DNA of 64,000 nucleotides from Streptomyces sp. DG2A-72 (GTDB taxonomy: Bacteria > Actinomycetota > Actinomycetes > Streptomycetales > Streptomycetaceae). The notes below the pieces were generated by a model. That model was not told where the DNA came from. It was given only the letters and a program-made list of their open reading frames with translations, and did no database searches. The DNA lies in the NCBI RefSeq assembly GCF_030499575.1, contig NZ_JASTLC010000001.1, positions 2,628,001 to 2,692,000 of the forward strand, written 5' to 3'. The number at the start of each line of letters is the position of its first letter. Position 1 is the first letter of the stretch. Positions 1-64,000 of this stretch are shown here, piece after piece. The position numbers and the translations under genes are program-made.

Positions 1-100
1 CCAGCGTCTCGACGCCGTCGCGGGCGGCGGCGAGTGCGGTGGCGGCGGCGACGGTCGTACGGCCGCTGCCGCCCGGGCCGGTGATCAGGATGGTGCGCAT
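1..100 (-). CDS. ArsA/MinD-like P-loop ATPase, N-terminal fragment cut by window edge
   Basis: Only the first 33 codons are inside the window, reading from an ATG at 100 towards position 1. The N-terminus is a beta strand followed by a nucleotide-binding loop GPGGSGRTT at residues 8-16, the hallmark of ArsA/ParA-type ATPases. The usual Walker A lysine before Thr-Thr is replaced by Arg14, and the second, signature lysine of the deviant Walker motif is Pro9. Streptomyces carry ArsA-like ATPases of unknown cargo, so an arsenite role should not be assumed. The SRPBCC gene upstream is on the same strand, about 205 bases away. Substrate and full length cannot be judged. Confidence 0.7.
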   Translation of the reverse strand, partial: MRTILITGPGGSGRTTVAAATALAAARDGVETL

Positions 101-166
101 GGGTTTGAACCGTAACGGACGTGACGCTCAGCCCTCGTATCAAGGTGCCCGGCGCTGGTGCTCAGG

Positions 167-203
167 GGTCGGCCGCGCAGCCCGGCGCTGACGGGTTGCC
201 GCC
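167..203. repeat. Divergent member of the dispersed intergenic repeat (variant C)
   Basis: The segment contains CGCGCAGCCCGGCGCT followed by CGGGTTGCCGC. It resembles a second copy at 53989-54027, which has CGCGCAGCCCGGCGCT followed by GCGGGGTGCCGC. Both share the GTCGCGCAG or GCCGCGCAG edge with the main repeat family but have a different hairpin body. It lies in the 205-base gap between the ArsA-like gene and the SRPBCC gene. Confidence 0.55.
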
Positions 204-233
204 CGCGGCTACGCAGGCCGACGGGGCTGCAAC

Positions 234-270
234 CCCCTGAGGGGCGCGGGGAACTGCGCGACCAGCCCCC
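234..270 (+). repeat. Dispersed intergenic repeat, type A copy 1
   Basis: CCCCTGAGGGG is followed by CGCGGGGAACTGCGCGACCAG and C runs. The same unit is found at eight other places in this window. It combines a short CCCC/GGGG hairpin with a nearly invariant right half. It lies 36 bases beyond the stop codon of the SRPBCC gene on the minus strand. Confidence 0.85.
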
Positions 271-305
271 ACTCACCCGCAGCCCGCGTCCTACGGATGA
301 ACCCC

Positions 306-752
306 CTACTCCACCGGCCCCGACTCCACCCGCTTCTTCAGTCCCGCCAGCGCTCGGTCCGTGATGACCTTTTCGGCCTTGCGCTTGATCATGCCGAGCA
401 TGGGGATCTTGACGTCGACGGTCAGCCGGTAGGTGACCTCGGTCGAACCGGCGCCGGCCGGCTTGAGGATGTAGGAGCCGTCGAGGGACCGCAGCATCTG
501 GGACTTCACCAGCGTCCACGACACCTCGTGCTCACCGGTCCAGGTGTACGCCAGCGTCTGGTCGTCCTTGATCGCCCCGGCGTCCATGACCAGACGGACC
601 TCCTCGGCCCGCCCCTTCCCGTCCGTCCGGAGGACCTCCGCCTCCTTCACCTCGCCGGTCCAGTCCGGGTAGCGGGCGAAGTCGGCGATCACCCCCATGA
701 CGTCGGCCGGTGCCGCCTCGATCGTGATGCTCGAGCTGGTGTGTTCCGCCAT
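306..752 (-). CDS. SRPBCC (START-like / polyketide cyclase-dehydrase) family protein
   Basis: A 148-residue single-domain protein. The N-terminal pattern SITIEAAPADVMGVIADF, then YPDWTG near residue 31, is typical of the SRPBCC fold group that includes polyketide cyclases, CoQ-binding Coq10-like proteins and many small actinobacterial proteins. The fold forms a deep hydrophobic pocket for lipids or aromatic ligands. No catalytic residue can be assigned and no signal peptide is seen, so it should be cytoplasmic. The start is the ATG at 752. It precedes the ArsA-like ATPase on the same strand but is separated from it by two repeat elements, so co-transcription is uncertain. The ligand is unknown. 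Confidence 0.85.
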   Translation of the reverse strand: MAEHTSSSITIEAAPADVMGVIADFARYPDWTGEVKEAEVLRTDGKGRAEEVRLVMDAGAIKDDQTLAYTWTGEHEVSWTLVKSQMLRSLDGSYILKPAGAGSTEVTYRLTVDVKIPMLGMIKRKAEKVITDRALAGLKKRVESGPVE

Positions 753-881
753 CGCCGTGGCTCCTCCAGATGCGGGCCGGTAGATCGTCCAGATCTCATG
801 CGCACTATGTGTGCAGCGTGAAGGCTACCGCGCGCCCGATCTGCCGACTTCACCCCCATGGCCCGCCTTGCCGGAAAGCAC

Positions 882-1679
882 TCACCACTCCAGCGCCCAC
901 GGCTTCCCCGTCCCCGCGAAGTGCCCGACGTTCACGCACTCCGTGGCCCCGAGCCGCATCCGGCGGACGAGGGGTTGGTGGACGTGGCCGAAGAGGGCAT
1001 AGCGCGGCCTGGTCCGGCGGATCGCCGCCAGCAGCGCCCGGCTGCCCCGCTCGAAACGTCGCGCCACGGTGTCGTAGACCAGTTCGGGGACCTCCGGAGG
1101 GATGTGCGTGCAGAGCACGTCCACCTCCCCCACCGCCTCGATCTTCGCCGCGTATTCCTCGTCGCTGATCTCGTACGGCGTGCGCATGGGCGTGCGGAGT
1201 CCGCCGCCGACGAAGCCGAAGACCCGGCCGCCGATCTCCACCCGCTCCCCGTCGAGGACGGTCGTGCCCGGCCCGGCGTACTCGGCCCACAAGGGCGGCA
1301 TGTCGACATTGCCGTACGTCGCATACGTCGGCGTCGGGAACGCGGCGAACATCTCGGCGTACTGCTTGCGCACCGCCTTCTCGATCGCGGCGGCGCGGTC
1401 CCCGCCGATGCCCGCCCACAGGCTCGCCCCGAACTGCCGTGCCTCCTCGAAGCGCCGGGCGGTGCGCAGCTCGACGATACGGTCGGCGTTCTCGACGCCG
1501 AACAGGTCGGGGAAGATGCCGCGCGAGTGGTCGGCGTAGTCGAGGAACAGCACCAGGTCGCCCAGGCAGATCAGGGCATCCGCAGCGTCACCGGCTCTGG
1601 CCAGGTCGCGGGCGTTACCGTGCACGTCACTGACCACATGAATGCGTGTCCTGCGGTTACCCGGTCGTGAGGGTGCCAT
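882..1679 (-). CDS. Calcineurin-like metallophosphoesterase
   Basis: A 265-residue protein with every metal-ligand block of the calcineurin-like fold: SDVHGN at 17-22, GDL at 40-42, GNVD at 123-126, His192 in THIPPE, and GHVH at 231-234. Such enzymes hydrolyse phosphomono- or diesters with a dinuclear metal centre; the substrate cannot be told from sequence. No signal peptide is present. I chose the ATG at 1679 because the first beta strand begins right after it and the open frame further upstream encodes no recognisable domain. It is transcribed away from the acyl-CoA ligase gene, and the two share a 288-base control region. Confidence 0.9.
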   Translation of the reverse strand: MAPSRPGNRRTRIHVVSDVHGNARDLARAGDAADALICLGDLVLFLDYADHSRGIFPDLFGVENADRIVELRTARRFEEARQFGASLWAGIGGDRAAAIEKAVRKQYAEMFAAFPTPTYATYGNVDMPPLWAEYAGPGTTVLDGERVEIGGRVFGFVGGGLRTPMRTPYEISDEEYAAKIEAVGEVDVLCTHIPPEVPELVYDTVARRFERGSRALLAAIRRTRPRYALFGHVHQPLVRRMRLGATECVNVGHFAGTGKPWALEW

Positions 1680-1854
1680 GGCGATCAAGGGTAGGCCTGT
1701 GCGATGTCCGTGAACAGTGCAGGCTGGACCTGCGGTTGCTGGCACGGCCTCAAAACCGTGAACTACTGTGCAAGAAGGAACACCAATCTGTGTGACGCAG
1801 CGAACATCTCGCCGGGACCCCCTGTCGAAGAAGCCATACCGGCGGGTAACGTCC

Positions 1855-1900
1855 GGGCAGTCCACTAGTACTCAGGGTTTCAATCATTGAGTACCTGCCC
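1855..1900. promoter_or_regulatory. Nested inverted repeat upstream of the acyl-CoA ligase gene
   Basis: Perfect arms GTACTCA (1868-1874) and TGAGTAC (1888-1894) flank 13 bases. A second outer pair GGGCAG (1855-1860) and CTGCCC (1895-1900) encloses them. It lies 68-113 bases before the TTG start at 1968. It could be an operator or an RNA hairpin in the leader; nothing in the sequence decides between these. Confidence 0.4.
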
Positions 1901-1967
1901 GAGCCTTGGACCGCACCGTCGCAGCACACAACGTCGTGGCGCCGGCGCCCTATGAGGAGCAGCAGTC

Positions 1968-3764
1968 TTGCGCGAGTTCAGCCTTCCGGCTCTGTACGAA
2001 GTCCCTGCGGACGGCAATCTCACCGACATCGTCCGTAGAAACGCCGCGCAGCATCCCGATGTCGCCGTGATCGCCCGCAAGGTGGGCGGTGCGTGGCAGG
2101 ACGTGACGGCCACCGCGTTCCTGGCGGAGGTGCACGCGGCCGCCAAGGGCCTGATCGCGTCCGGTGTGCTGCCGGGTGACCGGGTCGGCCTGATGTCCCG
2201 TACCCGCTACGAATGGACGCTGCTCGACTTCGCGATCTGGTGTGCGGGCGCGGTCACCGTGCCGGTGTACGAGACCAGCTCGCCGGAGCAGATGCAGTGG
2301 ATCCTCGGTGACTCGGGCGCCACGGCCTGCGTCGTGGAGATGGACAGCCACGCGGCAGCCGTCGAGTCGGTGCGCGACCGGCTGCCCGCCCTGAAGCACG
2401 TCTGGCAGATCGAGGCCGGCGGGGTCGAGGAGCTGGGCCGGCTCGGGCAGGACGTGTCCGACGAGACGGTCGAGGAGCGCAGTTCGCTGGCGAAGGCCGA
2501 CGACCCGGCGACCATCGTCTACACGTCCGGGACCACCGGCCGCCCCAAGGGCTGTGTGCTCACCCATCGCAGCTTCTTCGCGGAGTGCGGGAACATCGTG
2601 GAGCGCCTGCGTCCGCTGTTCCGCACCGGCGAGTGCTCGGTGCTGCTGTTCCTGCCGCTCGCGCATGTCTTCGGACGGCTCGTGCAGGTCGCGCCCATGA
2701 TGGCGCCGATCAAGCTGGGCAACGTTCCCGACATCAAGAACCTCACCGACGAGCTGGCCGCGTTCCGGCCGACGCTCATCCTGGGCGTGCCGCGCGTCTT
2801 CGAGAAGGTCTACAACAGCGCACGCGCCAAGGCCCAGGCGGACGGCAAGGGCAAGATCTTCGACAAGGCCGCGGACACCGCGATCGCGTACAGCAAGGCG
2901 CTGGACACCCCGTCGGGCCCGTCGATCGGCCTGAAGATCAAGCACAAGACCTTCGACAAGCTGGTCTACAGCAAGCTGCGGGCCGTGCTGGGCGGCAAGG
3001 GCGAGTACGCCATCTCCGGCGGCGCCCCGCTGGGCGAACGGCTCGGGCACTTCTTCCGCGGCATCGGCTTCACGGTCCTGGAGGGCTACGGCCTGACCGA
3101 GTCCTGCGCCGCGACCGCCTTCAACCCCTGGGACCGGCAGAAGATCGGCACGGTCGGGCAGCCGCTGCCGGGCTCCGTGGTGCGGATCGCGGACGACGGT
3201 GAGGTGCTGCTGCACGGGGAGCACCTGTTCAAGGAGTACTGGAACAACCCGGGCGCGACCGAGGAGGCGCTGGCCGACGGCTGGTTCCACACCGGGGACA
3301 TCGGCACCCTCGACGAGGACGGCTACCTCCGGATCACCGGCCGCAAGAAGGAGATCATCGTCACCGCGGGCGGCAAGAACGTCGCCCCGGCCGTGATCGA
3401 GGACCGGATCCGTGCGCATGCGCTGGTCGGGGAATGCATGGTGGTCGGTGACGCGCGGCCGTTCGTCGGCGCGCTGATCACCATCGACGAGGAGTTCCTG
3501 GGCCGCTGGGCGGCCGAGCACGGCAAGCCGGAGGGCTCCACCGCGGCGTCGCTGCGTCAGGACCCGGATCTGCTCGCGGAGATCCAGAGCGCTGTCGACG
3601 ACGGCAACGCCGCGGTGTCGAAGGCGGAATTGGTGCGGAAGTTCCGCATTCTGTCCTCCCAGTTCACCGAGGATTCGGGCCACCTGACGCCGTCCCTGAA
3701 GCTCAAGCGCAATGTGGTGGCGAAGGACTACGCGGACGAGATCGAGGCCATCTACCAGAAGTAG
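1968..3764 (+). CDS. AMP-forming long-chain fatty acid-CoA ligase (FadD-type)
   Basis: A 598-residue adenylate-forming enzyme that activates a fatty acid with ATP and loads it onto CoA. Visible motifs are the P-loop YTSGTTGRPKG near residue 185, GYGLTES near 374, WFHTGDIG near 438, GRKKEIIV near 457, and a C-terminal catalytic-lysine segment LKLKRNVV near 577. Length and motif spacing fit the long-chain FadD15-like group of actinobacteria rather than acetyl-CoA synthetases. The start is TTG at 1968, supported by GAGGAG about eight bases upstream. The gene is convergent with the GMC oxidoreductase, with only 16 bases between stops. Chain-length preference cannot be read from sequence. Confidence 0.93.
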   Translation: MREFSLPALYEVPADGNLTDIVRRNAAQHPDVAVIARKVGGAWQDVTATAFLAEVHAAAKGLIASGVLPGDRVGLMSRTRYEWTLLDFAIWCAGAVTVPVYETSSPEQMQWILGDSGATACVVEMDSHAAAVESVRDRLPALKHVWQIEAGGVEELGRLGQDVSDETVEERSSLAKADDPATIVYTSGTTGRPKGCVLTHRSFFAECGNIVERLRPLFRTGECSVLLFLPLAHVFGRLVQVAPMMAPIKLGNVPDIKNLTDELAAFRPTLILGVPRVFEKVYNSARAKAQADGKGKIFDKAADTAIAYSKALDTPSGPSIGLKIKHKTFDKLVYSKLRAVLGGKGEYAISGGAPLGERLGHFFRGIGFTVLEGYGLTESCAATAFNPWDRQKIGTVGQPLPGSVVRIADDGEVLLHGEHLFKEYWNNPGATEEALADGWFHTGDIGTLDEDGYLRITGRKKEIIVTAGGKNVAPAVIEDRIRAHALVGECMVVGDARPFVGALITIDEEFLGRWAAEHGKPEGSTAASLRQDPDLLAEIQSAVDDGNAAVSKAELVRKFRILSSQFTEDSGHLTPSLKLKRNVVAKDYADEIEAIYQK

Positions 3765-3780
3765 ACCGGCACTTGGGATC

Positions 3781-6783
<3,003 letters not shown>

Positions 6784-6787
6784 TCAG

Positions 6788-8023
6788 GTGGACAGTGCGG
6801 GCGCGAGGCGGTCGCTGGTATGGCTGCTCGGTACCTGGGGCCTGACCCGGCTGGTGCTGTTGTTGTACGTGTTCAAGGTGTTCGTCTTCCCGGGACCGGA
6901 CGTCACCAGCGATGTGTCGGTCATCTACCAGGGCTGGTTCGAGGTGCTGCGCACCGGCACCTTCCCGTTCGGCGACGTCACCTGGCAGTACCCGCCCGCC
7001 GCGGCCCTCGCGATCCTCTCCCCCGCGCTGCTGTTCTTCCTGGACTACGCCAGCGCCTTCTTCGTCCTCGCCTTCCTCGCCGACCTGGCCGTCCTCAGCC
7101 TGCTGCTGTACGCGGGACTGCGCCCCGGCCGGTCGCTGCGGGGCGCCTGGGTGTGGGGGGCGGGCGTCCCGCTGCTCGGACCGACCGTGTACGCGCGGTA
7201 CGACGTGATGGTCACGGCCGTGGCGGTGGCCGCGCTGCTCGCCGGGGCCCGGCATCCGCGGGCGATGGGCGCGCTGGTGGGGTTCGGCGCGATGCTCAAG
7301 GTGTGGCCGGTGCTGCTGCTGGTCGGCGCGGTGAGGCGGCGGGCCTGGGCGGCGGCCGGGGTGACGGTCCTGGCGCTGGCCGCGCTCTTCGCCGCCGCGA
7401 TGCCCGGCGCCTTCGCCTTCCTGACCTTCCAGCGGGACCGCGGCACCGAGGTCGAGTCGCTGGGCTCCCTGGTGTTCCATGTGGCCCGGCAGTTCGGCTG
7501 GAGCGGGGAGGTGCTGCTCAACTACGGCTCGGTCGAATTCCTCGGGCCGTATGTGAGCGTCGTGAGCACCGCCGCCCTGGCCCTGACCGGGCTCGCCTTC
7601 GGCTGGCTGCTGCTGTGGCGGCTGCTGGCCGGGCGGTTCGTGACGCACACCCTCGCCGACGCCGCGTTCGTGGCGGTGCTGATGTTCACGACGACGAGCC
7701 GGGTGATCAGCCCCCAGTACATGGTGTGGCTGGTCGGCCTGGCAGCCGTCTGTCTCTGCTTCCGCGCCAGTCCGATGCGGGTGCCCGCGGGGCTGGTCCT
7801 GGCGGCGTCCTTCGTGACGGTGCTGGAGTTCCCGGTCTTCTTCGCGCATGTCGTGGCGAGCGACTCCCTCGGCGTGACCCTGCTGTTCGTCCGCAACGGC
7901 CTGCTGGTGCTCGCCACCGTCATCGCGGCCCGGGAGCTGTGGCGGTCGTCCGTGTCGGGTGCCGAAGCGCTGCCCCTGCCCGCTCAGGCCACCCGCACCA
8001 AGGAGACCTCGGTCCCCTCCTGA
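6788..8023 (+). CDS. Polytopic membrane protein, GT87 / DUF2029-like glycosyltransferase
   Basis: A protein of about 411 residues with roughly ten hydrophobic spans, for example TWGLTRLVLLLYVFKVFVF near the start and several Leu/Ala/Val-rich helices later. Between spans 1 and 2 the loop carries SDVSVIYQGWF and TWQYPPAAAL. This acidic and aromatic first loop is seen in polyprenyl-phosphate-mannose-dependent GT-C enzymes of family GT87. Such enzymes transfer mannose outside the membrane. I chose the GTG at 6788, with an AGGGG sequence upstream; an ATG at 6716 would add 24 residues of low-hydrophobic sequence. It is divergent from the PimB-like gene. Function is family-level inference. Confidence 0.72.
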   Translation: MDSAGARRSLVWLLGTWGLTRLVLLLYVFKVFVFPGPDVTSDVSVIYQGWFEVLRTGTFPFGDVTWQYPPAAALAILSPALLFFLDYASAFFVLAFLADLAVLSLLLYAGLRPGRSLRGAWVWGAGVPLLGPTVYARYDVMVTAVAVAALLAGARHPRAMGALVGFGAMLKVWPVLLLVGAVRRRAWAAAGVTVLALAALFAAAMPGAFAFLTFQRDRGTEVESLGSLVFHVARQFGWSGEVLLNYGSVEFLGPYVSVVSTAALALTGLAFGWLLLWRLLAGRFVTHTLADAAFVAVLMFTTTSRVISPQYMVWLVGLAAVCLCFRASPMRVPAGLVLAASFVTVLEFPVFFAHVVASDSLGVTLLFVRNGLLVLATVIAARELWRSSVSGAEALPLPAQATRTKETSVPS

Positions 8024-8193
8024 CCGAGGAGCAGCAGACAGGGCCTGCGCTCAGCGGCGCAAGGTGGTCTCCCGCTCCAGATGCGACAGCTTCTCGGGGT
8101 TGCGCACGGCGTAGAGCCCGGTGATGAGGCCGTCGTCGATCAGCAGGACGACGTCGGCGCGAGGATGTCTAAGCGGGTCGGGCGAAGTCGGCA

Positions 8194-8280
8194 GCGCCCC
8201 GAAGGGGCGCGGGGAACTGCGCGACCAGCCGCGACGGCGCCGCAGCGGACCGACAACACCTCGCGGCACTTCCAGCGGAG
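8194..8280 (+). repeat. Dispersed intergenic repeat, type A long copy 3, inside the sigma pseudogene
   Basis: GCGCCCCGAAGGGGCGCGGG is followed by AACTGCGCGACCAGCC, then GACGGCGCCGCAG, ACCGACAAC and GCGGCACTTCCAGCG. The right-hand extension matches the copy at 21936-22020 almost block for block, which defines a longer form of about 85 bases. Its position within a coding frame shows that the element can insert into a gene. Confidence 0.85.
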
Positions 8281-8382
8281 CGCTCGGCGGCGGAGGCGAC
8301 CCCGCGCGGCCGGGCTCTTGGCGACGGCCTCGGCGATCTCGTCGTATCCGAGGTCGAACACCTCGCGCAGCACGAACACCGC

Positions 8383-8420
8383 CCTCCCCCACTGCCTCAA
8401 GGGCGTGGGAGGTGCCCCCA
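8383..8420. repeat. Second short hairpin repeat, GGGAGG type, inside the sigma pseudogene
   Basis: Read on the minus strand it is TGGGGGCACCTCCC, then ACGCCCTTGAGGCAG, then TGGGGGAGG. The arms CCTCCC (8383-8388) and GGGAGG (8407-8412) form a stem. It sits exactly between LAPT and the VFVLREV coding block of the sigma gene and introduces a stop. It is a different family from the type A repeat. I recall similar GGGGGCACCTCCC units in other Streptomyces genomes. Confidence 0.6.
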
Positions 8421-8642
8421 GGTCGGCGCGAGGGTCTCCAGCACCAGCAGCGCCCTGATCGACGCCCGCCCACCGCAACCAGGTCTCCCGCAGGACGTCC
8501 TCGGCGTCGGCGGCCGAGCCAAGCATCTCGTAGGCGACGGTGAACAGCAGGTTGCGGTGGGTGACGAATGCCTGGGTCACGCTGTCCATGCGGTCGTTCA
8601 TCTCCGCCTCCTGCCCGTTCGCTCCCGGCGGGCACGGCAGCA

Positions 8643-8933
8643 CCCGGGGAAACCGCGCTCCGGCTCCACCTGGTCGCCGCCTGGCGGCACAGCACCGTGT
8701 TCACCGAGGCCGAGCGGGCCGCGCTGGCGCTCGCCGAGGAGGGCACCCGGCTCGGCGATCACGGCGTGTCCGACGAGACCTGGGCCGAGGTGCGCAGGCA
8801 CTACGACGACGACCAGGTCGGTGCGCTGGTCTGCCTGGTCTCCTTGATCAATGCGGCCACCCGGATGAACGTGATCGTGCACAATCCGGGGGGCTCGTAC
8901 GAGCCCGGCATGTTCGCCGGCACGTCGAGCTGA
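8643..8933 (+). pseudogene. Carboxymuconolactone decarboxylase (AhpD-like) remnant, N-terminus lost
   Basis: The frame gives ETALRLHLVAAWRHSTVF, then EAERAALALAEEGT, VSDETWAEVRRHYDDDQV, LVCLVSLINAATRMNVIV and NPGGSYEPGMF. This is the C-terminal two thirds of a CMD/AhpD-like protein. The N-terminal helices with the redox CxxxC are missing, and no start with a ribosome site precedes the homologous part. Genes of this family are commonly partnered with ECF41 sigma factors as regulon targets. Here the remnant faces the broken sigma gene, with the junction at about 8602-8643, so both partners decayed together. Confidence 0.75.
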
Positions 8934-8976
8934 CCGGAGGACCGCAACCGCATCATCACAGGGGAGACGCCCACGC

Positions 8977-10068
8977 ATGAATACGCCACGGACCGACGGG
9001 GCATCCGTCCGGATCGGCGCGCTCGTTCCGCTGACCCGGCCCGGCTGGGCCGAGGCGGGCCGGCACCTGCTCGCCGGACTCGAACTGGCCGTGTCCGAAG
9101 TCAATGAGGCCGGCGGGATCGACGGAAGACCGCTGGAGCTGGTGGTCCGGGACACCGCGGCCGATCCGCAGCGGGCCGCGGCAGCCGTGGATGAACTGGC
9201 CCGCCTGGGCGTGGCCGCGGTGGCGGGCGAGTATCACAGCGTCGTCGCCCGCGCCGCTGCCGCCCGGGCCGACGCCCTCGGTCTGCCGTTCCTCTGCTCG
9301 TCGGCGGTTCTCGACGCGCTCATCCAGCAGCCGACACAATGGGTCGCGCGTCTCTCCCCGCCGCAGTCCCGTGGCTGGCAGCTGTACGCGGACTTCCTCC
9401 TCGGCGCGGGCCACAGCCGCATCGCCGTGGCAGCCCAGCCGAGTCTCTACTGGGCTGCTGGGACCCGCGTTCTGCGGGACCACCTCGCTTCACGCGGCGG
9501 CACCCTCGTCGAACTCGACATGAGCGCGCTCACCCCCACGGCCGTGTGCGACGAACTCGTCGGCCACCGCGCGACAGCTCTCCTCCTTCTGGTCGGCCAC
9601 CCGGAACCGGCCGTTTCGATCGTCCAGTCCGTCCGTGGCGACCAGCGCCTCGCCGGGATACTGATCGGTGCTCCGGCCGGGCAGCCGGAGTTCGCCGAGT
9701 GGGCGGCGCTGCTGGGCGACGACGGCGCCGCGGTCCCGTTCCTGCGCTACCTGCCCGAGCGCCTCACCCCACTCGGTGCACGGGTCGAGACGGCCCTGCG
9801 CGAGCGGCTGGCCGAAGCGCCCTCGTTCGTCGCCTTCGAGGGCTACGACACGATCGCCGTCCTCGCCGATGTGCTGCGTTCTCACGGCACCGACCGGGCA
9901 CGCACCGCCGCATCCTGGCCGAGCGTCGCAGTCGACGGCACCCGCGGGAAGATCCAGTTCTCCCGCACGCCGGGCATCAGCGTCTGGCAATGGGCTTCGA
10001 CGCCGATCCAAGTCGTCGACCGGGATCCGGCGGAACCCGGTCGCTTCCGTGTCCTTCACACCGGCTGA
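8977..10068 (+). CDS. Periplasmic-binding-protein-like (Leu/Ile/Val type) protein without signal peptide
   Basis: A 363-residue protein with the Peripla_BP_6 layout: IGALVPLTRPGW near the start, AGLELAVSEVNEAGGIDGR near 30-48, a VRDTAADPQRAA block, and FEGYDTIAVLADVL near the end. The family binds branched-chain amino acids or amides for ABC importers. The protein begins MNTPRTDGAS and enters the first beta strand by residue 12, leaving no room for a signal peptide or lipobox. No permease or ATPase gene is nearby. It may act as a cytoplasmic ligand sensor, or the gene may have lost its export signal. The start ATG at 8977 has GGGGAG about ten bases upstream. Confidence 0.8.
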   Translation: MNTPRTDGASVRIGALVPLTRPGWAEAGRHLLAGLELAVSEVNEAGGIDGRPLELVVRDTAADPQRAAAAVDELARLGVAAVAGEYHSVVARAAAARADALGLPFLCSSAVLDALIQQPTQWVARLSPPQSRGWQLYADFLLGAGHSRIAVAAQPSLYWAAGTRVLRDHLASRGGTLVELDMSALTPTAVCDELVGHRATALLLLVGHPEPAVSIVQSVRGDQRLAGILIGAPAGQPEFAEWAALLGDDGAAVPFLRYLPERLTPLGARVETALRERLAEAPSFVAFEGYDTIAVLADVLRSHGTDRARTAASWPSVAVDGTRGKIQFSRTPGISVWQWASTPIQVVDRDPAEPGRFRVLHTG

Positions 10069-10115
10069 ACCCGTGCGGGACGAGCTTGCCGACGGCGACC
10101 CGGTCGAGCCCGGCG

Positions 10116-11375
10116 TCAGCCGAACTGGGCCCGCAGATACTCCCGCCACTGCTCGGTGAACTCCGCCGGCGTCGTCCCGAGCACCTTCTTCATCGCGTCC
10201 TCGACGGCGCCCGCCCGCTCCGGGTGGGCGCCGACGGCGCGATAGAACTCGCCGAGCCGCACCTCGCCCCAGCGGTCCGCGATCAGCCGGCAGGCGATCC
10301 AGCCGCTCTCGTAGGCGCGCGCGAGCCGGGCCGCGTCGCCGGAGAAGCCGAAGTCCGCGTCCTCGGGCAGCGCGTCCGGCGCCTCCCCCGCGGTCACCGC
10401 GCGCTCCAGCTCGGGCGCGGCCTCGGCCGGTGTACGCCCGGAACCCCGGTAGCCGACCCAGTCGGCGTACCCCTCGGACAGCCAGAGCGGAGTCGCGGGG
10501 CTGGTGTGGGTGCGGGTGGCGACATGGGTGGTCTCGTGGGTGAGCACGACCTGCTTGCCGGTGTCGCCGAGGACGCTGTACGCGTCGGGGTTGACGATCA
10601 CCCGGTCCGCGGGCGCCGTCGCCGGGGCGCCGGTCTCGCCGGTGGTGACCGCGGCGATCCCCCGGTACGAGGAGGCGGGCGAGCCCAGCAGCCGCGCCAT
10701 GCCCTCCAGGGAGTTCGGTACGAGCACGACGACGTGCCGGGACCAGTCCGTGCCCCACGCCTCCGACACCGCGGGCACCGCCCGGTCCGCGAGCCCCGCG
10801 AACTCGCTCAGCCGCTCCCGCGACTGCCCGACCCCCATCACCAGGCTCCGCTCACCCTGGACGACGCTCACCGCGCCCTGGTCCCACAGCTGCTCGGCGG
10901 ACTTCTTCTCCGGCCGCTCCGCGTCGACGTACCACTCCCCCTCGTGGTCCAGGCTGAGGGTGAGCGTGCGGCCGACGGTGATGGGCGCCTTGTCGTAACC
11001 GTCGACGCGGTAGCGCAGCTCGGCCTCGGCGGTCGCCGTGCCGCCCGAGTCCTGCACGCTCGTGACCCGGTACGACCAATCGGAGAGGGGCACTTCCCGC
11101 AGATTGGCGAACCAGCCCGGCGCCCCCGTACGCAGGAAGGCCGCCTGGTCCCGGCCGAGTATCGCCGTCGCCCGGATGTCGAGGACCCGCTGCACCTCGT
11201 CCTCGACGCTCTCGGCCGCCGGTCCGCCCCCGCACGACACCAGGGCGACGAGCAGCAGACAGAGCGCCACCACTCCGCGTCCTGACGCCCTCCCTCGAAG
11301 CGGCCCCGGGGAAGTGGAGGTGCGTTCCCGCGTCGTTCGGTGCGTGCCTGCACTTCCCCGGGGTTGCTTAGCCAC
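10116..11375 (-). CDS. Lipoprotein with HExxH zinc-protease (gluzincin-like) domain
   Basis: A 419-residue protein. A basic N-region is followed by VVALCLLLVALVSCGGG, a lipobox with Cys near residue 47, which predicts a membrane-anchored lipoprotein. Residues 55-190 look like an NTF2/SnoaL-type accessory domain (RATAILGRDQAAFL, WYVDAERP). The catalytic segment HETTH sits near 280, with WLSEGYADW about 20 residues later; this HExxH plus downstream Glu arrangement is typical of gluzincins. A VGASY- or HETTHVA-type peptidase is expected to act outside the membrane. The GTG at 11375 is used; a later GTG just before the hydrophobic segment is possible. It is convergent with the binding-protein gene. 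Confidence 0.75.
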   Translation of the reverse strand: MAKQPRGSAGTHRTTRERTSTSPGPLRGRASGRGVVALCLLLVALVSCGGGPAAESVEDEVQRVLDIRATAILGRDQAAFLRTGAPGWFANLREVPLSDWSYRVTSVQDSGGTATAEAELRYRVDGYDKAPITVGRTLTLSLDHEGEWYVDAERPEKKSAEQLWDQGAVSVVQGERSLVMGVGQSRERLSEFAGLADRAVPAVSEAWGTDWSRHVVVLVPNSLEGMARLLGSPASSYRGIAAVTTGETGAPATAPADRVIVNPDAYSVLGDTGKQVVLTHETTHVATRTHTSPATPLWLSEGYADWVGYRGSGRTPAEAAPELERAVTAGEAPDALPEDADFGFSGDAARLARAYESGWIACRLIADRWGEVRLGEFYRAVGAHPERAGAVEDAMKKVLGTTPAEFTEQWREYLRAQFG

Positions 11376-11432
11376 GACTCCGATCGTACGGGGGCTGTCG
11401 AGTACGGGTCAGGCCCCGGTGGACGACTCCTG

Positions 11433-12443
11433 TCAGACCCGGGTGACCGAGTTGACGGGCATCATCCCGACCGGGTCGTAGCGCACGGGTGCGCCGGGGT
11501 ACGGCGCGTGGATCACCTGGCCGTTGCCCATGTACATCCCGATGTGGGACGCGTCGTGGTAGGTGACCAGGTCGCCGGGCTGGGCCTCGGACAGCGGGAC
11601 CCGCGTGCCCGATCCGGCCTGGGCCTGCGAGGTGCGCGGCAGGGCGACTCCGGCCTGCGCGTACGACCACTGCATCAGGCCCGAGCAGTCGAAACCGGTG
11701 GGGCCGTTGGCGCCCCAGACGTACGGCCTGCCCACCGCGGACATGGCGGCGGCGACGGCGGCTGCCGCGCGGCCCGAGGGCGGGACGGCGCCGCCGAGGT
11801 CGGGCAGGTCGTGGCGGCCGGAGCGGGAGGCGCGGTCGTAGGCGGCGCGCTCGGCGTCCGGCAGCGAGTTGAGCAGTTGCCGTGCCTTGGCCAGCTTGCG
11901 TTCGACGGTCTTCTTGTGCGCGGCGACGGCCTTGCGGCTCTTCTCCAGCTCGGCGAGTTTCCGGGTCGCCTCCGCGCGCTCCCGGCCGAGGGCGCGCATC
12001 GCGTCCTGGAGGTCCTTCAGCTCGCCCGCCTGGTGAGCGGTGATCCGGTCGAGGACGGACGCCTTGTCGAGGTAGTCCTCCGGGTCGTCGGAGAACAGCA
12101 GGGCGAGGGAGGGATCGATGCCGCCGGAGCGGTACTGCGCGCCGGCCAGCGAACCGAGCGCCTCCCGCATGGTGTTGATGCTCTCCTGCTGCCGGGCGAT
12201 CCGGTCCTGGGCACCGGTGACCTGCCTGCGCAGCTTGTCGGCTCGCTCGTCGGCCTTGTTGTAGGCCTCGGTGGCCTTCTCGGCCTCCCCGTAGAGGCGG
12301 TCCACCTCGGCACGGGTGTCGTCGTACGGCGTGGCTTCCGCCGGAATCACGCCCAGGGCCGCGACGGCGGCGGACAGCACACAGACCGCGGCACTGGCGC
12401 CACGGTCGAATCCGGTCGGTGCAAGGCGACGATGAGACCCCAC
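11433..12443 (-). CDS. Secreted NlpC/P60 peptidoglycan endopeptidase (paralogue 1)
   Basis: About 336 residues. A signal peptide (hydrophobic AAVCVLSAAVAALGVIPA) is followed by a long coiled coil (about 40-210, rich in Lys/Glu/Ala heptads) and a C-terminal NlpC/P60 domain. FDCSGLMQW carries the catalytic Cys near 251 and SHIGMYMGNG the catalytic His near 297. The enzyme should cleave gamma-D-Glu-diaminopimelate bonds in stem peptides, with the coiled coil acting as a targeting or autoinhibitory part. I chose GTG at 12443 because the next sequence (GSHRRLAP) aligns with the start of the downstream paralogue; an ATG at 12455 is an alternative. It lies directly after paralogue 2 on the same strand. 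Confidence 0.85.
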   Translation of the reverse strand: MGSHRRLAPTGFDRGASAAVCVLSAAVAALGVIPAEATPYDDTRAEVDRLYGEAEKATEAYNKADERADKLRRQVTGAQDRIARQQESINTMREALGSLAGAQYRSGGIDPSLALLFSDDPEDYLDKASVLDRITAHQAGELKDLQDAMRALGRERAEATRKLAELEKSRKAVAAHKKTVERKLAKARQLLNSLPDAERAAYDRASRSGRHDLPDLGGAVPPSGRAAAAVAAAMSAVGRPYVWGANGPTGFDCSGLMQWSYAQAGVALPRTSQAQAGSGTRVPLSEAQPGDLVTYHDASHIGMYMGNGQVIHAPYPGAPVRYDPVGMMPVNSVTRV

Positions 12444-12560
12444 AGGAAGCCGCATTCCTTCCGCTGGCGGACAAGGACCTTCCCCGGCAGGGGGAAGCGC
12501 GGCAGACAGTAGCCCCGTGGTGGGGTGACGGCCAAAGACCTTCGCGGGCACACAAAGTGA

Positions 12561-12594
12561 CGCCCCGCCTCAGACGCAGGTCATGGGCGGGGCG
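12561..12594. terminator. Hairpin between the two NlpC/P60 genes
   Basis: Arms CGCCCCGCC (12561-12569) and GGCGGGGCG (12586-12594) pair perfectly around a 16-base loop. It is 77-110 bases past the stop of paralogue 2 and before the start of paralogue 1. No U tract follows, which is normal for Streptomyces terminators. Confidence 0.45.
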
Positions 12595-12670
12595 CGGGGT
12601 CAGGCGCGGTGGTGGTGATTCGCCCGAACGGGCGGCACGGTGTCCTGATCTTGATCGGCCGGAAGAGGGC

Positions 12671-13705
12671 TCAGATCCGGACGCCGAACTGGAACGGCAT
12701 GTTGTTGATCGACTCGTAGCGCACGACCGAGCCGGTGCGGGGGGCGTGCAGCACCTGGCCGTTGCCCGCGTAGAAGGCGACGTGGTGCAGGTCGCCGTAG
12801 AAGATGACCAGGTCGCCGACCTTGAGGTCGCTCTGCGAGTAGATGCGCGTGCCGGCGTTCGCCTGGGCCTGCGAGGTCCGGGGTATGGAGACGCCGGCCT
12901 GGGCGAAGGCCCAGGAGGTCAGGCCGGAGCAGTCGAAGGAGGACGGACCGGAGGCGCCGTAGACGTAGGGCGAGCCGATCTTGGACTGGGCGGCCTGGAA
13001 GGCGGCCATGGCCCGGCCGGAGGCGGGGGCGGTGTTGCCGAGGTCGACCCGCTCGGTGGCGGAGCGGCTGGCGCGGGCGTCCGCGGCGGCGAGGGCGGCC
13101 TTCTCGGCGGCCGTCAGGGAGTTGAGCAGCTTCTGCGCCTCGGCGAGCTTGCCCTGGACTTCCTTCTTCTTGCTGCCCAACTCCGTGCGGGTGGCGGCGA
13201 GGTCCTTGAGCTTGTCGGACGCCTCGGCGCGGTCCTGGGCGAGTTCGCGCTGCTTGTCCTGGATCTTCTTCAGCTGCTCGACCTGCTGGGCGCTGAGCTG
13301 GTCGGCGGTGGACGCCTTGTCCAGGTAGTCGTCCGGGTTCGACGACAGGAAGAGCTGGAGGGAGGAGTCTATGGAGCCGGTGCGGTACTGGGCGGCGGCC
13401 GCCAGACCCATGGAGTCACGCAGCTCGTTGAGGTCTTCCTGACCGCGGGCCACGTTGTCCTGGATGGTGGAGATCTCCTTCTGGAGCGTCTCCTGCTTCT
13501 CCTTGGCCCCGTTGTACTTCTCGGTGGCCTGCTCCGCCTCTTCGTAGAGCTTGTCGACCTTGGCCTTGACCTCGTCCTTGCTCGGCTTCTCGCTCGGCGC
13601 GGCGTTGGCGGCCTGCGAGCTCAGGGCTACGGCGGCAGCGGCCGCGGTGGTCAGCACGGTCACACGCGTGCGACTGGCCTGCTTGGGTCGACGATGGGAC
13701 GCCAC
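12671..13705 (-). CDS. Secreted NlpC/P60 peptidoglycan endopeptidase (paralogue 2)
   Basis: A 344-residue protein that begins with GTG at 13705, preceded by AAGAAGGAG about eight bases upstream; the reading frame before this encodes nothing conserved. The signal peptide VLTTAAAAAVALSSQAANA is followed by a long coiled coil with repeated EKYNGAKEKQETLQKE-like heptads. The NlpC/P60 domain has FDCSGLTSW (Cys near 258) and LHHVAFYAGNG (His near 306). It is about the same size and layout as the neighbouring paralogue, so local duplication is likely. The role is cell-wall remodelling outside the membrane, cleaving stem peptides. A promoter-like pair lies about 50-80 bases upstream. Confidence 0.9.
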   Translation of the reverse strand: MASHRRPKQASRTRVTVLTTAAAAAVALSSQAANAAPSEKPSKDEVKAKVDKLYEEAEQATEKYNGAKEKQETLQKEISTIQDNVARGQEDLNELRDSMGLAAAAQYRTGSIDSSLQLFLSSNPDDYLDKASTADQLSAQQVEQLKKIQDKQRELAQDRAEASDKLKDLAATRTELGSKKKEVQGKLAEAQKLLNSLTAAEKAALAAADARASRSATERVDLGNTAPASGRAMAAFQAAQSKIGSPYVYGASGPSSFDCSGLTSWAFAQAGVSIPRTSQAQANAGTRIYSQSDLKVGDLVIFYGDLHHVAFYAGNGQVLHAPRTGSVVRYESINNMPFQFGVRI

Positions 13706-13757
13706 GGAGGCGAACTCCTTCTTGAGAGTGATCACCCGCTCGGAGGTTCGAAGCCAG

Positions 13758-13787
13758 ACCCTAGTGACCCAGCTGTGATCAGTTCAA
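13758..13787 (-). promoter_or_regulatory. Candidate vegetative promoter of NlpC/P60 paralogue 2
   Basis: On the minus strand TTGAAC (13787-13782) and TAGGGT (13763-13758) are separated by 18 bases. The expected start of transcription is near 13751, about 46 bases before the GTG. The match to the -35/-10 consensus is good for this G+C background. Confidence 0.4.
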
Positions 13788-13915
13788 ATCCTGAGGCGAA
13801 AAATCCCGGTTACGGACCGCATTCTTTACCCGCAAGTCACATGCAGTGATGCGCGATTGACACTACGTTGCGTGACAGATCAGCCAATTCGGGCATTGAG
13901 TCTGTACGTTGACCT

Positions 13916-15259
13916 TCAGGACAGTCGCTTGAGAAGCACCGCAGACGCCACGGGTCGGGCGCCCGCCTTCGCGACCCCGTCGGCCACCTCGCGGTCGGTC
14001 GAGGCGACGATGACCGGACGCCCCGGCGGCTCCGCGCGCACCAGCTGGCGGATCAACTCGTCCGCGGTGACGCCCGGTTTGGAGAACAGCACCCGCACCC
14101 CGCGCGGCGGCGCGAGCAACACCGGCGCCGCCAGCTCGGCCCCGTCGAAGACACAGGTCACCTCGGCGCCGGTCTGCGCGGCGAGCTGCGAGAGCTGCCC
14201 GAGCAGCCTCAACCGCTGCTTCTCCAGGGGCATTTGGGGATAGCCGGTCTTGGTGACGTTGTAGCCGTCGACGACCAGATGCGCCTGCGGCAGTGCCAGC
14301 AGCTGGTCGAGGATCGCGGGGTCGTTTTCGGACAACGCCCGTGCCGCGATGTCTTTCGGCGTCATTCGTCCCGGTTCGACCGCATCCACGGTCTCGGCCG
14401 GGCGCACTGACACGGGCGGCAACGCCAACTCCCGCCGCAGCCCTTGGGCCGCGTCGAGCACGGTGTCCAGCAGCAGCCGTACCCGCATGTCCTCGACGCT
14501 GCGGCCCTCCCTGGCCGCCCGGCGGGTGGCCTCCAGGGTGGCCTCCGCCTCCCCGAGCCGCGCCTTGAGCCGGCGGCTCTCGCTCTCCGCGGCGGACACC
14601 TGCGCATGCGTCTCCGCGCGTACGGCCTCCATCTCGCCGTGCACCTTGCGCAGCGCCGCCTCGCCCCGCTTGACGTCACTGAGGGCGGCGCGCAGCTTGC
14701 GGTGCAGGGAATCGGCTTCCTTCTTCGCCGAGTCCAGCTCGGTGCGCAGCCGCTCGGTCTCGGCCCGGGTGTGCTCACGGGCCCGGTCGAGTTCGGTACG
14801 GAGCCGCTCCAGTTCGGCGCGGTTCTCCTCGTCGGCCCGCTCGGCGTCGGCGCGCTGGGCCTCCTCGCCGGCCGCGGTCACGAGCTTCACCCAGCCGGTG
14901 GGGCGCAGTACATAGGCCGCGGCCGCCACGTCGAGCGGGTCCGCGGCCGGTGGCGGCGAGCCTGAGTCGAGGGCGCCGGACAGCTCCGGCTGCGTCTCTC
15001 TGAACTTCTCGCCGATGCGCTGCCGGAACAGCGGATCGGTCTCCAGGGCGGTCGCCATCGCGTTGCCGGCGAACTTGGCCCGGCGATTGGGGGCGAAGCG
15101 GGCGTACTGTCGCAGCTGCGCGGGCAGTTCGGCGACGGTCAGCCCGCCGAATCCGTCCGAGACGATCTGCACGACCCGGCGGCGCACTCCGTCGGGCAGC
15201 GGACGGTCGAGCACCTCAGCGGCGCCGTCGCCCGGCCCCCCGCCTGCGCTCTCCACCAT
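13916..15259 (-). CDS. NYN (YacP-like) putative ribonuclease with coiled-coil region
   Basis: A 447-residue cytoplasmic protein. The N-terminal part (1-130) is helical and basic (QYARFAPNRRAKFAGNAM). A long charged coiled coil runs from about 135 to 265 with many Arg/Glu heptads. The C-terminal domain has LVVDGYNVTKTGYP near 328, then TCVFDGAEL and VIVASTDREVADG, the acidic motifs of the NYN fold, which is related to PIN and FLAP nucleases. By analogy with Rae1/YacP it could be an RNA endonuclease; the substrate is unknown. The start is at 15259. A small zinc-ribbon gene lies 39 bases upstream on the same strand, so the two may be co-transcribed. Confidence 0.85.
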   Translation of the reverse strand: MVESAGGGPGDGAAEVLDRPLPDGVRRRVVQIVSDGFGGLTVAELPAQLRQYARFAPNRRAKFAGNAMATALETDPLFRQRIGEKFRETQPELSGALDSGSPPPAADPLDVAAAAYVLRPTGWVKLVTAAGEEAQRADAERADEENRAELERLRTELDRAREHTRAETERLRTELDSAKKEADSLHRKLRAALSDVKRGEAALRKVHGEMEAVRAETHAQVSAAESESRRLKARLGEAEATLEATRRAAREGRSVEDMRVRLLLDTVLDAAQGLRRELALPPVSVRPAETVDAVEPGRMTPKDIAARALSENDPAILDQLLALPQAHLVVDGYNVTKTGYPQMPLEKQRLRLLGQLSQLAAQTGAEVTCVFDGAELAAPVLLAPPRGVRVLFSKPGVTADELIRQLVRAEPPGRPVIVASTDREVADGVAKAGARPVASAVLLKRLS

Positions 15260-15298
15260 CCGTCACACCCCATTAGCTGTGCGGGGGCCGCTCTCCCG

Positions 15299-15538
15299 TC
15301 AGGAGCCGGCGCCCGGCCTGTCCACGAGTTCCACCTGGTCCACCGCGTTGCACCAGCGGCAGCGCACCGATTCGATCGTCTCACTGACCACTTCGCGCTC
15401 CTCCACCTTCGGCTCCCCGGCAAGATCAAGGTGGACGTACTCGACGACCTTCGACGAGCGGGTCACGTCGAAGCGCGTGAGATTGCCGCAGAGGGTGCAG
15501 CGCCACCGCGTGGAGGCGGTCGGCAGGGGAACCGTCAT
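15299..15538 (-). CDS. Small zinc-ribbon protein, unknown function
   Basis: A 79-residue protein from an ATG at 15538. Two CxxC knuckles, Cys14-Cys17 (CTLC) and Cys60-Cys63 (CRWC), are placed to bind one zinc. The region between them is a beta-rich stretch (RSSKVVEYVHLDLAGEPKVEER). A purine-rich AGAAGGAAAG lies about 12 bases before the start. Proteins of this kind are widely conserved in Streptomyces but, to my knowledge, unassigned. It probably shares a transcript with the NYN gene downstream. Confidence 0.75.
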   Translation of the reverse strand: MTVPLPTASTRWRCTLCGNLTRFDVTRSSKVVEYVHLDLAGEPKVEEREVVSETIESVRCRWCNAVDQVELVDRPGAGS

Positions 15539-15706
15539 CGTGACTGTTCGCTTTCCTTCTAGTGTCCGTGTCACGCCAGCTTCCCTGATGCGTGTGGCTC
15601 GTAACCCTACGGCCTGGCGCGTACTCGACGCCCGTCCGTCCACCGGGCCGGTCCGGCGGCGAGGCGGTCTGTGCGGCTGCGTCCCGTTACGCCATGCTCT
15701 GGGGTC

Positions 15707-16444
15707 ATGATCGGCAACTGGAGCACATCGGCGGCCAAGGCCATCCGGATCCCGTCGGCCCCGATGACGTACACCCTGATCGCCGCCTGCTGTCTGCTCT
15801 TCCTGGCCGGCCCGGCGGCGGGGCTCAATCCGGCGTACGGCTCCGGCGACGTGCTGCTCGCCGCCCAGCGGGACTACTTCCACCGCTGGGGGGTGGTCCC
15901 CGCAGAACTGTTCGAGGGCTCCCCGCGGGCGGCCCTCACTCCGGCCACGGCCCTGTTCGTACACGGCAGCTGGGTGCATCTGCTGGGCAACATGCTCTTC
16001 CTCTACGTCTTCGGAGCGATGACCGAGGAACGGATGGGCCGCATGCAGTTCACCCTCTTCTACGTCGGCTGCGGCTATCTGGCCCTACTGGCCTACGCGG
16101 CTGCCAACGCCGACTCCGAGCAGTCCCTGGTCGGTGCGTCCGGGGCGATCTCGGCGGTCCTCGGTGCGTTCCTGTACCTGTTCCCCGGAGCCCGGGTGAC
16201 CAGTCTCCTCCCGTTTCTCTTCTTCCTCCCGCTGCGCTTCCCGGCCTGGGTCGTGCTGCCCTTCTGGGCGGCGCTGCAGTGGCTGGCGGCGGCCCGCGAC
16301 TCCCAGGGTCCGAGCGTGGCCTACCTGGCCCATCTGACGGGCTTCGGCCTGGGTCTCTGTTACGCGTGGGCCCGATTCGGCCGGGCGACTAGAGTGAGGC
16401 GCACCGCAGCGACGCACGCCCCCGAGGGAGAGAAACAGCCGTGA
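15707..16444 (+). CDS. Rhomboid-family intramembrane serine protease
   Basis: A 245-residue membrane protein with about six spans. HGSWVHLLGNMLFLYVFG gives the conserved His and Asn region of rhomboids. GASGAISAVLG holds the nucleophilic Ser near 145, and AHLTGFGLG the base His near 208. The Ser-His dyad is therefore intact. The enzyme should cleave substrates within the membrane; none can be named. The ATG at 15707 follows a CTGGGG sequence; an ATG at 15671 would add 12 residues. Its TGA overlaps the GTG of the AsnC-type gene in a GTGA pattern, so the two are translationally coupled. Confidence 0.88.
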   Translation: MIGNWSTSAAKAIRIPSAPMTYTLIAACCLLFLAGPAAGLNPAYGSGDVLLAAQRDYFHRWGVVPAELFEGSPRAALTPATALFVHGSWVHLLGNMLFLYVFGAMTEERMGRMQFTLFYVGCGYLALLAYAAANADSEQSLVGASGAISAVLGAFLYLFPGARVTSLLPFLFFLPLRFPAWVVLPFWAALQWLAAARDSQGPSVAYLAHLTGFGLGLCYAWARFGRATRVRRTAATHAPEGEKQP

Positions 16445-16722
16445 TCACCGCGATCGTGCTCATCAAGACCAGCGTGGACCGGATCCCCGAGATCGCGGAG
16501 TCGATCGCGGCGTTGGACTCCGTCAGTGAGGTGTTCTCTGTGACCGGCACCTATGACCTGATCGCCATGGTCCGGGTGAAGGAGCACGAGGATCTGGCGG
16601 ACGTCATTCCGGGGCGCATCAGCAAGATTCCTGGCGTGGAGGGCACCGACACGCACGTGGCGTTCCGGACCTACTCCCAGCACGACCTGGAGGCGGCGTT
16701 CGCGATCGGGCTCGACAACTAA
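16441..16722 (+). CDS. Lrp/AsnC ligand-binding (RAM) domain protein without DNA-binding domain
   Basis: A 93-residue protein that is entirely a RAM/ACT-like alpha-beta domain: ITAIVLIKTSVDRIPEIAES, SEVFSVTGTYDLIAMV and HVAFRTYSQHDLE. The helix-turn-helix of full-length Lrp/AsnC proteins is absent. Such stand-alone domains bind amino acids and oligomerise, and may modulate a partner. It starts with GTG at 16441, overlapping the rhomboid stop. Its TAA stop is the first part of TAAGCGCTCCGC, which continues into the type B repeat; the same motif ends the methyltransferase gene at 45780. Confidence 0.9.
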   Translation: MITAIVLIKTSVDRIPEIAESIAALDSVSEVFSVTGTYDLIAMVRVKEHEDLADVIPGRISKIPGVEGTDTHVAFRTYSQHDLEAAFAIGLDN

Positions 16723-16838
16723 GCGCTCCGCTGGTGGGGCCGCGTTGTGCCGTCGGTCCACTGCGGCGCCGTCGTGGCTGGTCGCGCCCATGCGGCGGAG
16801 CCGCATACTGATACAGCCCCGCGCCCCTTCGGGGCGCT
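16720..16838. repeat. Dispersed intergenic repeat, type B copy 1
   Basis: Begins TAAGCGCTCCGC at the stop codon of the AsnC-type gene. It contains GGCTGGTCGCGCCCATGCGG, CGGAGCCGCAT and ACAGCCCCGCGCCCC, and ends TTCGGGGCGC next to the stop codon of the kinase gene. Compared with type A, an extra CGGCGG-AGCCGC hairpin replaces the GCAGTT part. It fills the whole gap between the convergent genes. Confidence 0.8.
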
Positions 16839-18981
16839 ACGACTTCTTGGTGCCCAGGGCGAGGGCCGTGATGCCGTCGGCGGTTGCGACGTAGATCCGG
16901 CCCTGCTGGACGACCGGGCTCTGGGTGCCGAAGGACGCTCCGCCCTCCACGCGCTTCTCCCAGGTCCGCTTGCCGCGGCGGTTGACGCCGTAGAGCATCG
17001 AGCCCTGGCGCACATAGACGGTGTCGCCCGCGACCGTGGGTTCGCTGTACTGATTCCCGTTGCCGGGGAGCAGGAAGGTCCACGCGGTCGATCCGTCGGC
17101 GGGATCCAGGGCGACGAGTTCGAAGTCGTTCGCGGTGACGGCGAGACCGCCGAAGGGCACGCAGCTGACGTAGCGGCCACCGCCGAGGTCGTCGTTGTCC
17201 GAGTGCCACAGCGCCTTGCCGGTCCGGCTGATGCCGTGCAGCATCCGCTCGCCGCCCGATCCCACCACCAGCGTGTCGCCGACCCGGGCGGGCCGCCCGG
17301 TGTCGGACCCGGCGGGCGCCGACCAGAGCCGCTGCCCGCTCGCCGCGTCCAGGGCCTGCACCTCGTCCGCGAAGGTACCGACGTACACGACCCCGTCCGC
17401 CACCATGGGCTCGCTGGTCGGCGCCGCCTTCGTGGCCGTGTCCCAGCGCACGCTGCCGTCGGGGCGGTACGCCCGCACTCCGCCCGCCTCCGACGAGCCG
17501 CCGTACGACACCAGGACCAGCCCGCGCACGGCCACCGGGAACTGGCTGTTGCCCATGGCGAGCGGCTTGGTCCAGCGCACCTTGCCGCCGTGCCCGAGCG
17601 CGCACAGCTTCTTCGCGCCTTCCTGCCCGTCGTACAGCAGGCAGTACACGCCGCCCGCGGTGGCGAGCGGGGACATGACCTCGCCGCCCAGGTCGGTGTG
17701 CCAGACGTTCAGGCCGTTCAGGCCCACGGCGTGCAGCGAGCCGTCCATGCCGCCGACGTACACCCGCTTGCCGTCGGGCGACAGTGCGGCGCAGGGCCCG
17801 CGCCTCCCGCCGAGCCCCTGCACCTTGTACTGCCAGCCCACTCGTGACGCTCCCGAAGCGGAGGCGCTGGGCCCGCTCCCCGCCTGCCCCTTGCCGTCAT
17901 CGGCGTCCCGCAGCCACAGCCACCCGCCGACGCCCCCGGCCGCCACGATCCCGGCACCGCCCGCCACGGCCCGCAGCAGCCGGCGCCGGGAGGGCGGCTC
18001 GGGCGGCGTGACCGTGGGTACGTCCGTGACCGTCACCGGGGCCACATACTCGACCCGGCTCTCCCGCTCCCCCGAGGCACGTTCCGGAATCCAGCGCTCA
18101 CCACCTGGCTCGGGCTCTTCCGGGGCCTCGCCGGTGTACCAGCCCGCCCGCAGTCCCTCCCGCAGGGAGCGTGCGCCGTGCCCCACGGCCGCCACCAGGT
18201 CCACGGGCGTCGGCCGCGCGTCGGGGTCGTCCCGCAGACACGACTCCACCAGGGGCAGCGCCGCCTTCGGTACGGCGGACAGATCGACGTCCCCGGTCAG
18301 GATCCGCAGCAGGACGACCGAATCCTGACCCTCGCCGAACGGCTCCCGCCCACCGGACGCGTAGGCGAGGACCGCGCCCAGCGAGAAGACGTCGCTGGCC
18401 GGTCCGACCCGGGCGCCGTTGCGGATCTGCTCCGGCGAGACATAGCCGACCGACCCGACGACCACCCCGGTCTTCGTCAGCGCCGTCGCCTCCAGCGCCC
18501 GTACGATCCCGAAGTCGATGACCCGGGGACCGTCCGGCGCCAGCAGGATGTTGGACGGCTTGAGGTCCCGGTGGATCAGCCCCTTGGCATGGATCGCGGC
18601 GAGCGCCTCGCCCAGGGCGGCCGCCAGCAGCCGGACCGCCTCCTCGGGCATCGGCCCGCCGTCCAGCACCGCGTCCCGCAGATTCGGTCCGTCCACGAAC
18701 TCCGTTGCCATCCAAGGCCGTTCGGCCTCGGTGTCGGCGTCCACGACGCGCGCGGTGTACGTGCCGGCCCCGCCGACGGTCTGCGCGGCCCGCACCTCGT
18801 GCCGGAACCGGGCGCGGAAGGTGCGGTCCTCCGCGTGCTCGGCCCGCACCACCTTGACGGCCAGCCGCAGCCCGCCCGGCGCTTGGGCGAGGTACACCTC
18901 CCCCATGCCGCCGGAGCCGAGTCTGCCCAGTACCTCGTACGGGCCGATCCGCCGAGGATCCGTCTCGCGCAGCACCTGCAC
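16837..18981 (-). CDS. Membrane Ser/Thr protein kinase with extracellular PQQ-type beta-propeller (1)
   Basis: A 714-residue protein. The kinase domain (about 12-270) has the glycine loop LGSGGMGEVY, Lys43, HRDLKPSN near 138 and DFG near 157, so it is catalytically complete. A linker leads to one membrane span near 335-355 (VAGGAGIVAAGGVGGWLWL). Outside, residues 380-714 contain repeated YVGGMDGSLHAV, YVGTFADEVQALDAASG and VATADGITAL blocks of a PQQ/Pyrrolo-quinoline-type propeller, probably a ligand sensor. A close architectural paralogue lies at 38250-40487. The start ATG at 18981 is used. The stop abuts a type B repeat. Substrates are unknown. Confidence 0.93.
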   Translation of the reverse strand: MQVLRETDPRRIGPYEVLGRLGSGGMGEVYLAQAPGGLRLAVKVVRAEHAEDRTFRARFRHEVRAAQTVGGAGTYTARVVDADTEAERPWMATEFVDGPNLRDAVLDGGPMPEEAVRLLAAALGEALAAIHAKGLIHRDLKPSNILLAPDGPRVIDFGIVRALEATALTKTGVVVGSVGYVSPEQIRNGARVGPASDVFSLGAVLAYASGGREPFGEGQDSVVLLRILTGDVDLSAVPKAALPLVESCLRDDPDARPTPVDLVAAVGHGARSLREGLRAGWYTGEAPEEPEPGGERWIPERASGERESRVEYVAPVTVTDVPTVTPPEPPSRRRLLRAVAGGAGIVAAGGVGGWLWLRDADDGKGQAGSGPSASASGASRVGWQYKVQGLGGRRGPCAALSPDGKRVYVGGMDGSLHAVGLNGLNVWHTDLGGEVMSPLATAGGVYCLLYDGQEGAKKLCALGHGGKVRWTKPLAMGNSQFPVAVRGLVLVSYGGSSEAGGVRAYRPDGSVRWDTATKAAPTSEPMVADGVVYVGTFADEVQALDAASGQRLWSAPAGSDTGRPARVGDTLVVGSGGERMLHGISRTGKALWHSDNDDLGGGRYVSCVPFGGLAVTANDFELVALDPADGSTAWTFLLPGNGNQYSEPTVAGDTVYVRQGSMLYGVNRRGKRTWEKRVEGGASFGTQSPVVQQGRIYVATADGITALALGTKKS

Positions 18982-19049
18982 CCCGTGCTCCCCCTGTTTC
19001 TCCGTACGGCCGCAGAAAGGAGCGTATACGCGGTGTCCGCGTCAAAGGG

Positions 19050-20411
19050 TCAGACAGCCGGGACGCAGCGCCCGTCCTCGGTGCGGTAGCGCCACTTCGC
19101 ACCGTCCTGGACGAGTTCCTTCACGGCCTTCACAAAACGTTCGACATGCTCGTCCGGCGTGCCCGCGCCGAAGCTCACGCGGATGGCGTTGAGGGACTTC
19201 TCGCCGGGCGCGGCCTCGGGAGCGCCGCACTCGCCCTGGGTCTGCGGATCGCTGCCGAGCAGGGTGCGGACCAGCGGGTGGGCGCAGAACAGGCCGTCGC
19301 GGACGCCGATGCCGTACTCGGCGGAGAGGGCGGCGGCGAAGTGCGAGCTGTTCCAGCCGTCGACGACGAAGGAGATGACGCCGACGCGGGGGGCGTCGTC
19401 GCCGAAGAGGGAGAGGACGCGCACTTCCGGGACCTCGGCGAGGCCTTCCCTGACCTGCGCGATCAGGTGCTGCTCACGGGCGACCAGGGTGTCGAAGCCC
19501 GCCTCCGTCAGGGCCTTGCAGGCGGAGGCGATGGAGTAGGCGCCGATGACGTTCGGGGAACCCGCCTCATGCCGGGCGGCCGTGTCGTGCCACTCCACGT
19601 CCACTCCCCCGTCCGTGCGCCGGGCGACCTTCCGGCTGGCGCCGCCGCCCGCGAGATACGGCTCGGCCGCACGCAGCCAGTCGGCACGGCCGGCCAGGAC
19701 GCCGGAGCCGAAGGGGGCGTACAGCTTGTGTCCGGAGAACGCGACCCAGTCGACGTCGAGGTCCTGCACGGAGACCGGGTGGTGCGGGGCCAGCTGGGCG
19801 GCGTCCAGGACGATCCGGGCGCCGTGCGCGTGCGCGGCTGCGGCCAGCTCTCGTACGGGCCACAGCTCGCCGGTGACGTTCGAGGCGCCGGTGACACAGA
19901 CCAGGGCCGGGCCGTGCTGGTCACGGTCGGCGAGGGCGCGCTCCAGGGTCTCGACGGCCTGGCGCGGGGTGCGGGGCGCGTTGAGGTAGGTGACGTGGGC
20001 GTCCTGCCAGGGCAGCAGGGAGGCGTGGTGCTCGGTCTCGAAGACGAAGACCTGGCAGTCGGCGGGGAGCGCGGCGGCGAGCAGGTTGAGGGAGTCGGTG
20101 GTGGAGCGGGTGAAGACCAGCTGGTCGTCGGCGCGGCAGTCGAGGAACTCGGCAACCGTGGCGCGGGCGTTCTCGAAGAGGTCGGTCGACAGCTGGGAGA
20201 GGTAGCCGGCGCCGCGGTGCACGCTGCCGTAGTACGGCGCGTACGCCGCCACGTCGTCCCAGACGCGCTGGAGGGCGGGGGCGCTGGCCGCGTAGTCGAG
20301 CGCGGCGTAGGTGACCTCGCCGCCGGTGACGAGGGGGACGGTGACATCCCGGCCGAGAACGGGCAGCGGGGCGCAAACGGACTGGGCGGCGGCAGCGGTG
20401 GAGACGGACAT
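19050..20411 (-). CDS. Class V aminotransferase / cysteine-desulfurase-like PLP enzyme under SAM-riboswitch control
   Basis: A 453-residue fold-type I PLP enzyme. LDYAASAPALQRVWD opens the fold; ETEHHASLLPWQ, then VLDAAQLAPHHPV and SGHKLYAPFG with the PLP-binding Lys near 225 follow. These are the family blocks of cysteine desulfurases and related lyases. A flexible loop with the catalytic Cys typical of SufS/NifS is not obvious; NSSHFAAAL and LFCAHPLVR replace it. The gene sits about 140 bases downstream of a SAM-IV-type aptamer on the same strand, so its enzyme probably works in methionine, cysteine or SAM sulfur metabolism. The reaction is not known. The start ATG at 20411 fits the distance to the aptamer. 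Confidence 0.88.
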   Translation of the reverse strand: MSVSTAAAAQSVCAPLPVLGRDVTVPLVTGGEVTYAALDYAASAPALQRVWDDVAAYAPYYGSVHRGAGYLSQLSTDLFENARATVAEFLDCRADDQLVFTRSTTDSLNLLAAALPADCQVFVFETEHHASLLPWQDAHVTYLNAPRTPRQAVETLERALADRDQHGPALVCVTGASNVTGELWPVRELAAAAHAHGARIVLDAAQLAPHHPVSVQDLDVDWVAFSGHKLYAPFGSGVLAGRADWLRAAEPYLAGGGASRKVARRTDGGVDVEWHDTAARHEAGSPNVIGAYSIASACKALTEAGFDTLVAREQHLIAQVREGLAEVPEVRVLSLFGDDAPRVGVISFVVDGWNSSHFAAALSAEYGIGVRDGLFCAHPLVRTLLGSDPQTQGECGAPEAAPGEKSLNAIRVSFGAGTPDEHVERFVKAVKELVQDGAKWRYRTEDGRCVPAV

Positions 20412-20521
20412 GGGTGAACTCCCGTGAGAGGCGCACGCATGCGGCGTACGAGAAAGAGAAAAGGGTGTGCGGAGGCGGGGCTCTGCGGCCCTATCGCATT
20501 CGCTTGCTCACGGAAGACTCC

Positions 20522-20550
20522 CTCGAACGACCAGGACCCCTGGTTTCGAG
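20522..20550 (-). promoter_or_regulatory. Stem-loop immediately downstream of the SAM aptamer (possible expression platform)
   Basis: On the minus strand CTCGAA and TTCGAG (20550-20522) enclose an inner stem CCAGG/CCTGG with a three-base loop. It begins right after the aptamer 3-prime end and lies about 110 bases before the aminotransferase start. It could act as terminator or as part of a switch; no alternative pairing with the aptamer was worked out. Confidence 0.4.
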
Positions 20551-20551
20551 A

Positions 20552-20670
20552 GGGGCCCGCGCTTGCCGCAGACCTCGCTGCCTACGGCCTGGTCTTCACC
20601 CGGGGCACCCCGCCACGGACGGAGGGTTGCCGGACAGTCGGCCGGGGCCTCATGACTGTCACTCATGACC
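20552..20670 (-). ncRNA. SAM-IV-type S-adenosylmethionine riboswitch aptamer
   Basis: Read on the minus strand from 20670: GGTCATGAGTG, then GCCCCGGC, CCGGCAACCCTCC, GGTGCCCCGGGTGA, GACCAGG and finally GCGGCAAGCGCGGG. These blocks, in this order and with this spacing over about 119 bases, match the actinobacterial SAM-IV aptamer I know from the structurally solved mycobacterial example. Helix P1 can form between GGTC at the 5-prime end and GACC in the body, and the terminal GCAAGCGCGGG supplies the pseudoknot strand. It precedes the class V aminotransferase. Ligand binding normally lowers expression. The whole 20412-20747 gene-free stretch therefore holds, in transcription order, the trpD terminator, this aptamer, a stem-loop and a leader. 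Confidence 0.9.
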
Positions 20671-20678
20671 TGGTCAGG

Positions 20679-20708
20679 AAAGTACGTCAAATGATCGACG
20701 TCCCGCAA
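20679..20708 (-). promoter_or_regulatory. Candidate promoter of the SAM-riboswitch transcript
   Basis: On the minus strand TTGCGG (20708-20703) and TACTTT (20684-20679) are 18 bases apart. Transcription would start near 20671, at the first base of the aptamer. The -35 box overlaps an arm of the trpD terminator, so the space is very tight; read-through from trpD is the alternative. Confidence 0.3.
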
Positions 20709-20732
20709 CCCGTGTCCGGATTGCGGGACGTC
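20697..20732 (-). terminator. trpD terminator hairpin
   Basis: Perfect 12-bp arms GACGTCCCGCAA (20697-20708) and TTGCGGGACGTC (20721-20732) flank a 12-base loop. It begins 16 bases after the trpD stop. It separates trpD from the riboswitch transcript on the same strand. Confidence 0.75.
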
Positions 20733-20747
20733 TCCTCGCGTTTCGCG

Positions 20748-21812
20748 TTACTTGTTGCTCGCGGCCACCCAGCGCTCCAGCGTCAGCTTCGCGGCCCCGG
20801 AGTCGATCGACTCCGCCGCCTTCTCCATCCCGGCACGGATCTGCTCGGCGAGCGAGGCACCGGTCGGCTCCAGCGCCACCAGGGCCGCCGCCGAGTTCAG
20901 CAGTACGGCCTCCCGCACCGGGCCCGTCTCGCCGTCCAGCAGGCGCCGGGCGACCTCGGCGTTGAAGGACGCGTTGGCGCCGCGGAGGGCCTGAACCGGC
21001 ACCAGTTCCAGGCCGACGTCCCGCGGGTCGAAGGACTCCTCGGTGACCTTGCCGTCGCGGACGATCCACACCCGGGAGGTGGCCGTGGTGGTCAGCTCGT
21101 CCAGGCCGTCGTCACCGCGGAACACCAGGGACGAGTTGCCGCGCTCGGCGAAGACGCCGGCCACGATCGGCGCCATGCGGAGGTCCGCGACCCCGACGGC
21201 TTGCGCCCTCACCTTTGCCGGGTTGGTCAGCGGGCCGAGGAAGTTGAACGTCGTCCGGATGCCCAACTGGCCGCGCGCCGCCGCCACATGACGCAGCGCC
21301 GGATGGAACTTCACCGCGAAGCAGAAGGTGATCCCGGCCTCCTCTGCGACCTCGGCGACCCGCTGCGGCGTCAGCTCCAGATTGACGCCCAGCTTCTCCA
21401 GGACGTCCGAGGCCCCGGACGCCGACGACGCGGCCCGGTTGCCGTGCTTGACGACCTTCGCGCCGGTGCCGGCGACGACGATCGAGGACATGGTGGAGAT
21501 GTTCACGGTCTTCGCGCCGTCACCGCCCGTGCCGACGATGTCGACCGTGTGCCCCGGCACCTCGATCACATTCGCGTGCTCGTACATCGTCCGGACGAGC
21601 CCGGCGATCTCCTCCACGGTCTCGCCCTTGGCGCGCAGCGCCACCGCGAACCCGGCGATCTGCGCGTCTGTCGCCTCGCCGCGCATGATCCGGTCCATCG
21701 CCCAGGCCGTGTCGTCGGCGCTCTGGTCACGGCCCTCCAGCAGACCGTTCAGCACCTCGGGCCAGGAACGGCCCGCCGCGATGTCGCCTCCAGCGGGGGT
21801 CACAGCGCTCAT
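20748..21812 (-). CDS. trpD: Anthranilate phosphoribosyltransferase
   Basis: A 354-residue enzyme that joins anthranilate to PRPP in the second step of tryptophan synthesis. It has the family motifs [15 protein letters not shown] near 93 (PRPP pyrophosphate binding), [21 protein letters not shown] near 120, and [11 protein letters not shown] near 190. Length is normal. The start ATG at 21812 is followed by a ten-residue variable stretch before the first helix. It stands alone rather than in a trp operon, with the perfect hairpin 21882-21918 upstream and its own terminator downstream. No tryptophan-rich leader peptide is visible in the 70 bases before the start. Confidence 0.97.
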
Positions 21813-21881
21813 AAGGCCGCTCCTGGTCGTCGTAGAAACAGAACTGTGGTGGACCCCACCCTATCCAGCTCAGGGCACGGC

Positions 21882-21918
21882 GAAGGGCCCCCGTCCGAAG
21901 ACCGGACGGGGGCCCTTC
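21882..21918. terminator. Terminator hairpin downstream of the ctaE-qcrCAB operon
   Basis: Perfect 16-bp stem: GAAGGGCCCCCGTCCG (21882-21897) and CGGACGGGGGCCCTTC (21903-21918) with a five-base loop. It is 107 bases past the qcrB stop and about 70 bases before the trpD start, so it isolates the two transcripts. The stem works on either strand. Confidence 0.8.
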
Positions 21919-21935
21919 AGCCGTGGCGTTCGGCC

Positions 21936-22020
21936 GCGCCCCGAAGGGGCGCGGGGAACTGCGCGACCAGCTACAACGGCGCCGCAGACGACAACCGACA
22001 CAGCCCGGCACTGTCAGCGC
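21936..22020 (+). repeat. Dispersed intergenic repeat, type A long copy 4
   Basis: GCGCCCCGAAGGGGCGCGGG is followed by AACTGCGCGACCAGC, then ACGGCGCCGCAG, GACAACCGACAC and CCCGGCACTGTCAGCGCAG. The extension parallels the copy within the sigma pseudogene. It ends five bases from the qcrB stop. Confidence 0.85.
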
Positions 22021-22024
22021 AGCG

Positions 22025-23662
22025 TCAGTGGTGGCCGTGGCCGCTCGTGATCTCCTTGTACTCCTCGACGGACGGCTTGGGGATCTGGGCCTCTTCGCCG
22101 TAGTACGCCTTGCTGAGCTTGGCGCGCAGCTTCTCGGAGCCCTTCACCTTGCGCTCGACACCGTTCTCGTCGACCGTCGGGCCGATCTGGGCCGGCTCGT
22201 ACTGCTCGTGCGCGGTGAGGGTGTACAGCGCGTCCTGGCTGAGCGGCTCGTGCACCTCGATGAACTCACCGTGCGGCAGGCGCTTGATGATGCCCGACTC
22301 GCGGCCGTGCAGCACCTTCTCCCTGTCCCGGCGCTGGAGGCCGAGGCAGATCCGCTTGGTGATGACGAACGCGATGACCGGGGCGACGAAGAACCCGATC
22401 CGGACGAACCAGGTGATGGCGTTGATCGACAGGTGGAAGTGGGTGGCCCAGAGGTCGTTTCCACCACCGATCAGCAGCACCATGTACCAGGTGATCCACG
22501 CGACACCGAAGGCCGTACGGGTCGGCGCGTTGCGCGGGCGGTCCAGGATGTGGTGCTCGCGCTTGTCGCCGGTGACCCAGGACTCGATGAACGGGTAGAC
22601 CGCGATCGCGACCAGCACGAGCGGGAAGATCATCAGCGGGATGAAGACGCCCAGGACGAGCGTGTGACCCCAGAAGTCGATCTCCCAGCCCGGCATGACA
22701 CGGATCAGGCCCTCGGAGAAGCCCATGTACCAGTCGGGCTGGGCGCCGGTGGACACCTGGTCCGGACGGTAGGGGCCCAGGGCCCAGATCGGGTTGATCG
22801 TGGCGATCGCCGAGACGGCCGCGATGACACCGAAGACCAGGAAGAAGAAGCCTCCGGCCTTGGCCATGTAGACCGGCAGCAGCGGCATGCCGACGACGTT
22901 CTTGTTGGTGCGGCCGGGACCCGCGAACTGCGTGTGCTTGTGGTAGAAGACCAGGATCAGATGGCCGACCACCAGGCCGAGCATGATGCCCGGCAGCAGC
23001 AGGATGTGGATCGAGTAGAAGCGGGCCACGAAGTCGCCGCCCGGGAACTCCCCGCCGAAGAGGAAGAACGACAGATACGTGCCGACGATCGGCACGGACA
23101 GGATCGCGCCCTCCATGAAGCGGACACCGGTGCCGGAGAGCAGGTCGTCCGGGAGCGAGTAGCCGGTGAAGCCGGTGAACATGCCCAGGACGAACAGCAG
23201 GAAGCCGAACAGCCAGTTGATCTCACGCGGCTTGCGGAACGCGCCCGTGAAGAACACACGCATCATGTGCACGAACATGCCGGCCAGGAAGACCAGCGCC
23301 GCCCAGTGGTGGATCTGCCGGATGAGCAGACCGCCGCGGACGTCGAAGGAGATGTGCAGCGTGGAGCTGAACGCCTCCGACATCAGCTGGCCCTGCAGCG
23401 GGACGTAACTGCCGTGGTACTCCACCTCGTTCATCGACGGGTGGAAGAACAGCGTCAGATACACACCCGTGAGGATGATGATGATGAAGCTGTAGAGGCA
23501 GATCTCACCCAGCATGAACGACCAGTGGTCGGGGAAGATCTTGCGCATGTTGGTCTTGGCGAGGGAGTAGATCCCCAGCCGGCCGTCGGCCCAGTCGGCT
23601 ACGCGCTCGCCGCCCGGTGCCTTCCCGCGGTCGCGGGACTCTTTGTTGGTCGCAGTACTCAT
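22025..23662 (-). CDS. qcrB: Cytochrome bc complex cytochrome b subunit
   Basis: A 545-residue membrane subunit of the cytochrome bcc complex, which oxidises menaquinol and passes electrons to QcrC and the aa3 oxidase. IRQIHHWAALVFLAGMFVHM and FYSIHILLLPGIMLGLVVGH carry the paired heme-b histidines. WALGPYRP lies near the quinol site, and the C-terminal extension (about 430-545) after the last spans is typical of actinobacterial QcrB. The ATG at 23662 overlaps the qcrA stop in an ATGA pattern. It is the last gene of ctaE-qcrC-qcrA-qcrB, followed by a type A repeat and a strong terminator hairpin. Confidence 0.97.
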   Translation of the reverse strand: MSTATNKESRDRGKAPGGERVADWADGRLGIYSLAKTNMRKIFPDHWSFMLGEICLYSFIIIILTGVYLTLFFHPSMNEVEYHGSYVPLQGQLMSEAFSSTLHISFDVRGGLLIRQIHHWAALVFLAGMFVHMMRVFFTGAFRKPREINWLFGFLLFVLGMFTGFTGYSLPDDLLSGTGVRFMEGAILSVPIVGTYLSFFLFGGEFPGGDFVARFYSIHILLLPGIMLGLVVGHLILVFYHKHTQFAGPGRTNKNVVGMPLLPVYMAKAGGFFFLVFGVIAAVSAIATINPIWALGPYRPDQVSTGAQPDWYMGFSEGLIRVMPGWEIDFWGHTLVLGVFIPLMIFPLVLVAIAVYPFIESWVTGDKREHHILDRPRNAPTRTAFGVAWITWYMVLLIGGGNDLWATHFHLSINAITWFVRIGFFVAPVIAFVITKRICLGLQRRDREKVLHGRESGIIKRLPHGEFIEVHEPLSQDALYTLTAHEQYEPAQIGPTVDENGVERKVKGSEKLRAKLSKAYYGEEAQIPKPSVEEYKEITSGHGHH

Positions 23663-24714
23663 CCGCGCTCCCAGAATGCAGGACCGACGGGCTCTTCGAA
23701 GTCGCCGAGCGCCTCGAGGTAGCCCTCGTCGTTCACGCCGATGCGCAGCTGCGGCAGGGCGTGACCGGCGGGACCGAAGATCACTCGGGCACCGTCGGAG
23801 AGGTCGAAGGTGGACTGGTGGCAGGGGCAGAGCACGTGGTGCGTCTGCTGCTCGTACAGGGAGATCGGGCAACCGACGTGGGTGCAGATCTTCGAGTACG
23901 CCACGATGCCCTCGTGGGACCACTCCAGCTCGCGCTTGTCCTTGATGTCGCCCGGCTGGATCCGGACGATCATCAATGCGTCCTTGGCGATGTTGACCTG
24001 GAAGTCGTGGTCGTGCTCCTCCAGGCCCTCGGGCTTGGCGAAGGTGAGCGAGCCGACGACGACGTCGGAGGGACGCAGCGGCTCGTCGGTGTTCATGTTG
24101 ACGAGCAGCTTGCCCCGGCGCCAGCTGGTGTGGCGGAGCTTGGTCTCGGGCAGCGGGCCGAGGTCGCGCAGCAGGACGACGCCGGAGAGCGGGACCAGGG
24201 CCAGCGCGCCGAACATCGTGTTGCGGATCAGCTTGCGGCGACCCAGCGCGGACTCCTTGGCGCCCTGCTTGAAGTCGGCCATGACCTTGGCCTTGACCTC
24301 GGGCTCCGCCTCGATCGCGTGGCGCTCGTCGACCATCTCCTCGTCCGACATCAGCGTGCGGGCCCAGTGGACCGCGCCGGCGCCGATGGCGAAGAGGGCG
24401 ATGCCGAGCGTCATGCCCAGCGCGAAGTTCAGCCCGCTGATGTGGCCCAGCGGGAAGATGTAGACCGACTTGTCGGCGGGGATCGTCACATACGCGGCGA
24501 TGAAGCCGACGGTGGCCAGCATCGACACCGTGAACAGCATGGCCACCGTGCGCTCGGACCGCTTGGCGGCCCGCTCGTCGATGTCCTGCACCCGGTGCTC
24601 ATGGGGCGGCAGGCCGGGATCCGCGAACGGGTCCTTGTCGTCCGCGACGCCTACGGCGCCGTGCGTGTCCTGCTCAGCGGGCAGGTTCTCTTCTGGAATG
24701 TCTTGGCTACTCAT
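23659..24714 (-). CDS. qcrA: Ubiquinol/menaquinol-cytochrome c reductase Rieske iron-sulfur subunit
   Basis: A 351-residue protein. Three membrane spans (about 65-85, 95-120 and 175-195) are an actinobacterial feature, compared with a single span in other Rieske proteins. The Rieske cluster motifs are CTHVGC near 274 and CPCHQSTF near 293, giving two Cys and two His ligands for the 2Fe-2S centre. It moves electrons from menaquinol to the cytochrome c domains of QcrC. I chose the ATG at 24714, whose first base overlaps the qcrC stop (ATGA). The upstream in-frame sequence is only the shadow of qcrC. Confidence 0.97.
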   Translation of the reverse strand: MSSQDIPEENLPAEQDTHGAVGVADDKDPFADPGLPPHEHRVQDIDERAAKRSERTVAMLFTVSMLATVGFIAAYVTIPADKSVYIFPLGHISGLNFALGMTLGIALFAIGAGAVHWARTLMSDEEMVDERHAIEAEPEVKAKVMADFKQGAKESALGRRKLIRNTMFGALALVPLSGVVLLRDLGPLPETKLRHTSWRRGKLLVNMNTDEPLRPSDVVVGSLTFAKPEGLEEHDHDFQVNIAKDALMIVRIQPGDIKDKRELEWSHEGIVAYSKICTHVGCPISLYEQQTHHVLCPCHQSTFDLSDGARVIFGPAGHALPQLRIGVNDEGYLEALGDFEEPVGPAFWERG

Positions 24715-25520
24715 GACTTCTTGGCCTTTGCGGTCCGAGCGGCGACCCAGACGGCGACCGCGATCAGCGCGCCGAGTCCGAAGACCCACGAGAACAGACC
24801 CTCGCTGACCGGACCGAGTCCGCCCAGCTCGAGGCCGCCGGGGCTCTCGGTGTCGTCGCTGTTGACCGCGTCGAGGTACGCGATGATGTCCTTCTTGTTC
24901 TGCTCCGACAGGATGGTGTCGGGGAAGGAAGGCATGTTCTGCGGGCCGGTCTGCATGGCCTCGTAGATGTGCTTCGGGTCTACGCCCTCAAGGTCTGGTG
25001 CGAACTTGCCGTGCGTCAGCGCGCCGCCCTTACCGGTGAAGTTGTGGCACTGCGTGCAGTTGGTGCGGAACAGCTCACCGCCCTTGGCGATGTCGGCGTC
25101 ATCGGGGCTGTACTGCCGCTCGGTCGGAACGGACGGACCGGCACCCAGCGAGGAGATGAAGGCCGCGAGCTGGTCGATCTCGGCCTGCGAGTAGACGACC
25201 TTCTTCTTCGGGACCTGCGCGCCCGGCTGCTGGGCCGGCATACGGCCGGTGCCCACCTGGAAGTCGACGGCCGCGGCGCCCACGCCCACCAGGCTCGGAC
25301 CGTCGGAGGTGCCCTGACCGCCGGTGCCGTGGCAGCTGGCGCAGCCGACGGCGAAGAGCTTCTTGCCCTCGTCGATGGCGAGGGACTGGGCGGTTGTATC
25401 GGCCTGCGCCTTGTCCGCGGGTGCGAACACGGCGTACAGCCCCCCGGTGCATGCCAGCGCGAGGAGTAGAACGACGACCGCGGCCAGCGGATGGCGTCGT
25501 CGTGCGGAGAGCTTTTTCAC
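24711..25520 (-). CDS. qcrC: Diheme cytochrome c subunit of the bcc complex
   Basis: A 269-residue protein with an N-terminal membrane anchor (HPLAAVVVLLLALACTGGLY), two cytochrome c domains with heme motifs CASCH (Cys60, Cys63, His64) and CTQCH near 160, and a C-terminal span near 240-260. Carrying two hemes in one subunit lets actinobacteria pass electrons straight to the aa3 oxidase without a soluble cytochrome c. Axial methionines are plausible in GRMPAQQP and NMPSFPD. The start is ATG at 25520, 68 bases after the ctaE stop. The stop overlaps the qcrA start. Confidence 0.97.
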   Translation of the reverse strand: MKKLSARRRHPLAAVVVLLLALACTGGLYAVFAPADKAQADTTAQSLAIDEGKKLFAVGCASCHGTGGQGTSDGPSLVGVGAAAVDFQVGTGRMPAQQPGAQVPKKKVVYSQAEIDQLAAFISSLGAGPSVPTERQYSPDDADIAKGGELFRTNCTQCHNFTGKGGALTHGKFAPDLEGVDPKHIYEAMQTGPQNMPSFPDTILSEQNKKDIIAYLDAVNSDDTESPGGLELGGLGPVSEGLFSWVFGLGALIAVAVWVAARTAKAKKS

Positions 25521-25588
25521 GGATTACCCCGGTGTCAGGATCTTCTGCGTCGATGCTTCTGGAAAACGGTGCGGGACCGCGGCCCCGG

Positions 25589-26209
25589 CTACTTGATCAT
25601 GTAGATCGTGGCGAAGAGGCCGATCCAGACGACATCGACGAAGTGCCAGTAGTAGGACACGACGATGGCGGCGGTCGCCTGCTCGTGAGTGAACCTGCTG
25701 GCCGCGTAGGTGCGGCCGAGGACGAACAGGAAGGCGATGAGACCACCCGTCACGTGCAGGCCGTGGAAGCCGGTGGTCAGGTAGAACACCGAGCCGTACG
25801 GGTCGGACGAGAGCGAGAGACCCTCGTGCTTGACCAGCTCCGTGTACTCGAAGACCTGACCGCCGATGAAGATCGCGCCCATGACGAAGGTGACGATGAA
25901 CCAGCCCCGGAGCTTCTTCACATCACCGCGCTCGGCGGCGAACACGCCGAGCTGACAGGTGAGGGAGGAGAGCACCAGGATCGTGGTGTTGGCCGCCGAG
26001 AACGGGAAGTTCAGGCTGGACGCCATCTCCTTCCAGTGATCCGGCCCGGTCACCGATCGCAGGGTGAAGTACATCGCGAAGAGGGCCGCGAAGAACATCA
26101 GCTCGGAACTCAGCCAGATGATGGTTCCGACGCTGGTGAGGTTCGGTCGATTGACCGACGGGTGCGCGTGACCCTTGTCTACTGTCGTTGCTGTCGCCAC
26201 GACCGACAT
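25589..26209 (-). CDS. ctaE: Cytochrome c oxidase subunit III
   Basis: A 206-residue membrane protein with five spans, the standard shorter form of subunit [18 protein letters not shown] contains the glutamate associated with the proton or oxygen path, and [18 protein letters not shown] and [15 protein letters not shown] are the conserved late motifs. It supports the aa3 terminal oxidase core CtaD/CtaC. It heads the operon ctaE-qcrC-qcrA-qcrB. The ATG at 26209 is enclosed by a perfect palindrome (26200-26220). No Shine-Dalgarno sequence is seen; a GATAAG -10-like box at 26226-26221 suggests a nearly leaderless message. Confidence 0.96.
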
Positions 26210-26220
26210 TATGTCGGTCG
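26200..26220. promoter_or_regulatory. Perfect palindrome over the ctaE start codon (candidate operator)
   Basis: Arms CGACCGACAT (26200-26209) and ATGTCGGTCG (26211-26220) are perfect complements around a single central base. The left arm contains the ctaE ATG. A GATAAG box on the minus strand lies just upstream (26226-26221), so a protein bound here would sit on the transcription start; as RNA it would hide the start codon. Confidence 0.5.
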
Positions 26221-26354
26221 CTTATCCCGCCCTCACTCCGGGGGTGCCGTTCGGAGTGTCTCTCCCGGCCGTACCGGTGTTGACGTGGTGTTGAAGGGAG
26301 TAGCATCCGGCCCAACGGGCCTGATCCTTACGACGCTGATGTCACGGAGGAACC

Positions 26355-26756
26355 ATGCAGCCGACCGCCACGGTGCTGGTCTACAGCGACGACTCCAACA
26401 CCCGCGAGCAGGTGCGGTTGGCCTCCGGCCGGCGGCCGGCTCCTGATGTCCCCTTGGTCGAGTTCCTGGAGTGCGCCACGCCCGCGGCGGTGGTTGCCGA
26501 GTTGGACAAGGGGGGCATCGATGTCTGTGTGCTGGACGGTGAGGCCGTCCCGATGGGGGGCATGGGGGTCTGCCGTCAGATCAAGGACGAGGTGTTCAAC
26601 TGCCCGCCTGTCCTGGTGCTGATCGGTCGGCCACAGGATGCGTGGCTGGCTACGTGGAGCCGGGCGGATGCGGCGGTGACGTTGCCGGTGGATCCGGTGG
26701 AGTTCGCTGCGGCGCTGGCTTCCTTGCTGCGGGAGAACAAGGCGCTGAGCGCCTGA
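26355..26756 (+). CDS. Stand-alone receiver-like protein next to the respiratory operon
   Basis: A 133-residue protein with response-regulator receiver architecture and no output domain: VLVYSDDSNTREQV opens it, VCVLDGEAVPMGGMGVCRQI corresponds to the phospho-Asp loop, and VLVLIGRPQDAWLA with AVTLPVDPVEFAAAL forms the C-terminal half. The presumed phosphoacceptor Asp is present, and SDD supplies acidic residues. The usual switch Thr/Ser and conserved Lys are not in canonical context (VLIGR, LPVDP), so phosphorylation is doubtful. It diverges from ctaE across 145 bases and is convergent with the L,D-transpeptidase. Role unknown. Confidence 0.8.
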   Translation: MQPTATVLVYSDDSNTREQVRLASGRRPAPDVPLVEFLECATPAAVVAELDKGGIDVCVLDGEAVPMGGMGVCRQIKDEVFNCPPVLVLIGRPQDAWLATWSRADAAVTLPVDPVEFAAALASLLRENKALSA

Positions 26757-26765
26757 TGGGGCGCC

Positions 26766-28031
26766 TCACACAGCCGTCGGCCTGAGCCTTGCCGCGTCCT
26801 CCGGGGTCGGGCCCTCCGGGTTGCCCTTGACGAGGGCGCTGCCCTTGCGCCAGTGCTTCCACTGGAGGTTCCAGTCGCCGAAGCCGTTGCCGAAGGGTTC
26901 CATGGTGTTGCCGTAGGAGTTGACGACCTCGACCAGGTCCCCCTCGCGGACGTTCTCGTAGAACCAGGCGGCGTTGCCGGTGCTCATGCCGGTGCAGCCG
27001 TGGCTGACGTTGGCATAGCCCTGGGAGCCGACGGACCAGGGGGCGGCGTGGACGTACTCGCCGCTCCAGGTGACGCGGGTGGCCCAGTAGACGGGCAGGT
27101 CGTACGACTCCGAGGAGCCCTCGGCGATACCGATGCTGGTGCCGCGCATGCGTACGAAGTACTCCTTGCCGAGTACGACCTTGACGCCGTTGCGGGTCTC
27201 GAAGCCGGGCTTGCCGGTGGTGACGGGGATCTCGTTGATCGCCTCGCCGTTCTTGTAGACCGTCATGGAGTGGGACGAGGCGTCCGTGACGGCGATGACC
27301 TTGTCGCCGGTGGTGAGTTTCAGCGGCTTCGTCCCGCCGCCCCAGAGCCGGTCGCTGATCTTTATGCCCTCCAGGGTGCTGCGGACCCGGATGGTGGCGT
27401 GGGTGGGCCAGTACTCCTTGGGGCGGTAGTGGAGGTTCTGGTCGTCCACCCAGTGCCAGGCGCCCTCCGCCGCGGGCGTGGACTCGACCTTGAGCGCCCG
27501 TTCGATGATGGCCCGCTGGGCCTTGAGCTTGATGGGCTGGTCGAGTTCGGCCGTGATGGGCTGGCCGACGCCGTACTTGCCCGCCTGCGGCCCGAACTCC
27601 ACCTTCAGGCGCTTCTTGGTGAGGGGCTTGCCGGTGTCGAAGCTGAGGACCTTGCGGCCGGGCGCCCCGTCCTCGTCCTCCGTGCTCACCCGGACGGTGT
27701 AGTGGGCGTTGGCGGCCAGCGGTGAGGTGCTGTGCCAGCGGGAGCCGTCGGCGGAGAGCTCGCCGGCCACGAACCTGCCTCTGCCGTCGCGGGCCGTGAC
27801 ATCCGTGATGCGCCCTTCGGAGTCCTCTGCGACGACCTCCAGGGGCTTGTCCGGGTCGGCCTTCTTCCCGCCCTTGGAGGAGCCGTTGAAGGCGATCTGG
27901 TCCGCCGCGTCGTACGGTGCGGCGGACAGCGGGTTGCCGTCGCTGCCGCAGCCGGTGACGCCCGCGCCGAGGGCCATCACCAGCAGCGTGCAGCCGACCG
28001 CGGTGCGGGTGGTGCGGGGTGAGTCGTTCAT
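26766..28031 (-). CDS. L,D-transpeptidase lipoprotein (YkuD domain)
   Basis: A 421-residue lipoprotein. LLVMALGAGVTGCGSDGN gives a lipobox with Cys near 28. Two Ig-like domains follow (about 60-250), then the YkuD catalytic domain with the signature SHGCTGMS, Cys near 345 and the partner His in HAAPW. Mycobacterial LdtMt2 has this layout. The enzyme makes 3-3 cross-links between diaminopimelate residues in peptidoglycan outside the membrane. The start ATG at 28031 is followed closely by the lipobox, as expected. The inverted repeat GGCTTC/GAAGCC (28032-28050) lies directly before the start. It sits between the two halves of the oxidase cluster without an obvious functional link. Confidence 0.93.
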   Translation of the reverse strand: MNDSPRTTRTAVGCTLLVMALGAGVTGCGSDGNPLSAAPYDAADQIAFNGSSKGGKKADPDKPLEVVAEDSEGRITDVTARDGRGRFVAGELSADGSRWHSTSPLAANAHYTVRVSTEDEDGAPGRKVLSFDTGKPLTKKRLKVEFGPQAGKYGVGQPITAELDQPIKLKAQRAIIERALKVESTPAAEGAWHWVDDQNLHYRPKEYWPTHATIRVRSTLEGIKISDRLWGGGTKPLKLTTGDKVIAVTDASSHSMTVYKNGEAINEIPVTTGKPGFETRNGVKVVLGKEYFVRMRGTSIGIAEGSSESYDLPVYWATRVTWSGEYVHAAPWSVGSQGYANVSHGCTGMSTGNAAWFYENVREGDLVEVVNSYGNTMEPFGNGFGDWNLQWKHWRKGSALVKGNPEGPTPEDAARLRPTAV

Positions 28032-28111
28032 GGCTTCACGCTAGGAAGCCTCGTCAACCGTGGCGCGCTGGGTGACCCGTACGGGGGAACGCGATTGCGG
28101 CAAAAGGAGGA

Positions 28112-28142
28112 GCCCGGACCCTCCTTGACGGAGTGTCCGGGC
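28112..28142 (-). terminator. Terminator of the ctaC-ctaD-ctaF operon
   Basis: Arms GCCCGGAC (28112-28119) and GTCCGGGC (28135-28142) enclose an inner CTCC/GGAG stem. It is 21 bases past the ctaF stop and before the transpeptidase gene on the same strand. Confidence 0.7.
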
Positions 28143-28162
28143 CCCGGAGCGCTCGGCGTGTG

Positions 28163-28561
28163 TTACTGGGTGCGGTTCTCACCGCGGTAGTACTCGAAGA
28201 CCCAGCCCCACAGGCCCACCAGGATCAGCGGTGCCGAGAAGTACATCAGCCACCAGCCGATCGCGATCGACAGGAAGGCGAGCGCGCCGCCGACCGCGAG
28301 GGAGAGCGGCTGCCAGCTGTGCGGGCTGAAGAACCCGACCTCGCCGGCGTCGTCCGCGACGTCCGCCTCCTTGTTGTCCTGCGCACCCACGTCGACCCGC
28401 CGGGCGGTGAAGCCCAGGTAGAAGCCGACCATGATGCACAGACCGAAGGCCAGGAAAAGGGCCGTGGTACCGGCCGGCTCCTTCGACCACACGCCATAGA
28501 CGACCGCCGTGGCGAGGACGAAGACGCTCAGCCACATGAACATCTTGCCCTGGATCTTCAC
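28163..28561 (-). CDS. ctaF: Actinobacterial cytochrome c oxidase subunit IV
   Basis: A 132-residue membrane protein with four spans: [57 protein letters not shown] and [14 protein letters not shown]. CtaF is specific to actinobacteria and stabilises the aa3 oxidase within the bcc-aa3 supercomplex. The GTG at 28561 overlaps the ctaD stop (GTGA), so translation is coupled. It is the last gene of ctaC-ctaD-ctaF. Confidence 0.95.
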
Positions 28562-30294
28562 TTGCCGGCCTCCTTGCCGCCCGCGAGAGCCTTCTCACCG
28601 TGAGGCGCGTTCTCGAGCTGGTCGAGAGCGGCGATCTCGGGGTGGTGCAGGTCGAACGCCGGGGATTCGCTGCGGATCCGCGGCAGGGTGAGGAAGTTGT
28701 GCCGCGGCGGCGGGCAGGACGTCGCCCACTCCAGCGAACGGCCGTAGCCCCACGGGTCGTCGACCTCGACCTTCTTGCCGTACTTCGCGGTCTTCCACAC
28801 GTTGTAGAAGAACGGCAGGATCGACAGGCCGAGCACGAACGAGCTGATCGTCGAGATCGTGTTCAGGGCCGTGAAGCCATCGGCCGCGAGATAGTCCGCG
28901 TACCGACGCGGCATGCCCTCCGCGCCCAGCCAGTGCTGGACCAGGAAGGTGCCGTGGAAGCCGATGAACAGCGTCCAGAAGGTGATTTTGCCCAGGCGCT
29001 CGTCGAGCATCTTGCCGGTCATCTTCGGCCACCAGAAGTGGAAGCCGGCGAACATCGCGAAGACGACGGTGCCGAAGACGACGTAGTGGAAGTGCGCCAC
29101 CACGAAGTACGAGTCCGAGACGTGGAAGTCCAACGGCGGAGAGGCCAGGATGACACCGGTCAGACCACCGAAGGTGAAGGTGATCAGGAAGCCGACCGCC
29201 CAGAGCATCGGTGTCTCGAAGGACAAGGAGCCCTTCCACATCGTTCCGATCCAGTTGAAGAACTTCACGCCTGTTGGTACGGCGATGAGGAACGTCATGA
29301 AGGAGAAGAACGGGAGCAACACTCCGCCGGTGACGTACATGTGGTGGGCCCACACCGTCACGGACAGACCCGCGATCGCGATGGTCGCGCCGATCAGACC
29401 CATGTAGCCGAACATCGGCTTGCGGGAGAAGACCGGGATGACTTCGGAAATGATTCCGAAGAATGGCAACGCGATGATGTACACCTCTGGATGGCCGAAG
29501 AACCAGAAGAGGTGTTGCCATAGCAAGGCGCCGCCATTGGCGGAGTCGAAGACATGCGCCCCGAATTTTCGGTCCGCCTCCAGGGCGAACAGCGCTGCCG
29601 CGAGCACCGGGAAGGCCAGCAGCACCAGGACCGCGGTGAGCAGCACGTTCCACACGAAGATCGGCATGCGGAACATGGTCATGCCGGGGGCGCGCATGCA
29701 GATGATGGTGGTGATGAAGTTGACCGCGCCGAGGATGGTGCCGAAGCCGGAGAAGGCCAGACCCATGATCCAAAGGTCGGCGCCGATGCCCGGGCTGCGG
29801 ACCGCGTCGGAGAGCGGGGAGTAGGCGAACCAGCCGAAGTCGGCCGCACCCTGGGGGGTGAGGAAGCCGCCCACCGCGATCAGCGAGCCGAACAGGTACA
29901 GCCAGTAGGCGAACATGTTCAGCCGCGGGAACGCCACGTCGGGCGCGCCGATCTGCAGCGGCATGATCCAGTTCGTGAAGCCGGCGAACAGCGGCGTCGC
30001 GAACATCAGCAGCATGATCGTGCCGTGCATCGTGAACGCCTGGTTGAACTGCTCGTTCGACATGATCTGCAGGCCCGGACGGGCCAGCTCGGCGCGCATG
30101 AAGAGCGCCATCACGCCACCGATGCAGAAGAACGCGAACGACGTGACGAGGTAGAGCGTTCCGATCGTCTTGTGGTCAGTGGTGGTGAGCCACTTGATCA
30201 CGACGTTGCCGGGCTGCTTGCGCCTGACCGGCAGCTCGTCCGTGTAGTGGGACTCCGCTGCGGCGGCACCCTGGGGTTCGTTGAGGATGCTCAC
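28558..30294 (-). CDS. ctaD: Cytochrome c oxidase subunit I (aa3 type)
   Basis: A 578-residue, twelve-span catalytic subunit with heme a, heme a3 and Cu[18 protein letters not shown] carries the CuB His and cross-linked Tyr, [17 protein letters not shown] follows, and [12 protein letters not shown] carries the heme histidines. The D-channel entry [19 protein letters not shown] is present. It reduces oxygen to water and pumps protons. The GTG at 30294 overlaps the stop of ctaC in a GTGA pattern. Confidence 0.98.
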
Positions 30295-31250
30295 AGGTTT
30301 GTCGTCTCCCGGTTCTTCTCGTGGCTCGTCTGCGCGATGCCGGCGGGAACGTAACCGGTCTGCCCCTTCTTGGCGAGGTCCTTGAGGTGCTGCTCATAGC
30401 GCTCAGGGGAGACGACCTTCACGTTGAACAGCATCCGGGAGTGGTCGACGCCGCACAGCTCGGCGCACTTGCCCAGGAAGGTGCCCTCCTTGTTGGGGGT
30501 CACCTGGAAGGAGTTGGTGTGGCCCGGGATGACGTCCTGCTTCATGAGGAACGGCACCACCCAGAAGGAGTGGATGACGTCCCGGGAGGTGAGGATGAAG
30601 CGGACCGTCTTGCCCTTGGGCAGCCACAGGGTCGGGCCCGGGTTGCCGGTCTGCGGGTTCCGGGTGCCGGGCGTGCCGACGTCATAGACACCGCCGGCGT
30701 TCGCCGGGAAGTCGTCCTTGAACCGGTTCGGGATCGCGTCCAGGTTCTTGTCGGTCTTCGCGTCACCGGTGGAACCGTCGACGTTCTCGACGTAGTTGAA
30801 GCCCCAGCTCCACTGGAAGCCGACGACGTTTACGGTGACGTCCGGCTTCTTCTTGAGGCTGAGGAGCTCGGACTCGTCGCGGGCCGTGAAGTAGAAGAGG
30901 ACCGACACGATGATGAGCGGGACCACCGTGTACAGCGCCTCGATCGGCATGTTGTACCGGGTCTGCGGAGGAACCTCGACCTTGGTGCGGCTGCGCCGGT
31001 GGAAGATGCTGCTCCACAGGATCAGGCCCCAGACCAGCACGCCGGTGGCGAGCGCGGCCGCCCAGGATCCCTGCCACAGGGAGAGGATCCGCGGAGCCTC
31101 TTCGGTGGTGGGGGTGGGCATACCAAGGCGGGGGAAGTCCTCGTATGTGCAACCGGTTGCAGTCGCCAGGACCAAGCCCGCGGTCAGTGCCTGCAGCAGC
31201 TTCCGCCGCATCGGGCGCCGCGGCGAGCGGTCGGAGCCGTAGGGACTCAC
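30291..31250 (-). CDS. ctaC: Cytochrome c oxidase subunit II
   Basis: A 319-residue protein. The N-terminus has a lipobox-like hydrophobic signal ([17 protein letters not shown]), then two membrane spans and a cupredoxin domain. The CuA motif [12 protein letters not shown] lies near 258-270, with an upstream His in VIHSFWVVP. It accepts electrons from QcrC. I chose GTG at 31250 because GGGAAGG lies seven bases upstream and the basic N-region of the signal follows; a longer open frame reaches 31355 but has no signal-like property. It is the first gene of ctaC-ctaD-ctaF. Confidence 0.95.
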
Positions 31251-31330
31251 GTAGCGCCTTCCCGAGAGTCTCGCCCGCGCTGTTCGGCTGCGGCCTTCTC
31301 GCTGGTCGGTCGCCGCCCTGCGTCGGGCAG

Positions 31331-31359
31331 GGGTTTGGATGTTTATGCGGACCAAACCC
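31331..31359. promoter_or_regulatory. Inverted repeat upstream of ctaC
   Basis: Perfect 8-bp arms GGGTTTGG (31331-31338) and CCAAACCC (31352-31359) flank 13 bases that are unusually A+T rich for this region (GTTTATG). It lies 81-109 bases before the ctaC GTG. Candidate operator or promoter element for the oxidase operon. Confidence 0.4.
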
Positions 31360-31443
31360 TAGCCGACGCTCTCCGAGGGTTCGCGGGGAGGGGTGCCTAG
31401 TGAGTGGGGTGGTTCGCTGGTTTGGCGGCTGCGGGTTCGTTGT

Positions 31444-31480
31444 GGCTTGTCGCGCAGTTCCCCGCGCCCCTTTAAGGGCG
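31444..31480 (-). repeat. Dispersed intergenic repeat, type A copy 5
   Basis: On plus: GGCTTGTCGCGCAGTTCCCC, then GCGCCCCTTTAAGGGCG, preceded by CGGCTGCGGGTTCGTTGT. It lies in the 260-base region between divergent ctaC and the cysteine desulfurase gene, 31 bases before the latter. Confidence 0.85.
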
Positions 31481-31510
31481 TTGCACGTCCGTACGTCTTA
31501 GCGTTGCTGT

Positions 31511-32890
31511 GTGTCCTACTTCGATGCTGCTTCAGCCGCTCCCCTTCATCCCGTTGCCCGGCAGGCCTTGCAGGCCTCTCTCGACGAGGGGTGGGCCGAC
31601 CCGTCCCGGCTCTACCGTGAAGGGCGGCGGGCTCGGTTGTTGTTGGATGCGGCTCGGGAGGCTGCGGCCGAAGCCGTGGGGTGTCGGGCGGATGAGCTGG
31701 TCTTCACCTCGTCCGGTACTCGGGCTGTGCACTCGGGAATCTCGGGGGCGTTGGCGGGGCGGCGACGGGTGGGGCGTCACCTGATCGTGTCAGCGGTCGA
31801 ACATTCCTCGGTGCTCCATTCGGCCGATGCGCATGAGGCGGACGGCGGGACGGTGACGCAGGTTGCGGTGGATCGGATGGGGGTGGTGGCGCCTCAGGCG
31901 TACGGCGCCGCTCTTCGGCCCGATACCGCGCTCGCCTGTCTGCAGTCGGCCAACCATGAGGTGGGGACGGAGCAGCCGGTTGCCGCTGTGGCCGAGTTGT
32001 GCCGGGAGGCGGGGGTGCCGTTGCTGGTGGATGCGGCGCAGTCGCTCGGGTGGGGGCCGGTCGAGGGTGAGTGGTCCTTGCTCACGGCCAGTGCGCACAA
32101 GTGGGGTGGGCCGTCGGGGGTCGGGCTGCTCGTGGTGCGCAAGGGGGTGCGGTTCGCCGCTCAAGGGCCCGTGGACGAGCGGGAGTCGGGGCGGGCGGCC
32201 GGGTTCGAGAATCTGCCGGGGATCGTGGCGGCGGCGGCCTCGTTGCGGGCGGTGCGGGCGGAGGCGGCGCAGGAGGCGGTACGGCTGCGGGAGTTGACGG
32301 AGCGGATCCGGGCTCGGGTGGCGGAGTCGGTGCCCGATGTGGAGGTGGTGGGGGATCCGGTGCGGCGGCTGCCCGGGATCGTCACCTTCTCCTGTCTTTA
32401 TGTCGACGGGGAGACATTGCTGCACGAGCTGGATCGTGCCGGTTTCTCCGTGTCGTCCGGGTCGTCCTGCACGAGCAGCACGCTGACGCCCAGCCATGTG
32501 CTGAGGGCCATGGGGGTGCTGAGTGAGGGAAACGTGCGGGTTTCGCTGCCGTTCGGGACTCCGGCGGAGGACGTCGACCGGTTCCTGGAGGTGCTGCCGG
32601 GGGCCGTGGCGGCGGTGCGGGAGAAGTTGGGGGCGCCGGTGCCCGCGACGACGACCGTGCGGGAGGACGTCCTGGTCGTGGACGCGCTCGGCAAGCGGTG
32701 CCCGATCCCCGTCATCGAGCTGGCGAAGGTCATCGGGGACGTCCCCGTCGGCGGCACGGTCCGCGTGCTGTCGGACGACGAGGCCGCGCGACTGGACATT
32801 CCGGCGTGGTGCGAGATGCGGGGGCAGGAGTACGTCGGTGAGGAACCGGCGGAGAAGGGAACGGCGTATCTGATCCGCCGGTCGACATGA
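31511..32890 (+). CDS. Cysteine desulfurase fused to a C-terminal TusA sulfur-carrier domain
   Basis: A 459-residue fusion. Residues 1-370 are a NifS/IscS-type cysteine desulfurase: YFDAASAAPLHPVA, the VSAVEHSSVL block, the PLP Lys in SAHKWGGPSG near 195, and the catalytic Cys in SSGSSCTSS near 319. Residues 385-459 are a TusA/SirA domain with LGKRCPIPVIELAKV, whose CPxP cysteine near 396 accepts persulfide. Fusing donor and acceptor suggests direct sulfur relay to tRNA thiolation, molybdopterin or Fe-S assembly. The GTG at 31511 is used. The stop is followed after five bases by a type A repeat. It is next to ctaC but divergent. Confidence 0.92.
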   Translation: MSYFDAASAAPLHPVARQALQASLDEGWADPSRLYREGRRARLLLDAAREAAAEAVGCRADELVFTSSGTRAVHSGISGALAGRRRVGRHLIVSAVEHSSVLHSADAHEADGGTVTQVAVDRMGVVAPQAYGAALRPDTALACLQSANHEVGTEQPVAAVAELCREAGVPLLVDAAQSLGWGPVEGEWSLLTASAHKWGGPSGVGLLVVRKGVRFAAQGPVDERESGRAAGFENLPGIVAAAASLRAVRAEAAQEAVRLRELTERIRARVAESVPDVEVVGDPVRRLPGIVTFSCLYVDGETLLHELDRAGFSVSSGSSCTSSTLTPSHVLRAMGVLSEGNVRVSLPFGTPAEDVDRFLEVLPGAVAAVREKLGAPVPATTTVREDVLVVDALGKRCPIPVIELAKVIGDVPVGGTVRVLSDDEAARLDIPAWCEMRGQEYVGEEPAEKGTAYLIRRST

Positions 32891-32895
32891 CCCAC

Positions 32896-32928
32896 CCAGG
32901 GGCGCGGGGAACTGCGCGACCAGCCCCC
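32896..32928 (+). repeat. Dispersed intergenic repeat, type A copy 6
   Basis: CCAGGGGCGCGGGGAACTGC, then GCGACCAGCCCCC, followed by ACGCCCCCGCACACGAC. The left CCCC arm is shortened to a CC stub. It starts five bases after the stop of the desulfurase-TusA gene. Confidence 0.8.
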
Positions 32929-32979
32929 ACGCCCCCGCACACGACAACGCTCGAGTGCCCGGCAGACGAATAGTCGACG

Positions 32980-33954
32980 TCAGCCCAGGTGAGCCCTGAC
33001 CTCTTCGGCCGCGTCATGGCCGTACGCCTTCGTGAACCGATCCATGAAGTGCGCCCGGCGCAACTGGTACTCCTGGGTGCCGACCGTCTCGATGACCAGC
33101 GTGGCGAGCATGCAGCCGACCTGTGCGGCGCGCTCCAGGGAGACGTCCCAGGCGAGGCCGGAGAGGAAGCCGGCGCGGAACGCGTCGCCGACGCCGGTGG
33201 GGTCGGCCTTGCGCTCCTCCTCGGGGCAGCCGACCTCGATCGGGTCCTCGCCGACGCGCTCGATGCGGACGCCGCGCGAGCCGAGCGTGGTGACGCGGGT
33301 GCCGACCTTGGCGAGGATCTCGGCGTCGGTCCAGCCGGTCTTGGACTCGATGAGGCCCTTCTCGTACTCGTTCGAGAAGAGGTACGTCGCCCCGTCCAGC
33401 AGGATCCGGATCTCCTCGCCGTCCATGCGGGCGATCTGCTGGGAGAAGTCGGCGGCGAACGGGATGGACCGGGAGCGGCACTCCTCGGTGTGGCGGAGCA
33501 TCGCCTCCGGGTCGTCGGCGCCGATCAGGACCAGGTCGAGGCCGCCGACGCGGTCTGCGACGGTCTTGAGCTCGATGAGGCGGGCCTCGCTCATCGCGCC
33601 GGTGTAGAAGGAGCCGATCTGGTTGTGGTCGGCGTCCGTGGTGCACACGAAGCGGGCGGTGTGCAGCGTCTCGGAGATCCGGACCGAGTCGGTGTCGACG
33701 CCGTGCCGGCCGAGCCAGGAGCGGTAGTCGTCGAAGTCGAAGCCGGCGGCCCCGACCAGGATAGGCCTGGTGCCGAGCTGGCCCATGCCGAAGGCGATGT
33801 TCGCGCCGACCCCGCCCCGGCGTACGTCGAGGTTGTCGACCAGGAAGGAGAGCGAGACCGTGTGCAGTTGGTCCGCGACGAGCTGGTCGGCGAAGCGGCC
33901 GGGGAAGGTCATGAGGTGGTCGGTGGCGATGGAGCCGGTGACTGCGATGCGCAC
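32980..33954 (-). CDS. PfkB-family carbohydrate kinase, probable adenosine kinase
   Basis: A 324-residue ribokinase-fold enzyme. The opening MRIAVTGSIATDHLMTFPG, the di-glycine RRGGVGANIAFG near 47, and the C-terminal signature ADPTGVGDAFRAGFL near 249-263 with the catalytic Asp are all present. The insert and size resemble the mycobacterial adenosine kinase AdoK, whose gene also neighbours ctaC in M. tuberculosis. That context supports adenosine salvage or S-adenosylhomocysteine product removal, but sugar kinase activity is not excluded. The start is ATG at 33954. The gene stands alone on the minus strand. Confidence 0.85.
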   Translation of the reverse strand: MRIAVTGSIATDHLMTFPGRFADQLVADQLHTVSLSFLVDNLDVRRGGVGANIAFGMGQLGTRPILVGAAGFDFDDYRSWLGRHGVDTDSVRISETLHTARFVCTTDADHNQIGSFYTGAMSEARLIELKTVADRVGGLDLVLIGADDPEAMLRHTEECRSRSIPFAADFSQQIARMDGEEIRILLDGATYLFSNEYEKGLIESKTGWTDAEILAKVGTRVTTLGSRGVRIERVGEDPIEVGCPEEERKADPTGVGDAFRAGFLSGLAWDVSLERAAQVGCMLATLVIETVGTQEYQLRRAHFMDRFTKAYGHDAAEEVRAHLG

Positions 33955-34089
33955 GGCTAGGTATCTCCAACGGATGCGGAGGCGGATTGACAGTTAACGC
34001 TACCGGGTCGGCGTGGTGACGTTGAAGCGACCAAAACTACCCGATAGTAGATCTTTCTTCGCCGACTCGGACGTGCTTACGGTGCCGTC

Positions 34090-34299
34090 ATGACGAAACT
34101 CGACGTCCATGCTCCGGTCCCGGTCGATCTGGAAGGCGACCTGGCGTCGCTGCGCGGCGACTGTGCCCGGATGGCCCCCCACTGGACGGTTCCGGACCGG
34201 AGCGCCGCCCTTCCCGTCTCCCCGTCCCTCATTCACGGGGTGAGCGTGCCGAAGAGGTCCGCGCGGCTGCTGGACGCCATGTCGGACTACGGCGACTGA
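34090..34299 (+). CDS. Small hypothetical protein
   Basis: A 69-residue open frame with an acidic N-terminal third (LDVHAPVPVDLEGDLASLRG), HWTVPDRSAALPVSPSLIHG in the middle and VPKRSARLLDAMSDYGD at the end. I do not recognise a family. Codon use has the expected G/C third positions and no competing gene overlaps it, so it is probably translated. No strong ribosome site is seen before the ATG. It lies between the divergent adenosine-kinase-like gene and the large membrane protein on the same strand. Confidence 0.5.
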   Translation: MTKLDVHAPVPVDLEGDLASLRGDCARMAPHWTVPDRSAALPVSPSLIHGVSVPKRSARLLDAMSDYGD

Positions 34300-34445
34300 T
34301 TCAGCGCCGTCAGGGAACCGCGCGCTCCCCCGCTGCGTCCCATCGCTGTCCCCCTTAGAGGGGATGCGGAATACGACCCATCGCCCGCGCCGAATTGGCA
34401 GGGCCGGGTCAACAGGGACAGCTGTGCAGGCAAAGGAGCGATGCG

Positions 34446-36239
34446 GTGAACACCGAGCGACCCGACAACGACGACGCGGGCGCCTCCGGCAAGGACGCGG
34501 AGGAGGCACGGGTGGAGAAGGGCGCCGTCGGTGCCGCCGAAGACGCCGGGACAACTCGGGACGCCACTGACACCGCCGGGAAGGGCGAGGGGGGCCAGGA
34601 GGCCGAGAGGGCCGAGGCGGCGGGGGTCCCGGAGGGGAAGGGCGCCGCGGAGGAGCCCGGCGCCGAAACGTCCGGCGCCGACCCTGCACCCGGCACGGAA
34701 GCGCCCGACACCGACGCCCCCAGCGCCGAAACGCCCCACGCCGACACCTCCGACCTCCACGTGGTTGCCCCTGAAGAGGGCTCTGCGGCGCGGCCCCCTC
34801 GGCGGCGTTCGCCCGTCGCCATCGCCTCCGTCGCCGCGGCCGTTCTGCTCGTCGGCGGTGGTGGGGCGTACTTCGCCGCCACCGCGTCCAGTGGTTCGGA
34901 CGGCCGTACGTCGTCCGGGGCCCCCGGCGGCGACGGCACTCCCCCGCCGCTCGCGCTCGACGGATACTCCGAGGGCAGCGCCGGTATCGCGCCGGGCGAG
35001 CCCGACCCGAACGGGGTGACGTACAAGGCCGAGGGTGAGATGCCGGACGGTCCCGATTCCGCACCCGTGTACCGGGCGAACGGTGGGGTCACCGAGGATC
35101 AGGTGGCCGAGCTGGCTGCCGCACTCGGCGTGGACGGGACGCCGGTCGCCCAGGGACAGGCCTGGACGGTGGGCGCGAAGGACGCGGCGGGGCCGAGTCT
35201 GCAGGTGAACAAGGCGGCGCCGGGTACGTGGACGTTCCACCGGTACGCGCCCGGGACGGACGACTGCGAGAGCACCACCGTCTGTTCCAAGGACCCCGCC
35301 GATCCGGCGGGCGATCCGGTGAGCCCCGAGACCGCCGAGCAGGCAGCCGCGCCGATCCTCAAGGCCGTCGGGCAGGACGACGCCAAGATCGACACGAGCC
35401 AGGTCATCGGCGCCCAGCGGGTGGTGAACGCCGATCCGGTGGTCGGCGGAATGCCGACGTACGGCTGGACGACCGGACTGACCATCGGCGCCGAGGGCGA
35501 AGTGGTAGGCGGCAGCGGTCAGTTGGAGGCGCCGGTGAAGGGGGACACGTATCCCGTGCTGAGCGCCGAGAAGACGCTGGGTCTGATGAACAAGGCTCCG
35601 GCGGCCGACCATCGGATGGGCATCGGCGGGTGCGCCAGTCCCGTACCGCTGAAGGACCGGCTGGAGGCGCCGTGCGGGTCGGAGAGCGGCGCCCCGCAGC
35701 AGACGATCACCGTCGAGAAGGCGGTGTTCGGGCTGGCCTCGCATACCGTGGGCGGGCAGCCGGCGCTGGTGCCGTCCTGGCTGTACGAGGTGCGGGCGCC
35801 GGGCGCCGAGGACGCCTTCACGGTGACTCATCCGGCGGTCGACCCGAAGTACCTGGCCTCGCCGACGACTTCCGCGCCGAGCGGGCAGCCCAGCACGCTG
35901 CCGACCTCGCCCGGCGATGAGCCGACCTCCGCGCCGGCCCCCCGTGAGGTGACGGTGCAGGGCTACACGGCCGAGGGCAGCGAGCTGACCGTGGCCTTCA
36001 CCGGCGGCGTCTGCGCCGACTACGAGGCGACGGCGACCGAGGGCGGCGACAAGGTGACGGTCACGGTGACCGAGAAGCCCTGGCCGGGCAAGGTCTGCAT
36101 CATGATCGCGAAGGAGTACCACCAGACCGTCCAGCTGGACGAGCCGCTGGGCGACCGGAAGGTCGTCGGGGCGGACGGCAAGGCGGTCCCGCTGGAGAAG
36201 GCGGGGGCGCGGCTGCCGGAGGCGTCCGGCAGCCGGTGA
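34446..36239 (+). CDS. Large single-span membrane protein with acidic cytoplasmic tail, unknown function
   Basis: A 597-residue protein starting with GTG at 34446; AAAGGAG lies six bases upstream. Residues 1-115 are low-complexity, Ala/Glu/Asp/Gly-rich and probably disordered. A basic RPPRRRSP and one membrane span (VAIASVAAAVLLVGGGGAYF) follow at about 118-145. The rest is extracellular: TYKAEGEMPDGPDSAPVYR, WTFHRYAPG, paired cysteines (CESTTVC, CASPVPL...APC) and a Ser/Thr/Pro-rich linker near 480-510 before a C-terminal beta domain. The layout resembles anti-sigma-like or sensor membrane proteins in Streptomyces, but no domain name can be given. A terminator hairpin follows. Confidence 0.85.
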   Translation: MNTERPDNDDAGASGKDAEEARVEKGAVGAAEDAGTTRDATDTAGKGEGGQEAERAEAAGVPEGKGAAEEPGAETSGADPAPGTEAPDTDAPSAETPHADTSDLHVVAPEEGSAARPPRRRSPVAIASVAAAVLLVGGGGAYFAATASSGSDGRTSSGAPGGDGTPPPLALDGYSEGSAGIAPGEPDPNGVTYKAEGEMPDGPDSAPVYRANGGVTEDQVAELAAALGVDGTPVAQGQAWTVGAKDAAGPSLQVNKAAPGTWTFHRYAPGTDDCESTTVCSKDPADPAGDPVSPETAEQAAAPILKAVGQDDAKIDTSQVIGAQRVVNADPVVGGMPTYGWTTGLTIGAEGEVVGGSGQLEAPVKGDTYPVLSAEKTLGLMNKAPAADHRMGIGGCASPVPLKDRLEAPCGSESGAPQQTITVEKAVFGLASHTVGGQPALVPSWLYEVRAPGAEDAFTVTHPAVDPKYLASPTTSAPSGQPSTLPTSPGDEPTSAPAPREVTVQGYTAEGSELTVAFTGGVCADYEATATEGGDKVTVTVTEKPWPGKVCIMIAKEYHQTVQLDEPLGDRKVVGADGKAVPLEKAGARLPEASGSR

Positions 36240-36250
36240 TCTGCCGCACA

Positions 36251-36303
36251 CAAGCGTGAAGGCGGCGGCCCCGTACGGGGCCGCCGCCTTCACATCACGC
36301 TTG
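36251..36303. terminator. Strong bidirectional terminator between the membrane protein gene and erpA
   Basis: Core arms GTGAAGGCGGCGGCCCC (36256-36272) and GGGGCCGCCGCCTTCAC (36277-36293) form a perfect 17-bp stem with a GTAC loop. An outer pair CAAGCGTGA (36251-36259) and TCACGCTTG (36295-36303) offers an alternative stem. It lies between convergent stops. Confidence 0.8.
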
Positions 36304-36325
36304 AGGCTTGGCTGAGGCTTGAGGC

Positions 36326-36682
36326 TTAGCTGAAGGAGTCACCGCAGGCGCAGGAGCCCGTCGCGTTCGGGTTGTCGATCGTGAAGCCCTGCTTCTCGAT
36401 GGTGTCCACGAAGTCGATGGAGGCACCGCCCAGGTACGGAGCGCTCATGCGGTCGGTGACGACCTTGACGCCGCCGAAGTCCTTGACCACGTCACCGTCG
36501 AGGGAACGCTCGTCGAAGAAGAGCTGGTAGCGCAGGCCGGAGCAGCCACCGGGCTGAACGGCGACGCGCAGGGCCAGATCGTCACGGCCTTCCTGGTCGA
36601 GCAGGGCCTTGACCTTCGCCGCGGCGGCGTCGGACAGGATGATGCCGTCGGTGACGGTGCTGGTCTCGTCCGATACGGACAT
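36326..36682 (-). CDS. erpA: A-type iron-sulfur cluster carrier / insertion protein
   Basis: A 118-residue HesB/IscA-family protein with the three cluster-binding cysteines: Cys47 in GGCSGL, and Cys111 and Cys113 in SCACGDS. It delivers Fe-S clusters to apo-proteins in the cytoplasm. The length is typical, and the start is ATG at 36682. It is divergent from nadA, whose product needs a 4Fe-4S cluster; the shared 364-base region carries three palindromic boxes. TGAGGCT units repeated three times just past the stop (36302-36328) are a minor tandem repeat. Naming as erpA rather than iscA is by family. Confidence 0.93.
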   Translation of the reverse strand: MSVSDETSTVTDGIILSDAAAAKVKALLDQEGRDDLALRVAVQPGGCSGLRYQLFFDERSLDGDVVKDFGGVKVVTDRMSAPYLGGASIDFVDTIEKQGFTIDNPNATGSCACGDSFS

Positions 36683-36880
36683 CTACATCTCTCCCGGGTA
36701 GTACGGAGACTGCTTGCCGACGGTTGCAACCGGCGCGGCCGCGGATTCATTCCGGGCCCGCCCGAGACTTTCCCTTGGCTTGTCCCTTCATGCTCGCACA
36801 TGCGCCCGGGAGCGGACAGCGGCCTGTGGACAGCGGCACGGACAGCGTGACAACGCCATGCGACGACGAGGTGTCGGGAT

Positions 36881-36953
36881 TCACGTCACATCGACGCGAT
36901 GGCCATCGTCAAACTGACGTGAAGCAGTTATGATAGATAGCGTCAAATCGACG
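36881..36953. promoter_or_regulatory. Cluster of three CGTCA-n3-YGACG palindromes at the nadA promoter
   Basis: Boxes at 36884-36896 (CGTCACATCGACG), 36907-36919 (CGTCAAACTGACG) and 36941-36953 (CGTCAAATCGACG). The -10-like TATGAT (36929-36934) lies between boxes two and three. TCACGTCA (36881-36888) and TGACGTGA (36915-36922) form a longer inverted repeat. The rest of the 364-base gap (36683-37046) between erpA and nadA shows a CGAGAAG/CTTCTTCTCG leader stem and nothing else I recognise. Confidence 0.6.
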
Positions 36954-37046
36954 AGAAGTCGCTTCTTCTCGCCGGTGAACGGTGTCCCGCATGTCCCGCC
37001 GACCCGCCCCGGGCCGGCGAGCCGCAGAACAGAAAGGGTTGGTGTC

Positions 37047-38231
37047 GTGACCACCGCCCAGACCCAGGAGCTCGACGTACAGCCGACGCCCCTCGCCCTG
37101 CTGCTCCTCGGCCGTGAGGCCGACCCGAGGAGCGAGCGCGGCGTCGAGTGTCCCGGCGACCTGCCCTCGCCGTCCGACCCGGACCTGGTCGAGCGTGCCC
37201 GCGCGGCCAAGGCCAAGCTCGGCAGCAAGGTCTTCGTGCTCGGCCACCACTACCAGCGCGACGAGGTCATCCAGTTCGCCGACGTCACGGGTGACTCCTT
37301 CAAGCTGGCCCGGGACGCGGCAGGGCGCCCCGAGGCCGAGTACATCGTGTTCTGCGGTGTGCACTTCATGGCCGAGTCGGCGGACATCCTGACCTCCGAC
37401 GACCAGAAGGTGGTCCTGCCGGACCTCGCCGCCGGCTGCTCGATGGCCGACATGGCGACGGCCGAGCAGGTCGCCGAGTGCTGGGACGTGCTGACCGAGG
37501 CCGGGATCGCCGAGCAGGTCGTGCCGGTGTCGTACATGAACTCGTCCGCGGACATCAAGGCGTTCACGGGCAAGCACGGCGGCACGATCTGCACGTCGTC
37601 CAATGCCCAGCGGGCCCTGGAATGGGCCTTCGAGCAGGGCGAGAAGGTGCTCTTCCTGCCGGACCAGCACCTCGGCCGCAACACCGCCGTCCGCGACATG
37701 GGCATGTCCCTCGACGACTGCGTGGTCTACAACCCGCACAAGCCGAACGGCGGGCTGACGGCGGAGCAGCTGCGCGACGCCAAGATGATCCTCTGGCGGG
37801 GTCACTGCTCGGTGCACGGCCGCTTCTCGCTGGACTCGGTGAACGACGTCCGTGAGCGAATCCCCGGCGTCAACGTCCTCGTCCACCCCGAGTGCAAGCA
37901 CGAGGTCGTCTCCGCGGCGGACTACGTCGGTTCGACCGAGTACATCATCAAGGCACTGGAGGCGGCGCCGGCCGGCTCCAAGTGGGCCATCGGCACGGAG
38001 CTGAACCTGGTCCGCCGGCTGGCGAACCGCTTCGCGCCCGAGGGCAAGGAGATCGTCTTCCTCGACAAGACGGTCTGCTTCTGCTCGACCATGAACCGCA
38101 TCGACCTCCCCCACCTGGTCTGGGCCCTGGAGTCCCTGGCCGAGGGCAACCTGGTCAACCGCATCGAGGTCGACAAGGAGACCGAGGCGTTCGCGAAGCT
38201 GGCGCTGGAGCGGATGCTGGCGCTGCCGTAG
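37047..38231 (+). CDS. nadA: Quinolinate synthase
   Basis: A 394-residue Fe-S enzyme that condenses iminoaspartate with dihydroxyacetone phosphate to quinolinate in NAD synthesis. LGHHYQRDEVIQFADVTGDS is the substrate-binding start. The cluster cysteines are in FCGVHFMAES near 102, HPECKHEV near 282 and TVCFCSTMN near 343. I chose GTG at 37047, with AGAAAGGG nine bases upstream; the longer frame to 36930 runs through the palindromic boxes. No nadB or nadC is adjacent. It is convergent with the second propeller kinase and shares a hairpin with its 3-prime end. Confidence 0.97.
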   Translation: MTTAQTQELDVQPTPLALLLLGREADPRSERGVECPGDLPSPSDPDLVERARAAKAKLGSKVFVLGHHYQRDEVIQFADVTGDSFKLARDAAGRPEAEYIVFCGVHFMAESADILTSDDQKVVLPDLAAGCSMADMATAEQVAECWDVLTEAGIAEQVVPVSYMNSSADIKAFTGKHGGTICTSSNAQRALEWAFEQGEKVLFLPDQHLGRNTAVRDMGMSLDDCVVYNPHKPNGGLTAEQLRDAKMILWRGHCSVHGRFSLDSVNDVRERIPGVNVLVHPECKHEVVSAADYVGSTEYIIKALEAAPAGSKWAIGTELNLVRRLANRFAPEGKEIVFLDKTVCFCSTMNRIDLPHLVWALESLAEGNLVNRIEVDKETEAFAKLALERMLALP

Positions 38232-38248
38232 GACCGATGCGAGGAGCG

Positions 38249-38275
38249 CTCACCCCGAGTTCCGCTCGGGGTGAG
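38249..38275. terminator. Bidirectional hairpin at the convergent ends of nadA and the kinase gene
   Basis: Arms CTCACCCCGAG (38249-38259) and CTCGGGGTGAG (38265-38275) pair perfectly around TTCCG. The stem includes the stop and last codons of the kinase gene, so a coding end doubles as terminator. It is 18 bases past the nadA stop. Confidence 0.75.
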
Positions 38276-40487
38276 CCAGGTCGAGACTGAAGACGCTGCC
38301 GTCCGGGGTGTTCACGATCAGCGCGCCGCCGTACGACTGCACCTCGGACTTGATCACGTCGCCGCTCGCGAGCTGCTCGGCGTGCGCGCCCGTCTCCCAC
38401 AGCAGCGTGCCCCCGCGTGCGTCGAGGGCCGCGACCCGGCCGCTGGTGCTGGCCAGATACAGGGTGCGAGTGCGGGCGTCGTACGTGGGTTTGCCCGAGC
38501 CCTCGGCGTCGGTCCGGGTCTGCCACAGCTGTTTGCCGGTCAGCGGGGATACGGCGGTCACCTGGCCGTTGGCCGCGGTGATCCACAGGGTGTCGGCGGC
38601 CAGCGTCACCGCGCCCTCGTAGGTCTTCGCCAGCTTCGTCGTGGTGGTGGCGCCGGTGTCCGGGTCGACCAGCAGGACCGTGCCGAACGTCAGCTCCTCG
38701 GGGCGCGTCGGTCCTGTGGTGCCGACCGCGAAGGCCAGCCTGCCGTCGACGGCGCCGAGCAGGCCGGTCGTGTACGGGATCTTCAGACGCCGGACCACCG
38801 ACCCGTCGGTCGGCTTCAGCTCCAGGAACTCGGCGGCCTGGGTTTCGTCGTCCGGGAAGCAGTGCCGGTACAGGCCGGAACCGACGGTCAGGAACTGGCA
38901 GTAGTTGTCGGCGGGCACCTGCATGATCCACCGTTCGGTGCCGGTGCGCGGGGAGCGGGCCGTCACCAGCCGGCGGCTGCTGTCGGCGGTCAGGACGAGG
39001 TCGCCGGAGAGCATCTGGTCGATGCCCGTGTCGTTCACCTCGCGAGACCACAGCTGCTTGCCGCTCTCCGTGTCGAGGGCGACGACGCTGGTGCTGTCCA
39101 CGGAGGCGCCCTTGTAGACGGCATGCCGCAGGAGCACCGCGCCGTCCCGCACGCCGAGGAGCGTGAAGTTGTTCAGCCCTGTCTCGCCGGAGTCGGCGGA
39201 CGCGAGGGAGGCGCGCCAGACGGTGTTGCCGGTACGGCCGTCCAGACGTACGGGAAGGGCGTTGTTGCCCGCGCAGTAGACGGCGTCCTCGTACGTTCGG
39301 CAGGTGACGTCACCCGATGCGCCTCTCTCCGCCCCCAGCGCCTTGGCCTCGCCGCTCTGTGCCGTCTCGTACGCCGTCGTCTGCCAGGGCTGCCAGCCGG
39401 TGGGCAGCTCGCCCCACCGGGAGGCCGCGACCGGGGCGCTCGTCGCCTCCTGAGGGCTGTCCGCGAATCCCGGGCCGAACACCATGTACCCGAGCAGGCC
39501 CAGGGCCACCGCGCCCACCGTGCCCGCCGCCGCCAGCAGCGGGCGGACCCGGCGGCCCCGCCGGCGGACCCGCGGAAGCTTCGTCTTCGCCGCCGGGTCC
39601 GCCCCGGAGGAGGTCTCCTCGCTGGTCCGCAGCACATCCCGGCGGAGCGTCACGGTGGCCGGGTCGGCAGGGTTCGCTTCGGGCAGGGCGTCCGCGAACT
39701 CCTGGGCCAGCTCGTCCAGTTCGGGACGGTCCGCGGCCTCCTTCGCCAGGCAGCGCTCCAGGACCGCGCGCAACGGCTGTGCCACGCCGTCCAGCACTGG
39801 CGCCTCGTGGACGACCCGGAAGGCGGTCAGATAAGGGCTGTCGGCGTCGAAGGGCCCCCGCCCGGTGACCGAGAACACCAACAGCGCCCCGAGCGAGAAG
39901 ACGTCCGAGGCGGGGCCGACCGTGCGGGCGTCGGTGAACTGTTCCGGGGACATGAAGGGCGGGGTGCCGATCATCTGGCCGGTCTCGGTCAGGGTGTTGT
40001 GGTTCTCGGCCGCACGGGATATTCCGAAGTCGATGACGCGCGGGCCGTCCTCGGCGATCAGGACATTGGCCGGCTTGAGGTCGCGGTGCACGACCCCCGC
40101 CCGGTGGATGTCCCGCAGCGCCTCCACCAGCCCCAGGGCCAGCCGCCGCAGTCCGGTGCCGCGGAGCCCCCCTTGGTCACGGATCCGCTGGGCGAGCGAG
40201 CTGCCGGGCACGTACTGGGTCGCCATCCAGGGCCGTACCGCCTCCGGGTCGGCGTCCACGACCGGTGCGGTGAAGGCTCCGCTCACCTTGCGGACGGCCT
40301 CGATCTCCTGCCGGAACCGGGCGCGGAAGACGGTGTCCTCGGCGTACTGGGCGTGCACCACCTTCACGGCGACATCACGGCCCGAGCGCGACCTGCCCCA
40401 GTAGACGACGCCCATGCCGCCGGTCCCGAGCCGGTCCACGAGCTTGTAGCCGCCGACCGACTTCGGGTCATCCTTGTGCAGTGGCAC
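38250..40487 (-). CDS. Membrane Ser/Thr protein kinase with extracellular PQQ-type beta-propeller (2)
   Basis: A 745-residue protein. The kinase domain (about 10-275) has LGTGGMGVVYWG, Lys42, HRDLKPANVL near 137 and VIDFGISR near 155, all intact. A basic juxtamembrane RRRGRRVR precedes one span near 322-342. The outside part has repeated blades such as WRASLASADSGETG, LDTESGKQLWSREV, VSPLTGKQLWQTR and LDARGGTLLWETG. Several cysteines (CRTYEDAVYCAG, YCQFL...RHCF) may form disulfides. It has the same plan as the kinase at 16837-18981 but differs in the propeller. The start ATG at 40487 is used. Ligand and substrates are unknown. Confidence 0.93.
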   Translation of the reverse strand: MPLHKDDPKSVGGYKLVDRLGTGGMGVVYWGRSRSGRDVAVKVVHAQYAEDTVFRARFRQEIEAVRKVSGAFTAPVVDADPEAVRPWMATQYVPGSSLAQRIRDQGGLRGTGLRRLALGLVEALRDIHRAGVVHRDLKPANVLIAEDGPRVIDFGISRAAENHNTLTETGQMIGTPPFMSPEQFTDARTVGPASDVFSLGALLVFSVTGRGPFDADSPYLTAFRVVHEAPVLDGVAQPLRAVLERCLAKEAADRPELDELAQEFADALPEANPADPATVTLRRDVLRTSEETSSGADPAAKTKLPRVRRRGRRVRPLLAAAGTVGAVALGLLGYMVFGPGFADSPQEATSAPVAASRWGELPTGWQPWQTTAYETAQSGEAKALGAERGASGDVTCRTYEDAVYCAGNNALPVRLDGRTGNTVWRASLASADSGETGLNNFTLLGVRDGAVLLRHAVYKGASVDSTSVVALDTESGKQLWSREVNDTGIDQMLSGDLVLTADSSRRLVTARSPRTGTERWIMQVPADNYCQFLTVGSGLYRHCFPDDETQAAEFLELKPTDGSVVRRLKIPYTTGLLGAVDGRLAFAVGTTGPTRPEELTFGTVLLVDPDTGATTTTKLAKTYEGAVTLAADTLWITAANGQVTAVSPLTGKQLWQTRTDAEGSGKPTYDARTRTLYLASTSGRVAALDARGGTLLWETGAHAEQLASGDVIKSEVQSYGGALIVNTPDGSVFSLDLAHPERNSG

Positions 40488-40567
40488 GCCCGGATCCCCT
40501 TCGCCGCAAAGCAGTTCGGGCCACAGGATACGTAACGGCAGAACGGCGGCGGCCGGGGATCAGGCCG

Positions 40568-40910
40568 TCACACGCCCGCAGGCTCCGGCTCCTCGGAAGC
40601 CGACGTCGGCTGCGGGGGCAGCTTCGCCTCCCTCTTGGCCGCCCGCTTCTTCGCCCGGCGCTCCTTACGCAGTTCGAGCATCGCGTAGAGCGTCGGGGCC
40701 AGGAGCAGGGTCAGCAGAAGTCGCGCCGCCCATGGCGTCGACGCCCTCGAGCGCGTCCGGGGACGCGCCCTGGTACGGGGCGAGCACGGACACCATGGGA
40801 AGTTCGATGGAGGGCAGCAACTGCTGCTTGAGCTGTGGGATCGCGATCGCTCCGAAAGCGAGCGCGACGATCGACATCAGCCCTATGAGGGCCCGTTGCG
40901 CGAGGCTGAA
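40568..40910 (-). pseudogene. RND/HAE1 efflux transporter, internally deleted remnant
   Basis: The 5-prime part reads FSLAQRALIGL, then MSIVALAFGAIAIPQLKQQL and LPMVSVLAPYQGASPDALEG, the first span and start of the porter domain of an RND permease. The 3-prime part reads, in another frame, LLLTLLLAPTLYAMLELRKE, then a basic tail ending EEPEPAGV and a stop, the C-terminus of the same family. They join out of frame near 40722, so about 900-1000 codons are missing. A stop precedes FSLAQR, so the start is also gone. The remaining 340 bases cannot encode a transporter. Confidence 0.85.
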
Positions 40911-41006
40911 TTACACCCTGAGCCATCGCCGGACGGTGATCCGTCGACCCTGGGTCCCGTTCCTCATCTCTCGCCTACTCCGGCCGCAGTACGGACCGGG
41001 CGGAGC

Positions 41007-41690
41007 TCACTCCACCCTTGGACGTACCAGCCCCGACTCGTACGCGATCACCACGAGCTGGGCCCTGTCCCGCGCGCCCAGCTTGGCCATGGCCCGGTTG
41101 ACGTGCGTCTTCACGGTCAGCGGGCTGACTTCGAGACGTTCGGCGATCTCGTCGTTGGAGTGTCCGCCGGCGACCTGGACCAGCACCTCGCGCTCCCGCC
41201 CGGTGAGCGCCGCGAGGCGTTCGGCACGGGCGGGGTCGCGGTCGTCGTCCGCCGCGTTGCCCTGGGCGAGGAAGCGGGCGATCAGGCCCTTGGTGGCGGC
41301 CGGGGACAGCAGCGCCTCCCCGCCGGCCGCGACCCGGATCGCGTTGAGGAGTTCCTCGGGTTCGGAGCCCTTGCCGAGGAAGCCGGAGGCGCCCGCGCGC
41401 AGCGACTCCACCACGTAGTCGTCGACCTCGAACGTCGTCAGGATCACCACCCGGACCTGCGCGAGGCTCGGGTCGGCACCGATCATGCGGGTGGCCGCGA
41501 GTCCATCCGTACCCGGCATGCGGATGTCCATCAGGACGACGTCGGCGCGCTGTTCCTTGGCAAGCCGCACCGCCTCCGCACCGTCGGACGCCTCGCCCAC
41601 CACCTCCATGTCGGGCTCGGAGTCGACGAGCACACGAAAGGCGCTGCGCAGCAGCGCCTGGTCGTCAGCGAGCAGGACACGGATGGTCAT
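41007..41690 (-). CDS. NarL/LuxR-family response regulator
   Basis: A 227-residue regulator. The receiver domain has Asp9-Asp10, phospho-acceptor Asp55 in LMDIRMPGTDG, the switch Thr in ILTTF and Lys in FLGKG. The LuxR-type helix-turn-helix spans about 160-215 (LTGREREVLVQVAGGHSNDE). It is phosphorylated by the histidine kinase encoded just upstream; the ATG at 41690 overlaps the kinase stop (ATGA), so the two are made in fixed ratio. The target genes are unknown. The RND remnant downstream may be a former target, but that is only proximity. Confidence 0.95.
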   Translation of the reverse strand: MTIRVLLADDQALLRSAFRVLVDSEPDMEVVGEASDGAEAVRLAKEQRADVVLMDIRMPGTDGLAATRMIGADPSLAQVRVVILTTFEVDDYVVESLRAGASGFLGKGSEPEELLNAIRVAAGGEALLSPAATKGLIARFLAQGNAADDDRDPARAERLAALTGREREVLVQVAGGHSNDEIAERLEVSPLTVKTHVNRAMAKLGARDRAQLVVIAYESGLVRPRVE

Positions 41691-42907
41691 ACGGAGTCCT
41701 TCGCTGGGCTGGTGCGGGTCTTGACCGGCAGGATCGCATGCACACGGAAACCGCCGCCGTACCGGGGACCGGTGGTGAGGGTGCCGCTCAGGGCGGTGAC
41801 CCGCTCCCGCATCCCGATCAGCCCGTGCCCGCCGCCGGCCTCGGGGGCGTCGTCCTCCCCGGCGCCGTTGTCGAGCACCGTGATCTCGATGTTCTCTCCC
41901 ACGCGTACGACGCTGATCTCGGCCTTGGCCTCGGTGCCGGCGTGCTTCTGCACATTGGTGAGGGCTTCCTGGATGACGCGGTAGGCGGCCAGGTCGACGG
42001 CGGCGGGCAGCACGTTGCCGTGGTCGGCGCGGGCGACCTCGACATGCAGTCCGGCGCTGCGGAAGGTGCCGACGAGTTCGTCGAGGCGGACCAGGCCGGG
42101 CGCGGGCTCGGTCGGCGCCTCGGGGTCGTCGGACTGCCGCAACAGGCCGACGGTGGCGCGGAGTTCGTTGAGCGCGGAGCGGCTGGCCTCGCGTACGTGG
42201 GCCAGGGCCTCCTTGGCCTGGTCGGGCCGCTTGTCCATGACATGGGCGGCGACTCCGGCCTGCACATTGACGAGCGCGATGTGGTGGGCGACCACGTCAT
42301 GCAGGTCCCGGGCGATCCGCAGCCGCTCCTCGGCGACCCGGCGGCGGGCCTCCTCCTCACGGGTACGCTCGGCCCGCTCGGCGCGCTCACGGATGGCGTG
42401 CACGACCGCACGCCGGCTGCGGACCGCGTCACCGGCGGTGGCGCCGATGCCGGTCCAGGCGAGGACGCCGAGGTTTTCCTGGGCATACCAGGGGAGCGGG
42501 CCGGCGAGCATCGCGGAGCCGGTCAGCACGGTCATGGTGAGCAGGCCGACGCGCCAGGTGGTGTGCCGGTCGGTGCTGGCGGCGACGGTGTAGAGCGCGA
42601 TGACCGCGGACATGGCGACGGGGGCGCGCGGGTCGCCGGTGACGGACTCGATGAGCGAGGCGGTGCCGGTGAAGGCGAGGACCGGCTTGGGGGCGCGGCG
42701 CCGGAAGACCAGGGCGGCGGCGCCGAGCGTGATGAGAACCAGACTGAGGGCGTCGGGGCTGTGCAGGCTCCAGGGGACGCTGTCCTTGCCACGCGGGTCC
42801 ACGAAGGAACCGGCCACCATGCAGGCGAGCACGGCGGCCGCGAGCGCCGCGTCCAGCGCCAGCGGGTGCGTGGTCAGCCACTGCCGGGCGCGATTGATGC
42901 TGCTCAC
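41687..42907 (-). CDS. Sensor histidine kinase (HisKA_3 type), partner of the downstream regulator
   Basis: A 406-residue membrane kinase. Four or five spans occupy about 15-140 (ALDAALAAAVLACMVAGSFV, ALSLVLITLGAAALVF). The HisKA_3 box IARDLHDVVAHHIALV has the phospho-His near 203, and the ATPase part has VQKHAGTEAKAEI, VLDNGAGEDDAP and GGGHGLIGMRERV. All catalytic motifs are present. I prefer the GTG at 42907 because the first span follows soon after; a GTG at 42982 would add 25 residues. The signal sensed is unknown. Confidence 0.9.
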   Translation of the reverse strand: MSSINRARQWLTTHPLALDAALAAAVLACMVAGSFVDPRGKDSVPWSLHSPDALSLVLITLGAAALVFRRRAPKPVLAFTGTASLIESVTGDPRAPVAMSAVIALYTVAASTDRHTTWRVGLLTMTVLTGSAMLAGPLPWYAQENLGVLAWTGIGATAGDAVRSRRAVVHAIRERAERAERTREEEARRRVAEERLRIARDLHDVVAHHIALVNVQAGVAAHVMDKRPDQAKEALAHVREASRSALNELRATVGLLRQSDDPEAPTEPAPGLVRLDELVGTFRSAGLHVEVARADHGNVLPAAVDLAAYRVIQEALTNVQKHAGTEAKAEISVVRVGENIEITVLDNGAGEDDAPEAGGGHGLIGMRERVTALSGTLTTGPRYGGGFRVHAILPVKTRTSPAKDSV

Positions 42908-43027
42908 GCTCGCAACAGTACGTCCTGAGGGCTGCCGCCCCCAGACCCCCGCTTCGGCCTGAACAGCCTCGTCCTCAGACACCGGACGGGCTGGATGATG
43001 CGGACCGGCGCCGAGAAGAGCCGTCCC

Positions 43028-43306
43028 TCACCCCGGAATCAGCCCGTCGTCACTCAGCATCTCCCGGACCTCCTCCAGTGTCGCGTCCGGGGACGGGAGG
43101 ATCAGTTCTGAGGGTTCCAGGGAGTCGTCCGGCAGGGGTTCGCCCAGTTCGCGGACCTTCTGGAGGAGGGCATGGAGAGTGGCGCGGAAGCCTGGGCCGT
43201 CGCCGCTCTCCATCTCCTGAAGGAGTTCGTCGTCCAGCTTGTTCAGCTCGGTGAAGTGGCTGTCGGCCAGCCTCACCTGCCCCTCCCCCATGATCCGTAC
43301 GATCAT
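43028..43306 (-). CDS. PspA-associated protein PspAA
   Basis: A 92-residue protein: MIVRIMGEGQVRLADSHFTE opens it, LNKLDDELLQEMESGD follows, and LPSPDATLEEVREMLSDDGL ends it. This is the small acidic PspAA family found beside pspA in actinobacteria, where it is thought to cooperate in membrane-stress protection. It starts with ATG at 43306, 19 bases after the pspA stop, in the same operon. Confidence 0.92.
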   Translation of the reverse strand: MIVRIMGEGQVRLADSHFTELNKLDDELLQEMESGDGPGFRATLHALLQKVRELGEPLPDDSLEPSELILPSPDATLEEVREMLSDDGLIPG

Positions 43307-43325
43307 GTCGCCCTCCGTATGGCGA

Positions 43326-44120
43326 TTACTGCTTGTCGAAGCGCGGGGTGTCCTGCGGCTGCTGCTGGGACTGCGACTGGTCCTTGCCGCCCTCGATGGC
43401 CTGCTGCGACGAGGAGCCGCCGGCCAGCTCGGCCTTCATGCGCTGCAGTTCCAGCTCTACATCCGTACCACCGGAGAGGCGGTCCAGCTCGGCCTGGATG
43501 TCGTCCTTGTGCATCCCGGACTGGTCGTCGAGGGCACCGGAGGCGAGAAGCTCGTCGATCGCGCCGGCGCGCGCCTGGAGCTGCGCGGTCTTGTCCTCGG
43601 CACGCTGGATGGCCATGCCGACGTCGCCCATCTCCTCGGAGATGCCGGAGAAGGCCTCACCGATCCGGGTCTGGGCCTGGGCGGCGGTGTAGGTGGCCTT
43701 GATGGTCTCCTTCTTCGTACGGAAGGCGTCGACCTTGGCCTGGAGGCGCTGGGCTGCCAGGGTGAGCTTCTCCTCCTCGCCCTGGAGCGTCGCGTGCTGC
43801 GTCTCGAGGTCCGTCACCTGCTGCTGGAGGGCGGCGCGGCGGGACAGCGCCTCACGCGCCAGGTCCTCGCGGCCGAGGGCGAGCGCCTTGCGGCCCTGGT
43901 CCTCCAGCTTGGTGGACTGTGACTGGAGCTGGTTGAGCTGCAACTCCAGGCGCTTGCGCGAGGTCGCCACGTCGGCGACACCGCGGCGGACCTTCTGGAG
44001 CAGCTCCAGCTGCTTCTGGTACGAGTAATCGAGGGTTTCGCGCGGGTCCTCGGCCCGGTCAAGGGCCTTGTTCGCCTTCGCGCGGAAGATCATCCCCATA
44101 CGCTTCATGACACCGCTCAT
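43326..44120 (-). CDS. pspA: PspA/IM30 phage-shock membrane-stress protein
   Basis: A 264-residue, almost entirely helical protein. MGMIFRAKANKALDRAEDP is the amphipathic, membrane-binding start, followed by DYSYQKQLELLQKVRRGVAD and long coiled-coil helices. The C-terminal tail (KDQSQSQQQPQDTPRF) is Gln-rich and probably disordered. The family forms ESCRT-III-like oligomers that support damaged inner membranes. The start ATG at 44120 precedes MSGVMKRMG. It heads a two-gene unit with PspAA. No PspB/PspC or phage-shock activator gene is visible here. Confidence 0.95.
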   Translation of the reverse strand: MSGVMKRMGMIFRAKANKALDRAEDPRETLDYSYQKQLELLQKVRRGVADVATSRKRLELQLNQLQSQSTKLEDQGRKALALGREDLAREALSRRAALQQQVTDLETQHATLQGEEEKLTLAAQRLQAKVDAFRTKKETIKATYTAAQAQTRIGEAFSGISEEMGDVGMAIQRAEDKTAQLQARAGAIDELLASGALDDQSGMHKDDIQAELDRLSGGTDVELELQRMKAELAGGSSSQQAIEGGKDQSQSQQQPQDTPRFDKQ

Positions 44121-44394
44121 GGGCTTCGCGCGCCCCCTTCTGACGGACTACATCCAGCTCCTGCGACAGAACCCACAGTACGGGCCCTGCATCCATTACC
44201 GCACTGTTCGGGGACGGATGCGCTCATCCCCAAGGACGACTGCGTTCGGCCCCGCTCCGGCGTAGGGAGTAGGTGACCCCTGAGAGCGACCCCCGAGAGC
44301 AGCGCCCCTTCTGTCCCACTAATACGACTGGTGTTGCCGGATCGTTCCCCGCGGGGCTGGGGTCCATGCCTCAGACCCCGTACCCTTGGGTTTT

Positions 44395-44994
44395 GTGTTC
44401 CGTAGCCGTGCCAAGGACGAGAAGGCCGCGAACGCCGACAAGGCGTCGCTGACCGACTCCACTCAGACCCGTGACCCGCAGGCCCCGAAGGGCAGGCCCA
44501 CTCCCAAGCGGAGTGAGGCCCAGTCCCAGCGCCGCAGCGTCGCCAATACGTCGATGACCCGCAAGGACGCCGTCAAGCGTCAGCGCGAGGAGCGCCGTGC
44601 CGCCCTGGACAAGCAGCGCCAGGCGCTGGCCGGCGGCGACGAGCGCTATCTGCCCGCGCGTGACAAGGGGCCGGTGCGCAAGTACGCGCGGGCCTTCATC
44701 GACTCGCGGTTCAACGTCGCGGAGTTCTTCCTGCCGATGGCCGTGGTCATCCTCGTGCTGAGCATGGTGCGGGTGGCCTCGTTGCAGAACATCGCGCTGC
44801 TGCTGTGGCTGGTCGTGATCGTGCTGATCGTGCTCGACTCGATCGCCACCGGTTACCGCCTCAAGAAGGGGCTGGCCGAGCGCTTCCCGGACGAGAACAA
44901 GCGCGGCGCCGTCGCCTACGCGCTGATGCGCTCTCTCCAGATGCGTCGGCTCCGGCTGCCGAAGCCGCAGGTCAAGCGCGGGGAGCGGCCCTGA
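44395..44994 (+). CDS. DUF3043 membrane protein
   Basis: A 199-residue protein. A hydrophilic, basic N-terminal 90 residues (RKDAVKRQREERRAALDKQR) is followed by two membrane spans, FFLPMAVVILVLSMVRVA and NIALLLWLVVIVLIVLD, and a basic C-terminus. DUF3043 proteins are actinobacterial and uncharacterised. I chose GTG at 44395 because FRSRAKDEKA begins known relatives; a TTG nine bases upstream is an alternative. Its stop TGA overlaps the start of the methyltransferase gene in a CTGA pattern. Confidence 0.85.
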   Translation: MFRSRAKDEKAANADKASLTDSTQTRDPQAPKGRPTPKRSEAQSQRRSVANTSMTRKDAVKRQREERRAALDKQRQALAGGDERYLPARDKGPVRKYARAFIDSRFNVAEFFLPMAVVILVLSMVRVASLQNIALLLWLVVIVLIVLDSIATGYRLKKGLAERFPDENKRGAVAYALMRSLQMRRLRLPKPQVKRGERP

Positions 44995-45782
44995 CCGGCA
45001 CGGCTTCGTTCTCGGGGGGCGCGGCGGATGCCTGGCTGAGCAAGCTGGGCGGGCTCCGTGACGTCGTACGCCAGGAGCTGGTGGCCCGCCAGCTCGACGA
45101 GCAGATAGCCGGCCGGTTCCCGGTCGGGCGGCGGCTGCGCGTGCTCGACGTGGGGATGGGCCAGGGCACGCAGGCGCTGCGACTGGCCCGGGCCGGACAT
45201 CAGGTGACCGGGGTCGAGCAGGATCCGAAGATGATCTCCGTGGCGCGGGAGGCCCTGTCCGCCGAGCCGGAGGGGATCCGGGAGCGGATGCGGATCGTCC
45301 AGGGCGACGGCCGTGACACCGGCGTGCACTTCCTGCCGGGCAGTTTCGACGTGGTGTTGTGTCATGGCGTGCTCATGTACGTCGATGATCCCGACCCGCT
45401 GCTGGCGGGGCTGGCCCGGATGCTCGCCCAGGGCGGTCTGCTGTCGCTGCTGGTGCGCAACGCGGACGCGCTGGCGATGCGGCCGGGCCTGTCCGGCGAC
45501 TGGGCGGGCGCGCTGGGCGCCTTCGACACCGTGTCCTACCGGAACCGGCTCGGGCTCGACGTCCGTGCGGACCGGCTGGACGCGCTGACCGGGACGCTGG
45601 CCGGGATCGGGGCGCCGCTGCACGCCTGGTACGGCGTGCGGATCTTCACGGACACGGCTGCCGACGGGGCCGGGACACCCGGCGACATCGACGCGCTGCT
45701 GGCCGCGGAGGAGCGGGCCGGGCGGACGGATCCGTACCGGCGCGTGGCGGCGCTGCTGCATCTGTGCGGGGTGCGTGGGTAA
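44991..45782 (+). CDS. SAM-dependent methyltransferase, probable CTG start
   Basis: A class I methyltransferase of about 263 residues with motif I LDVGMGQGTQALRLARAGH near 50, acidic motif GVEQDPKMISVAREAL, and FDVVLCHGVLMYVDDP near 118. It resembles the CmoM/SmtA-like group. No ATG, GTG or TTG exists in frame between the DUF3043 shadow and a GTG at codon 27 (VARQLDEQ), which would cut into the first helices. The most economical start is CTG at 44991, with GGGGAG six bases upstream and a CTGA overlap with the preceding stop. The gene ends in TAAGCGCTCCGC, the start of a type B repeat. Confidence 0.78.
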   Translation: MTGTASFSGGAADAWLSKLGGLRDVVRQELVARQLDEQIAGRFPVGRRLRVLDVGMGQGTQALRLARAGHQVTGVEQDPKMISVAREALSAEPEGIRERMRIVQGDGRDTGVHFLPGSFDVVLCHGVLMYVDDPDPLLAGLARMLAQGGLLSLLVRNADALAMRPGLSGDWAGALGAFDTVSYRNRLGLDVRADRLDALTGTLAGIGAPLHAWYGVRIFTDTAADGAGTPGDIDALLAAEERAGRTDPYRRVAALLHLCGVRG

Positions 45783-45883
45783 GCGCTCCGCCGGTTGCGC
45801 TGTTTGCCGCGGGCCGGTGGGGGCTGGTCGCGCCCACACGGCGGTAGCCGCACATCGACACAGCCCCGCGCCCCTTACGGGGC
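45780..45883. repeat. Dispersed intergenic repeat, type B copy 2
   Basis: Begins TAAGCGCTCCGC at the methyltransferase stop codon. It contains GGGGCTGGTCGCGCCCACAC, GGCGGTAGCCGC, ACACAGCCCCGCGCCCC and TTACGGGGC. Order and spacing match copy 1 at 16720-16838, although the host genes are unrelated. Confidence 0.8.
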
Positions 45884-45951
45884 CCGGTTCCTGAAGCCCG
45901 TTCGGGTCAACAGCGGGGGACGGGTATTCACCCCGCCGCGAGACTCGGGGC

Positions 45952-47019
45952 ATGGACGCTTCCCGTATCCGTGCCCTGCGGCTCGCCGCCGCGCTCGCTT
46001 GCTCCCTGGCGCTCGTCTCCGGTTGTTCCGACTCCGGGTCGCCTCGGTCCTCGGAGTCGGAGAAGACGACCAAGCAGGCCGCCGTGCCGGTCGTGGACAG
46101 CGAGTTGCAGGACGACTACACGAAGGTGATCAAGGACGTTCTGCCGTCGGTCGTGCAGATCCAGGCCCGGAACGATCTGGGCTCCGGGGTGGTGTACGAC
46201 AACCTGGGCCACATCGTCACCAACGCGCATGTCGTCGGGAACGAGAAGACCTTCCAGGTGACGACCGCCAACAGCGAGGACGTACTGACCGCCAGGCTCG
46301 TCTACGCGTACCCGGACCAGGATCTCGCCGTCATCAGGCTGAACGACGTACCGGACGGTCTCAAGGCCGCGAAGTTCGGGGACTCCGCGAAGGTCGAGGT
46401 CGGGCAGATCGTCCTCGCGATGGGCTCGCCACTCGGGCTGTCGTCGAGCGTGACGCAGGGGATCGTGTCGGCGACCGGACGGACCGTCAGCGAGGGGCGG
46501 ACCGGCGGCGGTACGGGCGCGACCATCGCGAACATGGTGCAGACGTCGGCCGCCATCAATCCCGGCAACAGCGGCGGCGCCCTGGTGAACCTCGACGGCG
46601 AGGTCATCGGCATCCCGACGCTCGCCGCCACCGACCCCAACGTCGGGGACGCCGCGGCGCCCGGCATCGGGTTCGCGATCCCCGCGTCGATGGTGAAGAC
46701 GGTCGCCGACCAGATCATCAAGGACGGCAAGGTGACGGACTCGGGCCGGGCCGCGCTCGGCATCACCGGCCGTACGGTCGTCGACGACGACTACCGGGCC
46801 GCCGGGGTCGCGGTCGTCGCGGTGACGAACGGCGGGGCGGCCGACCGGGCGGGACTGGAGGCCGGGGACATCATCACCAAGCTCGGCGACACCGACATCA
46901 CCACCATCACCTCGCTGACGGAGGCGCTGGCCACGCAGAAGCCGGGGGACAAGACGACGGTGACGTTCACGCGCAACGACGCCGAGAAGACGGTGGATGT
47001 GACGCTGGGTGAGCAGTGA
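45952..47019 (+). CDS. HtrA/DegP-like S1C serine protease lipoprotein with PDZ domain
   Basis: A 355-residue lipoprotein. LAAALACSLALVSGCSDSG supplies a lipobox Cys near 25. The protease domain (about 55-250) has His92 in TNAHVV, Asp124 in DQDLAV and Ser207 in GNSGGAL, so the triad is complete. A PDZ domain follows (about 265-350; AGVAVVAVTNGG, GLEAGDIITKLGD). It should degrade or refold damaged exported proteins at the outer face of the membrane. The start is ATG at 45952. It sits 68 bases after a type B repeat. No regulatory partner gene is adjacent. Confidence 0.95.
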   Translation: MDASRIRALRLAAALACSLALVSGCSDSGSPRSSESEKTTKQAAVPVVDSELQDDYTKVIKDVLPSVVQIQARNDLGSGVVYDNLGHIVTNAHVVGNEKTFQVTTANSEDVLTARLVYAYPDQDLAVIRLNDVPDGLKAAKFGDSAKVEVGQIVLAMGSPLGLSSSVTQGIVSATGRTVSEGRTGGGTGATIANMVQTSAAINPGNSGGALVNLDGEVIGIPTLAATDPNVGDAAAPGIGFAIPASMVKTVADQIIKDGKVTDSGRAALGITGRTVVDDDYRAAGVAVVAVTNGGAADRAGLEAGDIITKLGDTDITTITSLTEALATQKPGDKTTVTFTRNDAEKTVDVTLGEQ

Positions 47020-47060
47020 GGAGGGGCGGCCGGTTTACGGTCGCCCCTCCCTCGTCCGTC

Positions 47061-47273
47061 TTACGCGTCCGCGGCGTGCAGGCTCATCGGGCCGTAGATC
47101 TCCGTGGCGTCCTCGAACAGGCGGACCTGGTCCGCACCGCCGGCGAGCAGGTCTTTCCAGTACTCGCCGAGCCAGGACTCGGCGTCTCCCTGCGTGGTGA
47201 ACTCCTCGGGCTGCACCGCGGGCTGGACCTCCGCGCCGTCGGCCTTCTCGAATCGCCACGTCCATAGGGCCAT
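47061..47273 (-). CDS. Small conserved acidic hypothetical protein
   Basis: A 70-residue protein: MALWTWRFEKADGAEV, then EEFTTQGDAESWLGEYWKDL, then VRLFEDATEIYGPMSL. The aromatic-rich, acidic sequence looks like a compact single domain, and I recall similar proteins across Streptomyces without assigned function. The GGGAGGC ribosome-site-like sequence lies just before the ATG at 47273. It is convergent with the HtrA-like gene (41 bases between stops) and divergent from cobU. Confidence 0.8.
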   Translation of the reverse strand: MALWTWRFEKADGAEVQPAVQPEEFTTQGDAESWLGEYWKDLLAGGADQVRLFEDATEIYGPMSLHAADA

Positions 47274-47344
47274 GTGCGCCTCCCGTGTTTGAGCGGTTAC
47301 GGAGCAGCAGCGTATGCGGTTGTTCGTTGTCTGCGGCGGAGTGG

Positions 47345-47381
47345 GGGCTTGTCGCGCAGTTCCCCGCGCCCCTTAACGGCG
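47345..47381 (-). repeat. Dispersed intergenic repeat, type A copy 7
   Basis: On plus: GGGCTTGTCGCGCAGTTCCC, then CGCGCCCCTTAACGGCG. It lies 45 bases before the cobU start, between divergent genes, so here it is in a promoter region rather than after a stop. Confidence 0.85.
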
Positions 47382-47425
47382 TCTCCGTCACGCAAGATCA
47401 GCAGAGACCGGCGAAAATCAACTTC

Positions 47426-48628
47426 GTGGACGTGACTCTGCTCGGTACCGGTGCCCCCGCGGGGCTGCCCCGCCCCGACTGTCCCTGTGCGGTCTGTGCC
47501 GCCGCGCTCGGGCCGGATGCGCGGGCGGCTACCGCGTTGCTCGTGGACGGGGTGCTGCTGATCGATCTGACGCCCGGTGCCGCCTTTGCCGCCGCTCGGG
47601 CCGGGCGGTCGCTCGGGGGCGTGCGGCAGGTGCTGTTGTCGCATCCGCATGATGGGCCGGCCGTGGAGGTGCCGGCGGGGGTGCCGGGGCCGGGGCGGGT
47701 GCCGGATGGGCGGGAGTTGGCGTTGTTGACGGGGCATCGGGTGCGGGCCGTGGCGATGGACGCGGGCGGTACGGGGTATGCGGTGACCGGCCCGGATGGG
47801 CACCGGCTGCTGTATGTGCCGCCGGGCAGCGCGCCGGCCGGGCTGGAGGAGGGGGACGGAGAGGCGTACGACATGGTCGTCGCCGATGTCGTGGGGCGGC
47901 CGGACGCGTTGGCACGGCTGCGGGCGGTGGGGGCCGTTGGGCCGACGACGGATGTCATCGCCGTACATCTGGATCACGACGTACCGCCGGGGGCCGAGTT
48001 GCGGCGGCGGCTCGCGGCGGCCGGGGCGCGGGCCGTGCCGGACGGGACGACGCTGGTCGTGGGGGTGTACGAAGACGTACCGGATGTGCCGCGGCGGACG
48101 CTGGTACTGGGCGGGGCGCGGTCGGGGAAGTCCGTGGAGGCCGAGCGGCGGCTGGAGGCGTTTCCCGATGTGCTGTATGTCGCCACCGGCGGCACGCGGG
48201 ACGAGGACAGCGAGTGGGCCGCGCGGGTGGCCGCGCATCGGGAGCGGCGGCCGGGGTCCTGGCGTACGGCGGAGACGTGTGACCTGGTGCCGTTGTTTCA
48301 GGCCGATGGGGCGCCGTTGCTGATCGACTGTCTGTCGCTGTGGCTGACGGACGCGATGGACTCCGTCGGGGCGTGGGACGACGCGGTGTGGGCCGACGGG
48401 GGTGAGCGGGCGTTGCGGGAGCGGGTGCGGGAGCTGACCGGGGCCGTGCGGGCGGCTCGGCGGACCGTTGTCGCCGTGTCGAACGAGGTGGGGTCGGGGA
48501 TCGTGCCGGCCACCGCCTCCGGGCGGCGGTACCGGGACGAGTTGGGACGCTTGAACGCGGCGTTCGCGGGCGAGTGCGAGCAGGTGCTGCTGGTGGTGGC
48601 GGGGCAGGCGGTGGTGTTGCGGGGGTGA
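47426..48628 (+). CDS. cobU: Adenosylcobinamide kinase/guanylyltransferase with N-terminal MBL-like domain
   Basis: A 400-residue fusion. Residues 220-400 are CobU/CobP, with the P-loop LVLGGARSGKS near 228, YVATGGTRDEDSEWAARV and VSNEVGSGIVP. It phosphorylates adenosylcobinamide and transfers GMP in cobalamin lower-loop assembly. Residues 1-215 resemble a PhnP-like metallo-beta-lactamase domain: LLGTGAPAGLPRPDCPC opens it and VRQVLLSHPHDGPAVEV takes the place of HxHxDH, but the full metal motif is lost. The domain is probably non-catalytic. The GTG at 47426 is used; GTG at 47432 is possible. cobT and cobS lie downstream. No cobalamin riboswitch was seen before it. Confidence 0.9.
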   Translation: MDVTLLGTGAPAGLPRPDCPCAVCAAALGPDARAATALLVDGVLLIDLTPGAAFAAARAGRSLGGVRQVLLSHPHDGPAVEVPAGVPGPGRVPDGRELALLTGHRVRAVAMDAGGTGYAVTGPDGHRLLYVPPGSAPAGLEEGDGEAYDMVVADVVGRPDALARLRAVGAVGPTTDVIAVHLDHDVPPGAELRRRLAAAGARAVPDGTTLVVGVYEDVPDVPRRTLVLGGARSGKSVEAERRLEAFPDVLYVATGGTRDEDSEWAARVAAHRERRPGSWRTAETCDLVPLFQADGAPLLIDCLSLWLTDAMDSVGAWDDAVWADGGERALRERVRELTGAVRAARRTVVAVSNEVGSGIVPATASGRRYRDELGRLNAAFAGECEQVLLVVAGQAVVLRG

Positions 48629-48636
48629 GCCGGGGC

Positions 48637-49380
48637 TCAGGTCTTGCAGGCGATGACCCGGTACGTCGCCGAGAGGTCCGTCGGGGAGAGACGGGGGCGG
48701 CGGTCTGCCGAGACGATCGTGCAGCCCTGGGACTCCAGCTCCGTGCGGAGGTTGGCCAGGGGGGTCAGATGGGCGTGGGTGGGGTGGGACTGGGGGAGCC
48801 AGTGCTTGCCGAGGAGGGTGGCGTACGCGGACTGCGGGTTCGAGGTCTCGATCACCAGGTGGCCGCCCCTTCGGAGGACCATGAGCGCGGCGCGGATCTC
48901 CTCGCGGGGCTCGGGCGCGTGCTGCAGGTGGTGGAGGAGGCTCACCACGTCGTAGCGGGCGCGTAGCAGGGTCCTGACGACGGGGTCCGTCAGGTTGCCC
49001 ACGTAGGCCTCTTCGATGCGCTCCGCCGCATGCGCCCGCAGCACACGCGAGGTGGGGTCCAGACCGTCGAAGGAGGTGTACGGGAAGAGGTCCCGCGCCG
49101 TCTCCGGGAAGCGGGCCTCGCCCGTGCCCACGTCCAGCCAGCTCTCCGGTTCGGGGCGCAGCCGCAGCATCGCGCGGGCGGTGGCACGGTGGTGACGGCG
49201 CATCGGCGCACAGCCCTTGGCGTGCTCACCGGAGAGCTGGTCCAACAGCACGTCCTCGGCGGTGCGTTGGGGATTGCGGAAGACATGGGCGCAGTCCTGG
49301 CACTCGTCCACGGCGCCCGTACGGGCGCGGAGCAGTTTCGAACCGCACCATGGGCAGTCGTCGCGGCGTGCGGGTGGCAT
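48637..49380 (-). CDS. Zinc-ribbon SAM-dependent methyltransferase
   Basis: A 247-residue protein. A zinc ribbon with CPWCGSK near 9 and CQDCAHVFRN near 29 precedes a methyltransferase fold with motif I SWLDVGTGEARFPETA near 80 and VSLLHHLQHAPEPREEI near 147. The layout, ribbon plus methyltransferase, occurs in enzymes acting on lipids, nucleic acids or glycan precursors; the substrate is unknown. The ATG at 49380 precedes PPARRDDCPWC. It lies between cobU and cobT but on the opposite strand, convergent with cobU by nine bases. Confidence 0.87.
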   Translation of the reverse strand: MPPARRDDCPWCGSKLLRARTGAVDECQDCAHVFRNPQRTAEDVLLDQLSGEHAKGCAPMRRHHRATARAMLRLRPEPESWLDVGTGEARFPETARDLFPYTSFDGLDPTSRVLRAHAAERIEEAYVGNLTDPVVRTLLRARYDVVSLLHHLQHAPEPREEIRAALMVLRRGGHLVIETSNPQSAYATLLGKHWLPQSHPTHAHLTPLANLRTELESQGCTIVSADRRPRLSPTDLSATYRVIACKT

Positions 49381-49520
49381 GGGCGGCTCCCCTGAGGACG
49401 TACGACATTCCACTGCAAAACGGAACGTATGGGATCGCGATCTTGGGTGCAATGACGTCGTGTGCGCGTGGTGGCGATGTGGCGCTGTTCCGTTCGATCG
49501 GGGCCGGTACTGTTCGGCGA

Positions 49521-50657
49521 ATGAGCTCGCTTAATCTCGACGACTTCACCGATCTGATCGAGCGCCCCGACGGCGGGGTGCGCCGCGATGCGGAGGCGCG
49601 CCGGGAACGTCAGATCGTGCCGCCCGGAGCACTGGGCCGCCTCGACGACCTGGGTGAGTGGCTGGCGGCGGCGCAGAGCGCCGTGCCGGTGCGGCCGATC
49701 GAACAACCGCGGGTGGTGCTGTTCGCCGGCGACCACGGGGTCGCCGGACTGGGTGTCTCCGCACGGCCCGCGGGCAGCGCCGGAGCGTTGGTGCGGGAGG
49801 TTCTGGAGGGCGGCCGGCCGGTCTCCGTCCTGGCCCGGCGGCTGGGCGTGCCCGTGCGGGTCGTGGACATGGCGCTGGACTGCGATCCGGAGACGCTGCC
49901 CGACGAGGTCGTACGGCATCGGGTACGGCGGGGCAGTGGACGTATCGACGTCGAGGACGCGCTGACGGCGGAGGAAGCCGAGGCCGCGTTCCGGGCCGGG
50001 GTCGCGGTGGCCGACGAAGAGGCCGACTCCGGTACGGATCTGGTGGTGCTCGGCGATGTGAGCGTGGGCGGGACCACGGCGGCGGGTGTCCTGGTCGCCG
50101 CGCTGTGCGGGACCGATGCGTCGGTCGTGACCGGGCGCGGAGGGCTCGCCATCGACGATCTCGCGTGGATGCGGAAGTGCGCCGCGATTCGCGATGCGCT
50201 GCGGCGGGCCCGGCCCGTGCTCGGCGATCAGTTGCAGCTGCTGGCGACGGTGGGCGGTGCCGACCTCACCGCCATGACCGGGTTTCTGCTGCAGAGCGCG
50301 GTGCGGAAGACGCCGGTGATCCTGGACGGGGTCGTGGCGGCCGCCTGTGCGCTGGTGGGCCAGCGGATCGCGTTCCGAGCACCGGACTGGTGGCTGGCCG
50401 CGCACAGCAGCGGGGAACCGGGCCAGGCGAAGGCCCTCGACCGCATGGCCCTCGAGCCGCTCCTCGACCAGGGCGTGACGGTGGGGGAAGGGGCGGGAGC
50501 ACTGCTGGCGCTGCCGCTGGTGCAGGCCGCGGCGGCGTTGGCGGCGGAACTGCCGGAGAAGGCAGAGGCGGCCGAAGAGGCCGAAGAGGTCCAGGAGGCT
50601 GAGAAGGCGCAGGAGGCCGAGAAGGCCCCGGAGGCTGAGAAGGCGGCGGACGAGTAG
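49521..50657 (+). CDS. cobT: Nicotinate-nucleotide--dimethylbenzimidazole phosphoribosyltransferase
   Basis: A 378-residue enzyme that makes alpha-ribazole phosphate, the lower ligand of cobalamin. VLFAGDHGVAGLGVSA near 71, LVVLGDVSVGGTTAAGVL and MALEPLLDQGVTVGEGAGAL, with the catalytic Glu near 324, are all present. After the normal C-terminus there is an acidic-basic Ala/Glu/Lys-rich tail of about 33 residues built from EAEKA and EAEEV units. The ATG at 49521 is used because the conserved sequence begins soon after and the upstream frame overlaps the divergent methyltransferase start. The tail is unusual for CobT. Confidence 0.95.
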   Translation: MSSLNLDDFTDLIERPDGGVRRDAEARRERQIVPPGALGRLDDLGEWLAAAQSAVPVRPIEQPRVVLFAGDHGVAGLGVSARPAGSAGALVREVLEGGRPVSVLARRLGVPVRVVDMALDCDPETLPDEVVRHRVRRGSGRIDVEDALTAEEAEAAFRAGVAVADEEADSGTDLVVLGDVSVGGTTAAGVLVAALCGTDASVVTGRGGLAIDDLAWMRKCAAIRDALRRARPVLGDQLQLLATVGGADLTAMTGFLLQSAVRKTPVILDGVVAAACALVGQRIAFRAPDWWLAAHSSGEPGQAKALDRMALEPLLDQGVTVGEGAGALLALPLVQAAAALAAELPEKAEAAEEAEEVQEAEKAQEAEKAPEAEKAADE

Positions 50658-50718
50658 GGAAGGACGGGGGCAAGCCATGTGCCGCAATCGGTAAATTTGC
50701 CCCATATCATCCCTCCCC

Positions 50719-52494
50719 ATGGGAGATACCCGCGTTGATGTGAAGTCGGGATCCAGGGAAGGGCAGGGGGCGGTGGCCTCGCGGCGGGCAGCTGCCTTTG
50801 CCGTCTGGTATTTGCGGGTCGTCGCGTTCGTCAACTTCCTCAGCGCGGTGTGGGTGTCCCTGGGCCAGGACGTGCGGCGGCACAACCAGGAGAACTACTT
50901 CACGCCGTATCTGCTGACCGCCGGTTTCGCCTCCGGTGTGTTCACGGCGTTTCTGGCGATCACGATGCGGCGCCGCAAGCGGGCGGCGTGGATTCTGAAC
51001 CTCGTGCTCAGCGGGCTGTTCCTGCTGCTGCTCGCCTTCGCCATGTTCTTCCCGGAGATCCGGCGGCATGCGCAGAACTGGGTGTCACTCGTCCTGACCG
51101 CCGCCTTCGTGGCGTCGCTGCTCGTCGGGCGGCGGGAGTTCTACGCCAAGGGCGACCGGTCCAACCCGAAGCTCGCCGCCGCCGTCGCGGTGGGCGGGCT
51201 GCTGGTCTGTTCGCCGCTGGCGGCGCTGCTGGTGACGGTCACCAACCAGGCGCACGACGAGCACCGTTCGACGTTCGCCGACCGCTGGTGGTACGGGACG
51301 CTGCGGCTCGTCTCGGTCGTCGCCGACGACTCCCGCTTCCCCGGCATCACGAGCCCCAATTGGGTCAACGTCACCATCAACGTGCTCAGCACGCTGCTCG
51401 TCCTCGCCGTCTTCTACGCCGCCTTCCGCTCCCGGCGCGCCGTCGACCCGCTCACCGAGGACGACGAAACGCTGCTGCGGGCGCTGCTGGAGCGGCACGG
51501 CGAGCGTGACTCGCTCGGGTATTTCGCACTGCGCCGGGAGAAGAGCGTCGTCTGGTCGCCGACCGGCAAGGCGGCCGTCGTGTACCGGGTCGTGAGCGGT
51601 GTGGCGCTGGCCTCCGGAGATCCGGGCGGCGATCCGGAGGCGTGGCCGGGTGCCATCGAGCCGTGGCTGGCCCAGGCGCGTGAGCACGGGTGGATCCCGG
51701 CCGTGATGGGGGCGAGCGAGGAGGCCGGGACCGTGTACGCGCGGCACGGGATGGACGCGCTGGAGCTCGGTGACGAGGCCGTGGTGGAGGTCGCCGAGTT
51801 CACGCTGGAGGGGCGGGCCATGCGGACCGTACGGCAGGCGTACAACCGGGTGAAGCGCGCGGGGTACGTCGTCCGCATCCGGCGGCACGAGGACATTCCG
51901 GCCGACGAGATGACGTACCTGCTCCAGCGCGCGGACGACTGGCGCGACGGGGCCACCGAGCGTGGGTTCAGCATGGCGCTGGGACGGCTCGGGGATCCGG
52001 ACGACGGGCGGTGCGTGATGCTCGAATGCGCCGACGGCCAGGGCGAGTTGAAGGCGCTGCTGTCCTTCGTGCCCTGGGGGCCGCGCGGGCTCTCCCTCGA
52101 CCTGATGCGGCGGGACCGGGACGCCGACAACGGGCTGATGGAGTTCATGGTGATCGACCTTCTGAATCGTGCCCAGGAGATCCAGATCACGCAGGTTTCG
52201 CTCAACTTCGCCATGTTCCGCTCGGTCTTCGAACGTGGTGCACGCATTGGCGCCGGACCGGTGCTGAGGCTGTGGCGGTCGCTCCTCAGCTTCTTCTCGC
52301 GCTGGTGGCAGATCGAGTCGCTGTACCGCGCCAACGCCAAGTACCGGCCCATCTGGGAACCGAGGTTCCTGCTCTTCGAGAAGAGCGCGGACCTGCCCCG
52401 CATCGGCATCGCCGCGGCCCGCGCGGAGGGGTTCCTGGAGGCGCCGGGACTGCCGAAGTGGATGCACCGCAAGCATCTTCAGACGCGTAGATGA
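50719..52494 (+). CDS. MprF/LysX-like membrane protein with DUF2156 aminoacyl-transfer domain
   Basis: A 591-residue protein. About six spans in the first 230 residues (VVAFVNFLSAVWVSLG, LLTAGFASGVFTAFLAI, LVLSGLFLLLLAFAMFF, LLVCSPLAALLVTV, VLSTLLVLAVFYAAF) are followed by a GNAT-like DUF2156 domain: GDPGGDPEAWPGAIEPWL, AGTVYARHGMDALELGDEA and MRRDRDADNGLMEFMV. In MprF this domain moves an amino acid from aminoacyl-tRNA to phosphatidylglycerol. The amino acid is not predictable. It follows cobT by 61 bases, where GGGGCAA/TTGCCCC (50667-50703) may mark its own promoter. The rhomboid-like gene follows after ten bases. Confidence 0.88.
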   Translation: MGDTRVDVKSGSREGQGAVASRRAAAFAVWYLRVVAFVNFLSAVWVSLGQDVRRHNQENYFTPYLLTAGFASGVFTAFLAITMRRRKRAAWILNLVLSGLFLLLLAFAMFFPEIRRHAQNWVSLVLTAAFVASLLVGRREFYAKGDRSNPKLAAAVAVGGLLVCSPLAALLVTVTNQAHDEHRSTFADRWWYGTLRLVSVVADDSRFPGITSPNWVNVTINVLSTLLVLAVFYAAFRSRRAVDPLTEDDETLLRALLERHGERDSLGYFALRREKSVVWSPTGKAAVVYRVVSGVALASGDPGGDPEAWPGAIEPWLAQAREHGWIPAVMGASEEAGTVYARHGMDALELGDEAVVEVAEFTLEGRAMRTVRQAYNRVKRAGYVVRIRRHEDIPADEMTYLLQRADDWRDGATERGFSMALGRLGDPDDGRCVMLECADGQGELKALLSFVPWGPRGLSLDLMRRDRDADNGLMEFMVIDLLNRAQEIQITQVSLNFAMFRSVFERGARIGAGPVLRLWRSLLSFFSRWWQIESLYRANAKYRPIWEPRFLLFEKSADLPRIGIAAARAEGFLEAPGLPKWMHRKHLQTRR

Positions 52495-52504
52495 GGTCGC
52501 ACAG

Positions 52505-53215
52505 ATGAGTACGCTCGCCCGCTGGGCCCGCGCCGAATGGGGACTGCTGTACGTCACCGTGCGCGGAGCGATCGCCGAGCGGCGCCGGCGGGCGATTCCG
52601 ATGACGATCGGCGCCGTGTGCCTGACGGCTCTGCTGCATTTCGTCCACAGCCAGTCCTGGGGCTACGGGTTCGTCCAGGACGTGGGGGCCGTACGGGCCG
52701 AGGATCCCCTGTGGCCGGCGCTGCTGCGGACTCCGCTGTCGCTGTTCGTGCCCGCGCTGGATCTGCCGGTGTGGGGAGGCCTCGTACAGATCCTGCTGGT
52801 GTTCGGGATCGCCGAGATCTGTCTGGGGAGGTGGCGCACGCTCGCCGTCGCGTACGCCGCGACGCTCGCCGGAACGCTGTACGCGCGCGTGGGCATCGCG
52901 CTCGGTCCGGGCGGGCTGCTGGGGCTGCCCGCGTCGGACGCGTATGTCGTGGACACGGGGCCGTCGGCGGCCGTGGTGGGGCTCGCCGTGTTCCTCGGCT
53001 GGCGTTACCGGGCGTACGTCACCGCGGGGGCGGTGATTCTGGCGATGGTGGTCGAGGTGCTGGTGAAGGAGAACCTGGCCGGCAAGGAGCATCTGGCGGC
53101 GATCGCGGGGGTGCTGGTGCTGTGTGCCGTGTGTGCGCTGCGGGCGGTGCGTCAGCGGCGGTCGACGGAGCGGGCCGGTTCCACCGGATCGGGTTTGCCG
53201 CCGATCCAGTCCTGA
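52505..53215 (+). CDS. Rhomboid-like membrane protein coupled to the MprF-like gene
   Basis: A 236-residue protein with about six spans: MTIGAVCLTALLHFVHSQ, LVQILLVFGIAEICLG, GPSAAVVGLAVFLGW and AIAGVLVLCAVCAL. TGPSAAVVG resembles a rhomboid GxSx box and KEHLAAIAG supplies a His in the last span, so it may be a divergent rhomboid; HxxxN is not clear. The ATG at 52505 follows the MprF-like stop by ten bases with GAGGT before it, so the two are one transcript. Its 3-prime end overlaps the convergent neighbour by 64 bases. Protease activity is not certain. Confidence 0.75.
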   Translation: MSTLARWARAEWGLLYVTVRGAIAERRRRAIPMTIGAVCLTALLHFVHSQSWGYGFVQDVGAVRAEDPLWPALLRTPLSLFVPALDLPVWGGLVQILLVFGIAEICLGRWRTLAVAYAATLAGTLYARVGIALGPGGLLGLPASDAYVVDTGPSAAVVGLAVFLGWRYRAYVTAGAVILAMVVEVLVKENLAGKEHLAAIAGVLVLCAVCALRAVRQRRSTERAGSTGSGLPPIQS

Positions 53216-53919
53216 AGCCGGCGGCTCGGGCCCGCCCAGCGGCGGTCGTGGCGGTAGGCACGGCGGAGGGACTTGGCGCGGGCGCGGGGGCGGCGGCGGT
53301 AGAAGCGCTTGGCCCAGGGGGAGCCGGGGCGGGCCAGGCGGATCGTGCCGACCACGGCGATGATCGGGACGATGACGCCGAAGATCGCGGTGCGGGCCTT
53401 GCCCTTGCTCAGGGCGAGCAGCGAGAAGGCGAAGTTCGTGAGGACGGTGCTGATGACGGTGGAGCGGTTCTGCAGGTCGTCGTCGTCCAGGTCGTTGACG
53501 CCGAAGGGGGTGTAGCCGACGAGGACCAGGCCGACGAGGGCGGCGGTCAGCACCACGACCTCCACGCTCTTGCGGCCCGCTTCCGTCCAGTAGACGTCGT
53601 CGAGGTGGAGGATCAGGGCGAACTCGTCGAGGAGGAGGCCCGCGCCGATGCCGAAGATCACGGCGGCGAGGGCCGAGCCGAAGCCGCGGGTGCCGCCGGC
53701 TACCGCGCCGAAGCCGCCGATGACGGTGAGGACGACTCCGGGGACGACGTGATGGATGTGTACGCCGCCGGCCTTGATGTTGCCGAAGGGGCCCTTGCCT
53801 GCGCGGATCAGGCGGGTGATGAGGCGGGTGACGAGGAAGGTGACGACGAAGGCGGTCAGGGCGAGGAGCAGGGGGAGTTTGCCCGGTTCGATGATGTTGT
53901 GCTCCAGCCAGTGCCCCAT
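53152..53919 (-). CDS. Polytopic membrane protein, unknown function
   Basis: A 255-residue protein with about five spans: LPLLLALTAFVVTFLVT, VVPGVVLTVIGGFGAV, ALAAVIFGIGAGLLLDEFAL, VVVLTAALVGLVLVGY and IFGVIVPIIAVVGTIRL. Conserved-looking polar features are VHIHHVVPG after span 1 and LDEFALILHLDDVYW in span 3, which put His and Asp residues within the membrane. The C-terminus is a basic tail (RFYRRRPRARAKSLRRAYR). I do not recognise the family with certainty. The start is ATG at 53919. Its 3-prime end overlaps the rhomboid-like gene on the other strand. Confidence 0.82.
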   Translation of the reverse strand: MGHWLEHNIIEPGKLPLLLALTAFVVTFLVTRLITRLIRAGKGPFGNIKAGGVHIHHVVPGVVLTVIGGFGAVAGGTRGFGSALAAVIFGIGAGLLLDEFALILHLDDVYWTEAGRKSVEVVVLTAALVGLVLVGYTPFGVNDLDDDDLQNRSTVISTVLTNFAFSLLALSKGKARTAIFGVIVPIIAVVGTIRLARPGSPWAKRFYRRRPRARAKSLRRAYRHDRRWAGPSRRLQDWIGGKPDPVEPARSVDRR

Positions 53920-53988
53920 GTGTGACAGTTTGCCCGGAGTGGGGGTGGGTGTCGTGTCGGTGCGGCGTGTGGGGTGGTTGCGGAGGGG

Positions 53989-54027
53989 GTGGGTCGCGCA
54001 GCCCGGCGCTTGCGGGGTGCCGCGCAG
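53989..54027. repeat. Divergent member of the dispersed intergenic repeat (variant C), second copy
   Basis: GTGGGTCGCGCAGCCCGGCG, then CTTGCGGGGTGCCGCGCAG. The GGTCGCGCAG edge matches the type A family. The body GCCCGGCGCTTGCGGGGTGC matches the copy at 167-203. It lies 26 bases before the cobS start. Confidence 0.55.
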
Positions 54028-54052
54028 TTGGGCGCGGTTGTAGCCTTCCCGG

Positions 54053-54835
54053 ATGTCCAGGACCCCTCCCCTTCATGGCCTTCGTTTTGCCTTTGGGACG
54101 CTCAGCGTGCTGCCTGTGAAGGTGGTGCGGTGGGATCGGGGGGCTGCGCGGGGTGGCATGTTGGGTGCTCCGTTGGTCGGGGGCGTCGTGGGGGGTGCCG
54201 CGGCCGGGCTCGGGCTCCTGTTGCTGCTTGTTGGTGCCGCGCCCCTGCTCGCCGCCGTGGCCACCGTGGCCGTGCCCACCGTGCTCACTCGGGGGCTGCA
54301 CCTCGACGGGCTGGCCGACACCGCCGATGGGCTCGGCAGCGGGAAGCCCGCGGAGGATGCGCTGCGGATCATGAAGCAGTCGGACATCGGGCCGTTCGGT
54401 GTGATCACGCTCGTGTTCGTGCTCCTCGCCCAGGTGGCCGCCCTGACCGAGGCTTACGACGGCTCCTGGGCCCGGGGTGCCTTCGCCGCCGTCGTCTCCG
54501 CGACCGTCGGCCGGCTGGCGCTCACGACCGCCGCGCGGACCGGGGTGCCGGCCGCGCGGCCGGAGGGGCTGGGGGCCACGGTCGCCGGAGTCGTGCCGGT
54601 GCGCGGGGCGGTGCTGGCCGCCCTCGCGGTCACCGGGCTGGCCGCCGGCGCGGGCGCGGCCTTCGGGGCGTACGGCATCGTCCAGGCGGGCGCCGCCGTC
54701 GTCCTCGCCCTCTCCGCCGCCGAGCTTCTGCTGCGGCACTGCGTCCGCCGCTTCGGCGGGGTCACCGGTGATGTCTTCGGCGGGCTCGAGGAGACGGCGG
54801 CGACGGCGGCGCTCGTCGTTCTGTCACTGGGCTGA
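54053..54835 (+). CDS. cobS: Adenosylcobinamide-GDP ribazoletransferase
   Basis: A 260-residue, multi-span membrane enzyme that joins adenosylcobinamide-GDP and alpha-ribazole in the last step of cobalamin assembly. LRFAFGTLSVLPVKVV opens it, and TRGLHLDGLADTADGLGSGK with DALRIMKQSDIGPFGV carries the acidic metal-binding signature (Asp residues near 86-105). LIP-type C-terminal spans follow, with RRFGGVTGDVFGGLEE near 235. The ATG at 54053 is used. Together with cobU and cobT this gives the full lower-loop set within 7.5 kb, interrupted by unrelated genes. Confidence 0.95.
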   Translation: MSRTPPLHGLRFAFGTLSVLPVKVVRWDRGAARGGMLGAPLVGGVVGGAAAGLGLLLLLVGAAPLLAAVATVAVPTVLTRGLHLDGLADTADGLGSGKPAEDALRIMKQSDIGPFGVITLVFVLLAQVAALTEAYDGSWARGAFAAVVSATVGRLALTTAARTGVPAARPEGLGATVAGVVPVRGAVLAALAVTGLAAGAGAAFGAYGIVQAGAAVVLALSAAELLLRHCVRRFGGVTGDVFGGLEETAATAALVVLSLG

Positions 54836-54926
54836 CACGAAATCCCGCTCGGCCCTTCGCTCCCACGCTCCCGTCACTAGTCTCGTCCGCCGAAACCGAC
54901 AAGTGACCGTCATCGGGGGGACGTCC

Positions 54927-55556
54927 ATGCCGAAACTTCGCCGTACCGCGGCCTGGCTCATCGACTTCGCTCTGGTGGTCGCGCTGGCCACCGGGCTCGC
55001 CGTGCTCACCTTCCACCGGATATCCGCGCTCGTCACCGATGTGCCCGAACTCGCCACGCGCAGCGGTTTCGACCTGCTGACCTCACGCGGCGACGTCATC
55101 GACGCCTCGGAGAACCTGGGCCTCTCCGTGTGGAACAAGTCGGTGCTCTACGTCGAGCAGGCCTTCGGGCTGCTGATCGTGGTCACCTTCCTGTACCAGT
55201 GGGCCTCGTTGACCTTCCTCGGCCGCACCCTGGGCAAGGCCCTGACGGGGCTGAAGGTCACCCCCCGCGCGGGACGCCGGGCCGCGCTGCGGGCCGCGGT
55301 CACCACCACGGCGGACGTCGTCGTGTACGCGCTCGCCTGCGTCCTGCTGATCGAGGGGCAGTTCGTACTCTCCGTGCTGGTGTGGGCCCTCGCCGTCGCG
55401 GCCTTCTTCTGCAACGCCCTGCCCGTGCTCGGCCCCAACTGCCGCTCCCTCGCCGACCGGCTGGCCGGCACGGAGGTCACGGGCCTCGGGCCGGCCACGT
55501 CCGGGATGCCCCAGCCGGCCGTCGGCATGTACGGCAACGCACCCCACGGGTGGTGA
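54927..55556 (+). CDS. RDD-family membrane protein
   Basis: A 209-residue protein with the RDD layout: RRTAAWLIDFALVVALATGL opens it, a long extracytoplasmic loop (about 35-70) follows, and TFLGRTLGKALTGLKV sits before the last two spans (ADVVVYALACVLLIEG, VLSVLVWALAVAAFFCNAL). The Arg-Asp-Asp signature is partial (Arg6 and Asp14). RDD proteins are often small membrane accessories or Na+/H+ antiporter-like; no substrate is assignable. The ATG at 54927 has GGGGGG about seven bases upstream. It is 91 bases after cobS. Confidence 0.85.
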   Translation: MPKLRRTAAWLIDFALVVALATGLAVLTFHRISALVTDVPELATRSGFDLLTSRGDVIDASENLGLSVWNKSVLYVEQAFGLLIVVTFLYQWASLTFLGRTLGKALTGLKVTPRAGRRAALRAAVTTTADVVVYALACVLLIEGQFVLSVLVWALAVAAFFCNALPVLGPNCRSLADRLAGTEVTGLGPATSGMPQPAVGMYGNAPHGW

Positions 55557-55773
55557 GCATCCGGAAGTTGCCATGACGCCACCGACGGGTGAACGCCCGA
55601 GGGCGGAGCGAACGCTCATACGCGCGTAGGCTCGGTCCCGGGTGTTCGCCGACAGGGTGAAGGCCCCGGACGAGTCCAACCCTCAGGCCAGGTCTAGGGT
55701 CGGCCGACGGGCCCGGTCGACCCACTCCCATCGGCCACAGCAACTTCACATTCGGAAGCGAGATATCACCACC

Positions 55774-57303
55774 GTGACTGCTCTCACTCTCAGCACCGCC
55801 TCGGCGCCCGGCCTGCGGGCCGACGCGATCGTGATCGGTGTCGCCAAGGGCGCCAAGGGACCCGTCGTCGCACCGGGCGCCGAGGCCGTGGACAAGGCTT
55901 ACGACGGCAGGCTCGCCGGCGTCCTGGAGACCCTCGGTGCCTCCGGTGCCGAGGGCGAGGTGACGAAGCTCCCCGCGCCGTCGGGCTTCAAGGCACCGCT
56001 CGTGGTGGCGGTCGGCCTGGGCGCCGAGCCGCAGAAGGACGCCCAGTTCGACGGCGAGACGCTGCGCAAGGCCGCCGGTACGGCCGCCCGCGCCCTGGCC
56101 GGAACCAAGAAGGCCGCCTTCGCCCTACCGCTCACGGACGCCGCCGACGCCGGTGCCGTCGCGGAGGGCGCGCTGCTGGGCGCGTACTCCTTCGACACCT
56201 ACAAGGAGAACGGCAAGGGCGGCAAGGACGCGAAGAACGGCAAGGCGCCGCTCGCCGAGGTCGCCCTGCTCGGCGGCAAGCCCCGCGACAAGGCGTACAA
56301 GGCGGCCGTCGAGCGCGCCACCGCCGTCTCCGAGGAGCTGAACCGCGCCCGCGACCTGATCAACACCCCGCCGAACGACCTCAACCCGGAGTCCTTCGCC
56401 GCCGTCGCCCAGACCGCGGCCAAGGAGCACGGCATCAAGGCGCAGGTGCTCGACGTGAAGGCCCTGGAGAAGGGCGGCTACGGCGGCATCCTGGGCGTCG
56501 GCGTCGGTTCGGCCGCCGGTCCCCGGCTGGTCAAGCTGTCGTACACGCACGCCAAGGCGAAGAAGCACCTCGCCTTCGTCGGCAAGGGCATCACGTACGA
56601 CTCGGGCGGCATCTCGCTGAAGCCGGCCGGGCACAACGAGACGATGAAGTGCGACATGAGCGGTGCGGCGGCCGTCTTCGGCGCCGTCGTCGCCGCCGCG
56701 CGCCTCGGGCTCGAGGTCAATGTCACCGGCTGGCTGGCGCTGGCAGAGAACATGCCGTCGGGCACGGCGACGCGGCCGGGTGACGTGCTGCGGATGTACA
56801 GCGGCAAGACCGTGGAGGTGCTCAACACCGACGCGGAGGGGCGGCTTGTGCTCGCGGACGCGCTGTGGGCCGCCTCCGAGGAGAAGCCGGACGCGATTGT
56901 CGACGTGGCGACGCTGACCGGGGCGATGGTGCTGGCGCTGGGGAACCGGACGTTCGGGGTCATGGCCAACGACGAGGCGTTCCGCTCCGCGGTGTGCGAG
57001 GCCTCGGAGGAGGTCGGTGAGGCTGCGTGGCCGATGCCGTTGCCTGAGCACCTGCGTAAGGGGATGGATTCTCCCACTGCTGACATCGCGAACATGGGTG
57101 AGCGGATGGGTGGTGGGCTGGTCGCCGGTCTGTTCTTGCGCGAGTTCGTCGGCGAGGGCATCACCTGGGCGCACATCGACATCGCGGGGCCGGCCTTCAA
57201 TGAGCAAGGGCCCTTCGGGTACACGCCGAAGGGTGGTACGGGGTCGGCTGTGCGGACGTTGGTGCGGCTTGCCGAGCTGACGGCTGCGGGGGATCTGGGG
57301 TGA
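55774..57303 (+). CDS. pepA: Leucyl aminopeptidase (M17)
   Basis: A 509-residue cytosolic aminopeptidase. The C-terminal M17 domain has VGKGITYDSGGISLKPAG near 267, MKCDMSGAAAVFGAV, the signature NTDAEGRLVLADAL near 350, and GERMGGGLVAG. The two-metal ligands (Lys, Asp, Asp, Glu) are intact. It removes N-terminal residues from peptides. The GTG at 55774 is chosen because ALTLSTASAPGLRADAIV aligns with the usual start; the frame before it has no conserved sequence. The N-terminal domain has a Lys-rich insert near 145-165 (ENGKGGKDAKNGKAPL). A type A repeat follows. Confidence 0.96.
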   Translation: MTALTLSTASAPGLRADAIVIGVAKGAKGPVVAPGAEAVDKAYDGRLAGVLETLGASGAEGEVTKLPAPSGFKAPLVVAVGLGAEPQKDAQFDGETLRKAAGTAARALAGTKKAAFALPLTDAADAGAVAEGALLGAYSFDTYKENGKGGKDAKNGKAPLAEVALLGGKPRDKAYKAAVERATAVSEELNRARDLINTPPNDLNPESFAAVAQTAAKEHGIKAQVLDVKALEKGGYGGILGVGVGSAAGPRLVKLSYTHAKAKKHLAFVGKGITYDSGGISLKPAGHNETMKCDMSGAAAVFGAVVAAARLGLEVNVTGWLALAENMPSGTATRPGDVLRMYSGKTVEVLNTDAEGRLVLADALWAASEEKPDAIVDVATLTGAMVLALGNRTFGVMANDEAFRSAVCEASEEVGEAAWPMPLPEHLRKGMDSPTADIANMGERMGGGLVAGLFLREFVGEGITWAHIDIAGPAFNEQGPFGYTPKGGTGSAVRTLVRLAELTAAGDLG

Positions 57304-57355
57304 TGTTCGCCTAGGGGGTCGGTCCTGTCCGTCGTATCGCGGCTGCGGGGGTGTG

Positions 57356-57388
57356 GGGGCTGGTCGCGCAGTTCCCCGCGCCCCTAGG
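57356..57388 (-). repeat. Dispersed intergenic repeat, type A copy 8
   Basis: On plus: GGGGCTGGTCGCGCAGTTCC, then CCGCGCCCCTAGG. It lies 53 bases after the pepA stop. The rest of 57304-57584 holds a short stem GTGCC/GGCAC (57453-57479) before lpdA and nothing else I recognise. Confidence 0.85.
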
Positions 57389-57584
57389 TGCGTCACCTCG
57401 CCGTGCGTTTCAAAGGTGCTGTGTCTCACACCCCGGCCCCGCGTCTCGTCCTGTGCCGACAAGTGCGAAGATGGGGCACGGCAGGACAGGGCCCCACCGA
57501 AGGGCCGAAGAGTAGCGGCCGGACACCAGCCGCCTGCCGGTCACCGCAGACCGGCGTACGGCGCACATGCATGGAGGACGTGAC

Positions 57585-58973
57585 GTGGCGAACGACGCCA
57601 GCACCGTTTTCGACCTAGTGATCCTCGGCGGTGGTAGCGGTGGTTACGCCGCGGCCCTGCGCGGGGCGCAGCTGGGCCTGGACGTCGCCCTGATCGAGAA
57701 GGACAAGGTCGGCGGTACCTGCCTGCACCGGGGTTGCATTCCCACCAAGGCCCTGCTGCACGCGGGCGAGATCGCCGACCAGGCCCGCGAGAGCGAGCAG
57801 TTCGGTGTGAAGGCCACGTTCGAGGGCATCGACATCGCCGGGGTCCACAAGTACAAGGACGGCGTGATCGCCGGTCTGTACAAGGGGCTCCAGGGGCTCG
57901 TCGCCTCGCGCAAGGTCACCTACATCGAGGGTGAGGGGCGGCTCTCCTCCCCCACCTCCGTCGACGTCAACGGCCGGCGCGTCCAGGGCCGCCACGTCCT
58001 GCTGGCGACCGGCTCCGTGCCGAAGTCGCTGCCGGGCCTGGAGATCGACGGCAATCGCATCATCTCTTCGGACCACGCCCTCGTCCTGGACCGCGTACCG
58101 CAGTCCGCGATCATCCTGGGCGGCGGTGTCATCGGCGTCGAGTTCGCCTCCGCCTGGAAGTCCTTCGGCTCCGACGTCACCGTCATCGAGGGCCTGAAGC
58201 ACCTCGTCCCGGTCGAGGACGAGAACTCCTCCAAGCTTCTTGAGCGCGCGTTCCGCAAGCGCGGCATCAAGTTCAACCTGGGCACCTTCTTCTCGAAGGC
58301 CGAGTACACCGCGAACGGTGTCAAGGTCACCCTCGCCGACGGCAAGGAGTTCGAGGCCGAGGTCCTGCTCGTCGCCGTCGGCCGCGGTCCGGTCTCCGCC
58401 GGTCTCGGCTACGAGGAGCAGGGCGTCGCCATGGACCGCGGCTACGTCCTCGTCGACGAGTACATGCGTACCAACGTCCCGACCATCTCCGCCGTCGGCG
58501 ACCTGGTCCCGACGCTCCAGCTCGCGCACGTCGGCTTCGCCGAGGGCATCCTGGTGGCGGAGCGTCTGGCCGGTCTGAAGACCGTTCCGATCGACTACGA
58601 CGGTGTCCCGCGGGTGACCTACTGCCACCCCGAGGTCGCCTCCGTCGGCATCACCGAGGCCAAGGCCAAGGAGATCTACGGCGCGGACAAGGTCGTCGCT
58701 CTGAAGTACAACCTCGCGGGCAACGGCAAGAGCAAGATCCTGAACACCGCGGGCGAGATCAAGCTCGTCCAGGTCAAGGACGGTGCGGTGGTCGGCGTCC
58801 ACATGGTCGGCGACCGCATGGGCGAGCAGGTCGGCGAGGCCCAGCTGATCTACAACTGGGAGGCGCTGCCGGCCGAGGTCGCCCAGCTCGTCCACGCCCA
58901 CCCGACGCAGAACGAGGCGCTCGGCGAGGCCCACCTCGCCCTGGCCGGCAAGCCGCTCCACTCGCACGACTGA
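57585..58973 (+). CDS. lpdA: Dihydrolipoyl dehydrogenase (E3)
   Basis: A 462-residue flavoenzyme that reoxidises dihydrolipoyl groups of 2-oxoacid dehydrogenase complexes with NAD. VILGGGSGGYAAALRGAQLG near 12-31 binds FAD; the redox pair is Cys46 and Cys51 in GGTCLHRGCIP; AIILGGGVIGVEFASAW is the NAD fold; and HAHPTQNEALGEA near 438 carries the base His. I chose GTG at 57585, with GGAGG eight bases before it. sucB follows after 59 bases, so E3 and E2 are co-expressed. Confidence 0.97.
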   Translation: MANDASTVFDLVILGGGSGGYAAALRGAQLGLDVALIEKDKVGGTCLHRGCIPTKALLHAGEIADQARESEQFGVKATFEGIDIAGVHKYKDGVIAGLYKGLQGLVASRKVTYIEGEGRLSSPTSVDVNGRRVQGRHVLLATGSVPKSLPGLEIDGNRIISSDHALVLDRVPQSAIILGGGVIGVEFASAWKSFGSDVTVIEGLKHLVPVEDENSSKLLERAFRKRGIKFNLGTFFSKAEYTANGVKVTLADGKEFEAEVLLVAVGRGPVSAGLGYEEQGVAMDRGYVLVDEYMRTNVPTISAVGDLVPTLQLAHVGFAEGILVAERLAGLKTVPIDYDGVPRVTYCHPEVASVGITEAKAKEIYGADKVVALKYNLAGNGKSKILNTAGEIKLVQVKDGAVVGVHMVGDRMGEQVGEAQLIYNWEALPAEVAQLVHAHPTQNEALGEAHLALAGKPLHSHD

Positions 58974-59032
58974 CCCTCGGTCGACGAAGCGACGACTCAG
59001 ACTTCCGCAATTCGTAAGGAGCAACCGAAACC

Positions 59033-60841
59033 ATGGCGGTTTCCGTAACCCTTCCGGCGCTCGGCGAGAGCGTCACCGAGGGCACTGTCACTCGCTGGCT
59101 GAAGGCCGAGGGTGAGCGCGTCGAGGCCGACGAGCCGCTGCTCGAGGTCTCCACCGACAAGGTCGACACCGAGATCCCCTCCCCCGCCGCCGGCGTCCTG
59201 GCCTCCATCAAGGTCGCCGAGGACGAGACGGTCGAGGTCGGCGCCGAGCTGGCTGTCATCGACGACGGCACGGGCGCGGCTGACGCCACCCCGCCTGTGG
59301 CTGAGGTACCGGCCCCGGCGCCCGAGCCCGCCCCGGCCGCCGCCGCACCGTCCACCGAGCAGGCCGCCCCGGCTCCGGCGCCCACCGCCGAGGCCACCGC
59401 CGGCTCCGCCGAGGGCACGGACGTGGTCCTGCCCGCGCTCGGCGAGTCCGTCACCGAGGGCACCGTCACCCGCTGGCTGAAGTCGGTCGGTGACAGCGTC
59501 GAGGCCGACGAGCCGCTGCTGGAGGTGTCGACGGACAAGGTCGACACCGAGATCCCGGCGCCCACCTCCGGCACGCTGCTGGAGATCGTGGTCGGCGAGG
59601 ACGAGACGGCCGAGGTCGGCGCCAAGCTGGCCGTCATCGGCGTCGCGGGTGCCGCTCCGGCGGCAGCCCCGGCCCCGGCGGCTCCGGCTCCCGCCGCCGC
59701 TGCCCCGGCTCCGGCCGCGCCCGTGGCTCCGGCTGCCCCCGCGGCTCCTGCCGCCCCGGCCGCGCCCGCCGCTGCCGCCCCGGCTCCGGCCCAGCCCGCC
59801 GCTCCGGCTCCCGCGCCTGCCGCTCCGGCCCCCCCGTCGGCGGAGCCGACTAAGGCAGCACAGCCCCCGGCCCCGGCCGCTCCGGCTCCCGCCGCGCAGG
59901 CCACCGACGAGGGCGCCTACGTCACCCCCCTGGTGCGCAAGCTCGCCGCCGAGAACGGCGTCGACCTGGCCACCGTCAAGGGCACCGGCGTCGGCGGCCG
60001 TATCCGCAAGCAGGACGTCATCGCCGCCGCCGAGGCCGCGAAGGCCGCCGCCGCTGCCCCGGCCCCCGCCGCGGCTGCTCCGGCCGCCGCGAAGAAGGCA
60101 CCGGCGCTGGAGGTCTCCCCCCTCCGTGGCCAGACCGTCAAGATGCCGCGCATCCGCAAGGTCATCGGCGACAACATGGTCAAGGCCCTGCACGAGCAGG
60201 CCCAGCTGTCCTCGGTCGTCGAGGTCGACGTCACCCGGCTGATGAAGCTGCGTGGCCGGGCCAAGGACGCGTTCGCGGCCCGTGAGGGCGTCAAGCTCTC
60301 CCCGATGCCGTTCTTCGTCAAGGCCGCGGCCCAGGCGCTGAAGGCGCACGCGCCCATCAACGCCAAGATCAACGAGGCCGAGGGGACCATCACCTACTTC
60401 GACACCGAGAACATCGGTATCGCGGTGGACTCCGAGAAGGGCCTGATGACCCCGGTCATCAAGAACGCCGGTGACCTCAACATCGCCGGTATCGCCAAGG
60501 CCACGGCCGACCTGGCGGGCAAGGTCCGGGCCAGCAAGATCACGCCGGACGAGCTGTCGGGCGCGACCTTCACCATCTCCAACACCGGTTCGCGCGGTGC
60601 GCTCTTCGACACGATCATCGTGCCGCCGGGCCAGGTCGCGATCCTCGGCATCGGCGCCACGGTCAAGCGCCCGGCCGTCATCGAGACGGAGGAGGGCACG
60701 GTCATCGGCGTCCGCGACATGACCTACCTGACCCTCTCCTACGACCACCGCCTGGTCGACGGCGCCGACGCGGCCCGTTACCTGACGGCGGTCAAGGCGA
60801 TCCTGGAGGCAGGCGAGTTCGAGGTCGAGCTCGGCCTGTAA
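59033..60841 (+). CDS. sucB: 2-oxoacid dehydrogenase E2 (dihydrolipoamide acyltransferase) with two lipoyl domains
   Basis: A 602-residue protein. Lipoyl domain 1 (about 2-77) has Lys43 in STDKVDTEI; lipoyl domain 2 (about 127-200) has the same block near Lys168. A very long Ala/Pro linker (about 205-290) leads to the E1/E3-binding domain [20 protein letters not shown] near 300, and a shorter linker to the catalytic core ending [14 protein letters not shown] near 571. Actinobacteria often use one such E2 in a mixed pyruvate/2-oxoglutarate complex. The start is ATG at 59033 with AAGGAGC upstream. A strong terminator follows. The symbol is by family; it may serve AceE. Confidence 0.93.
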
Positions 60842-60857
60842 TCAGCCACTTCGCTTG

Positions 60858-60899
60858 CACGGCGCCCCCGCCCGGAGTTTCCCGGGCGGGGGCGCCGTG
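60858..60899. terminator. Terminator of lpdA-sucB
   Basis: Arms CACGGCGCCCCCGCCCGG (60858-60875) and CCGGGCGGGGGCGCCGTG (60882-60899) form a perfect 18-bp stem with a six-base loop, 17 bases after the sucB stop. It is one of the strongest hairpins in the window. Confidence 0.85.
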
Positions 60900-60986
60900 T
60901 TTGTACCGTCACTGCGCGGTGTAACTCTCCTCTCACCTGCATGGAAGCGCCCCCGTGCGCCCTTCCCGAACCGGCCGGTGGCCTTA

Positions 60987-61001
60987 TTGTCTAAACGTCA
61001 A
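60987..61001. promoter_or_regulatory. Imperfect palindrome before the GntR gene (possible auto-operator)
   Basis: TTGTC-TAAAC-GTCAA. The arms match in four of five positions. It is 20-34 bases before the GntR start and has the size and TTG...CAA ends often seen for FadR-subfamily operators. Confidence 0.3.
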
Positions 61002-61020
61002 ACGCCTTTAAGGAGCCCTC

Positions 61021-61644
61021 ATGACCGCCCCCGTCATCCACTCGCTGCGCGAACAGATCCGCGAGCACATCGTGGAGGGGATCGTCAGCGGGCGCTGGAA
61101 GCCGGGCGAGCGGATCGTGGAGCGGCGCATCGCGACCGAGCTGGAGGTCAGCCAGACGCCCGTACGGGAGGCACTGCGCGAGCTGGAGTCGCTGCGGCTG
61201 ATCGAGTCGGCGCCCAACAAGGGCGTACGGGTGCGGAATCTGACCGCCGCCGACCTGGAGGAGAGCTACCCGGTCCGGGCCGGCCTGGAGGCGATCGCGG
61301 CCGAGCTGGCGGCGGAGCGGCTGGCGCAGGACTGCTCGGCCCTGGAGCCGCACGTCGCCGCCCTCTACGACGCCGACGCCGCGTCGGACGGCACGGCGCA
61401 GGTACGGCACACGGTCGGCTTCCACCGGGAGCTGGTGCGGGCGGCCGGGAACTCGGTGCTGCTGCACACCTGGGAAGGGCTCGGCATCGAGGTCTTCACG
61501 GCGCTGTCGATCCGGTGGCTGGGGACGGTGCAGCAGTCGTACGCGGAGGAGCACGAGGAACTGGTGCAGGCGTTCCGGCGCCGGGACCCGCGGATCGCCG
61601 AGATCGTGAAGGCCCATGTGCTGGGGTGCGCACCGCGCGCCTGA
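61021..61644 (+). CDS. GntR-family transcriptional regulator, FadR/FCD subfamily
   Basis: A 207-residue regulator. The winged helix (about 1-75) has LREQIREHIVEGIVSGRWKP, IATELEVSQTPVREALREL and PNKGVRVRNLTAADLEE. The FCD effector domain has YPVRAGLEAIAAELAAERL, FHRELVRAAGNSVLLHTWE and EEHEELVQAFRRRDPRI, with the His and Asp residues that often bind a metal and an organic acid. The start ATG at 61021 has AAGGAG five bases upstream. It lies between sucB and aceE, so control of pyruvate dehydrogenase by a carboxylate signal is plausible, as PdhR does in E. coli. The effector is not known. Confidence 0.92.
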   Translation: MTAPVIHSLREQIREHIVEGIVSGRWKPGERIVERRIATELEVSQTPVREALRELESLRLIESAPNKGVRVRNLTAADLEESYPVRAGLEAIAAELAAERLAQDCSALEPHVAALYDADAASDGTAQVRHTVGFHRELVRAAGNSVLLHTWEGLGIEVFTALSIRWLGTVQQSYAEEHEELVQAFRRRDPRIAEIVKAHVLGCAPRA

Positions 61645-61786
61645 GGCCCCTCGAACACCGGAGCAGAGCCCCGCTCAAACGCTTCCCGACCTGCGAAAAT
61701 CCTTGCCCCGAGCGTCACCCCGTGCCACTGCCGAAGGCACCCCGTGCCGACTTTCTCGTGATCAAGAGGTTTTGCATCTCAACCCT

Positions 61787-61816
61787 TTGATCGATCATCG
61801 ATCAGGGAGTTACAGT
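61787..61816 (+). promoter_or_regulatory. aceE promoter with perfect operator-like palindrome
   Basis: TTGATC (61787-61792) and TACAGT (61811-61816) are 18 bases apart and fit a vegetative promoter. A perfect 17-base palindrome, TGATCGAT-C-ATCGATCA (61788-61804), starts in the -35 box and fills the spacer. The leader to the ATG at 61924 is about 100 bases and holds no other clear signal apart from GAGGAAGG before the start. Confidence 0.6.
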
Positions 61817-61923
61817 CGCCGATGAGCTTCCACCGAAGCTCCAGCCCTGTCCTGCCAAAGACCAAGGGCACCCCTGAACCCTTACCGATGAGGGAACCCC
61901 CTTCGACTGAGGAAGGCGGCGAC

Positions 61924-64000
61924 ATGACCGACCCCAACGCCATCCAGCCGAGCGAGCTCGACCAGCTCCCGGACCGCGACCCGGAGGAGACCGCCGAATG
62001 GCAGGCCTCCCTGGACGCCGTCACCAAGGCTGCCGGGCCGCACCGTGCCGCGTATCTGATGCGCCGCACCCTGGAGCGCGCGGAGGGCAACGGCATCGCG
62101 CTGCCGAAGCTCCTCGAGACCGACTACGTCAACACCATCCCCACCGCCGCCGAGCCCGCCGTACCGGGTGACGAGGCGATGGAGGCGCGGATCACCGCCT
62201 GGAACCGCTGGAACGCGGCCGCGATGGTGACCCGGGGCAGCAAATACGGCGTCGGCGGCCACATCGCCACCTTCGCCTCCGCCGCCTGGCTGTACGAGAC
62301 CGGCTTCAACCACTTCTTCAAGGGCAAGGAGGCCGACGGCTCGGGCGACCAGCTCTACATCCAGGGCCACGCCTCCCCCGGCATCTACGCCCGCGCCTTC
62401 CTCGACGGCCGGCTGACCGAGCACCACCTCGACAACTTCCGCCGCGAGTCGGGCGGCAGCGGCCTCCCGTCGTACCCGCACCCGCGCCGGCTGCCCTGGC
62501 TGTGGGAGTTCCCGACGGTGTCAATGGGCCTCGGTCCGCTCTCCGCCATCTATCAGGCGCGCTTCAACCGCTACCTCACCAACCGCTCCATCAAGGACGT
62601 CTCCGCCTCCCACGTCTGGGCCTTCCTCGGCGACGGCGAGATGGACGAGCCCGAGTCGACGGCGGCCCTCGCGCTCGCCGCGCGTGAGGAGCTGGACAAC
62701 CTCACCTTCGTCATCAACTGCAATCTGCAGCGCCTCGACGGCCCGGTCCGTGCGAACTTCAAGATCGTGCAGGAGCTGGAGGCCCAGTTCCGCGGCGCCG
62801 GCTGGAATGTCATCAAGACGCTGTGGGGTTCGGCCTGGGACGAGCTGTTCCAGCTCGACACCACGGGCGCGCTGGTACGACGGCTGCGCGAGGTACCGGA
62901 CGCGCAGGTGCAGACGTACCAGACCCGTGACGCCGCCTATATCCGCCAGGACTTCTTCGGCGCCGACCCGGCACTCGCCGAGATGGCGAAGCTGCTGGGC
63001 GACGACAAGATCCTGGAGCTCTTCCACCTGTCCCGCGGTGGTCACGAGGCGCGCAAGGTGTACGCCGCGTACAAGGCCGCCGTCGAGTTCAAGGGCGCGC
63101 CGACCGTGATCCTGGCCCAGACGGTCAAGGGCCACACCCTCGGTGAGGGCTTCGCGTCGAAGAACGCCAACCACCAGATGAAGAAGCTGACGGTGGACGA
63201 GTTCAAGCAGATGCGTGACCTGCTCGAACTCCCCATCCAGGACAGCGACTTCGTCGACGGTGTGGTGCCTTACGGCCACCCGGGCGCCGACTCCCCGGAG
63301 GTCCGCTACCTCCAGGAGCGCCGCGCGGCCCTCGGCGGTCCGGCCCCGGCCCGTCGTACGCACGCCGTCGCCCCACTGCCCGCGCCCGCCGAGAAGGCCT
63401 TCGCCTCCTTCGACAAGGGATCAGGCAGCCAGAACGTGGCCACCACCATGGCCTTCGTCCGGCTCGTCAAGGACCTGGTCCGCGACAAGGAGACGGGCAA
63501 GCGCTGGGTGCCGATCGTGCCCGACGAGGCGCGCACCTTCGGCATGGAGAGCCTCTTCCCGTCGCTCGGGATCTACTCCCCCAAGGGCCAGACGTACGAG
63601 CCGGTCGACCGTGACCAGCTGATGTACTACAAGGAGGCCAAGAACGGCCAGATCCTCAACGAGGGGATCACCGAGGCCGGTTCGATGGCCGACTTCATCG
63701 CCGCGTCGACGTCGTACTCGACGCACGGCGAGACGATGATCCCGTTCTACATCTTCTACTCGATGTTCGGCTGGCAGCGCACGGCCGACCAGATGTGGCA
63801 GCTCGGCGACCAGCTGGGCCGCGGCTTCCTGATCGGCGCGACGGCCGGTCGTACGACGCTGACGGGCGAGGGCCTGCAGCACGCGGACGGCCACTCGCCG
63901 GTGATCGCGGCGACCAACCCGGCGGCGCTGACGTACGACCCGGCCTTCGCGTACGAGGTCGCGGCGATCGTCAAGGACGGTCTGCGGCGGATGTACGGCG
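61924..64000 (+). CDS. aceE: Pyruvate dehydrogenase E1 component, homodimeric type (partial)
   Basis: The first 692 codons of an alpha2-type pyruvate dehydrogenase (normally about 900 residues); the 3-prime end is beyond the window. [20 protein letters not shown] near 100, the thiamine diphosphate motif [10 protein letters not shown] near 236, and VNCN-like [12 protein letters not shown] near 260 are present. [20 protein letters not shown] and [20 protein letters not shown] near 640 belong to the second half. It decarboxylates pyruvate and passes the acetyl group to a lipoyl E2. I chose ATG at 61924 because of GAGGAAGG seven bases before it. In-frame ATGs at 61822 and 61888 would add a Pro/Ser-rich extension. 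Confidence 0.96.

Follow-up and report, generated by a model that had tools for sequence, protein, structure and literature searches.

In Streptomyces sp. DG2A-72, a SAM-IV riboswitch lies ahead of a gene for a probable cysteine desulfurase, and the first start after the riboswitch platform is that of a six-codon mini-ORF, which recurs in nearly all Streptomyces leaders and is probably translated under riboswitch control. The window, i.e., the whole stretch of DNA that was analysed, comprises 64,000 nucleotides (contig NZ_JASTLC010000001.1, positions 2,628,001 to 2,692,000), and its features are collected in Table 1. We further propose, with about an even chance of being right, that the riboswitch is of the SAM-OFF type and controls a cysteine desulfurase whose sulfur enters homocysteine and methionine.

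Table 1. Features of the riboswitch-enzyme locus (window positions) and of the metM-metO-like pair elsewhere in the genome
Feature	Position	Strand	Evidence or remark
SAM-IV aptamer	20554..20670	(-)	RF00634 match, 110.7 bits vs cut-off 38
Helix A, 5' arm (end of aptamer tail)	20552..20558	(-)	pairs with 20534-20540; 97/97 leaders, pair 4 covaries
Helix B, 5' arm, alternative to helix A	20545..20553	(-)	predicted fold; compatible with most leaders
Helix A, 3' arm	20534..20540	(-)	pairs with 20552-20558
Helix B, 3' arm, contains mini-ORF Shine-Dalgarno GAGGGAG (20518-20524)	20518..20527	(-)	predicted fold
Mini-ORF GTG AGC AAG CGA ATG CGA TAG (M-S-K-R-M-R-stop)	20491..20511	(-)	kept in 106/109 Streptomyces leaders
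Hairpin GGGC-loop-GCCC, from third base of mini-ORF stop codon	20478..20491	(-)	in 87/106 leaders
Pyrimidine tract in C-rich, G-poor spacer	20450..20465	(-)	C above G in 100/101 spacers
Enzyme-gene Shine-Dalgarno region, pairable with mini-ORF start region 20507-20516	20419..20428	(-)	type in 50/101 leaders only
SufS-like class V PLP enzyme, probable cysteine desulfurase, 453 aa	19050..20411	(-)	Aminotran_5 and SufS-like matches, fold, conserved residues
Cys376 codon, aligned with SufS catalytic cysteine	19284..19286	(-)	alignment; coordinate by arithmetic
metM-metO-like pair behind the single SAM-I	L180:3838-5495 = G000 C1:4535837-4537494	(-)	

The first-pass annotation had placed a SAM-IV aptamer on the minus strand at 20552-20670 and had called for a search with the Rfam covariance model. 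In that search, RF00634 matched the window over its full length (model positions 1-116 of 116, E 1.5e-19, not truncated) at 110.7 bits, well over the gathering score of 38. The riboswitch was thus placed correctly, and its interval differs by 2 bases from the match at 20670-20554, which, judged by the covariance model, is almost certainly a genuine SAM-IV aptamer. No other Rfam family reached its cut-off in the whole 64-kb window, and the Rfam scan of the 10.6 Mb genome gave this single SAM-IV. Among 120 homologues listed, those with a name came from Streptomyces. At least one SAM-IV was present in 147 of 150 sampled Streptomyces genomes, and across the class SAM-IV was found in 188 of 296 genomes. 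The pairing of SAM-IV with the same class V PLP gene has already been published for S. clavuligerus and S. lividans, according to the accessible parts of PMC8269248 and PMC8079986. The pair of SAM-IV and class V enzyme is already known; what this analysis adds is the mini-ORF, the SufS-like subfamily behind SAM-IV and the metM-metO context.

As annotated at first pass, the gene after the riboswitch encodes a class V PLP enzyme, with an Aminotran_5 match of 255.9 bits. Against the SufS model TIGR01979 it scored 256.3 bits, about half of what is needed to reach the curated cut-off of 475.1, while two other proteins of the same genome exceeded this cut-off (525.9 and 546.6 bits); two further proteins are NifS/IscS-like. 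The annotation had seen no obvious desulfurase Cys loop in the enzyme. This was refuted by an alignment to PDB sequences, in which GLFCAHPL of the enzyme is matched with GHHCAMPL in a chain of SufS. At the SufS positions the enzyme has Cys376 and the PLP lysine K229, and both were invariant in 30 of 30 proteins (29 orthologues linked to SAM-IV plus the protein of the window), so a missing Cys loop is ruled out. The broader reading, that SAM-IV before a class V PLP enzyme indicates sulfur amino acid metabolism, stood. Over the 30 family members there were 70 invariant positions, one of them the start Met that was fixed by the script; they include H129, D203, Q206, H228, K229, C376 and R411, which we take to be the SufS catalytic residues. 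F375, H378, H281 and A232 were likewise invariant in the family, and differ in both SufS paralogues. The AlphaFold model of the enzyme has a mean pLDDT of 91.8, and the best 50 PDB structure matches listed were SufS, CsdB/selenocysteine lyase, Nfs2 and other cysteine desulfurases. Since the catalytic-type residues are invariant and the structure matches are desulfurases and selenocysteine lyases, cysteine desulfuration is the default predicted reaction, and we consider it likely from sequence and predicted fold that the enzyme is a cysteine desulfurase. Because it falls below the TIGR01979 cut-off, its substrate may differ, and it may act as a C-S lyase on another compound.

The linkage of the enzyme to the riboswitch was followed in a set of 80 genomes that combined 56 chosen for having SAM-IV with 24 lacking it. 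In 29 of the 80 there was an enzyme orthologue, 48-60% identical (E up to 1.6e-72), and SAM-IV was directly upstream in all 29 (20/20 and 9/9 in two sets). In the 24 genomes without SAM-IV, an absence call in which scan filters can lose weak matches, there were no such orthologues, and the nearest proteins were 40, 38, 37 and 37% identical; at the locus of the 40% identical protein (L210), the sole such locus examined, the riboswitch was not found. Three genera (g18, g34 and g35) each had one genome with both SAM-IV and enzyme and one with neither. All 49 Streptomyces loci examined, i.e., the 47 best-scoring SAM-IV places together with L111 and L117, had the enzyme frame after the riboswitch. 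In other genera this frame followed at least 17 of 40 picked SAM-IV loci, which is a lower bound because the crude gene caller overlooked enzyme genes, e.g., in G352. The enzyme thus belongs to a SufS-like subfamily that is found only behind SAM-IV within the genomes searched. The genes downstream of ten scanned loci had no common theme, and an operon partner as functional clue was discarded.

Some loci showed unusual arrangements. In L201 (G193), two SAM-IV riboswitches stand back to back, one at 1956-2073 (-) before the desulfurase-like gene and one at 2175-2291 (+) before a divergent cluster. In L190 (G179), with elements at 1053-1142 (-) and 1307-1421 (+), a SAM-I is oriented divergently from the SAM-IV that precedes the desulfurase-like gene, and a 282-codon open frame follows the SAM-I. 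In C. glutamicum, SAM-IV precedes cg1478, as stated in the accessible part of PMC3890552.

The mini-ORF was traced in 109 Streptomyces leaders, namely the 49 loci above and 60 that were picked with a lean to low scores. A Shine-Dalgarno sequence 6-9 nt ahead of the pattern [G/A/T]TG-NNN-NNN-CGA-ATG-NNN-TAG was present in 101 of 104 parsed leaders, and five more, in which the aptamer tail is shortened, also have the mini-ORF, which brings the total to 106 of 109. In these leaders a kept Shine-Dalgarno and start right after the platform, a short frame and a separate downstream gene occur together, as in a riboswitch-controlled uORF. In 126 of 150 genomes there was exactly one occurrence of a slightly stricter form of the pattern, and the reversed control occurred in none; the first 28 places listed, checked by eye against the SAM-IV positions, were all just 3' of SAM-IV. 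In the three leaders that lack the mini-ORF (L245, L259 and L291), the enzyme's own frame begins at the mini-ORF spot. Other genera had the mini-ORF in 0 of 29 enzyme loci, and in 28 of these the enzyme frame was open from a Shine-Dalgarno-led start 18-71 nt past the aptamer. The simplest history that these sequences suggest would be that a riboswitch-controlled start of the enzyme turned into a separate mini-ORF in Streptomyces. Among the literature matches listed (the best 20 of 74 in one case), a set without the SAM-IV discovery and MetM papers, no mini-ORF behind SAM-IV was found, and the accessible part of a published S. lividans list of eight leader peptides does not contain it.

The conserved block after the platform could also be an untranslated RNA element, such as a terminator, a processing site or a binding site, that mimics a mini-ORF. 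Such an element would account for the invariance of GCGAATGCG and of the GGC after the stop (G 105, G 101 and C 99 of 106) at the level of bases, and for the CGA, which has no synonym in 106 leaders. However, the Shine-Dalgarno lies at 6-9 nt in each of the 101 parsed leaders, and the variation is that of a reading frame: the first base of the start is only G, A or T (98, 7 and 1 of 106), the third base of codon 6 is free (A 56, C 25, T 19, G 6), and the CGA, the ATG and the in-frame TAG are invariant in 106 of 106. Moreover, the enzyme starts at the same spot in three Streptomyces leaders and in the 28 loci of other genera. We thus regard an untranslated element as rather improbable and consider that the mini-ORF is probably both translated and controlled by the riboswitch. 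It would then offer a clean case for riboswitches acting through a short uORF, with three Streptomyces leaders and the other genera as natural counter-examples.

The platform between aptamer and mini-ORF can form two alternative helices. Helix A pairs the aptamer tail GG[AG][CT]CCC with GGG[GA]TCC, and in all 97 leaders (of 104) whose 3' arm could be recognised, all seven pairs were present. Because consensus was used to pick the arms, only pair 4 could vary freely and serve as a test; it was C-G in 68, U.G in 16, U-A in 13 and C-A in none, which was equalled by 0 of 2000 shuffles. Helix B, with the best partner chosen, had 5 or 6 of 6 positions paired in 97 of 101 leaders. In the SAM-bound state, the SAM-IV pseudoknot uses the aptamer tail, and the CCGUG / CGCGG complementarity agrees with a tail held in that pseudoknot. 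Helix A is backed by covariation, and a SAM-dependent exchange with helix B is proposed.

The GGGC..GCCC hairpin at the mini-ORF stop codon was present in 87 of 106 leaders, compared with 17% in shuffles, and some of the other leaders pair differently there by eye. The spacer from mini-ORF to enzyme gene measured 53-298 nt (median 109), with C exceeding G in 100 of 101 leaders. In a consensus scan, no canonical intrinsic terminator (G+C-rich hairpin and T run) was found on the minus strand at 20350-20850, and a transcriptional riboswitch acting through such a terminator was rejected as there is no such site in the leader. About half of the leaders (50 of 101) had the right type of pairing between the mini-ORF start and the Shine-Dalgarno of the enzyme gene. 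In 47 scored leaders it showed C-G 32, U.G 6, U-A 8, G-G 1 and C-A 0, but this long-range helix barely exceeded species-swapped pairing (8.09 vs 7.78 pairs, best swap 7.99).

From these elements the following mechanism can be proposed. When SAM is bound, the tail would be held in the aptamer fold, leaving helix B free to mask the Shine-Dalgarno; when SAM is low, the tail would pair in helix A, the Shine-Dalgarno would be open and the mini-ORF could be initiated. In other actinobacteria the freed start after the platform would be that of the enzyme gene itself, and in Streptomyces it would be that of the six-codon mini-ORF, which ends with its TAG at the foot of the hairpin. Translation of the mini-ORF would then allow the enzyme gene, which lies 53-298 nt downstream, to be expressed: it could keep Rho off the C-rich tract, it could open the hairpin or, in roughly half of the species, it could make the enzyme Shine-Dalgarno accessible. 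Since there is a mini-ORF and a C-rich spacer and no T-run terminator, Rho-dependent termination when the mini-ORF is silent would be the most economical coupling to the shut-off of the enzyme; pairing of the mini-ORF start with the enzyme Shine-Dalgarno may add to the control in about half of the species. In RNA-seq of S. clavuligerus, the leader/gene ratio at this locus is one of the most extreme in a set of 150 premature units (PMC8269248).

Several observations concern the route in which the sulfur might be used. In other genera, SAM-IV was also found before metY (L130, 851 bits with the sulfhydrylase model) and metX (L128, 563 bits). The search for the canonical homocysteine route in DG2A-72 was confined to MetX and MetY. 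MetX gave no match above 23.5 bits. The genome has three strong Cys/Met PLP enzymes, all below the cut-off of the MetY model; one passed as cystathionine gamma-synthase, one as cystathionine gamma-lyase, and a methionine gamma-lyase-like one was below its cut-off. The only SAM-I of this genome stands before a 427-aa threonine-synthase-like gene and a gene for a 91-aa protein ending in Gly-Gly. This matches the arrangement of metM-metO in S. albulus, for which PMC12172450 cites Hasebe et al., who reportedly described a MetM-MetO homocysteine route of Streptomyces. MetM-like genes were present in 53 of 80 genomes. Of 30 MetM loci fetched, SAM-I was present in 29 of 29 tested and MetO was close by in 24 of 30 (tblastn). 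Among the genomes with the enzyme, 20 of 29 had MetM (10 of those also MetX) and 9 of 29 had MetX without MetM; among those without the enzyme, 33 of 51 had MetM and 32 of 51 had MetX. Therefore, the enzyme is not specific to MetM, and an exclusive tie between the two was rejected. What the carriers of the enzyme have in common is SAM-IV together with a homocysteine route of either kind.

The supply of desulfurase sulfur for homocysteine would fit the MetM and the MetX/MetY routes alike. The enzyme would transfer cysteine sulfur to a persulfide on Cys376, from which it would pass in Streptomyces to the thiocarboxylate of MetO used by MetM, and in genomes with MetY to sulfide or persulfide for MetY. 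Streptomyces spend much SAM on natural products, and the desulfurase subfamily, seen here only behind SAM-IV, offers the MetM-MetO route a concrete candidate sulfur source. In Vibrionales, a csd gene is under MetJ, an independent parallel according to the accessible part of PMC4239095.

Extra copies of SAM-IV were present in 18 Streptomyces genomes, and the clusters behind them, annotated from representatives, were ABC transporter parts and NtaA/DmoA-type FMN monooxygenases. At 17 of 32 extra-copy Streptomyces places (L070-L078, with two copies in L075, L079, L081-L085 and L094), a longer leader peptide came after SAM-IV; it contains the motif R-x-H-[IV]-D-L and in many cases ends with Ser-Cys-Leu-Cys, and we take it to be of the cysteine-sensing type. 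These extra copies may thus be stacked on a cysteine-sensing leader peptide before genes for the uptake of sulfur compounds.

That the enzyme is the sulfur donor for homocysteine has, in our estimate, as much for it as against it, and two other roles have to be weighed. The enzyme could be a C-S lyase or another SufS-fold PLP enzyme for a different sulfur or selenium amino acid, e.g., one from SAM-IV-controlled uptake, and no donor for homocysteine. Its score below the SufS cut-off would agree with this, as would F375 and H378 on either side of the cysteine, positions held by H and R in the two SufS paralogues, and the extra SAM-IV before transporters and monooxygenases in some Streptomyces. 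Nevertheless, the residues that serve catalysis in SufS-type cysteine desulfuration are all invariant, the nearest structures among the best 50 listed are desulfurases and selenocysteine lyases, and the enzyme of DG2A-72 is independent of the uptake clusters because the genome has a single SAM-IV, so that we consider this role unlikely. The enzyme could instead deliver cysteine sulfur more generally, to Fe-S clusters, thiamine or thio-tRNA, with SAM control merely following the availability of cysteine. Its SufS-like sequence and fold are in line with this, and the S. lividans entry seen in a table of PMC8079986 reads cysteine desulfurase, thiamine metabolism. The two SufS-family and two NifS/IscS-like proteins of the genome cut both ways: they could supply the sulfur for homocysteine in place of the enzyme, and they also mean that general desulfurases are already at hand. 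In addition, a subfamily found only behind SAM-IV (29/29) fits methionine supply better, and we regard the general role as quite improbable.

Returning to the enzyme as sulfur donor, a more far-reaching proposal can be made tentatively, and we would sooner expect it to fail in some part than to hold as a whole. Streptomyces would have rewired a SAM riboswitch to a six-codon mini-ORF (x-x-x-Arg-Met-Arg-stop) instead of the enzyme gene, and a ribosome that terminates at CGA-AUG-CGN-UAG by the hairpin would be the actual switch for a SAM-gated desulfurase that charges MetO for homocysteine. Two classes of SAM riboswitch, SAM-I for metM-metO and SAM-IV for the donor, would then govern both halves of a non-canonical methionine route.

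Compared with known systems, the aptamer is like SAM-IV (RF00634) in its full-length match and its published place before this gene in S. lividans and S. clavuligerus, as far as the accessible text of these reports goes, and it differs in that the first start after the platform in Streptomyces is the six-codon mini-ORF. The enzyme shares the fold, the PLP lysine, the catalytic cysteine and other active-site residues with SufS-type (group II) cysteine desulfurases; it differs by reaching half of the SufS-model score, by its own signature RDGxFCAH and YAP, and by the link to SAM-IV. Relative to the MetM-MetO route, the threonine-synthase-like and 91-aa carrier-like genes behind SAM-I are alike, while the enzyme would act upstream as a putative sulfur donor. 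The action of riboswitches through a short uORF has been described for M. tuberculosis, according to the accessible parts of PMC11260477 and PMC12810186. In the B12-ppe2 leader, uORF translation is required, mainly via termination-reinitiation (PMC11260477), and the Mbox leader combines a translational platform with a uORF and with termination by Rho, the main termination site being before the uORF per the authors (PMC12810186). The predicted DG2A-72 switch resembles these leaders, as there described, in a translational platform acting on a short upstream ORF, and the Mbox leader also in the proposed involvement of Rho. However, the ligands and genes are others and the uORFs are longer there, whereas here the frame has six codons with an invariant CGA-ATG and a TAG at the hairpin.
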